This document shows positions 1 to 33,929 of a stretch of 33,929 nucleotides of DNA, piece after piece; the first letter of the stretch is position 1, and every line of letters starts with the position of its first letter. Origin of the DNA: Desulfovibrionales bacterium (GTDB lineage Bacteria; Desulfobacterota; Desulfovibrionia; Desulfovibrionales; Desulfovibrionaceae). The notes under the pieces were generated by a model. It did no database searches and was not told where the DNA came from. It saw only the letters and a list, made by a program, of their open reading frames with translations. The position numbers and the translations under genes are program-made. The stretch spans positions 1 to 33,929 of the forward strand of contig JASGMV010000045.1 in NCBI GenBank assembly GCA_030156255.1, given 5' to 3'.

Positions 1-8
1 AAGTTTTA

Positions 9-40
9 GGGAAAGGGGTGTTCCCCTTCCCCCGGTTCTT
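9..40 (-). repeat. Hairpin repeat / probable terminator element, left edge
   Basis: Read on the minus strand, this begins AAGAACCGGGGGAAGGGG just after the metY stop. Positions 9-18 and 23-31 form a GC-rich stem with one bulged A and a 4-base loop. A run of seven T (minus strand) lies between the gene and the hairpin. The same 16-base core, AGAACCGGGGGAAGGG, occurs in opposite orientation at the right edge of the window. The element is probably cut by the window end. A transcription-termination or 3'-end-protection role is inferred from its place downstream of a gene. Confidence 0.55.
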
Positions 41-54
41 ATCAAAAAAACGCT

Positions 55-1362
55 CTATCGCTGCGACGTCTGCAGGGCCTGGTCCAGGTCGGCGATGATG
101 TCGTCGGGGTGCTCCAAGCCCACGGAGATGCGCACAAGGTCTTGGGGGACGCCCGCCTCTTCCAATTCCTCGGGGGTCAGTTGGGAGTGGGTGGTGGAGG
201 CCGGATGGATGACCAGGGTCTTGGCGTCCAGGATGTTGGCCAAGTGCGAGCACAGTTGCACGGACTCGATGAATTTCCGGCCCGCCTCCAGGCCGCCTTT
301 GACGCCGAAGCCGAACACGGCGCCCGGCCCCATGGAGAAATAGCGTTTGGCCCGCTCGTGGTCCCTGTGGGAGGGCAACCCGGCGTAGTTGACCCAGGCC
401 ACGGCGGGGTGGGCCTCCAGGAATTCGGCGACCTTTTGGGAGTTTTGGCAATGGGCCTTGGCCCGCAAGGGCAGGGTTTCGAGCCCTTGCAGGATCAGGA
501 AGCTGTTCATGGGCGCGGGCGCGGCGCCCACGTCGCGCAGAAGGCCGGTGCGAATTTTGGCGGCGAAGGCCGTGCACGGAGTTCCTTCGAGCCTGCAGAG
601 CAACTCCCAGAAGTTGGCGCCGTGGTAAGCCGCGTCGGGTTCGGTGATCTCCGGGAACTTGCCGGCCGCGGCCCAGTCGAAAGAACCCGCCTCGACAATG
701 GCCCCACCGATGCTCAAGCCGTGCCCGCCGATGATTTTGGTCAGGGAATAGACCGCGATGTCGGCTCCGACTTCGAACGGTTGGAGCATCGGCGGCGGGG
801 ACACGGTGCTGTCCAGCACAAAGGGGATTTCCCGGGCGTGGGCCGCCTCGGCGATGGCGCTCAGGTCGTCCACATTGCAGCGGGGATTGCCGATGGACTC
901 GGTGTAGACGAACCGGGTGTTCTCGTCGATGGCCGCGGCCACGCTCGCGGGATCGGAAGTGTCCACGAATCGGGCCTCGATCCCGAAGCGTTTCAGCGCG
1001 TGGGCGAAGAGGGTGTGCGTGCCGCCGTACAGATTGGCGCCGGAGACGAAGTTTTGTCCCTGGCCGGCCAGAGTGGCGGCCACATAGAAAATGGCCGCCA
1101 TGCCCGAGGCCGTGCACACGCAGGCCGAGCCGTTGTGGATGGCGGCCAGCCGTTTCTCCAACACTTCGGTGGTCGGGTTGGAGAGGCGGGTATAGATGTG
1201 TCCGGGCTCGCGCAGGGCGAAGAGGTTCGCCGCGTGCTCGGTGTCGCGGAACATGAAGCTGGTGGTCTGGTAAATGGGTACGGCCCTGGACGACGAAGCG
1301 TCGGCGGGGTTGTGTCCTGCGTGCAGGGCTTGGGTTTCGATGTGGAGTTTCTTTTCGTCCAT
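55..1362 (-). CDS. metY: O-acetylhomoserine sulfhydrylase (aminocarboxypropyltransferase), PLP-dependent
   Basis: A 435-residue cytoplasmic enzyme of the Cys/Met-metabolism PLP family. It condenses O-acetylhomoserine with sulfide to homocysteine (direct sulfhydrylation step of methionine synthesis). The Schiff-base lysine is K209 in the motif YSLTKIIGGHG. The PLP-ring aspartate is D184, in a DST rather than the commoner DNT setting. The phosphate-binding segment TASGMAA lies at residues 84-90. Length and the ISVGLEHPDDIIADL C-terminus fit MetY rather than the shorter cystathionine gamma-synthases, but substrate choice within this family cannot be settled by eye. The ATG is preceded by GAGG. 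The gene follows a ComFB-like gene by 31 bases on the same strand, so they are probably co-transcribed. A hairpin repeat follows the stop. Confidence 0.88.
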   Translation of the reverse strand: MDEKKLHIETQALHAGHNPADASSSRAVPIYQTTSFMFRDTEHAANLFALREPGHIYTRLSNPTTEVLEKRLAAIHNGSACVCTASGMAAIFYVAATLAGQGQNFVSGANLYGGTHTLFAHALKRFGIEARFVDTSDPASVAAAIDENTRFVYTESIGNPRCNVDDLSAIAEAAHAREIPFVLDSTVSPPPMLQPFEVGADIAVYSLTKIIGGHGLSIGGAIVEAGSFDWAAAGKFPEITEPDAAYHGANFWELLCRLEGTPCTAFAAKIRTGLLRDVGAAPAPMNSFLILQGLETLPLRAKAHCQNSQKVAEFLEAHPAVAWVNYAGLPSHRDHERAKRYFSMGPGAVFGFGVKGGLEAGRKFIESVQLCSHLANILDAKTLVIHPASTTHSQLTPEELEEAGVPQDLVRISVGLEHPDDIIADLDQALQTSQR

Positions 1363-1393
1363 GGCGATCCTCGCTGGCGTGGGGAGGTTGTCG

Positions 1394-1696
1394 TTAATGG
1401 TGGGCCGCGGAGGCGACCTGCTCGATGGCCTCGGGCAGGACGTCCTGGGCGAGGTTGCGGACCTGATCGGCTTTGCTGGCCAGGTTCGGGCCGGGGCTGA
1501 GCTTGTCCGCCATGCTCGAGCAGTACAGGCTGGGGATTCGGTTCAAGGTCAGCGCGACGATGTCCTGAATGCAGACGTCGCACTGGCAGAAGTCCGTCTC
1601 CCCCGTCCGGATGATGCGGTCCAGCTCTTGGTAGACGATCTCCTCCGCCAAATTTTCCAGGTCCTGATGCGGGTACCTCTCTTTGGCGCTGGGCAT
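1394..1696 (-). CDS. ComFB-family protein (late competence / cyclic-dinucleotide receptor family)
   Basis: A 100-residue protein with the ComFB signature: an N-terminal helix (LENLAEEIVYQELD) followed by C37-Q-C39-x-x-C42 and the stretch IQDIVALTLNRIPSLY. The three cysteines are seen directly; metal binding is only a guess. The family is named after Bacillus ComFB. Cyanobacterial members have been reported as cyclic-dinucleotide receptors, so a sensory role is possible but unproven here. I chose the ATG at 1696 because GGAGG sits 7 bases upstream. A longer reading to 1768 would begin inside the predicted -35 box. It is upstream of metY in what looks like a two-gene operon and diverges from htrA. 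The window also encodes an HD-GYP protein, so c-di-GMP turnover exists in this cell. Confidence 0.8.
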   Translation of the reverse strand: MPSAKERYPHQDLENLAEEIVYQELDRIIRTGETDFCQCDVCIQDIVALTLNRIPSLYCSSMADKLSPGPNLASKADQVRNLAQDVLPEAIEQVASAAHH

Positions 1697-1739
1697 ACGG
1701 GCCTCCTGTACGGGAGGTTGTAATTTGCAGGATATACTA

Positions 1740-1768
1740 TCCATAGAGAGCCGCACGCTGGATGTCAA
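1740..1768 (-). promoter_or_regulatory. Candidate sigma70 promoter for comFB-metY
   Basis: On the minus strand a perfect TTGACA (1763-1768) is followed after 17 bases by TATGGA (1740-1745, weak -10). It is placed correctly for a short leader to the ATG at 1696. Predicted by eye only. Confidence 0.45.
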
Positions 1769-1778
1769 AGCTCCGGTG

Positions 1779-1809
1779 TTGACGAATGGCGCTGAGACGG
1801 GTTTACAAT
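1779..1809 (+). promoter_or_regulatory. Candidate sigma70 promoter for htrA
   Basis: TTGACG (1779-1784) and TACAAT (1804-1809), each 5 of 6 to consensus, are separated by 19 bases, which is slightly long. The -35 lies only 10 bases from the -35 of the opposing comFB promoter, giving a back-to-back arrangement. Confidence 0.4.
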
Positions 1810-1901
1810 CGGTGAAAGGGAGCTATATTCAGGTCCAGTCTCGCCGCCGGGCCATGGCGCTGCGATTCATGATCTGTCCGGTATATTAAGGAGGAACTTC
1901 A

Positions 1902-3338
1902 ATGACAGCAAGACGCTTTGTAATATTTCTGTTTGTTCTGGCGCTGGCGGCTTTTCCTGCCATGGCCTCGGCCAAAGCGGGACCGCCGGCTTTCACCGAT
2001 TTGGCCAAGTCGGCGGAGAGGGCGGTGGTGAACATTTCCACCGTGCGGACCGTGAAGGGCGGATCGTTCAATAACATGCTCCCTTTCAGCGGCCCGCAGC
2101 AAGGACCCTGGCAGGACTTTTTTGAGCAGTTTCGCCAAATGTTTCCCCACGAGCAGCTGAAGCCCCAGAAACAGCATTCCCTGGGGTCGGGCTTCATCAT
2201 CTCGCCGGACGGCTACGTGGTGACCAACAATCACGTCATCGCCAAAGCCGACGAGGTCACGGTGAAGCTTTATCACGCCGAAAAGGAGATTCCCGCCATG
2301 GTCGTGGGCCGGGATCCGGAGACGGATTTGGCCGTGCTGAAAATTGACGTGGACCACGAACTGCCCGTGCTGCAATTTGGCGACTCCGACAAGGCCGAAG
2401 TCGGCGAGTGGGTGGTGGCCATCGGCAATCCCTTCGGCCTGGGCCATACGGTCACGGCCGGGATCATTAGCGCCAAGGGCCGGGTTATCGGCGCGGGACC
2501 CTTCGACGATTTTCTGCAGACCGACGCCTCCATCAACCCCGGCAACTCCGGCGGCCCCCTCATTGACATGGACGGGCGTGTTGTGGGCGTGAACTCGGCC
2601 ATCGTCGCCTCCGCCCAAGGCATCGGCTTCGCCATTCCGTCCAACATGGCCAAGGAAATCATCAAGCAGCTCAAGGAGCACAAGAAAATTCGACGCGGCT
2701 GGCTGGGCGTGACCATCCAGGACGTGACCGAAAACGAGGCCAAGGCCTTGGGCCTGCCCGGCGCCAAGGGCGCCTTGGTCGCCTCGGTGGTCCCGGGCAA
2801 TCCGGCGGCCAAGGCCGGCATGCAGGCCACGGACGTGATTTTGAAGGTGAACGGCGGGCCCATCGACGACTCTGCGGACTTGCTCAAGACCGTGGCCGGC
2901 CTCAAACCCGGCGAAAAGGTCCGTCTGGTTGTCTGGCGCGGCGGGAAAGAGATCAAGCTCACGGCCGTACTGGGAGAACGCAGCGAAGCTCGTTTGGCTC
3001 AGAACGATGAACTGGAGGAGAGCCCCGAGATGGAAGCGTCCACGGCCTTGGGCCTGACCCTGCGCCCCGTGAACAAGGAGCCCGAAGCGCGCGCCCTCGG
3101 CCTGGACAAGCCCAAGGGGCTTTTGGTGGTGGACATCGCTTCCGACTCTCCTGCGGCGGACGTGGGACTGCAGGTCGGCGACGTCATCCTCGCCGCGAAT
3201 CAGCGGTCCGTGAACACGGTGGACGCCTTCCGCAACGTGGTGGAAACGGACGGAAAGAAGAAGGGCGCGCTCTTGTTGTTGATCAAGCGCCGCGGGCAGA
3301 ACATCGTCAAGACCGTTCCTATCGGAGACAAACCATAA
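1902..3338 (+). CDS. htrA: Do/DegP-family periplasmic serine endoprotease with two PDZ domains
   Basis: A 478-residue exported protease/chaperone that degrades or refolds damaged envelope proteins. Residues 1-26 form a Sec signal peptide with an ASA-KA cleavage region. The trypsin-like triad is H111 (TNNHV), D142 (TDLAVLK) and S216 (GNSGGP). PDZ1 spans roughly residues 268-355 (start RRGWLGVTIQDV) and PDZ2 roughly 385-470 (GLLVVDIASDSPAADVG). Two PDZ domains and this length fit the DegP/DegQ/MucD class rather than DegS. The start ATG has AAGGAGG 9 bases upstream. It is monocistronic: its own promoter candidate lies upstream and a strong terminator follows the stop by 22 bases. No sigma32- or sigmaE-like box was recognised. 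Confidence 0.93.
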   Translation: MTARRFVIFLFVLALAAFPAMASAKAGPPAFTDLAKSAERAVVNISTVRTVKGGSFNNMLPFSGPQQGPWQDFFEQFRQMFPHEQLKPQKQHSLGSGFIISPDGYVVTNNHVIAKADEVTVKLYHAEKEIPAMVVGRDPETDLAVLKIDVDHELPVLQFGDSDKAEVGEWVVAIGNPFGLGHTVTAGIISAKGRVIGAGPFDDFLQTDASINPGNSGGPLIDMDGRVVGVNSAIVASAQGIGFAIPSNMAKEIIKQLKEHKKIRRGWLGVTIQDVTENEAKALGLPGAKGALVASVVPGNPAAKAGMQATDVILKVNGGPIDDSADLLKTVAGLKPGEKVRLVVWRGGKEIKLTAVLGERSEARLAQNDELEESPEMEASTALGLTLRPVNKEPEARALGLDKPKGLLVVDIASDSPAADVGLQVGDVILAANQRSVNTVDAFRNVVETDGKKKGALLLLIKRRGQNIVKTVPIGDKP

Positions 3339-3360
3339 CGTTCGCCATTGCTGATGAAGA

Positions 3361-3383
3361 GGGGCCTTCGGGCCCCTTTTTTT
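3361..3383 (+). terminator. Rho-independent terminator after htrA
   Basis: A GGGGCC stem, TTCG tetraloop and GGCCCC are followed by seven T. A textbook intrinsic terminator 22 bases past the htrA stop. Confidence 0.92.
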
Positions 3384-3525
3384 GAAGCTGATATCCATCT
3401 TGCAAGCGGCTCAAGAAAACGCAGGCGCGAGATGCGGGAAAAAGCCGGGACGGCCGCGTACACTAGGCGTGCGAGGTTTTGGCGTTTCCGCAACAATGCG
3501 GTGGATGCGGCTTTTTCGGCGGTCC

Positions 3526-3546
3526 GGGGCGTTCGGCCCCCTCTTT
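3526..3546 (+). terminator. Terminator-like hairpin in the ispE leader
   Basis: GGGGC, loop GTTCG, GCCCC, then CTCTTTT. The stem is only 5 bp. It lies 34 bases upstream of the ispE start, so it could be a weak terminator/attenuator or just leader structure. The rest of 3384-3525 shows no gene I can support. Confidence 0.3.
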
Positions 3547-3579
3547 TATTACCCGCCCCTTTGGGGTACGAAGAGCCGC

Positions 3580-4452
3580 ATGAGCGGCGAGCAAATCATC
3601 CGGGCGCGACCCAAAGTCAACCTGTATCTGGAAATCACCAGGGTGCGGGAAGATGGCTACCATGAGCTGAAAACCCTGTTTTATCCGTTGCCGGGACCGG
3701 TGGACGAACTTTCCCTTTCCCCCGGAGAGCTGGGCTCGGGCTTTTCCTTGGACTGCGGCGAGCCGGAGCTGTGCGCCCCCTCGAATCTGGTCTGGAAGGC
3801 GTATGACGCCTTCGCCGCGGCCACGGGATTCCGGCCGGACGTCCACTGCCGCCTGACCAAGCGCATCCCCTCGGGCGCCGGGCTGGGCGGAGGAAGTTCG
3901 GACGCCGCGGCCATGCTGCTCTGGTTGCAGAAAGAGGCCGGGACTGCGGCTCTGGACGAGGCGGCGCTGGTCCAGCTCGCCGTGCGCCTCGGCGCGGACG
4001 TTCCTTTTTTCCTGTATGGGCGGCCCGCCTGGGCGACGGGCGTGGGCGAGGACCTGACGCCCTCCGGGGCGCATCTTGCCGGGTGGAGCATGGTCCTGGT
4101 CTGCCCGAAGACGAAGGTCAACACGGGGTTCGCCTTCAGGGAATGGGATCGGAGATTCCTTGAAACGGTAGAGCCGGGGGCTGCGATCTTGACATGCGGT
4201 CAGAAGCGGGATATGGACGCTTTTTGCCCTCGCCTCCCTCCTTTGCGCAACAGTTTGGAGCCGGCGGTTTTCCCCGTCTATCCCGGCCTTGGGCGCATCA
4301 AGGGGGCGCTTTTGTCTCTGGGGGCGGCGGGCGCTATGATGAGCGGGTCGGGATCCAGTATTTTCGGCCTGTTCCGGGAGCGCTCCAGGGCGGAGTTCGC
4401 CGTCAGGTCTTTGGCCTCGGCGAGGATTGACGTTCGCGCGCATCATTTTTGA
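3580..4452 (+). CDS. ispE: 4-diphosphocytidyl-2-C-methyl-D-erythritol kinase
   Basis: A 290-residue GHMP-family kinase that phosphorylates CDP-methylerythritol in the non-mevalonate (MEP) isoprenoid pathway in the cytoplasm. It begins with the family hallmark ARPKVNLYLEI. The GHMP ATP-binding loop PSGAGLGGGSSDAA lies near residues 95-108, and the C-terminal glycine-rich motif SGSGSSIFGLF near 260-270. The open frame extends upstream to 3382, but those codons cover the htrA terminator tail and have no family similarity, so I start at the ATG at 3580 (weak GAAGAG upstream). That gives the usual IspE length. tRNA-Gln follows by 34 bases and then prs; the ispE-tRNA-prs-rplY-pth order is common in proteobacteria. 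Confidence 0.92.
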   Translation: MSGEQIIRARPKVNLYLEITRVREDGYHELKTLFYPLPGPVDELSLSPGELGSGFSLDCGEPELCAPSNLVWKAYDAFAAATGFRPDVHCRLTKRIPSGAGLGGGSSDAAAMLLWLQKEAGTAALDEAALVQLAVRLGADVPFFLYGRPAWATGVGEDLTPSGAHLAGWSMVLVCPKTKVNTGFAFREWDRRFLETVEPGAAILTCGQKRDMDAFCPRLPPLRNSLEPAVFPVYPGLGRIKGALLSLGAAGAMMSGSGSSIFGLFRERSRAEFAVRSLASARIDVRAHHF

Positions 4453-4486
4453 GAGGTTCCGGCGCAAGCCTGGGACGTGTTCATGT

Positions 4487-4561
4487 TGGGGTGTAGCCAA
4501 GTGGTAAGGCAGCGGGTTTTGGTCCCGCCATTCGGGGGTTCAAGTCCTCCCACCCCAGCCA
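4487..4561 (+). tRNA. tRNA-Gln (anticodon UUG)
   Basis: The cloverleaf can be folded by hand. The acceptor stem TGGGGTG (4487-4493) pairs with CACCCCA (4551-4557). The anticodon stem GCGGG/CCCGC encloses the loop TTTTGGT with anticodon TTG at 4519-4521. The T arm contains GGTTCAAGTCC. The discriminator G and the CCA tail (4559-4561) are encoded. It sits between ispE and prs in the same direction and may be processed from their transcript. The prs start lies 52 bases downstream. Confidence 0.96.
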
Positions 4562-4613
4562 GTTTTTGTTTAGAACCGGGGGCCGGCAGGTCCCGGAGTA
4601 AAGGAAGCCGTCC

Positions 4614-5558
4614 ATGGCAGCGCAAGGCGATTTGAAAATACTGAGCGGCTCGGCCAACGTCCCCTTGGCCCAGGCCATTTGCGATCATCTGGGGTGCGCT
4701 TTGGCGCCAATGGTGCGGGAGCAGTTCAGCGACGGGGAGATTCGCATCGAGATCGGCGACAACGTTCGCGGCAAGGACGTGTTCGTGGTGCAGCCCACCT
4801 GCTCTCCGGTCAACTACAACCTCATGGAGCTGCTGCTCATTCTGGACGCCTTGAAGCGGGCCAGCGCCGGACGGGTCACGGCCGTGGTGCCGTATTACGG
4901 TTACGGCCGCCAGGACCGCAAGGTCACTCCCCGGGCGCCCATCAGCGCCAAGCTGGTGGCGGACCTGCTGCAGGTCGCGGGCATGAGCAGGTTGATCACC
5001 ATGGACCTGCACGCCGGCCAAATTCAGGGTTTTTTTGACGTTCCCGTGGACAACCTGTTCGCCGCGCCGGTGTTGCTGAACCATCTGCGCGATCTGGACG
5101 AGGATAAGATCATCGTCTCCCCGGATGCGGGGGGCGTGGAGCGGGCCCGGGCGTACGCCAAGCGGCTCGGCGTTGGTTTGGCCATCGTGGACAAACGCCG
5201 CGACGCTCCCAACCAGGCCAAGGCCATGAATCTGATCGGCGACGTCAAGGGCAAGACCGCCATCTTGCTCGATGACATGATCGATACGGCAGGGACCATC
5301 TGCCAAGCCGCCCAGGTGCTCGTGGACAACGGCGCCAGCAAGGTCATCGCCTGCGCCACCCACCCCGTGCTTTCCGGACCGGCTATCGACCGGTTTGAGG
5401 AGTCGGTTCTCGACGAGGTGGTGGTGACCAACACCATCCCCGTGACGGGGGAAAAGGCCAGGTGCGAGAAGGTGACCGTGCTCAATGTGGCCGAATTGCT
5501 GGCCAAGGCCATCAACAGCGTACACGCCGAAACGTCGGTGAGCGTCTTGTTCGTTTAG
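4614..5558 (+). CDS. prs: Ribose-phosphate pyrophosphokinase (PRPP synthetase)
   Basis: A 314-residue class I PRPP synthetase. It transfers pyrophosphate from ATP to ribose 5-phosphate, supplying purine, pyrimidine, NAD, His and Trp synthesis. Visible motifs are the [11 protein letters not shown]-domain segment, the ATP-binding [16 protein letters not shown] flexible loop, the metal site [11 protein letters not shown], and the PRPP-binding signature [12 protein letters not shown] near residues 217-228. Length matches the family exactly. The ATG has AAAGGAAG upstream. It lies between tRNA-Gln and rplY, 66 bases before the latter, with no terminator in between. Confidence 0.96.
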
Positions 5559-5624
5559 AAAAACATTTTCGGGCCTTTTCGCGCCAGCGGCGGCGGGGCC
5601 TGATTGCATTAAGGAGAAGTCGTC

Positions 5625-6287
5625 ATGGCCGAGCTTCAGTCTTTATCCGTCCAGGAGCGGATCAAAAAGGGAAAAGGCGGTAGCCGCGAGCTGCGCCGCC
5701 AGGGGTTTGTGCCCGGAGTCTATTACGATCAGAAGAGCACGAACATCCCGGTGCGGGTGATGTCCTTGCCGTTGGTCAAGCTGTACGAGAAGGTGGGGTC
5801 GTCACGGGTCTTCGATCTCATGATCGAAGCCAATCCCGACGCTGCGGGGCCCATCAGCTCCGAGGGCAAGGGCCACGTGAAGCTGCCTGCTTTGATTTGG
5901 GACATCCAGTACGACCCGGTCAAAGGCTATCCCGTGCATGTGGACTTTTTCGGGGTTGATCTGGACAAGCCCATCCGCGTCATGGTGCCGGTGGAAGTCA
6001 AGGGCCGCGCCAGGGGCCAGGAAGAGGGCGGCACGCTGGTGGTGTTCCGCGAAAGCCTGGAAGTGCATGCTTTGCCGCTTGCGATTCCGGAGTCCATCGC
6101 GTTGGATGTGAGCGGGCTCGCGATCAACGAAAACATCCATGTGGAGCAGATTTCGCTTCCCGAAGGCGTGGAGTTCACCAACGCCGACGAGGGGCTCGCC
6201 GTGGTTGGCGTTGTGGCCCCTGCGGCTGAAGAGGTGGAGGAAGAGGAAACCGAGGAAGCCGTCGAACCCGCGGCCGCCGAGGACTAA
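5625..6287 (+). CDS. rplY: 50S ribosomal protein L25, long Ctc form
   Basis: A 220-residue ribosomal protein that binds 5S rRNA. The N-terminal L25 beta-barrel covers about residues 1-95, including the typical GKGGSRELRRQGFVPGVYY. The TL5/Ctc C-terminal domain follows (PVHVDFFGVDLDKPIRVMVPVEV), then a strongly acidic tail rich in Glu and Ala (about 200-220). This two-domain form is usual outside the enteric bacteria. The start has AAGGAG at a good distance. It follows prs and is followed directly by an intrinsic terminator. An acidic tail is common in Ctc proteins. Confidence 0.95.
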   Translation: MAELQSLSVQERIKKGKGGSRELRRQGFVPGVYYDQKSTNIPVRVMSLPLVKLYEKVGSSRVFDLMIEANPDAAGPISSEGKGHVKLPALIWDIQYDPVKGYPVHVDFFGVDLDKPIRVMVPVEVKGRARGQEEGGTLVVFRESLEVHALPLAIPESIALDVSGLAINENIHVEQISLPEGVEFTNADEGLAVVGVVAPAAEEVEEEETEEAVEPAAAED

Positions 6288-6311
6288 CCTTCGGTTGCAG
6301 TGAGCGATGAT

Positions 6312-6340
6312 CGGGCCGGCCGCGCAGCCGGCCCGTTTTT
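6312..6340 (+). terminator. Rho-independent terminator between rplY and pth
   Basis: A perfect 9-bp stem, CGGGCCGGC (6312-6320) with GCCGGCCCG (6327-6335), has a 6-base loop and then five T. It ends only 19 bases before the pth start codon. Confidence 0.85.
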
Positions 6341-6359
6341 CCCTCCTTCGCTCGTCGCC

Positions 6360-6956
6360 ATGGAGTACGCTTCACTCATCGCCTGTCTGGGCAATCCGGG
6401 CGACGAATACGCTTCGACCCGCCATAATTTCGGTTTTATGCTGGCCGACGCCATGCTCGAGCAAGCCGCAGAGCGCAAGAGCATGCGGCTTTCGGCCGTC
6501 GCCGCGGGCCATGACTGCCAAGCGTGGTCGATTCATTTCGCCGGTCGGCCCCGGTTGCTGGTCAAGCCGCTGACTTATATGAATTTGAGCGGCGTGGTGG
6601 TCGCCCGTCTGAGTCGGACCCACCACATTCCGTCCGCCGACGTGTTGACGGTGCATGACGACATGGACCTGGCGCTGGGCCGGGTCAAGCTCAAGCGAGG
6701 CGGGTCCGCGGCCGGGCACAACGGTGTGCTCTCTGTGCAAAACGAGCTGGGCGCATCGGATTTTTTACGGTTGCGACTGGGGGTGGGGCGGCCGCCCGAG
6801 GGCGAGGCGCCCCGGGTGTATGTTCTGGAGCCCTTCGGCTCGCAAGAGTTGGAGACGGTCCGGATTGTCGTGCAACGCTGCCTCAAAGGGTTGCAGACCT
6901 TCTACCGCAGGGGGATGTCCGCTGCGGTTCAGGAGCTGCACGCTTCGCCCGCCTAG
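6360..6956 (+). CDS. pth: Peptidyl-tRNA hydrolase
   Basis: A 198-residue cytoplasmic enzyme that cleaves peptidyl-tRNA released from stalled ribosomes. N12 and the catalytic H22 lie in the motif CLGNPG-x7-RHNFGF. The active-site Asp lies near residue 100 (VHDDMDLALG), and the RGGSAAGHNGVLSV segment carries the conserved Asn. I chose the ATG at 6360; extending to 6300 would run through the preceding terminator. No good ribosome-binding site is visible before this ATG. With the terminator ending 19 bases upstream there is little room for a promoter, so expression may depend on read-through from rplY. Length is normal for Pth. Confidence 0.93.
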   Translation: MEYASLIACLGNPGDEYASTRHNFGFMLADAMLEQAAERKSMRLSAVAAGHDCQAWSIHFAGRPRLLVKPLTYMNLSGVVVARLSRTHHIPSADVLTVHDDMDLALGRVKLKRGGSAAGHNGVLSVQNELGASDFLRLRLGVGRPPEGEAPRVYVLEPFGSQELETVRIVVQRCLKGLQTFYRRGMSAAVQELHASPA

Positions 6957-6975
6957 TTTTTCCAAAGGGAAAGCA

Positions 6976-7004
6976 TGGACTCTTGCAGGGCTTTCCTATA
7001 TCAT
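6976..7004 (+). promoter_or_regulatory. Candidate sigma70 promoter for carD
   Basis: TGGACT (6976-6981), a 17-base spacer and TATCAT (6999-7004). The predicted transcript would start near 7011, and a 6-bp hairpin (CCCAAC/GTTGGG, 7015-7031) would sit at its extreme 5' end. The AGGAGG at 7042-7047 remains unpaired. Confidence 0.5.
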
Positions 7005-7057
7005 AGCCACTTCTCCCAACGCTCCGTTGGGCTCGCCCAGCAGGAGGAATCGGCAAA

Positions 7058-7585
7058 GTGTTTTCTGTCAACGAATTGGTGGTCTATCCGTCGCAAGGCG
7101 TAGGAAAGGTTGAACGCATCGAAGTGCAGGAAATCGGCGGCGCCAAAGCCGAGTTCTACATCGTTCGCATCCTCTCCAACAACGTCACTTTGATGGTGCC
7201 TGTGAGCAACGCGCACAACGTTGGTCTACGCCCCGTCTGCAGCCTGCGCGAGGGACAGAACATTTTCGAGTCGCTGAAAGATCGTTCTGATTTCACCGGC
7301 TATACCGGACAGAATTGGAACCGTCGCTACCGGGAGTACTCCGAGAAGCTGAAAAGCGGCGATTTGTCCGATGTGGCCTACGTGCTCAAAGAGCTTTTTC
7401 TCATCGGCCGGGACAAGGAATTGTCCTTCGGCGAACGGCGGCTGCTGGAGCAGGCCATGAGTCTGGTGGCGATGGAGTTGGCCTACGCCATGGGTCGCGA
7501 TCAGGAGAATATCCGCGAGGATATTTGCAAGCTTTTTGAGGACGTTTTACCCGACGCCCATGGAAAAAGCTCCACAGGGCGCTAG
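7058..7585 (+). CDS. CarD/CdnL-family RNA polymerase-binding transcription regulator
   Basis: A 175-residue regulator. The N-terminal CarD/TRCF RNA-polymerase interaction domain (residues 1-65, beginning [21 protein letters not shown]) contacts the beta subunit. The helical C-terminal domain (about 80-165) contains NWNRRYREY and the stretch [11 protein letters not shown] typical of CarD-like proteins, which stabilise the open promoter complex. It starts with GTG; AGGAGG lies 10 bases upstream and decides the start. It has its own promoter candidate and precedes rho. Many delta-proteobacterial genomes carry more than one CarD paralogue, so the exact subgroup (CdnL housekeeping type or other) is not assigned. 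Confidence 0.9.
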
Positions 7586-7595
7586 AAAGCGCTTG

Positions 7596-7686
7596 TCACG
7601 GGACGCTGTTTTGGGTAAGAGCCCGTGAACGCACTACGAAAAAAGCCCTCAACCGCCATGTTGCGACGGTTCTCCCGCAAAAGGGC
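7596..7686 (+). other. Structured carD-rho intergenic region
   Basis: Two dyads lie here. TCACGGG (7596-7602) pairs perfectly with CCCGTGA (7622-7628). A nested pair follows: GCCCT/AGGGC (7645-7649, 7682-7686) around AACCG/CGGTT (7651-7655, 7667-7671). No T-run follows either, so neither is a standard terminator. rho genes are often autoregulated in their leader, but that role here is only a possibility. Confidence 0.4.
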
Positions 7687-7785
7687 GTAAGATATACACT
7701 AAAGCAATTCAGACCGAGTTTTCAGGGTTTTATTTCGTTCCTGATTCACCCAGGATTCATCACTTCTTTTGTTTCAGACAGCTTC

Positions 7786-9201
7786 GTGTCAGTCCGTAAA
7801 AACGCTACACCGTCGAAGCCTGCGGGCAAATTCCGCACCCCGCGCACTTCCCGCAGGCAAGAAGTCCGTCCGCAGGCGGACGTGGAACAAGCACCACAGC
7901 AAAAACAAGACGCCATGGAACGCGAAAAGAAACTTACCACCAACGGCAACGACCTGCATCTATCCGACCTCAAGACCAAAAGCATGGCCGAACTGATGGA
8001 GTTGGCCAAGCAGTATCGCATCGAGAATCCGAGCGGCCTGCGCAAGCAGGAGTTGATTTTCGGGCTGCTGCAACAGTGCGCGTCCCAGAATGGGCAAATT
8101 TTCGGCGAGGGCGTGCTGGAAATCCTTCCCGACGGATTCGGTTTCCTGCGCTCTCCCATGTACAGCTACATGCCCGGACCGGATGACATCTACATCTCTC
8201 CATCCCAAATTCGGCGCTTCGGCCTTCGCAAAGGCGACGTCATCGCGGGGCAAATCCGTCCTCCCAAAGAGGGCGAGCGATACTTCGCCCTGCTGCGGGT
8301 CAACAGCATCGGGTTTGAGCCGCCGGAGCGCTCCAAGCAAGTGGTGCTTTTTGACAACCTGACGCCCATCTATCCCGACCGTCGATTCAAGATGGAAAAC
8401 GGCGATAAAAATTACGTTTCCCGGGTCATCGACTTGCTGGCGCCCATAGGCAGTGGACAGCGCGGCCTCATCGTGGCGCCGCCGCGGACCGGCAAGACAA
8501 TGATGTTGCAGGCGATCGCCAACTCCATCAACGCCAACCATCCGGACGTTTACCTCATCGTGCTGCTCATCGACGAGCGGCCGGAAGAGGTCACGGACAT
8601 GGAGCGCACCGTGCGCGCCGAAGTCGTCAGTTCGACCTTCGACGAGCCCCCCACGCGCCACGTCCAGGTGACGGAAATGGTCTTGGAGAAGGCCAAACGG
8701 CTGGTGGAGCGCAAACGCGACGTGGTGATCCTCTTGGACTCCATTACAAGGCTCGGCCGGGCGTACAACGCCGTTACCCCGTCCTCGGGGCGCGTCCTTT
8801 CCGGCGGACTCGACGCCAACGCCATGCAGCGCCCCAAACGTTTCTTCGGCGCGGCCCGCAACATCGAGGAAGGCGGTAGTCTGACCATCATCGCCACCGC
8901 CCTGATCGACACCGGTTCGCGTATGGACGAAGTGATCTTCGAGGAGTTCAAAGGCACCGGCAACATGGAAATCTACCTTGATCGCCATCTCGCCGAGAAA
9001 CGCATTTTCCCCGCCATCGACATGAACCGCAGCGGCACCCGCAAAGAAGAGCTGCTGCTGGACGACGACGTGCTCAACCGCGTTTGGATTCTGCGCAAGG
9101 TTCTGGCGCCCATGAACTCCATCGACTCCATGGAGTTTCTCCTGGACAAGATGCGCGGCTCCAAGAGCAATCGCGAATTTTTGGACATGATGAACAAGTA
9201 G
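7786..9201 (+). CDS. rho: Transcription termination factor Rho
   Basis: A 471-residue (as drawn) hexameric RNA helicase that ends transcription at rut sites. Domains in order: a basic, low-complexity N-terminal extension (1-55), the Rho N-terminal helix bundle ([17 protein letters not shown]), the cold-shock RNA-binding fold (DGFGFLRSP), then the RecA-like ATPase with Walker A PPRTGKT, Walker [11 protein letters not shown] and the R-loop region. The start is uncertain. GTG 7786 has no clear ribosome-binding site, and the ATG at 7915 (giving 428 residues) is the nearest conventional length; neither has a good Shine-Dalgarno. No other product fits the core. It is preceded by carD and a 200-base structured gap. 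Confidence 0.93.
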
Positions 9202-9662
9202 CCTTCAGTTTTCTTTGGGCCCGCAAGCCGCACAAGTAAACCACCCTCGTCCGGAGGCGCCGAAGGCGCCAGCCGGCTTCTGGCCGCTGGAAAAGAAGCG
9301 TGCGGGCAACCACTTGCAAATTTGAACGCCTCCACCCTCAGGACCCGAACCGCTCTTCGTCGTAATTCGACGGCCTTTCACCCGATAGCCCCGCCGGTGG
9401 AGACGTTTCGCTTGGGTGTCCCCCGTGAACCGGCTCTCGTCGGCTTCATTCCAATTGCCGGGTTTGCGTGCTATCTTCGGTCGCAAGGCGGCTCCCGAGC
9501 CCCAGAGCATCCGTTTGAAATGCTTGCTGAACCGCGGGCGTAGCCCGGTTGTAAGCATTTCGCGGCAAGGATTTGCGAGCAAATTCTTGGAGAGCCTCGC
9601 AATTTTTTCAAAATTGCAAGGCTTGAGCGCCGGAATTTTCAAGGTTCGCCGAGAGCAGTGAC
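9202..9662. other. 461-base gene-free stretch rich in hairpins
   Basis: No convincing gene is seen between rho and the M48 protease gene. Smaller dyads are GGCGCC-GAA-GGCGCC (9256-9270) and CGTCG/CGACG (9358-9372). The right third (9517-9622) holds three long hairpins in tandem, listed separately. A 145-codon minus-strand frame (9205-9642) exists but starts with TTG, lacks a ribosome-binding site and resembles nothing I know. Confidence 0.6.
9517..9622. repeat. Three tandem hairpins (possible structured RNA or palindromic element)
   Basis: Hairpin 1 (9517-9561): GAAATGCTT pairs with AAGCATTTC, with inner AACC/GGTT and GGGC/GCCC. Hairpin 2 (9566-9589): CAAGGATTTGC pairs with GCAAATTCTTG through a 2-base turn and one G-U pair. 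Hairpin 3 (9594-9622): GCCTCGCAATTTT pairs with AAAATTGCAAGGC, 12 of 13 paired, 3-base loop. Only 4 bases separate each from the next. None has a terminator-like T-run outside its stem. They end 40 bases before the M48 start codon. Confidence 0.65.
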
Positions 9663-11108
9663 ATGAAACCCATCTTCCGCGTCGTCTCCGTTTTCGTCGT
9701 ATGGCTGTGCCTGTTGACCGTCGCTTTTCCGCCGCCGGTCATGGGGGCGATTTTCGGCGAGGTCACGGTCCAAGATGAAATGGAAATGGGCAAGAAGTTC
9801 AATGAAATGGTGATGGAGCGCCTGCAACTGGTCTCCGATCCGGAGGTCTTGGGCTACGTGACCGGCGTGGTCAACCGGGTCGTCAAGTCCATGCCGCCCC
9901 AGCCGTTTCCCATCAAGGTGGCGGTGATCAACAATCCGTCCATGAACGCCTTCGCCGTGCCGGGCGGATACGTGTACATATTTACCGGACTCTTGTTGGG
10001 CGTCCATCACGAATCCGAGTTGGCCGGGGTTGTCGGGCACGAACTCGCCCACGTGCATCTTCGCCACGTCGCCCGCCGCATCGAGCATATGCAGCTCGTC
10101 AATCTCGGAGCCCTGGCCGGCGTGTTGGCCGGCGCGTTTTTAGGCGCTGCGACCGGCGGCCAAATGGCGTCCAACCTGGGCGGGGCCTTGATGCTGGGCT
10201 CGCAAGCCGGAGCGGCTTCGGCCTTCCTCGGCTATACCCGCCAGATGGAGCGAGAGGCGGACAACTCCGGTTACCGATTTATGATCGACGCCGGCTATAA
10301 TCCCGAGGGTATCGTTTCGGCCTTTGAGATCATGCGCAAGAAGCAGTGGTACATGGGCGGGGGCAACATCCCATCGTATTTGGCCACGCACCCGGGATTG
10401 AGCGAACGCATCGGCTACGTCAAAGACCGGATTGCGCGAGACGATCCGTCGCTGGCCAAGCGAAAAGACGACGACCAAGCCTTTCTCCGGGTTCAGGCTT
10501 TGTTGCGGGCTCGGGTGGAGGACCCCCAGACGGCCCTGACGTACTACGCCAACATTCCCGAAGCGAACATGACCTGCATGGACCATCTGGGGGTGGGGTT
10601 GACCAACGAGCGCATCCGCAACATGGTAAAGGCCGGCGAGGAGTTGGAAAAGGCCGCGGCCTGCGCTTCCAGCGATCCGGCCGCCAACCGGGAGATAGGT
10701 CGTTTCTGGTTCGAACGCGGGGAGTATCAAAAAGCCGGCCGGTACCTGCAAAAGGCGGTTATTCTCAACCCCCAAGACACCACGGCCATGTACTATTACG
10801 CCCGAATGCTCAGCGAGATTGGCCAGAGCAAGAGTGCGCTGGCTTTCTATAAGCGGATCATTCAGAGCAAGCCCCGCGACGCCAATATTCGTTATCATTA
10901 CGGCCGGGTGCTCGGGGAGCAGGGCCATTATTTCGAGGCGCATCTGCAATTGGCCTACGCCGCTTTGTTCTCCCACGACCTCAAGAAAGCTCGTTTTCAC
11001 ATGGACAAAGCCGCTGCGCTGGCCAAAAGCGACGATGAGAAAAAGGAACTCGAAGAACTGCAAAAAGGATTCGAGGAGCCTAAAAAAGGGGGAGGTGGAC
11101 CTGCTTAA
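9663..11108 (+). CDS. Periplasmic M48-family metalloprotease with TPR repeats (BepA-like)
   Basis: A 481-residue exported zinc protease. Residues 1-30 form a signal peptide (VFVVWLCLLTVAFPPPVMGA). The M48 domain spans about 35-270, with the zinc motif HELAH in VVGHELAHVHLRH and the downstream glutamate in EREADNSG. The preceding SMNAFAVPGGYVYIFTGLL is diagnostic of the family. The C-terminal half (about 280-470) reads as TPR repeats (DPAANREIGRFWFERGEYQKAGRYLQKA and following). This architecture matches E. coli BepA/YfgC, which works on outer-membrane LptD and BAM assembly. The ribosome-binding site is weak (GAGAG). It heads a run of quality-control genes: macro domain, hslV, hslU. Confidence 0.9.
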   Translation: MKPIFRVVSVFVVWLCLLTVAFPPPVMGAIFGEVTVQDEMEMGKKFNEMVMERLQLVSDPEVLGYVTGVVNRVVKSMPPQPFPIKVAVINNPSMNAFAVPGGYVYIFTGLLLGVHHESELAGVVGHELAHVHLRHVARRIEHMQLVNLGALAGVLAGAFLGAATGGQMASNLGGALMLGSQAGAASAFLGYTRQMEREADNSGYRFMIDAGYNPEGIVSAFEIMRKKQWYMGGGNIPSYLATHPGLSERIGYVKDRIARDDPSLAKRKDDDQAFLRVQALLRARVEDPQTALTYYANIPEANMTCMDHLGVGLTNERIRNMVKAGEELEKAAACASSDPAANREIGRFWFERGEYQKAGRYLQKAVILNPQDTTAMYYYARMLSEIGQSKSALAFYKRIIQSKPRDANIRYHYGRVLGEQGHYFEAHLQLAYAALFSHDLKKARFHMDKAAALAKSDDEKKELEELQKGFEEPKKGGGGPA

Positions 11109-11190
11109 TCAGGCTACGCCCCTTGTCATGCCGGCGATCGATCTTATCATTCAAGGATTCTTTAAGTGACGCGCTGGCGCGAGGCGCAAT

Positions 11191-11745
11191 ATGGAAAGAT
11201 TCAGTATCAAAGAGGCTTGGTTGGGCGTAACGCTGGGTGATTTGACCCAAAGCGGCGCGCAGGCGATCGTCAATGCAGCAAACCCCCAGCTGGCTGGGGG
11301 CGGGGGCGTGGACGGCGCCATCCATCAAGCCGCCGGCCCCGAGCTGTTGCAGGCCTGCCGCGAGATCATTCAAGATATCGGAGAGCTGCCTGCAGGCGAA
11401 GCCGTTATCACACCGGGATTCAATCTGTCGGCCGAGTGGGTCATCCACACGGTCGGCCCCATCTACCGCGACGGCGCGCAGGGCGAGCGCGAGACCTTGC
11501 TGCGCGCGTATCGCAACTGCCTCAAGACCGCGCGGGACAACGGCGTCGCAACGGTGGATTTCCCGGCCATCAGCTGCGGCGTATACGGCTACCCCTTGGA
11601 GGAGGGCGCGGCCGTGGCCGCGGCCGCTTTGGTCGAGGGGCTGGAGATGGCGTGGGTCCGAGAGGCCCGCCTGGTGCTTTTCAAGCAAAGAACTTTCGAC
11701 GTATTTCTCCAGGCCGTCAAAAATCGCCTGGAAGCGGGCTTATAG
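11191..11745 (+). CDS. Macro-domain protein (ADP-ribose / O-acetyl-ADP-ribose hydrolase type)
   Basis: A 184-residue stand-alone macro domain of the YmdB/MacroD class. The binding and catalytic motif is clear: [24 protein letters not shown] (residues about 25-48), with the Asn and Asp expected to act on the ADP-ribose distal ribose. The second signature, the [12 protein letters not shown] loop, lies near residues 125-137. Members remove O-acetyl groups from O-acetyl-ADP-ribose or reverse ADP-ribosylation; which applies here cannot be told. The ATG has GAGGCG upstream. It ends 14 bases before hslV, whose Shine-Dalgarno overlaps the macro stop codon, so the two are very likely co-translated. 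Confidence 0.92.
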
Positions 11746-11759
11746 GAGCAGACCGGCAT

Positions 11760-12332
11760 ATGGAGTTGCGAGGAACCACCATTATTGCGGTAAAGGGCGA
11801 GAACGGCTCGGCCGTGGCCGGAGACGGCCAAGTGAGCCTCGGCGAGCACATCGCCATCAAACACTCGGCGAAGAAAGTTCGCCGCATCTACAAGGACAGG
11901 GTCGTGATCGGCTTCGCCGGGTCCACGGCGGACGCCTTCACGCTGTTTGAGCGCTTCGAAAGCAAGCTCGAAAGCTATTCCGGAAATCTGATCCGCTCCG
12001 CCGTCGAGCTGGCCAAGGATTGGCGAACGGACAAATATTTGCGCCGTCTGGAAGCCATGCTGCTGGCCTGCGACGGATCGAACGTGCTGATGATCTCCGG
12101 CTCCGGGGACGTCATCGAGCCGGACGACGGCGTGGCGGCCATAGGCTCCGGGGGACCCTACGCCCTGGCCGCGGCCCGGGCCCTGCAGCAGGAAACCGAT
12201 CTCTCCGCCGAAGAGATCGCGCGCAAGGCGCTCTTGATCGCCTCTACGATCTGCGTCCACACCAACGACCACATCACCGTGGAGACCATCGCCAAGTCTC
12301 CGGAAACGCACACAGGACCGACGTTGTTATGA
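11760..12332 (+). CDS. hslV: ATP-dependent protease proteolytic subunit HslV (ClpQ)
   Basis: A 190-residue N-terminal-nucleophile peptidase that forms a double hexamer and works with HslU. The mature chain should begin at T6 (after MELRG) to give the TTI N-terminus with the catalytic threonine. Further motifs are [40 protein letters not shown] and, near residue 125, [14 protein letters not shown]. The start ATG 11760 has AGGAG upstream, overlapping the macro stop. Unlike E. coli HslV, whose catalytic Thr directly follows the initiator Met, this one needs removal of five residues; similar short propeptides are known in other lineages. Its stop overlaps the hslU start (ATGA). Confidence 0.95.
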
Positions 12333-13705
12333 GTTCGCTTACTCCGCGAGAAATCGTAGCCGAATTGGACAAGTTCATCATCGGCCAGGCCGGCGCCAAA
12401 CGCATGGTGGCCATCGCCATGCGCAACCGCTGGCGCCGCCAGCAGATCGACCCCGAGCTGCGCGACGAGATAGCGCCCAAGAACATCATCATGATGGGCC
12501 CTACCGGCGTGGGCAAAACCGAAATCGCCCGGCGCCTGGCGCGGCTGGCCGGATGTCCGTTCTTCAAGGTCGAGGCCACCAAGTTCACCGAGGTCGGCTA
12601 CGTGGGCCGCGACGTGGAGTCCATGATCCGCGACCTGATGGAGATCGGCGTGAGCTTGGTGAAGCAGGAGGAGCGCGACCGTGTCCGGGGCTCGGCGGAG
12701 CGCGCAGCGGAGGAGCGGCTGCTGGATTTGCTGCTTCCGAGCGCCGGGCGCATGCCCGTGGCCGAGGGGCCGGGCTTCGTCATGTCCAACGCCTCCGCGC
12801 CATCCCCGGAGCCGTCGCCGCGCGACGCCGGAACGCGGGATAAACTGCGGGATCTTTGGCGGGCCGGGAAGCTGGACGACCGGGAAGTGGAGATCGAGGT
12901 CTCAAGCCAGGGCGGTCCGGGCGTCGGCATCATGGCCATGCCCGGCATGGAGGACATGGGGATCCAGATGCAGGATATGCTCTCAAGGGTCTTTCCTCCG
13001 CGCCGCAAGAATCGCAGGGTCAAAGTCCCGGAGGCCTATGAACTGCTGGTCCAGGAGGAGTCCGAAAAGCTCATCGACATGGACAACGTCACGGACATCG
13101 CCCGGGAGCGGGTGGAGCAGAGCGGCATTCTGTTTCTCGACGAATTGGACAAGATCGCCGGCAAAACCGACGCCTCCGGCCCCGACGTGTCCCGCGAGGG
13201 CGTGCAGCGCGATCTGCTGCCCATCGTGGAGGGGTGCGTGGTCAACACCAAGTACGGCATGGTCAAAACCGACCACATTCTGTTCATCGCGGCCGGGGCG
13301 TTCCATTACGCCAAGCCGACGGACCTCATTCCGGAGCTTCAGGGCCGTTTCCCCCTGCGGGTGGAGCTTTCGGCGCTGAACAAGGACGACTTTTATCGCA
13401 TCCTCACCGAGCCCAGGAATGCGTTGACGATCCAGTACAAGGCGTTGCTGGAAACCGAGGGCGTGGGCATCGACTACACCAGGGAGGCCCTGGAGGAAAT
13501 CGCGGCCCAGGCCGAGCGCATCAACGAGGAGACCGAGAACATCGGCGCCCGGCGGCTCTACACCATTATGGAGAAAATTTTGGCCGACCTGTCTTTCGAC
13601 GCCCCGGAAAGAGGAGGCGACAAGGTGATGGTGGATCGCGACTACGTCATGGGCCAACTGGCCGACGTCATCGAAGACCGGGATCTTTCGCGCTATATTT
13701 TATAG
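12329..13705 (+). CDS. hslU: ATP-dependent protease ATPase subunit HslU (ClpY)
   Basis: A 458-residue AAA+ unfoldase that feeds substrates into HslV. The N-terminal [21 protein letters not shown] is followed by Walker [10 protein letters not shown] (about residues 56-64) and the pore loop in [12 protein letters not shown]. The intermediate (I) domain covers roughly residues 110-245 and is rich in charged residues and Met ([19 protein letters not shown]). Walker B is [11 protein letters not shown], and the sensor-2 region is [15 protein letters not shown]. The C-terminus ends in SRYIL, the family-typical tail that docks into HslV pockets. The ATG at 12329 overlaps the hslV stop by 4 bases, so the two subunits are translationally coupled. 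Confidence 0.96.
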
Positions 13706-13741
13706 GATGCTCGGGCGTTCGGCGGGGATGACGAGGGCGCT

Positions 13742-14062
13742 ATGCGATATCTATGGTTGATGTCGGCCATCCTTTTCGAAGTTGCCGGCACGGGGGCGCT
13801 CAAGGCTTCGGAAGGATTTACGAAACTATGGCCGAGTCTGCTCATGGCGGTCTGCTATGCAATCTCGCTGGTTTTTCTCAACCTGGCCGCCAAGCGCTTC
13901 GACATCAGCGTGCTCTACGCCATCTGGTCCGGAGTTGGGGTGGCTTTGGTCAGCATGGTGGGCGTGGTGGTCTTCCATGAGAGCTTTACTCCGGCAAAGG
14001 TCTTGAGCCTTGTCTGCATTGTGGCCGGAGTGGCGGGCCTGCACCTGGCGGATTCCGCCTGA
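13742..14062 (+). CDS. SMR-family small multidrug / quaternary-ammonium exporter
   Basis: A 106-residue inner-membrane protein with four predicted transmembrane helices, the normal SMR size. The essential membrane glutamate is E13 (SAILFEVAGTGALK), matching E14 of EmrE. The helix-3 signature LYAIWSGVGVALVS, with its Trp, is of the Qac/EmrE type rather than the guanidinium (Gdx) type, so proton-driven export of cationic compounds is the likely activity. FTKLWPS is also shared with EmrE. GAGGG precedes the ATG. It follows hslU by 36 bases with no terminator, and converges on the FIST-PP2C gene with a 20-base gap. Confidence 0.9.
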   Translation: MRYLWLMSAILFEVAGTGALKASEGFTKLWPSLLMAVCYAISLVFLNLAAKRFDISVLYAIWSGVGVALVSMVGVVVFHESFTPAKVLSLVCIVAGVAGLHLADSA

Positions 14063-14082
14063 ATCGGCGCGAGAGCCCCTGC

Positions 14083-16233
14083 TCAAGGTCGCTTGGCGCT
14101 CACGGAATCCAAGACCCGCATCACCACCAGGGTCGCGTCGTCTTCTTGAACGCGGTCTTTTCGGAATCGAGCCGCATCCTCCAGCACTGCGGAGACGATG
14201 TCGCTGCAACTGGCCGAGGCGTTTTGCCGGATCACCTCGCGCATGCGGGCTCGGCCGTACATCTCGCCCTCCGGATTGTGCGTCTCCCAGACGCCGTCGG
14301 TTCCGAGGATCACAAGCCTGCCGGGTATCATGGGATAGATGCGTTGGCGGTAGAAGGCGTAAGGATCGACGCCTAGAGGAAAACCGCCGGGGCCGAGGAT
14401 TTCATGGAACTGGCCGGTCTTGGGGTCGTACTCTTGCATGGGATCGTGCCCGGCTCGAACAAAGGCCATGCGTTTTTTTTCGGGATAAACCTGGAGCAGG
14501 GCCAGGCTCATGAACTGGCCGGAGTCGTAGACGTCCTTGACCAGTTGGCGGTTGACGTCCGTGGCCAGCTCCGCCGGCTCTCCGCCCTGGGAGGCGCGCA
14601 TGCGCAACAGAGCTCTGCCTGTGGTCATCAGCAGCGCCGCGGCCACGCCGTGCCCGGTGATGTCGCTGACGGCGATGGTCAGCGGGCTGTAAGCGTTGTC
14701 GGGCGCAAGATAGTCGAAGCAGTCGCCTCCCGTCTCCTGGCAAGGAATGGATTGTCCGGCCACCTCGATCCCCGGAATGTCCGGACCTCTTTGGGGCAGT
14801 AGGCTGGCCTGCACCTTTTGGGCGAGATCCAACGCCTCCTTGATAATGGCGTTTTTGTGCTCGATGGACAATCGGGCCTCATCGATGTCCCGGTTGATTT
14901 TGCGCATCAGGGCGCCGCTGAGTTCTTTGGTGCGCTCCAATTCTTCCCGGTATCGTTCGCTGCGCTCCAGCTTGCGGGTCAAAAAGTTGATGCGCCGACG
15001 AAGGCCGTCTTCCGTTTCCGAGTCGCCCGAACATTCGTCGGATGCGTCGGCCCGGGACGTCGTCGCCGGGCGCGGCTCGCCCGGCCCGAGCAACAGCGTC
15101 ACCAGGGCGCCGTTGTGCAGGTTGGGCGGGTCTCCCGGAGAAAACGGGGCTATTTCTCCAAAGGTGTAGAAGCCGAAGCAGGGGACGCCGGCGGGTAAAA
15201 GGCGGTCCAGCATTTCCTGCTCCAACTTGATCCGGGCGCCCAGAATTTGCTTCCGCGTGGCGCAGGAAAAAGCCAGAGCCGCAGCCGGCGGCCCTTGGGG
15301 GCCGTAGCTCTCCATACAGGCCCGCACGGCCTGCTCCGTATCCCGGATCATGTCGCGGCGTGTGGACTCGCAGAGTTGCACCATGGCGCCTTCGGGCGTC
15401 GGGGATGTGAACAGAATGGAGCCGTCGTCTTTGCTCCATGACGTGGGGCTGCGGATGGTGAAGCGGCCCTTGTCGTCGAACACCGCCAGGGGAAACTCCA
15501 GAGCCGGCTCGGAATGCTTGCCGAGCTGGCTGCGGTAGAAATCCAAGGCGGTCATGTCGCCGATGCGCAGGAGCCGGGCGCCGCGCGATTCTCCGGCGGG
15601 CGCCCGCAGCCCCAGAGGTTCGAAGCTGCGCGTGACGGTGGAGTGCGCCCGGATGGGGCCGGAAACCAGCAACATCGCGGCGGCTTCCGTCATGACTTCC
15701 GAGCCGGCGAACAGCCTCGGGCGCGTCAGGGAGTCCATGGAGGCGCCGGCCAGACCGCCGTACACCGGAACGTTCGGCAGGGCCGCTCCCGCCGCTTGAA
15801 CGATTCGGGCCGATACGTCGGCGGGGGGGGCGCACAGCAGAATGCACAGCGTCGGGGGCGCCGCCAGGGCGGCCTTGACCTTGCTTACGCACTCCCGGAT
15901 GCTTTTTTCCGGCTCGGAGGCGAGGTCTTTCGCCCAGCCTACGGAAAAAGCCGCCCGGTCAGACGCCAAAGCCAGCAGGGCGACGGAATCTTCGCTGAAA
16001 CCGATGGCCGAGCTGAATTCTCCGCCCGTGGTGCAGCCAAGCAGCGGGGTGTTTGCAGGGAAGGCCCTGCGCACCTCGTCCAGAACGGCGTGCAAGTCGA
16101 AGCTCGAGGGCGCGTAGAGCAGCAGGACGCCGGGAGTTCGTCCGCCGAGCTCTTCCAAAGCCTGCGCCGCCGCTTGGCGGGCGGCGGTGCGGCTGTCAAC
16201 GCATTCGGCCTGTCCGACGGCGGCGCGGAGCAT
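14083..16233 (-). CDS. FIST sensor - coiled coil - PP2C (SpoIIE-type) phosphatase fusion
   Basis: A 716-residue soluble signalling protein. FIST N domain: about residues 25-220 (LLGCTTGGEFSS and VYGGLAGASMD). FIST C domain: about 225-380 (PCFGFYTFGEIAP, LHNGALVTLLL with H373). A Ser/Asp-rich linker (about 388-408) and a coiled coil with many Glu/Arg/Lys (about 408-475) lead to a PP2C-like domain (478-710). All four metal-binding aspartates are visible: D504 (GGDCFDY), D524 (SDITGHG), D646 (GTDGVWE) and D698/D699 (QEDDATL). The catalytic domain should therefore be an active Ser/Thr phosphatase, presumably acting on an anti-sigma antagonist or similar partner that is not seen here. FIST domains bind small ligands; one subgroup (NosP) binds haem/NO. 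It is the last gene of the HD-GYP-flavoredoxin operon. Confidence 0.9.
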   Translation of the reverse strand: MLRAAVGQAECVDSRTAARQAAAQALEELGGRTPGVLLLYAPSSFDLHAVLDEVRRAFPANTPLLGCTTGGEFSSAIGFSEDSVALLALASDRAAFSVGWAKDLASEPEKSIRECVSKVKAALAAPPTLCILLCAPPADVSARIVQAAGAALPNVPVYGGLAGASMDSLTRPRLFAGSEVMTEAAAMLLVSGPIRAHSTVTRSFEPLGLRAPAGESRGARLLRIGDMTALDFYRSQLGKHSEPALEFPLAVFDDKGRFTIRSPTSWSKDDGSILFTSPTPEGAMVQLCESTRRDMIRDTEQAVRACMESYGPQGPPAAALAFSCATRKQILGARIKLEQEMLDRLLPAGVPCFGFYTFGEIAPFSPGDPPNLHNGALVTLLLGPGEPRPATTSRADASDECSGDSETEDGLRRRINFLTRKLERSERYREELERTKELSGALMRKINRDIDEARLSIEHKNAIIKEALDLAQKVQASLLPQRGPDIPGIEVAGQSIPCQETGGDCFDYLAPDNAYSPLTIAVSDITGHGVAAALLMTTGRALLRMRASQGGEPAELATDVNRQLVKDVYDSGQFMSLALLQVYPEKKRMAFVRAGHDPMQEYDPKTGQFHEILGPGGFPLGVDPYAFYRQRIYPMIPGRLVILGTDGVWETHNPEGEMYGRARMREVIRQNASASCSDIVSAVLEDAARFRKDRVQEDDATLVVMRVLDSVSAKRP

Positions 16234-16246
16234 CAGGCGCGACGCC

Positions 16247-16816
16247 TCAGATCAGATCCCGGCCAATGGAGAAAGCCGAGCCCACGGCGTCGCCGGCCTT
16301 GGCGTAGAGTCTGGTTCCGGGGTTGTACAGCAATGGTTCAACCAGCGCCATGTCCGGCCGTCCTTGTTCGTCCAGAATGTCCTGGGAGGCCCAGACCTCC
16401 ATGATTTCGCCCGTGAAGCGCGTGTGCAGGCCGAGTTCGGCGGTATGCGCCAGCCGGCATTCAACGGTGATGGGAAATTCGTTGATGCAGGGCGCGTCCA
16501 CTTTGGAGCCTTGGCTCCAGGTCATGCCCGCGGTTTCGAGCTTGCGGGCGTCTCTTCCGGAGGCCATGCCGAAATAGTCGACTTCCCGGGCCTGGGCGGC
16601 GGAAGGGATGTTGAGCGTGAAAGCCTTGCGGGCCATGATGCAGCCGTGGGTGTAGGTGGCCGCCCGCAACGAGACGCCCAAACACGGGGGCTTGGAGCAG
16701 TCGACTCCGCACCACGCGGCGGTCATGGCGTTGGGGTCGCCGTTCTGGTCGAAAGCTCCGACGACCCAGACGGGCGTGGGCAGGGCCAATATTTTTGCGC
16801 CCAGGGCTTGCCTCAT
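16247..16816 (-). CDS. Flavoredoxin-like flavin reductase family protein
   Basis: A 189-residue FMN-binding split-barrel protein of the flavin-reductase/flavoredoxin family. Landmarks are the N-terminal LALPTPVWVVGAFDQNGDPNAMTAAWCGVDCSKPPCLGVSLR, the flavin-phosphate segment and the later KVDAPCINEFPITVECRL. In Desulfovibrio, flavoredoxin is an electron carrier tied to thiosulfate reduction; that role is known for the family only. AAGGAG precedes the ATG. It sits 18 bases after the HD-GYP gene and 13 bases before the FIST-PP2C gene, so a redox protein is embedded in a signalling operon. Cysteines C36 and C40 of the WCGVDCS stretch are visible; whether they matter is unknown. Confidence 0.87.
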   Translation of the reverse strand: MRQALGAKILALPTPVWVVGAFDQNGDPNAMTAAWCGVDCSKPPCLGVSLRAATYTHGCIMARKAFTLNIPSAAQAREVDYFGMASGRDARKLETAGMTWSQGSKVDAPCINEFPITVECRLAHTAELGLHTRFTGEIMEVWASQDILDEQGRPDMALVEPLLYNPGTRLYAKAGDAVGSAFSIGRDLI

Positions 16817-16834
16817 GATCCTCTCCTTGCTTTG

Positions 16835-17980
16835 TTAGGTATCCGCCAACTGCTGCTGGATGCTCCGGAAATCTTCGAAGCGGCGCAGGAAGGCGTCGTA
16901 AACGGCTGGATCGAAATGCGAGCCGCGCCCCTTGGCCATGATGTCCAGGGCGACTTCGTTGGAAAAGGCTTCTTTGTAGGGCCGCTTGCTGGTAAGGGCG
17001 TCGAACACGTCGGCCACGGCGCTGATGCGGCCGTAAAGGGGAATGTCCTCTCCGGCCAATCCCTTGGGGTATCCGGAGCCGTCCCATTTTTCGTGGTGGG
17101 TCATGGCGATTATCGAGCCGGCCTGAAGCAGGTCGGACGTGGAGTTCTCGAGGATGCGGGAGCCGATGGTCGTGTGCTCGCGCATGACGACCCACTCTTC
17201 CGGCGTCAGCTTGCCGGGCTTGAGAAGAATGGCGTCCGGCACGCCGATCTTTCCGATGTCGTGCATGGGGCTCGCCCTGTGGACCAGCTCCACTTCGGAT
17301 TGGGGCATCCCCAACTCCTCGGCCAGAATCGAGGCCATCCAGGACATGCGCTTGATGTGCTGGGCGGTCTCGTTGTCTTTGTACTCCGCGGCGGAAGAAA
17401 GGATCAGGATGGTCTCTATGTGGGCCTTGAGGATGTTGGCCTGGGATTCCGCCAGGTTTTGCATGGCCCTGCGCAGAGCTTCCGTCCGGGCTTTGACCAT
17501 ATTCTCCAGTTGCTGCTGGTAGTGCTTCAACTCGTCCTGCGAAGCTTTCATCCGGAGCAGGGACTCGGTGCGAACCTTGAGCTCGGTTTTGTCGATGGGT
17601 TTTGAAATGAAATCGTTGGCTCCGGCCTGGACGGCCCGCAGCTTGTCCTGCCTGTCGGAAAGAGCCGTCACCATGATGATGGGCGTTTGAGCGGTCTCGG
17701 GGGTCTCCCGAACCGCCTGGGCGACCGTGAAGCCGTCCATCTCCGGCATCATGATGTCCAACAGGATCAGATCGATGGAGTCGTCCAGCATCTCCAGCGC
17801 GCGAAAGCCGGAATCCGCCGCCAGAACTTCATGGCCAAAGGCTTGCAAAAATCCCGATAGGACTTTGAGGTTGACGCGCTCGTCGTCGACCACCAGGATC
17901 CTTTTGACTTTGGGCCGAGTTTGATCCGCGTCGGCGGCGCTGGGCGTCGGGGCCTCTGGCGATGAAGGGGCTGGGGGCAT
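16835..17980 (-). CDS. Response regulator with HD-GYP c-di-GMP phosphodiesterase domain
   Basis: A 381-residue two-domain protein (RpfG-type). The receiver has the acidic pair VVDDE, phospho-acceptor D75 (ILLDIMMPEMDG) and lysine K127 (ISKPIDK). A helical coiled linker (about 145-190, many Gln/Glu) connects to the HD-GYP domain (about 190-375) with HDIGKIGVPD (H240-D241) and HHEKWDGSGYPKGLAGEDIP, the full GYP signature, so c-di-GMP hydrolysis is expected. I start at the ATG at 17980 because GGAAG lies 6 bases upstream. Longer readings (17998, 18073, 18088) lack a ribosome-binding site, and the last two lie upstream of the predicted transcription start. It is first gene of the operon with flavoredoxin and FIST-PP2C. 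Confidence 0.9.
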   Translation of the reverse strand: MPPAPSSPEAPTPSAADADQTRPKVKRILVVDDERVNLKVLSGFLQAFGHEVLAADSGFRALEMLDDSIDLILLDIMMPEMDGFTVAQAVRETPETAQTPIIMVTALSDRQDKLRAVQAGANDFISKPIDKTELKVRTESLLRMKASQDELKHYQQQLENMVKARTEALRRAMQNLAESQANILKAHIETILILSSAAEYKDNETAQHIKRMSWMASILAEELGMPQSEVELVHRASPMHDIGKIGVPDAILLKPGKLTPEEWVVMREHTTIGSRILENSTSDLLQAGSIIAMTHHEKWDGSGYPKGLAGEDIPLYGRISAVADVFDALTSKRPYKEAFSNEVALDIMAKGRGSHFDPAVYDAFLRRFEDFRSIQQQLADT

Positions 17981-18051
17981 ATTGCTTCCGTTGTTCATGA
18001 GTTGTCGGCGGACCGGTTCGGCGGTGATTTTGTCGTCAAGGGACGCCGCCA

Positions 18052-18080
18052 ATTGTATAATTACGTTACGCATCCGTAAA
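18052..18080 (-). promoter_or_regulatory. Candidate sigma70 promoter of the HD-GYP/flavoredoxin/FIST operon
   Basis: On the minus strand TTTACG (18075-18080), 17 bases, then TACAAT (18052-18057; 5 of 6). The transcript would begin near 18045 and supports a start codon at 17998 or 17980 rather than further upstream. Confidence 0.5.
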
Positions 18081-18116
18081 GGGGACAATCGTTAAAATAT
18101 CAGACTCGGCAAACAG

Positions 18117-19166
18117 TCAGGCTGCGAACAAAAAATCTCGGCCATGGACCAGTCCTTTGGACGAAAGAAATGCGTGAATCTCTTCTCTCGCGCCGCGGCT
18201 TCCGACGTAGGAAAGATAGAAAGCCGGCGGCGATATCGGCAGCTCGTCGCGATGGATTACGGGCGCGCCGTGAATGTTGCGTCCGACCTTGCGGGGATCA
18301 ATGTCGATATAACAGCGGATCCGTATGCCGTACGCTTTGAGCCGCAAAGCCCGTCTTCGGGCTGTACGGCTCGAACCGATGAGCGCCACTTCGGGGTGAT
18401 GCGGATTGTTGGCGGCGAGCCATTTGGCCAGGTAGCCGGATTTGAGATCGAAAAAGCGATCGGGATCGTAGCGCGGATCAACGCGAGTGAGCCGGGTCGG
18501 AGGATCGTTCCAGATGAGCAGTTTCCTGGGAAGCTTCTCCATGCGCACCCCGGCCTCCAGCCAACGCAGCCACAAGTCGTAGTCCTCCGGGAAGTCGCCC
18601 TGGCGGTAGCCCCCGTGCTGCGCGGGCAATTCCGCCCGGAACATGACCGACGGATGGGGCAGCGGGGACTCCACGAAGCGCGCCAAACGTATGTCTCTGG
18701 CGGTCCGCACCGAGTTCACCCATTGAATGTAGCGGGCGAAACCCTGGCTGGCGACGGGATCGCCTCCGAATCCGACCAGACAGGAAACAAGCCCTACGGC
18801 CGGGTCGGCGTCGAGATGGGCCGCCTGGAGCGCCAGACGCTCCGGCAGGCAGACGTCGTCGGCGTCCATCCGGGCCAAATAGGCCCCCCTGGCTTTGGCG
18901 AGGCAGGTGTTGAGCGCGCCGGCCACGCCGGCGTGGGGCCGCCGAAAGACGCGCAGCCGGGCGTCCCGACGTGCGAACGCTTCGAGAATTTCGGGCGTGT
19001 CGTCCTCGGAGCCGTCGTCAACCGCGACCACTTCGATGGTGCGCAACGTTTGGGACAGCAAGCTGTCCAGCGCCTGCTCCAACGCGCCGGAGGCGTTGCG
19101 GCAAGGCAGCAGAACGGAAACGTCGGGGATATTCATGACGGCGCTACGGCGTGAAGGATGCGGCAT
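18117..19166 (-). CDS. Family-2 glycosyltransferase with C-terminal Rossmann-like extension
   Basis: A 349-residue protein. The GT-A domain (about residues 12-235) has VSVLLPCRNASGALEQALDSLLSQT, the VVAVDDGSEDDT nucleotide-sugar loop, the metal-binding ARMDADDVC (DxD) and a likely catalytic FPEDYDLWLRWL. A second segment (about 255-349) begins VALIGSSRTARRRA and contains IRCYIDIDPRKVGRNIHGAPVI, a nucleotide-binding-like fold that I cannot name precisely. No transmembrane helix is seen. The start is uncertain: ATG 19166 has only a weak GAG, and ATG 19136 (residue 11) is just before the conserved core. The sugar and acceptor are unknown; no other cell-surface sugar genes lie nearby. Confidence 0.85.
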   Translation of the reverse strand: MPHPSRRSAVMNIPDVSVLLPCRNASGALEQALDSLLSQTLRTIEVVAVDDGSEDDTPEILEAFARRDARLRVFRRPHAGVAGALNTCLAKARGAYLARMDADDVCLPERLALQAAHLDADPAVGLVSCLVGFGGDPVASQGFARYIQWVNSVRTARDIRLARFVESPLPHPSVMFRAELPAQHGGYRQGDFPEDYDLWLRWLEAGVRMEKLPRKLLIWNDPPTRLTRVDPRYDPDRFFDLKSGYLAKWLAANNPHHPEVALIGSSRTARRRALRLKAYGIRIRCYIDIDPRKVGRNIHGAPVIHRDELPISPPAFYLSYVGSRGAREEIHAFLSSKGLVHGRDFLFAA

Positions 19167-19198
19167 TTTTCTCGGCTTGGCAAGGCGGTCGACGAATC

Positions 19199-19236
19199 CG
19201 GAGCATGCGCCGATTCAGGAATCGGCGCATGCTCCG
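19199..19236. repeat. Perfect 18-bp inverted repeat with 2-base centre
   Basis: CGGAGCATGCGCCGATTC (19199-19216) is followed by AG and then its exact reverse complement (19219-19236). No T-run lies on either side, so it is not a standard terminator. It stands 33 bases upstream of the glycosyltransferase gene. It could be a palindromic repeat, a regulator site or a transposon-associated hairpin. Confidence 0.85.
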
Positions 19237-19392
19237 ACGGATAAGGACGTTCGCAGGAGTCGTGTGACACATGAAGCAGGCCGCAGTATCTTCATGGCTT
19301 ACTGGCGAAAGTGATGAAGCGCTCTGGCCTTATGTTCCGAAGCGAATGCGTACGGCCGGGGGCCGCCTTTCAGGCGCGCCGTCCTGCGCAGT

Positions 19393-19409
19393 AAAACGGC
19401 GAAACGCCG
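19393..19409 (-). terminator. Weak intrinsic terminator after the HTH gene
   Basis: On the minus strand CGGCG-TTT-CGCCG is followed by four T, 40 bases past the HTH stop codon. The stem is short. Confidence 0.4.
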
Positions 19410-19449
19410 CGTGCGTCAGGAGACAGCGATATTCGGCGCGTCAACCCGG

Positions 19450-19881
19450 CTAATTGTTCAGCTCCCTCAAAATGTTCTGGCACTGGCGAACCTTGAGGGT
19501 GACGCCGTACTGCTCCTTGAGGTGTCGCGACAAGAGTTTGCCGTCCCACCGGGCTTGAGTGTAGCCGAAAAGCTCCGGCGCGCCCGCTACTTCGTCGCGC
19601 ACCTTGTCGCGCAACTCCGTGGACAGGCGGGATGGCCTGCCCCGGCCGGGCTTGTCCTTCAATCCGTCCAGGCCTTCGACGTTCAAGCGATGGATCCAGC
19701 GCTGGATCGTGGTCGGATTGAGGCTGAACAGTTTGGAGACGTAAGGGACGGGATAACCTTCACAAACGAGAAGAATAGCGTCGAGGCGACGGGCGAACCG
19801 GGCCTCGGGGCTGGACGCAAAAAACTTTCTCGCCTCCTTTCTCACGCCTTCCGTGTCAGCGATGGCCAGCATTCTCGGCAT
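19450..19881 (-). CDS. Orphan IS630-type winged helix-turn-helix protein (no DDE domain)
   Basis: A 143-residue DNA-binding protein. Two HTH units are visible: residues about 28-80 (ARRLDAILLVCEGYPVPYVSKLFSLNPTTIQRWIHRLNVEGLDGLKDKPGRGRPSRLS) and a winged-helix unit about 90-143 (LFGYTQARWDGKLLSRHLKEQYGVTLKVRQCQNILREL). This is the N-terminal half of IS630-family transposases. The protein stops just where the DDE endonuclease would begin, and no DDE remnant is readable downstream. An unusually good GGAGGAGG lies 7 bases before the ATG, so it is probably translated. It could be a truncated transposase or a domesticated regulator. It borders an AT-rich patch. Confidence 0.8.
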   Translation of the reverse strand: MPRMLAIADTEGVRKEARKFFASSPEARFARRLDAILLVCEGYPVPYVSKLFSLNPTTIQRWIHRLNVEGLDGLKDKPGRGRPSRLSTELRDKVRDEVAGAPELFGYTQARWDGKLLSRHLKEQYGVTLKVRQCQNILRELNN

Positions 19882-20612
19882 AACAACCTCCTCCTGGTGA
19901 CAGTCCTTCGTTAAAACCCAGCCGCGGGAGCGGCTACCCTGAAACAGCTATAATTGATAGCAGCTTGCGCCGCTTACCTACAATTATATTTAGTTGCATG
20001 AGCCGATGTCGACCCTCAGGGAGCCATCAATTTACAGCCTATCCAGCGACTAGAAGAGTAGCAATTAGAATGTTTGCAAGCCATGATAAATTATAACATC
20101 GCCGTCGAGCGATCATCTATCTTATTGACATCTCTGAATAGAGATCGCTTGAGTGTTTATATTCCACCCAGTAAGTCGGGAGGGCGGCTTTGTCCAGCTC
20201 TGTGCATTAGATTTGTTGAAAACTATTTCTTTTCATGTGTGTATTGATTTTGAAATACACGGAAAGAGAGCGTATATTTGGTGTCTATGTAGTTTAAAAA
20301 TTAAGAAATAAATGTAATAATTTTATACAAAAGTATATTATGGTGTCTATCTTCCCTTGTACATCAATAATTAAAAACAAACAATATGATCAAGATGGAT
20401 TTTGTACAGCAGTATTATATTTTTATAATGATGTTGCAAAACAGAAAAAGAAAAAGACCCTGGCGTGCGTAAGGAAATGTAGGATTCTGGCATTATTGGG
20501 CGCATTGCCGTATGAGATAAAGGCGTATAGGACAAGTGATGCAACGCTCAGGGCGTTGTAACACGGATTCGGATGCGCGAGTGACGTGCAGGTTAGCGAA
20601 CGCTTACTTCTG
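19882..20612. other. 731-base gene-free, largely AT-rich patch
   Basis: From about 19960 to 20460 the base composition is visibly AT-rich, unlike the rest of the window, suggesting foreign origin. It contains the dyads ATCTCT/AGAGAT (20130-20145, directly after a TTGACA), CGAGCGATC/GATCGCTTG (20106-20151), GTGTATT/AATACAC (20239-20260) and CAACGC/GCGTTG (20542-20558). A near-perfect direct repeat ends in GGTGTCTAT (20273-20288 and 20334-20350). A 73-codon frame at 20340-20561 has no ribosome-binding site and no recognisable similarity. I see no gene here. Confidence 0.6.
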
Positions 20613-21512
20613 TCACGACTGTTGTAAAAGCTGCCGGACGCGGCAAACACCGCAGGCGCCGGCCGAAGTCGGCATGCCGCAATATTGGCAGGGAGCCAAC
20701 TGCTCTTTATCGCTGTCTCGGTTTTGAAACGCGGGCCGGCCGCGTTCCAGGAAACCTTCGTAGAAAGATATCTTGGAGCCGGGACTGCGAGCCTCCAGTT
20801 GCGCCAAGAGCGCTTTGTGCGCCGTAAAGCTGGCGCCGCGGCTGTAGGGGCATGGAGCGGTAGTGTATTCGATATCCGTTAAAAAAGCGAAAGCCGCAGT
20901 TTCGAATTCCGAAAGACGATAAAGCGGTTTAATCTTGCGCGCAAAGCCGTTTTCCGCCGGCAGGGAGGGGGATTGCCCCGCCATGTGCGCTTCGTCCCAG
21001 CGAAGCGTATTGGCGAAGAGCCGGGCGGTTTCGTCATCCAGGTTATGCCCGGTGGCCAATACGTCGAAACCCTGCTCCAGAGCGATGCGGTTGAACGCAT
21101 GGCGCTTGATTTTTCCGCAAATGGAGCAGATGGGGCGCTTGACCTTGCGCCGCACCTCCGGAATGGGCAGGCCCCACTCCTCCATGTCGGCCACGATGAG
21201 CCGCAGGCCCCGCCGGCTGCAGAAGTCCTCCACCGTTTTTCTGGCGACGTCCGACGAACCGGGAATCTTGAGGTCCACGTGCAGCCCCACGGGCTGATAG
21301 CCCAGACGCGTCAAGGCCTCCATGAGGGCGAGGGAGTCCTTGCCGCCCGACAGCGCCACCAGAATCTTGTCTTCCGGCAGGATCATCTTCTTGCGCCGAA
21401 TGGCGGTTTCCACCTGCTTCAAAAAGAACTTACGGAAGCAGTCCGGACAAAATCCTGCGTGATGGCTGGGCAGCGCCACGGCCGCCAGCGCTTTGCATCG
21501 ACGACATTTCAC
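20613..21512 (-). CDS. tRNA 2-thiolation ATPase, TtuA/Ncs6 type (PP-loop)
   Basis: A 299-residue PP-loop enzyme of the TIGR00269/TtuA class, which adenylates a tRNA uridine and exchanges oxygen for sulfur. An N-terminal zinc ribbon has C3, C6, C22 and C25. The PP-loop VALSGGKDSLAL lies near residues 53-64. CSICGKIKR and a later APCPYSRG give the Cys-x2-Cys plus distant Cys set expected to hold a [4Fe-4S] cluster. ATGHNLDDETAR is the second ATP-site motif. The C-terminal ribbon is CQYCGMP...CGVC. It starts with GTG 3 bases after the stop of a ubiquitin-like gene, presumably its sulfur carrier. The exact tRNA position modified (U54 for TtuA, U34 for Ncs6) cannot be decided here. Confidence 0.88.
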   Translation of the reverse strand: MKCRRCKALAAVALPSHHAGFCPDCFRKFFLKQVETAIRRKKMILPEDKILVALSGGKDSLALMEALTRLGYQPVGLHVDLKIPGSSDVARKTVEDFCSRRGLRLIVADMEEWGLPIPEVRRKVKRPICSICGKIKRHAFNRIALEQGFDVLATGHNLDDETARLFANTLRWDEAHMAGQSPSLPAENGFARKIKPLYRLSEFETAAFAFLTDIEYTTAPCPYSRGASFTAHKALLAQLEARSPGSKISFYEGFLERGRPAFQNRDSDKEQLAPCQYCGMPTSAGACGVCRVRQLLQQS

Positions 21513-21515
21513 GGT

Positions 21516-21713
21516 TTACCCCGCGGAGGTGACTTTTCTAATTTCTATGCGGTCCCCGTCGTGGATCCTTCGGTCCGGGGTGAGCAACTCGCCGCTTCGG
21601 ATGACCAGCGCCTGGGTCCTGCCCAACTGGAGGCGATTCAGGAGTTGAAGGACGGTATTGGGCTTGGGCAGTGTTAAATCTTCACTTTCAGGTTCCAGTC
21701 TCACAAAAATCAT
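21516..21713 (-). CDS. Ubiquitin-like beta-grasp sulfur carrier (TtuB/MoaD/ThiS type)
   Basis: A 65-residue protein of beta-grasp layout: MIFVRLEPESEDLTL, the helix TVLQLLNRLQL, then the ALVIRSGELLTPDRRIHDGDRIEIRKV strand pair with the DGD turn of this family. Such carriers are adenylated and thiocarboxylated at a C-terminal Gly-Gly. This one ends in Ser-Ala-Gly, so the penultimate residue is Ala. GGAAGGAG 6 bases before the ATG at 21713 decides the start; the open frame to 21761 is not needed. The stop lies 3 bases before the TtuA-like GTG, so the pair is co-translated. Pairing with TtuA, not family sequence alone, supports the TtuB-like assignment. Confidence 0.8.
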   Translation of the reverse strand: MIFVRLEPESEDLTLPKPNTVLQLLNRLQLGRTQALVIRSGELLTPDRRIHDGDRIEIRKVTSAG

Positions 21714-21817
21714 GCTATGCTCCTTCCGCTGCCGAAGAAAAGTGTAACGTGACCGGGCCAAGGCGTAAAGTCCGCTGAAACGTCAAAAATAAGACGCAGG
21801 AAAATTGGTTCGCCTTG

Positions 21818-21847
21818 TTGACCGCGAGAGAAAAAATTCCGTATGGT
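21818..21847 (+). promoter_or_regulatory. Candidate sigma70 promoter of the single-domain response regulator
   Basis: TTGACC (21818-21823), 18 bases and TATGGT (21842-21847). The transcript would start about 30 bases before the ATG at 21887, with AAGGAG between. Confidence 0.5.
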
Positions 21848-21886
21848 GGCGGTTAGGGACAACGCCAAAGGCAAGGAGATAATCGA

Positions 21887-22264
21887 ATGAGCCAACCCAC
21901 GGTGCTCGTCGTTGACGATGAGAAACATATCCGCATGCTCTACCAGGAAGAACTGGAGAGTGAAGGCTATCAGGTCGCAACCTCGGACGGCGCCGAGGAT
22001 ATCTTGGACGTCATCGATCGGGTCAAGCCCACCATCGTCATCCTGGACATCAAGCTCGGGGTCAACCTTTCCGGCCTCGACCTGTTGCAGGAGATTCGCA
22101 GCCGCGACCAGAACCTGCCGGTCATACTGTCCACGGCGTACGACAGTTTCCAGCACGACCTGAAATCCATCGCCGCGGACTATTACGTGATGAAGTCCGT
22201 GGATCTCACCGAGTTGAAGTCCAAAGTGAAAATGGCCCTGGACAAGGCGCGCGCCACGGCCTGA
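21887..22264 (+). CDS. Single-domain (CheY-like) response regulator
   Basis: A 125-residue receiver domain without an output domain. The acidic pair D10-D11, phospho-acceptor D54 (IVILDIKL), the switch Thr in LSTAYD and the conserved Lys in YYVMKSVDL are all present. It should relay phosphate from an unidentified kinase to a partner, as no histidine kinase lies near. AAGGAG precedes the ATG. It has its own promoter candidate and a weak terminator-like hairpin after the stop. It diverges from the TtuA/TtuB-like pair. Confidence 0.9.
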   Translation: MSQPTVLVVDDEKHIRMLYQEELESEGYQVATSDGAEDILDVIDRVKPTIVILDIKLGVNLSGLDLLQEIRSRDQNLPVILSTAYDSFQHDLKSIAADYYVMKSVDLTELKSKVKMALDKARATA

Positions 22265-22292
22265 CCCCCGCCGAAGCCTTTCCTGCGTCCGT

Positions 22293-22318
22293 CGCCCTCG
22301 CGGGGGCGCGTCTCTTTT
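22293..22318 (+). terminator. Weak terminator-like hairpin after the response regulator
   Basis: CGCCC, 6-base loop, GGGCG, then CGTCTCTTTT. The stem is short and the T-run interrupted. Confidence 0.35.
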
Positions 22319-22358
22319 CTCCTTGCCCGTGGGGGCCAATCGTGCTAGCGCACGGGCC

Positions 22359-23018
22359 ATGCCAGACGTTGTCGGCCCGATCCAGGATTTTCTTCGCTCC
22401 GCCACCCTGATCGCCGCGCCAGCTTTGTTGGCCCTGACTCTTCATGAGGTGGCCCATGGCCTCGCGGCCTTGTGGCTGGGAGACACCACGGCCAAAGACG
22501 CTGGCCGCTTGACCCTCAATCCCCTCAAGCATTTGGATTTGGTGGGGACCATCGCTATTTTTCTCGTAAGAATAGGCTGGGCCAAGCCCGTGCCGGTGAA
22601 CCCGGCGCGTTTCAGGAACCCCGCCAAGGGCATGCTTTTGGTGGCGCTGGCCGGTCCGGCCATGAATTTTCTGCTGGCCGTGCTGTTCGCCGCTTTGCTT
22701 GGCGCATTGGCGCAACTACCGGCGCCGGCGCCCGGAACGGCGTCGCATCAGGTGCTGGAGCCGCTTATCACCATGGTCGTCTACGGCGTGGTGATCAATC
22801 TCGGGTTGGGTTTCTTCAACCTCATCCCCGTACCTCCGCTGGATGGCGCCAACATCCTGGCCGGGCTGCTTCCCCGGAATGCGGCCTTCGCCTACATGCG
22901 CATGGGACGGTGGGGATTTCTGATCATTATCGTCCTGGCCTTCACCGGAATCCTGGGGAAGGTGCTCTGGCCGATGGTGGAGACCGGGCGCGCGCTCCTC
23001 TTCAGCTTTTTCCTCTAA
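22359..23018 (+). CDS. Site-2-protease-like M50 membrane metalloprotease
   Basis: A 219-residue integral membrane protein with about five hydrophobic segments. The zinc motif is H29-E-V-A-H33 in the first helix (LLALTLHEVAHGLAALWLGD). The GWAKPVPVNP and GPAMNFLLAV segments and a third ligand in NLIPVPPLDGANIL are typical of the short S2P subfamily without PDZ domain. The substrate is unknown. The ATG at 22359 lacks a clear Shine-Dalgarno; the upstream TTG (22323) adds 12 residues of low similarity and is not preferred. It is followed 23 bases later by trpS, a neighbour pair seen in several deltaproteobacteria as I recall. Confidence 0.9.
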   Translation: MPDVVGPIQDFLRSATLIAAPALLALTLHEVAHGLAALWLGDTTAKDAGRLTLNPLKHLDLVGTIAIFLVRIGWAKPVPVNPARFRNPAKGMLLVALAGPAMNFLLAVLFAALLGALAQLPAPAPGTASHQVLEPLITMVVYGVVINLGLGFFNLIPVPPLDGANILAGLLPRNAAFAYMRMGRWGFLIIIVLAFTGILGKVLWPMVETGRALLFSFFL

Positions 23019-23041
23019 CGACTTACAAAGGGTTTTGCATC

Positions 23042-24037
23042 ATGGCGGATTCTCGCAAACGTATTGCTTCGGGCATGCGGCCGACGGGCCCGCTCCATCT
23101 GGGCCACTATTTCGGCGTGCTCGCCAACTGGGTCGCATTGCAGGAAACCCACGACTGCTTCTTTTTCGTGGCCGACTGGCACGCTTTGACCAGCGAGTAC
23201 GCCGATCCCAAGCGCATCAAGCAGTTCGTTCCCCAATTGGTCAAGGACTGGATCGCTTCCGGCTTGGCGCCTGAGAAGTGCGTTATTTTCCAGCAGTCCC
23301 AGATCAAGGCGCACGCGGAATTGCATCTGCTCTTGTCCATGGTGACGCCGCTGGGGTGGCTGGAGCGCAATCCCACCTACAAGGAACTCAAGCAGGAACT
23401 GATCCAGAAGGATCTGAACACCTACGGTTTTCTCGGCTATCCCGTGCTGATGGCGACGGACATCCTGATCTATCTGTCGGAGGCCGTTCCCGTGGGCCAG
23501 GACCAGCTGCCGCACATGGAGTTGACCAGGGAGATCGCCCGGCGCTTCAACTACATCAACGGCGAATTCTTTCCCGAACCCAAGGCCCTGCTCACCAGCG
23601 AGCCCAAGCTTCCGGGGCTGGACGGCCGCAAAATGTCCAAAAGCTACGGCAATTCCATCTACCTGAGCGACTCCATGGACGACATCCGGCCCAAGGTCAT
23701 GAGCATGCTCACGCTGGAGTCCCGCAAGCGCAAGTCCGATCCCGGCGATCCGGATGCGTGCAACCTCTACCCGTACCACAAGCTTATGAGCTCCGTGGAA
23801 AAACAGCAGGAGATACGCGAGGGCTGCACCAAAGCGACATGGGGCTGCGTTGACTGCAAAAAAGCCCTGCTGGAGTCCTTGGACGCCTTCCTTTCGCCGA
23901 TGATGGAGCGCCGCAAGGAGTTGGACGCCAATCCGGACCTGGTTCAGGACATCCTGGCGAGCGGAAACGCCAAGGCCCTCGAGGCGGCGGAGAAGACGCT
24001 CGCGGGTGTGCGGGAGTTGATGAACTTCAATTTTTGA
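23042..24037 (+). CDS. trpS: Tryptophanyl-tRNA synthetase
   Basis: A 331-residue class Ic synthetase that charges tRNA-Trp. The HIGH-like motif is GPLHLGHYFG (about residues 15-24), followed by FFFVADWHALTSEY. The DQLPHMELTREIARRFN tryptophan-specificity segment lies near 155-170 and the KMSKS motif in GRKMSKSYGNSI near 197-208. I use the ATG at 23042, where the family begins (RIASGMRPTG); the longer frame overlaps the M50 gene. Length is normal for the bacterial form. AAAGGG precedes the start. A cysteine pair in CVDCKKALL is seen. Its TGA is followed after 32 bases by a pseudouridine synthase gene. Confidence 0.96.
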   Translation: MADSRKRIASGMRPTGPLHLGHYFGVLANWVALQETHDCFFFVADWHALTSEYADPKRIKQFVPQLVKDWIASGLAPEKCVIFQQSQIKAHAELHLLLSMVTPLGWLERNPTYKELKQELIQKDLNTYGFLGYPVLMATDILIYLSEAVPVGQDQLPHMELTREIARRFNYINGEFFPEPKALLTSEPKLPGLDGRKMSKSYGNSIYLSDSMDDIRPKVMSMLTLESRKRKSDPGDPDACNLYPYHKLMSSVEKQQEIREGCTKATWGCVDCKKALLESLDAFLSPMMERRKELDANPDLVQDILASGNAKALEAAEKTLAGVRELMNFNF

Positions 24038-24069
24038 TCGCCGGAGCGCGGCGCCGGGAAGGGGGCGTT

Positions 24070-24933
24070 ATGTTGCTCGTGGGCGAAGCCGAGTCCGGGC
24101 AAAAGCTCCTGCAATATTTGCAACGCAGATTTCCGAACGTCCCCCAGTCGGCGCTGATGCGCCTGATCCGAACGGGCCAGGTTCGCGTGGACGGCGGCAG
24201 GCCGAAGCCCTTTCAACGGCTGGCGACGGGCCAGGCGGTCCGCATTCCTCCCCGGCTTCAAAACGAGACGGCGCAGGATTTCCCTGCGCCCGACGCCGGC
24301 CCGGCTTTGGAAGTGGTCCATGAGACCGACGACGTCCTGGTCGTCGCCAAGCCGGCCGGCCTGCCCGCCCACGGCGGGGAAGGCCACGCCGATTCGGCCG
24401 TGGCCCGGGTCCGCGCCATGCGGCCGGGACCCTTCGCCGCCACGCCCGTCCATCGTTTGGATAAATCCACCTCCGGGTTGCTGGTTTTCGCCAAGAGCTA
24501 CAAGGCGATGCGCGAGCTTCAGGAGGCGTTCAAATCCGGCGCGGCGGATAAGCGCTACCTTGCCTGGGCCGCTGGCCGCTGGCTCCACGACGGGCCGGTC
24601 GAACTGCGGGACATTCTTTTTTCGGACGGCCCCCCGGGCCGCCAACTGGTGCGGGCCGCGCCGGAGGGGGCTTCCGGCCGGGAGGCTCTGTGCGTCGTTT
24701 CACCCGTGCGGCGGGAGGAGCGGGCCAGCCTGCTGGAGGTGCGCCTGATCACGGGACGCAAGCATCAAATCCGGGTCCAGCTGGCCTCGAGGGGGCATCC
24801 GGTGATGGGGGACCGCAAGTATGGAGGACCGCCCTGCCCGCAGGGATTGTTGCTCCACGCCTGGCGGATCACCCTGCCTGGCGGCGTCCGGCTGCGTCTG
24901 GCGCCGGACTGGCGGGATCCTTTCAAGCCCTGA
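24070..24933 (+). CDS. RluA-family RNA pseudouridine synthase
   Basis: A 287-residue enzyme that converts uridine to pseudouridine in rRNA or tRNA. An N-terminal S4 RNA-binding domain (about residues 1-65; ALMRLIRTGQVRVDGGRPKPF) precedes the catalytic domain (about 75-280), with the motif VHRLDKSTSGLLVF carrying the nucleophilic Asp. Further conserved stretches are LEVRLITGRKHQIRVQLASRGHPVMGDRKYGG and the C-terminal LLLHAWRI. The S4 domain fits RluC or RluD classes; the target position is not assigned. I start at ATG 24070, where AAGGGGG lies just upstream; a TTG at 24034 would overlap the trpS stop. It is likely co-transcribed with trpS. Confidence 0.92.
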   Translation: MLLVGEAESGQKLLQYLQRRFPNVPQSALMRLIRTGQVRVDGGRPKPFQRLATGQAVRIPPRLQNETAQDFPAPDAGPALEVVHETDDVLVVAKPAGLPAHGGEGHADSAVARVRAMRPGPFAATPVHRLDKSTSGLLVFAKSYKAMRELQEAFKSGAADKRYLAWAAGRWLHDGPVELRDILFSDGPPGRQLVRAAPEGASGREALCVVSPVRREERASLLEVRLITGRKHQIRVQLASRGHPVMGDRKYGGPPCPQGLLLHAWRITLPGGVRLRLAPDWRDPFKP

Positions 24934-25031
24934 GGGCGGCGCGGTTCGTGGAGCTCCGCAACGCGTTGCAGTTGCCCGCGGTTCATGTTTGGGGTAATTG
25001 ACAACCCCTAATGAAGCGGAAGGAGTTTTCC

Positions 25032-25886
25032 ATGAAAATGCGCGTTCTTTCGATTGTTGCGATTCTGTTGTTGTTCTCCGGCTGCGCCGAATGGCGGGAG
25101 CCGCCGCATCCAGGCAACACTCCAGGGGGGCTGGAGCAATCGGCCTCAGGTCCGACCACAGCCGCGGCGCCTTCCCGGGAGGCCGTCCGCCAGGAGGTGG
25201 AGGCCGTGCTGCGCGAGAATCCGCAGATGCTCTTGGACGTATTGTCCGAACACAAGATCGAGCTTTTCGACATCGTGAACGCCGGGGTGAAGGCCAAACG
25301 CGAGCAGGCCGAGAATAAACAGCTGGAGATTTCGCTGGCCAACCCGAAGCAACCGGCCATCAATCCGGAGCGGCCCCACATAGGATCCAAGGATGCTCCT
25401 GTCGTGGTGGTGGAGTATTCGGACTTTCTGTGTCCTTTCTGCAGCCGCGGCGCTCAGACCCTCCAGAGGTTTCAGCAAGAGCATCCGGACGAACTGGTCG
25501 TCTACTTCAAGCATATGCCGCTCCACGAGAACTCCATGCCGCCGGCCATTTATTTCGAAGCGTTGGGCAAGCAAAATCCGGAGCTGGCCTGGAAGTTCTA
25601 TGACTTGGCCTTCCAGCACGCCCAGGACATCGCCAAAGGCGGCGAAGCCTACGTGAAGACGCTGGCCTCCCAGATTCCGGGCGTGAATATGGTTCGACTT
25701 GAGAAGGACGTGCAGAGTGAAGAGATTCTGAACGCCATTTCCCAGGACACCGAAGAGGCCGGCAAGTTCGGCATCCAGGGCACGCCGCATTTCCTGGTGG
25801 GCGGCGTCGATATAGCCGGCGCGCAGCCTCTTTCCCAGTTCGACAAGGTGCTTCAGTTGGTGACGGCCAAGAAGGCGGAGAAGTAG
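25032..25886 (+). CDS. DsbA-family thiol oxidoreductase lipoprotein
   Basis: A 284-residue exported protein. The N-terminus is a lipoprotein signal with hydrophobic core (LSIVAILLL) and lipobox FSGC (C18), so it is likely membrane-anchored and periplasmic. A Pro/Gly-rich linker (about 25-45) and a helical segment (about 50-100) precede the thioredoxin fold with active site CPFC in YSDFLCPFCSRG and the cis-Pro loop GTPHFLVGG. This is the DsbA/disulfide-interchange group (with Com1/BdbD-like members). The ATG at 25032 has AAGGAG at 6 bases; the upstream ATG (25011) would lie before that site. It is followed by a DUF523 gene 16 bases later. Confidence 0.9.
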   Translation: MKMRVLSIVAILLLFSGCAEWREPPHPGNTPGGLEQSASGPTTAAAPSREAVRQEVEAVLRENPQMLLDVLSEHKIELFDIVNAGVKAKREQAENKQLEISLANPKQPAINPERPHIGSKDAPVVVVEYSDFLCPFCSRGAQTLQRFQQEHPDELVVYFKHMPLHENSMPPAIYFEALGKQNPELAWKFYDLAFQHAQDIAKGGEAYVKTLASQIPGVNMVRLEKDVQSEEILNAISQDTEEAGKFGIQGTPHFLVGGVDIAGAQPLSQFDKVLQLVTAKKAEK

Positions 25887-25902
25887 CTTGGCGGAGCAGG
25901 CG

Positions 25903-26310
25903 ATGGTCGTTGTCAGCGCCTGTCTGGCCGGCGTCGGGTGCCGCTACGACGCCGTCCCCTGCCCGGAGCCCGAGGTCTTGGCCCTGCTGGAGCAGGGCCG
26001 GGCGTTGCCCGTGTGCCCGGAGCAGTTGGGGGGCCTGCCGACCCCGCGGGAGTGCATCGAGATTCTCGGCGGGCGGGTGCGGGCCCGTTCCGGAGCGGAC
26101 GTGACCGAGGCCGTGTTTCGCGGCGCCCGGGAAGCGTTGCGGCTGGCGCAGATGTCCGGCTGCCGGCGGGCGCTGCTCAAGACGCGCTCCCCCACCTGCG
26201 GCGTGGGCCGGATTTACGACGGAACCTTCACTGGCGTGATGATTCCCGGCAACGGCGTTTTCGCCCAAATGTGTCTGGACGCCGGGCTTGAGGTGGCGGC
26301 GAGAGGGTAG
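25903..26310 (+). CDS. DUF523-family protein
   Basis: A 135-residue cytoplasmic protein of the DUF523 family: VSACLAGVGCRYDAV at the start, VCPEQLGGLPTPRECIEI, then LLKTRSPTCGVGRIYDGTF with the conserved Cys. Function unknown. Cysteines C9 and C15 (CLAGVGC), C40 and C51 (CPEQ-x7-C region) and one more in the SPTCGVG motif suggest metal or Fe-S binding, which is a guess. I prefer the ATG at 25903, with GGAG 6 bases upstream, over a TTG at 25888. It lies close behind the DsbA-like gene. Confidence 0.82.
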   Translation: MVVVSACLAGVGCRYDAVPCPEPEVLALLEQGRALPVCPEQLGGLPTPRECIEILGGRVRARSGADVTEAVFRGAREALRLAQMSGCRRALLKTRSPTCGVGRIYDGTFTGVMIPGNGVFAQMCLDAGLEVAARG

Positions 26311-26370
26311 CGGCCCTTGCCGTGTTTCTTTCGCCTTCCAAAACCAACCTTACCTTGGGGAGGAGCGGCT

Positions 26371-26763
26371 ATGGCGATCGTTGGCCTGTCTTCCACTATT
26401 GTCACGGATAAGATTGTCCAGTGCCGCGATTTCTATGTCGAAGTTTTCGGAGGCCGGGTGGAGTTCGACTGCGGGTGGTACGCCAGCGTCGTTCTGGCCG
26501 AAGGAGCCTGCGTGCACTTCATGGCGCCGCGGGGACCGGACGCCCGGCCCTATCCGGGCGATGGACTCGTTTACAATCTGCGCGTGGACGACGTGGACGC
26601 CGAGCATGAACGCATCGTCGGTATTGGTCTGCCGATTGTTTCTCCGTTGCAGGACAATCCCTGGGGCGACCGCAGCTTCGCCATCCAGGACCCTGCGGGC
26701 GTGACACTCTACGTCTATACGGAGATCGAACCCAACGAAGAATTTCAGTCTTATTTCAAATAG
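26371..26763 (+). CDS. VOC-superfamily (glyoxalase/bleomycin-resistance) protein
   Basis: A 130-residue single-domain VOC protein. It shows STIVTDKIVQCRDFYVEVFGGRVEFDCGW at the start and FAIQDPAGVTLYVYTEI at the end, the typical beta-alpha-beta module pair. Members bind metals and act on or sequester small molecules; the substrate cannot be inferred. The His/Glu metal positions are only partly conserved to the eye. GGGGAGGAG precedes the ATG at 26371, which decides against the longer frame from 26317. It converges on the amino-acid-binding protein gene. Confidence 0.85.
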   Translation: MAIVGLSSTIVTDKIVQCRDFYVEVFGGRVEFDCGWYASVVLAEGACVHFMAPRGPDARPYPGDGLVYNLRVDDVDAEHERIVGIGLPIVSPLQDNPWGDRSFAIQDPAGVTLYVYTEIEPNEEFQSYFK

Positions 26764-26822
26764 GCGTCGCTACACGTTCGAGCATCTATCGCGGCAAGGA
26801 GTTGTGAGTAAATCCTTACCGC

Positions 26823-26836
26823 GCAGGTTAACCTGC
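26823..26836. repeat. 14-bp perfect palindrome between convergent genes
   Basis: GCAGGTTAACCTGC directly abuts the stop codon of the binding-protein gene. There is no T-run on either strand. It could serve as a transcript-end structure for either gene. Confidence 0.5.
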
Positions 26837-27615
26837 TTAGTGCGGCGTCAGCATCATGTCGCCGAACCATTTGCGGAAGATTTTGTTGTACTCCCCGCCT
26901 TCCATCAACTCCAAGAGCGCGATGGACGCCTGTTTCCTCAGCGTGCTCCCCAGAGGGAATGCGAAGCCGTAGAAGTGCGGCCGGTACACGGGGCCCACGA
27001 CTTTGAGCGTTCCTTCGCTTTTGGTCCGGATGTAGTACAGGACCATGGGCAAATCCAGCAACGCCGCTTCGGCCCGGCCGTAGCGCACGGCGTCCAGGGT
27101 TTGTTCGAGTCCGGGATAGAGCTTGATCCTCCCGCTTCCGTAGGAGCCTGCGTTGCCCGCGCCGTAGGAGCGGTTGAGGCTGTCCAGCAATTGCGCGCTG
27201 GTGGAGCCTTCCACCGTAGCCGTCGCCTTGCCGCGCAGGTCCTTGATGGTCTTGATGCTTTCATTGTCCGTGCGCACGGCGATAATGAGCCCCGATTCGA
27301 AGTAGGGCTGCGAAAAGTCCACGATCTTTTCCCGTTGGCTGGTGATGGACAGCGCGCCGATGGCCGCGTCCAGTTCGCCGTTGCGCAAGGCGGGGATGAG
27401 ATGGTCGAAATCCATGGGTTTGAGGGTGTAATCGAGGCCCATTTTATCGGCCATGGCCTTCCAGAGGTCCACATCGAAACCGGCGACGGCCCCATCCAGT
27501 TCGAAATTCATGGGCGCCGCATTCTTGGCGCAGCCCACGGTGATGTTTTGGGCCATGGCCGGAAGGTTGGCCAGGCTCAGCGCCAGCGTCGCCAGAAAAC
27601 CGATGATCCATGGTC

Positions 27616-27619
<4 letters not shown>
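26837..27619 (-). CDS. Periplasmic amino-acid-binding protein (SBP family 3)
   Basis: A 260-residue exported solute-binding protein. Residues 1-24 are a signal peptide (IIGFLATLALSLANLPAMAQ). The mature chain shows ITVGCAKNAAPMNFELDGAVAGFDVDLWKAMADKMGLDYTLKPMDFDHLIPALRNGELDAAIGALSIT, the hallmark of polar-amino-acid ABC transport binding proteins. Here no permease or ATPase gene lies nearby. AAGGAG precedes the ATG, and the ATG overlaps the TGA of the upstream symporter gene (ATGA), so the two are translationally coupled. Ligand unknown. Confidence 0.9.
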
Positions 27620-29076
<1,457 letters not shown>

Positions 29077-29133
29077 GCATGCTCCTTGTTGGCGGTGGGG
29101 AGGGAGAGAAGGGCGGGCTGGATTTTCGCCTCT

Positions 29134-29163
29134 ACCGTATACGAAACGGTACAGTACTGTCCA
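29134..29163 (-). promoter_or_regulatory. Candidate promoter with overlapping operator-like palindromes for the symporter operon
   Basis: On the minus strand TGGACA (29158-29163), 16 bases, then TATACG (29136-29141). Two dyads cover it: the perfect palindrome ACAGTACTGT (29151-29160), which straddles the -35, and ACCGT/ACGGT around a GTATAC core (29134-29150) covering the -10. This is the layout of a repressor site; the regulator is unknown. Confidence 0.5.
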
Positions 29164-29298
29164 GGAAGCTGGGATTCGAACTGGATGCGACGGAATTTTT
29201 TTTCTTCGGTAAAAAAGACAAAAGAGGGTTCCTCCCCCGGCCGAGAGGCGTTATGGTCGCCGTGAGCCACCCCGTGATCTCTTGCAAAGGAGCGCCAT

Positions 29299-29922
29299 AT
29301 GAGCACGAGCGTCAAGGAGGCCATCGCCGCGCGCCACAGCGTGCGCGCCTTCGCCCGACAGCCGTTGTCCAAGGATGAAATCAGGGAGCTTTTGGAGGCG
29401 GCCCGCAACGCCCCGTCGAGCCTCAACAGCCAGCCGTGGAGATTCAAGGTCGTCACGGACCCGGAGGACCTGGCTTGGTTCGGAACCAGCGATGCCAGCA
29501 AGAAACAGGCTTGGCTGGCCAATGCCGGCGCTATTTTCATCTGCTGCGCCGACCTGGAGCACTACGTAAAGGATTCCCAGTCCGCGGCCTTCTTTTATAG
29601 AAGCAACAATATTCTTCAAGGCGAGCCGTTGAAGGGCGTCGAGGCGTATGTGCAGAAAGCCGCTGACGATGACGAAGCGGCCAAGTTCGGCGCTTGCGCC
29701 ATGAACGTGAGCATCGCCGTGTCGTTCATGATGTTGCGGGCCGTGGAGTTGGGGCTCGGAACGTGCTGGGTGGGCATGTTCAACGAGGCGAACGTCAAGG
29801 CGCGTTTCGGTCTGCCCATGGGTTGCCGGGTCGTGAACATTCTTGCCGCGGGGCGGCCGGACGAGGCGACCGTGTTCCCCCGCAAGCGCAAAAGCCTCGA
29901 GGAAATTGTGATCGCCGACTGA
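29299..29922 (+). CDS. Nitroreductase-family FMN oxidoreductase
   Basis: A 207-residue flavoprotein. The FMN-binding N-terminus is IAARHSVRAFARQPLSKDEIRELLEAARNAPSSLNSQPWRF; GTCWVG (GLGTCWVGMF) and the C-terminal segment NILAAGRPDEATVFPRKRKSLEEIV complete the family. It reduces nitro groups, quinones or related compounds with NAD(P)H; the natural substrate is unknown. AAGGAG precedes the ATG. It diverges from the symporter gene and is followed after 111 bases by dinB. Confidence 0.92.
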   Translation: MSTSVKEAIAARHSVRAFARQPLSKDEIRELLEAARNAPSSLNSQPWRFKVVTDPEDLAWFGTSDASKKQAWLANAGAIFICCADLEHYVKDSQSAAFFYRSNNILQGEPLKGVEAYVQKAADDDEAAKFGACAMNVSIAVSFMMLRAVELGLGTCWVGMFNEANVKARFGLPMGCRVVNILAAGRPDEATVFPRKRKSLEEIVIAD

Positions 29923-30033
29923 CGGCTTCGGCCGCCCGTTCGCAGGCGGGGCCGCGGACGGCGTCTGCTGCGCTTCGAAGCCGCTGGCGACTCGGCTCTT
30001 GCGGGAGGGAAGGCAAGGGGGCATACTTAGGCT

Positions 30034-31206
30034 ATGGGCCCCCAAGGCGAGAACCCGGCCAGGCGGGTTATCCACTTGGACATGGACGCCTTTTTCGCGT
30101 CCATCGAGCAGTTGGACTTCCCCGAATACCGGGGCAGGCCTTTGGCCGTGGGCGACAATCCCCGAGGGGTGGTCTCTGCGGCCTCCTATGAAATCAGAAG
30201 ATACGGCGTTCATTCGGCCATGTCCGTGGCGCAGGCCAGGCGCCTGTGCCCGCATGGAATCTTCACGCCGGTGCGCGGCTGGCGTTACCGGGAGGTTTCC
30301 CGGGAGGTCATGGCCGTGCTGCGGGATTTTACGCCGATTTGCGAACAGGCCTCGGTGGACGAGGCCTACCTGGACGTCACCGGCCTGGAGCGGTTGGCCG
30401 GGCCGCCCGAAGCCATGGGCCGGGAGCTGAAGCGGCGCATCAAGGAGCGCACCGGCTTGACAGCCTCCGTGGGCGTGGCGCCCAACAAACTGGTGGCCAA
30501 GATCGCCTCGGATTTCGACAAGCCGGACGGGCTGACCGTTGTAGCGCCGGAGGCGGTGCTGGCCTTCATGGCCGCGCTGCCGCTGGAGAAGATTCCGGGC
30601 GTGGGCAGGCGGACTCTCCCCAGGCTCCACATGCTCGGGTTGCGCACGGGCGCGGACGTGCAGCGCTGCTCCCGGCAATTCCTGGAGCAGCAGTTCGGGG
30701 AGTTCGGGGGGCAACTTTTTGAGCGCGCCAGAGGCGTTCACCATCGGCCCGTCGAGGCTTCCTCCAGCCGACCCAAGTCCATCAGTGCGGAGAACACCTT
30801 CGAGCGCGATACGGATGATCTGGAGGACCTGGTTCGGTGGCTGCTGCGGCAGTCGGACCGGGTGGCTTCGGAGCTGCGCCAAGAGGAATGCCTGGGCCGC
30901 ACCGTGACGCTCAAGCTCAAGTTCTCGAATTTTCAACAAATCACTCGCAGCCAGACCCTGTCGGAACCCGTCAACACCACCCGCAGAATTTATGAAACCG
31001 CGGCGGGGCTGTTGCGGGCGGAGTCGCTGGGCTGGCCCGTCCGGCTTATCGGGGTGGGGGTGTCCAATCTGGTGTTCGGCGGCCGGCAGCTCTCGCTTCT
31101 CGACAGCGAAGACGAGCGCTCGGAGAAACTGGAGCGGGCTGTGGACGGGCTGCGGGAAAAATTCGGCAAGCAGTGCATCCTGCGGGCCGACCTGCTGGAG
31201 AAGTGA
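30034..31206 (+). CDS. dinB: DNA polymerase IV (Y-family translesion polymerase)
   Basis: A 390-residue error-prone polymerase. The catalytic acidic residues are seen in HLDMDAFFASIEQ (D16 region) and SVDEAYLD (near 108-115). Further motifs are the finger segment VVSAASYEIRRYGVHSAM, the thumb HhH segment IPGVGRRTLPRLHMLGLRT and a little-finger domain (about 240-345). QLSLLD near residue 352 matches the sliding-clamp-binding motif. The ATG at 30034 has only a weak ribosome-binding site. No LexA box was recognised upstream. Its stop TGA overlaps the ATG of cbiD by one base, so both are read from one transcript. Confidence 0.95.
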   Translation: MGPQGENPARRVIHLDMDAFFASIEQLDFPEYRGRPLAVGDNPRGVVSAASYEIRRYGVHSAMSVAQARRLCPHGIFTPVRGWRYREVSREVMAVLRDFTPICEQASVDEAYLDVTGLERLAGPPEAMGRELKRRIKERTGLTASVGVAPNKLVAKIASDFDKPDGLTVVAPEAVLAFMAALPLEKIPGVGRRTLPRLHMLGLRTGADVQRCSRQFLEQQFGEFGGQLFERARGVHHRPVEASSSRPKSISAENTFERDTDDLEDLVRWLLRQSDRVASELRQEECLGRTVTLKLKFSNFQQITRSQTLSEPVNTTRRIYETAAGLLRAESLGWPVRLIGVGVSNLVFGGRQLSLLDSEDERSEKLERAVDGLREKFGKQCILRADLLEK

Positions 31207-32318
31207 TGGACCGGGGCGGACGCAAAGGCTCGATGCTGCGCGAGGGATTCTCCACCGGCGCTTCGGCGGCGGCCGCGGCGGCCGCCGCCCTGGAATTTTT
31301 GCTCGGCGGAAAAGCGCCTTCCGGCGTCGAGATTCCGCTGCTGGGGCCGGGCCGGCTGTGCATCCTTGTGGAGCGGTGCGCCGCGGAGCAGGACGGCGCC
31401 CGGGCCGTTGTGGTCAAGGACGCGGGCGACGATCCCGACGCCACCCACGGGGCGGCGATCAACGCTCTGGTCCGTTTCTCGCCGCGAGCCGGCGTTCGGG
31501 ATACCTTGATCGACGGAGGGCGGGGCGTCGGCCGCGTCACCTTGCCGGGCCTGCCCGCGGCCGTGGGCGAGGCGGCCATCAATCCCGGACCCCGGGAGCA
31601 GATTCGTCGGGCCGTGGCCGAGGTGTTGGCGCGCCACGGGGCGCAGGGCGAGGTCCGCGTGCTCGTGGAGGTGGAAAACGGCGAAGAAATCGCCCGCAAG
31701 ACTCTGAATCCGCGGCTTGGAATCGTGGGCGGCGTCAGCATTCTGGGGACGACCGGGGTGGTCCGGCCGCTCAGCCACGACGCCTGGAAGGCGAGCGTGG
31801 TCCAGTCGCTGAACGTGGCCGAGGCGCTGGGCCTGCCGGAAGTCTGTCTGGCCACGGGACGGCGAAGCGAGCGGATGTATTTGGACCACAGGCCGGACGT
31901 CCCGGAGCAGGGCGCCGTTCAGGCCGGGGACTATTTCGCCTTTTCTTTGCGCGCCGCGGCCGAGGCGTCGTTCTCCACGGTCTGGTGGTCGGTGTTTTTC
32001 GGCAAGTTCATCAAACAGGCCGTGGGGTTGGAGAGCACGCACGCCAAGGACGGCGGCCTGGATATGGGATGGCTGGAGACCCTGTGCCGGGAGGCGAGAA
32101 TCGACGGTGCAACCCGTCTCCGCGTCGAAGAAGCCAACACCGCGGCGCAGGCTCTGGAGATGTTGCGGCCGGCGCCGGAGTTCGGCCGCTTGCTGCAATT
32201 GATCGCGGATCGATGGATTCAATCGGCCAGATCGTTCGCCGGAGCAACGCCGGGGCTCGGTCTGCTGGTGTTCGATTTCAACGGGGCCGTGTTGGTGGAA
32301 AGAAGCTGGACGCCTTGA
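31206..32318 (+). CDS. cbiD: Cobalt-precorrin-5B (C1)-methyltransferase
   Basis: A 370-residue enzyme of the anaerobic cobalamin pathway that methylates C1 of cobalt-precorrin-5B. The family start LREGFSTGASAAAAAAAAL is clear, followed by VVKDAGDDPDATHGA (the CbiD signature), LPGLPAAVGEAAINPGPREQI, the glycine-rich GIVGGVSILGTTGVVRPLSHDAW and KFIKQAVGLESTHAKDGGLDM. The ATG at 31206 shares a base with the dinB stop and has GGAGAAG before it; a longer frame from 31173 is inside dinB. It is separated from other cbi genes in this window. The coupling to dinB is odd but seen directly. Confidence 0.94.
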   Translation: MDRGGRKGSMLREGFSTGASAAAAAAAALEFLLGGKAPSGVEIPLLGPGRLCILVERCAAEQDGARAVVVKDAGDDPDATHGAAINALVRFSPRAGVRDTLIDGGRGVGRVTLPGLPAAVGEAAINPGPREQIRRAVAEVLARHGAQGEVRVLVEVENGEEIARKTLNPRLGIVGGVSILGTTGVVRPLSHDAWKASVVQSLNVAEALGLPEVCLATGRRSERMYLDHRPDVPEQGAVQAGDYFAFSLRAAAEASFSTVWWSVFFGKFIKQAVGLESTHAKDGGLDMGWLETLCREARIDGATRLRVEEANTAAQALEMLRPAPEFGRLLQLIADRWIQSARSFAGATPGLGLLVFDFNGAVLVERSWTP

Positions 32319-32345
32319 CGAGGCCTGTAAGCACGGGAGCGCGCC

Positions 32346-33866
32346 ATGGAAGTCGAAAGAGTTCTGCTGACAGGGGCTACGGGGTATGTCGGAGGCCGTC
32401 TCGCGCCTTTGTTGCTCGATTCAGGCTATCGGGTGCGCGCGGCGGGGCGTTCGGTGGAGAAAATCAGGGCCAGGCCTTGGGGGGCGCATCCGAGGCTGGA
32501 AATCGTACGGGCTGACGCGCAAGACCCGGAATCCCTTTTCCGGGCGTCGATGGGGTGCCAGGCCGTCTACTATCTGGTTCATTCCATGACGTCCAAGGGC
32601 GAAAGCTATACGGAACTGGACCGGATCGCGGCCGGAAACATGGCCCGGGCGGCTTCCCGCGCCGGCGCGCAACAGATCATCTACCTGGGCGGATTGGGTT
32701 GCCCGCGAGACGCCCTGAGCCCTCATCTGAATTCCCGGGCCGAAGTGGCGGGCATCCTGTCTTCGGGCTCCGTTCCGGCCACCGTGCTTCGCTCGGCCAT
32801 GATCATGGGCTCGGGCTCGGCCTCTTTCGAGATTCTCAGGTACATCGTGGACCGGCTACCGGTCATCCTGGCGCCCAAATGGGTTCACACGCGCTGCCAA
32901 CCCATCGCCATCCGCAACGTACTCGTCTACCTGCTGGAGTGCCTGGGCAAAGAGCAATGCCGGGGGCGTTCGTTCGATATCGGGGGACCCGATATTTTGA
33001 CCTACGCCGAGCTGTGCGGCATTTATGCGCAGGAGGCGGGCTTGAAGAAGCGGGTCATCCTCCACACGCCCTGGCTCTCGCCTTCCTTGTCCGCCTATCT
33101 GGTCAGCCTGCTCACGCCTGTTCCTGCGTCCCTGGTGCGGGCTTTGGTGGAAGGCCTGCGCAATGAGGTGGTGGCCAAAGAAAACTCCATCCAGGAAATT
33201 ATCCCGCAGAAGCTTATGCGTTGCCGCACGGCCGTGCGCCGGGCCTTGGGAAAGTTGAGCCAGGGGACGACCGAAACCTGCTGCCACGACGCCGGCCCCT
33301 GCGCCTATCCCGAGGCCGTTGTAAGCGGCGACCCCCATTATGCGGGCGGCGCCGTGCTCACCTGCGGTTATCGAATCCAGCTCGCCGCGCCCCAGGAGGA
33401 GGTCTGGACGAGGATTCGCCGCATCGGCGGCGCCACGGGTTGGTATTTCGGGGACGGTTTGTGGCGGCTTCGCGGACTGCTGGACAAGGTCGTCGGCGGA
33501 CCGGGCCTGCGCCGCGGCCGCAGGGACCCGGAACGTCTCCGGATCGGCGATGTTCTGGATTTTTGGCGGGTCATCCAAGTCAAGGAGCCGAGCCGGCTGC
33601 TTCTTTTGGCCGAGTTTCGGGTCGGCGGACAGGCCTTGCTCGAATTTCACCTCTGGAGCCCGGCGCCGGACAGATGCGAACTTTCCATGTTGGCCTATTT
33701 CATCCCCAAGGGGCTTGGCGGCCTCCTGTACTGGTACAGCGTCTACCCCCTCCACGCGCCCGTCTTTCGCGGCATGCTCACGCGCATCGCCCGGGATTGC
33801 CGGGCGGATGTCCTGTCCGGCCCGGAAAAGTTCACCCTCCGGCGCGGGGCGAAGATCAGTCCTTGA
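32346..33866 (+). CDS. NAD(P)-binding SDR/NmrA-type protein with DUF2867 C-terminal domain
   Basis: A 506-residue two-domain protein. The N-terminal extended Rossmann domain (about residues 1-300) has the dinucleotide motif LLTGATGYVGGRL and YYLVHSM and IIYLGGLG segments of the atypical SDR (NmrA-like) class, resembling complex-I-assembly NDUFA9/Ycf39 relatives. The C-terminal part (about 340-495) fits DUF2867 (TGWYFGDGLWRLRGLLDKVVGG, LEFHLWSPA, YWYSVYPLHAPVF). The Tyr of YTELDRI may be the catalytic residue; this is unsure. Function unknown. The start has a weak GAGCG. It follows cbiD by 27 bases and may be in the same operon. A hairpin repeat follows the stop. Confidence 0.88.
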   Translation: MEVERVLLTGATGYVGGRLAPLLLDSGYRVRAAGRSVEKIRARPWGAHPRLEIVRADAQDPESLFRASMGCQAVYYLVHSMTSKGESYTELDRIAAGNMARAASRAGAQQIIYLGGLGCPRDALSPHLNSRAEVAGILSSGSVPATVLRSAMIMGSGSASFEILRYIVDRLPVILAPKWVHTRCQPIAIRNVLVYLLECLGKEQCRGRSFDIGGPDILTYAELCGIYAQEAGLKKRVILHTPWLSPSLSAYLVSLLTPVPASLVRALVEGLRNEVVAKENSIQEIIPQKLMRCRTAVRRALGKLSQGTTETCCHDAGPCAYPEAVVSGDPHYAGGAVLTCGYRIQLAAPQEEVWTRIRRIGGATGWYFGDGLWRLRGLLDKVVGGPGLRRGRRDPERLRIGDVLDFWRVIQVKEPSRLLLLAEFRVGGQALLEFHLWSPAPDRCELSMLAYFIPKGLGGLLYWYSVYPLHAPVFRGMLTRIARDCRADVLSGPEKFTLRRGAKISP

Positions 33867-33887
33867 TTGATTTGGGGCTGGTGAGGG

Positions 33888-33929
33888 AGAACCGGGGGAA
33901 GGGAAAACCCCTTTCAGGAAAAGGGGTTT
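33888..33929 (+). repeat. Hairpin repeat / probable terminator element, right edge
   Basis: AGAACCGGGGGAAGGG (33888-33903) is followed by a perfect 10-bp stem, AAACCCCTTT (33905-33914) with AAAGGGGTTT (33920-33929), 5-base loop. It begins 21 bases after the SDR stop. The same core is found in opposite orientation at the left edge. It is cut by the window end. Confidence 0.7.

Follow-up and report, generated by a model that had tools for sequence, protein, structure and literature searches.

The window is a stretch of 33,929 nucleotides from a genome of the Desulfovibrionaceae. It carries the gene for transcription termination factor Rho (7786–9201, + strand) and, downstream on the same strand, a gene for an M48 peptidase with TPR repeats (9663–11108). 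The rho stop codon at 9201 and the M48 ATG at 9663 enclose a gap, 9202–9662, that measures 461 bases, as the original prediction had it. A fold of 9480–9662 recovers three successive hairpins at the place proposed for them (9517–9622), with spans of 9511–9565, 9566–9589 and 9592–9624 on the + strand. The predicted energy is −71.9 kcal/mol, against −60.58 (s.d. 4.42) for shuffles, z = −2.56; the fold beats 197 of 200 dinucleotide shuffles, and three are as good. Hairpin 1 has arms GAAATGCTT and AAGCATTTC with an inner stem-loop around CGGGCGTAGCCCG, and hairpin 2 has arms CAAGGATTTGC and GCAAATTCTTG. The inverted-repeat list gives arms of 9 bases (100% complementary), 11 bases (91%) and 14 bases (93%) for hairpins 1, 2 and 3. 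The range first described ends 40 bases before the M48 gene, and both neighbouring genes lie outside the element.

The boundaries of the feature are better set at 9503–9626 (+), where it matches the whole of model R1 (positions 1–127; 108.9 bits, E = 4.1e-25). From left to right it consists of the following parts: a target dinucleotide at 9503–9504, which reads CA here and TA in intact copies; a left terminal inverted repeat at 9505–9520 (+; GAGCA...TTTGAAA), three bases shorter than in intact copies; the hairpins; a right terminal inverted repeat at 9607–9624 (−), which is the 3' arm of hairpin 3 and whose inner limit is approximate; and a second target dinucleotide at 9625–9626, GA here and TA in intact copies. 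A second, shortened copy lies at 26778–26840 (+). It lacks hairpin 1 and its match is weak alone (25.6 bits, E = 0.0027); hairpins 2 and 3 and both element ends can be recognized in it. The right end of this copy forms the TAA stop codon of a solute-binding-protein gene (26837–27619, −).

Neither strand of 9503–9626 contains a G+C stem with a T tract behind it; in the original prediction, too, none of the hairpins looked like an intrinsic terminator. Over 9100–9800 there is no terminator-like site on the + strand and one on the − strand (9259–9242); likewise, a sigma-70-like promoter is absent from the + strand of this interval and one is present on the − strand. Rfam has no family match to the array and nothing at E ≤ 1 for 9400–9700; in the whole window one match reaches the gathering score, a tRNA (4487–4558).

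The array is one member of a dispersed family. When the home genome (G000; 3.84 Mb, 106 contigs, completeness 99.28) is searched with 9490–9662, diverged copies appear on both strands and across many contigs; their number is a lower bound, as 40 of 96 candidates were scored. Aligned intact copies share sharp ends: they start TA-GAGCA and finish TGCTC-TA. The 25-base left end, allowing three mismatches, is found at 38 places (20 forward, 18 reverse) and the reversed-pattern control at none, which establishes a true repeat rather than a chance resemblance more strongly than the folding z-score does. A covariance model built from 26 copies has at least 113 home matches at E ≤ 0.01 (150 of 1796 candidates scored), some of the weaker ones being the same places on the other strand. 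At E ≤ 1.2e-5 there are at least 83 places, of which 11 are contig-end pieces that may be halves of one another; matches that stop at contig ends are typical of young, assembly-breaking repeats. Some young home copies are at least 95% like the consensus. The element measures about 124 bp plus the duplicated TA, is present in some seventy copies in the home genome and contains no gene. The outer 5 bp of its terminal inverted repeats (GAGCA/TGCTC) are exact in intact copies; otherwise the repeats are imperfect, alike at 16 of 21 consensus positions as counted by eye. Short, non-coding, dispersed in many copies and with fixed ends, the element has the properties of a MITE. The search for copies elsewhere that had been proposed for the array was thus rewarded, in the home genome and in relatives, though for another reason. 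Deletion derivatives also exist: 28-bp forms at three separate sites (L046, L058 and L061) and 64–65-bp forms at two (L056 and L070). They have common junctions at short direct repeats, judged by eye, and all five supply a gene's stop codon.

The family extends, with gaps, beyond the home genome. At least 28 of 149 genomes of the same taxonomic family match the young-copy consensus at E ≤ 0.001, in at least 12 of 44 genera; at most five candidates per genome were scored, so that presence and copy number are lower bounds, and some weak matches span the terminal repeats only. Three family genomes have more than 200 first-look candidates each. Among the genomes compared, no other belongs to the home genus. 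An exact left-end pattern scan of genome contigs, which may leave out records of the home genome, returned 58 stretches, all in three MAGs: Desulfovibrio sp. JAISMK, Desulfovibrio sp. JAITRF and Deltaproteobacteria bacterium JAISBT. JAISMK is very probably genome G140 of the family set and JAISBT genome G062, with copies at identical contig coordinates. To judge by their names, the MAGs may come from termite gut. The same pattern has no match in the viral contigs scanned. Nor is a description of the element family to be found among the listed titles and abstract openings of open-licence papers on Desulfovibrio repeats and MITEs.

The target site is indicated by a repeat in JAISMK that is filled in one copy (L115) and empty in another (L139): GATTGGAATT-[TA-element-TA]-GAAAATATC against GATTGGAATT-TA-GAAAATATC. 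Over 105 aligned bases the two agree at 96. One TA stands in the empty version, so TA is duplicated on insertion; this is one clear empty site, in paralogous repeats of another species, and the window copy now ends in CA and GA. A second apparent empty site (L142 compared with L112) was set aside as ambiguous because its right flank itself resembles an element end. Target preference was assessed in 76 home copies, comprising 72 plus 4 short left-end copies and excluding the 11 contig-end matches and everything above E = 1.2e-5. TA is present at both ends in 21 of these, at the left only in 20, at the right only in 12 and at neither in 23. Among the 21 copies with both TAs, 17 lie in YTAR, for which the background is 0.108 (all TA sites of the same loci, coding included). 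Excerpts from PMC2170065 describe TA target duplication for ISY100 and cite, by its title, the 1991 work of Tenzen and Ohtsubo on the preference of IS630 for the TA in CTAG; the TA and YTAR findings agree with both. An IS5-type MITE with a 4-nt duplication (CTAG or YTAA) was also considered, the comparison being MITEPsy1 as presented in excerpts from PMC3189936. In five copies at TTAA the left target reads TTAG and the right CTAA, so that only TA is duplicated, and this candidate was rejected. At L146 (3473–3722) two copies stand head to tail with one common TA, an arrangement expected to result from insertion of one copy into the TA at the end of its neighbour.

A likely mover is identified by its ends. 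L165, at the start of contig G055:C41 of a relative, is a 998-bp IS630-family element with a transposase in two overlapping frames (DDE_3, 111.9 bits; NCBIfam transpos_IS630, 119.1 bits with a cut-off of 100) and ends TAGAGCATTTTAACTTTGAAAAGTT and TAGAGCATTTTAACTTTGAAATGCT. The young-copy consensus is identical to these ends at 21 of 25 positions on the left and 19 of 20 on the right; the best of 100,000 shuffles reaches 17 of 25 in the left-end control. No counterpart of hairpins 1 and 2 was seen by eye in this insertion sequence. L166 is a second such element, its protein 81% identical to that of L165, and more distant transposase elements with similar ends are L188, L190, L192, L203, L212 and L213. 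Altogether 12 of 33 transposase loci (some being the same place twice) have an end pair better than all 20 shuffles, L195 and L205 among them with other end sequences; the remaining 21, many of them fragments, have no end pair above shuffles. A MITE match is found in 13 of the 17 family genomes with a relative of the transposase and in 15 of the 132 others, a comparison that ignores kinship and takes presence as a lower bound; in one of the 13 (G015) the match spans 24 bases only. In the home genome, orfB of the transposase finds no match at E ≤ 1e-5, the best match of orfA has E = 0.134, and DDE_3 has a single match, below cut-off, so that the mover is known from relatives alone. Young copies at least 95% like the consensus exist there, so loss of the transposase, or its absence from the assembly, would be recent.

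The fixed ends, TA duplication, YTAR preference and ends matching an IS630-family element identify a MITE of IS630 type. The array is very probably an old, decayed copy of such a MITE, of the Tc1/mariner kind, most likely moved by the transposase of a related insertion sequence. The suggestion of a palindromic repeat element in the original prediction therefore holds as to a dispersed repeat; its type is IS630 and not REP. A REP/REPIN-type palindromic repeat mobilized by a RAYT (Y1) transposase would likewise be palindromic, intergenic and present in tens of copies, and the home genome encodes one Y1_Tnp protein (IS200/RAYT-like; G000:C45:663-1019, L292). Y1 elements are not expected to show inverted ends, TA duplication or IS630-like ends. 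The element has all of these, the duplication at the filled and empty pair included, and a REP/REPIN origin is barely conceivable. For the IS630-type MITE the most likely steps are as follows. (i) An IS630-family transposase (Tc1/mariner superfamily) would act in trans, its gene lying on a separate insertion sequence that has the same ends. (ii) The enzyme would bind the terminal repeats of about 20 bp. (iii) The element would be excised. (iv) It would insert at a TA inside a YTAR site, with duplication of the TA. We infer that a transposase of the L165 type moved the family in this way, and that mobilization took place in the ancestor of the window, prior to the loss of the enzyme from it. 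The copy in the window is old, with decayed ends, and as regards the expression of rho and the M48 gene it is most probably an inert passenger.

Elsewhere in the window, 19450–19881 (−) encodes a stand-alone protein of 143 amino acids. Its resemblance to IS630 transposases is confined to their N-terminal helix-turn-helix half and scores 74.5 bits, short of the cut-off (100); to the orfA of L165 it has no BLASTP similarity. A perfect 18-bp inverted repeat with two bases between its arms lies at 19199–19236, beside a glycosyltransferase-like gene. The interval 19950–20500 is A+T-rich and has no called genes; G+C is 0.464 in 20001–21000 and about 0.6 around it.

Gene neighbourhoods bear on a different role, that of a bidirectional transcription terminator or 3'-end protector selected at gene ends. 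By our own codon-model gene calls, the 76 home copies comprise 20 between convergent genes, 40 in tandem settings, 7 between divergent genes, 5 overlapping called genes and 4 without a neighbour. The excess of convergent over divergent settings (binomial p = 0.019) is what such a terminator would give, and in 23 of the 76 copies an element end coincides exactly with the stop codon of a gene next to it. The convergent bias is not repeated in three relatives, where 7 copies are convergent and 11 divergent of 64; this set derives from 106 copies, 84 of which lie in the loci of the three MAGs, with 20 near a locus end dropped. Among the 67 home copies with two intergenic neighbours, 21 supply a stop codon, near the 16.05 (s.d. 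2.35) expected from random choice of TA; the excess is mild and stop-codon targeting is not claimed. The relatives give 17 of 64. A preference for the right end as the stop (16 against 7 in the home genome, where left-end cases are mostly shortened copies) was dropped, as the relatives give 10 right and 7 left of 64. Ten of the genes whose stop codon the element supplies were inspected: some end in complete domains, two lack any domain and the others do not decide the matter. In the L019 gene BPD_transp_1 reaches the last residue and in the L030 gene DUF190 is complete, so these genes were not truncated. With no T-tract terminator in the array, and with the remaining pattern explained by a parasite that avoids 5' regions, as excerpts from PMC3049150 have it for pneumococcal repeats, selection as a terminator is unlikely.

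The hairpins themselves are kept by compensatory change. A set of 35 home copies, chosen as uninterrupted by a contig end and matching at least 86 consensus bases, has 89.5% of cells paired (shuffles 86.0). In this set 18 pairs and 60 cells are changed on both sides (shuffles 10.3 and 21.6; slid partners at most 14 and 25), and 11 of the 18 pairs fall among the 14 of the hairpin 3 main stem. In alignment A2, made up of 26 of these copies, 35 pair cells are changed on both sides and still Watson–Crick, six are changed and not so, and 133 are changed on one side. Covariation was also counted in 105 distinct copies from other genomes (loci L121 and L132 of 58 left out), in an alignment made to fit the structure and therefore biased in its favour. 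Here variation on both sides is seen in 44 of 46 pairs (shuffles 28.3; slid at most 28), 427 cells are changed on both sides (shuffles 96.3), and the covariation score is 0.281 (shuffled 0.101; slid at most 0.064). At the base of hairpin 2, one pair of columns is unpaired in most copies.

Compensatory change was among the evidence that the original prediction had proposed to look for, and two of its three readings were an RNA: a leader controlling the protease and a structured non-coding RNA. A cis-acting leader or attenuator of the M48 gene would suit an array that stops a short way upstream of the M48 start and is flanked by genes of one direction, and covariation of such strength would be expected of a structured RNA, whether it acts in cis or in trans. 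The kinds of mismatch point elsewhere. In an RNA read from a fixed strand, G-U pairs would be tolerated and A-C pairs would not. The counts are equal, 119 G-T and 119 A-C, where columns are at least 70% paired. When all columns are taken, A-C (198) exceeds G-T (123); the excess lies in hairpin 3, two column pairs of which are unpaired in roughly half of the copies. The home copies give G-T:A-C ratios of 29:29, 12:17 and 21:19 for hairpins 1, 2 and 3, the last without four misaligned copies (L018, L034, L043 and L053). No bias appears where the direction of reading is given by the neighbours: 12:12 with both on the element's strand (8 copies) and 22:20 with both on the other strand (11 copies). 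Copies between convergent genes do show more G-T than A-C (21:10, 8 copies), as an RNA would, though no single reading direction applies there; divergent settings give 4:3, and six copies with a missing neighbour 9:25. The same element also adjoins dozens of other genes on both strands and in all the arrangements counted above, which leaves a protease leader unsupported. Together with the lack of an Rfam match and of a + strand promoter, these observations make an RNA of either type very improbable.

Equal numbers of the two mismatches make it more probable that the constraint, or a process of correction, works on DNA or on the two strands in the same way. What it might be can be stated tentatively. 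The hairpins may be a working DNA part, as folded strands or cruciforms that aid movement or survival, or their arms may be corrected by template switching in replication. If the hairpins do work as DNA, selection would act on both strands, and the fold, not the sequence, would define the family. If they work as DNA or are corrected by template switching, the deletion derivatives would be either minimal mobile units or products of recurrent hairpin deletion.

A false lead, the protease leader RNA, is thus removed, and an IS630-type MITE with a likely mover is added for this bacterial family. It offers a tractable case for the question of why mobile DNA keeps hairpins by compensatory change without sign of an RNA strand. 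The element family is new, but the kind to which it belongs is well known. REP/REPIN sequences with RAYT resemble it as many intergenic palindromes, and differ in that the family described here has TA duplication and IS630-like ends, not Y1 features. The Correia/NEMIS elements of Neisseria target TA. By description (excerpts from PMC2229807), they too are short MITEs, with stem-loop transcripts. The pneumococcal BOX repeat, also compared by description, supplies the stop codon of neighbours, in 36 genes, and differs in being modular with ends likened to ISSpn2 (excerpts from PMC3049150). IS630 and ISY100 insertion sequences resemble the family in the TA target duplication (ISY100, excerpts from PMC2170065), and the terminal repeats of the family are shared with the IS630-family element L165, to which the end match applies; the window element has no transposase gene. 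The nearest described kind found is RUP, the repeat unit of pneumococcus, a 107-bp MITE of IS630-Spn1 type with 108–110 copies (excerpts from PMC2229807 and PMC3049150). Compared by description, it has a similar length, IS630-like terminal repeats and a TA target (same excerpts). The hosts are unrelated, and a cognate transposase is not found in the home genome of the window element. The architecture also differs: the terminal repeats of RUP pair together (excerpts from PMC3049150), whereas the window element forms three successive hairpins.
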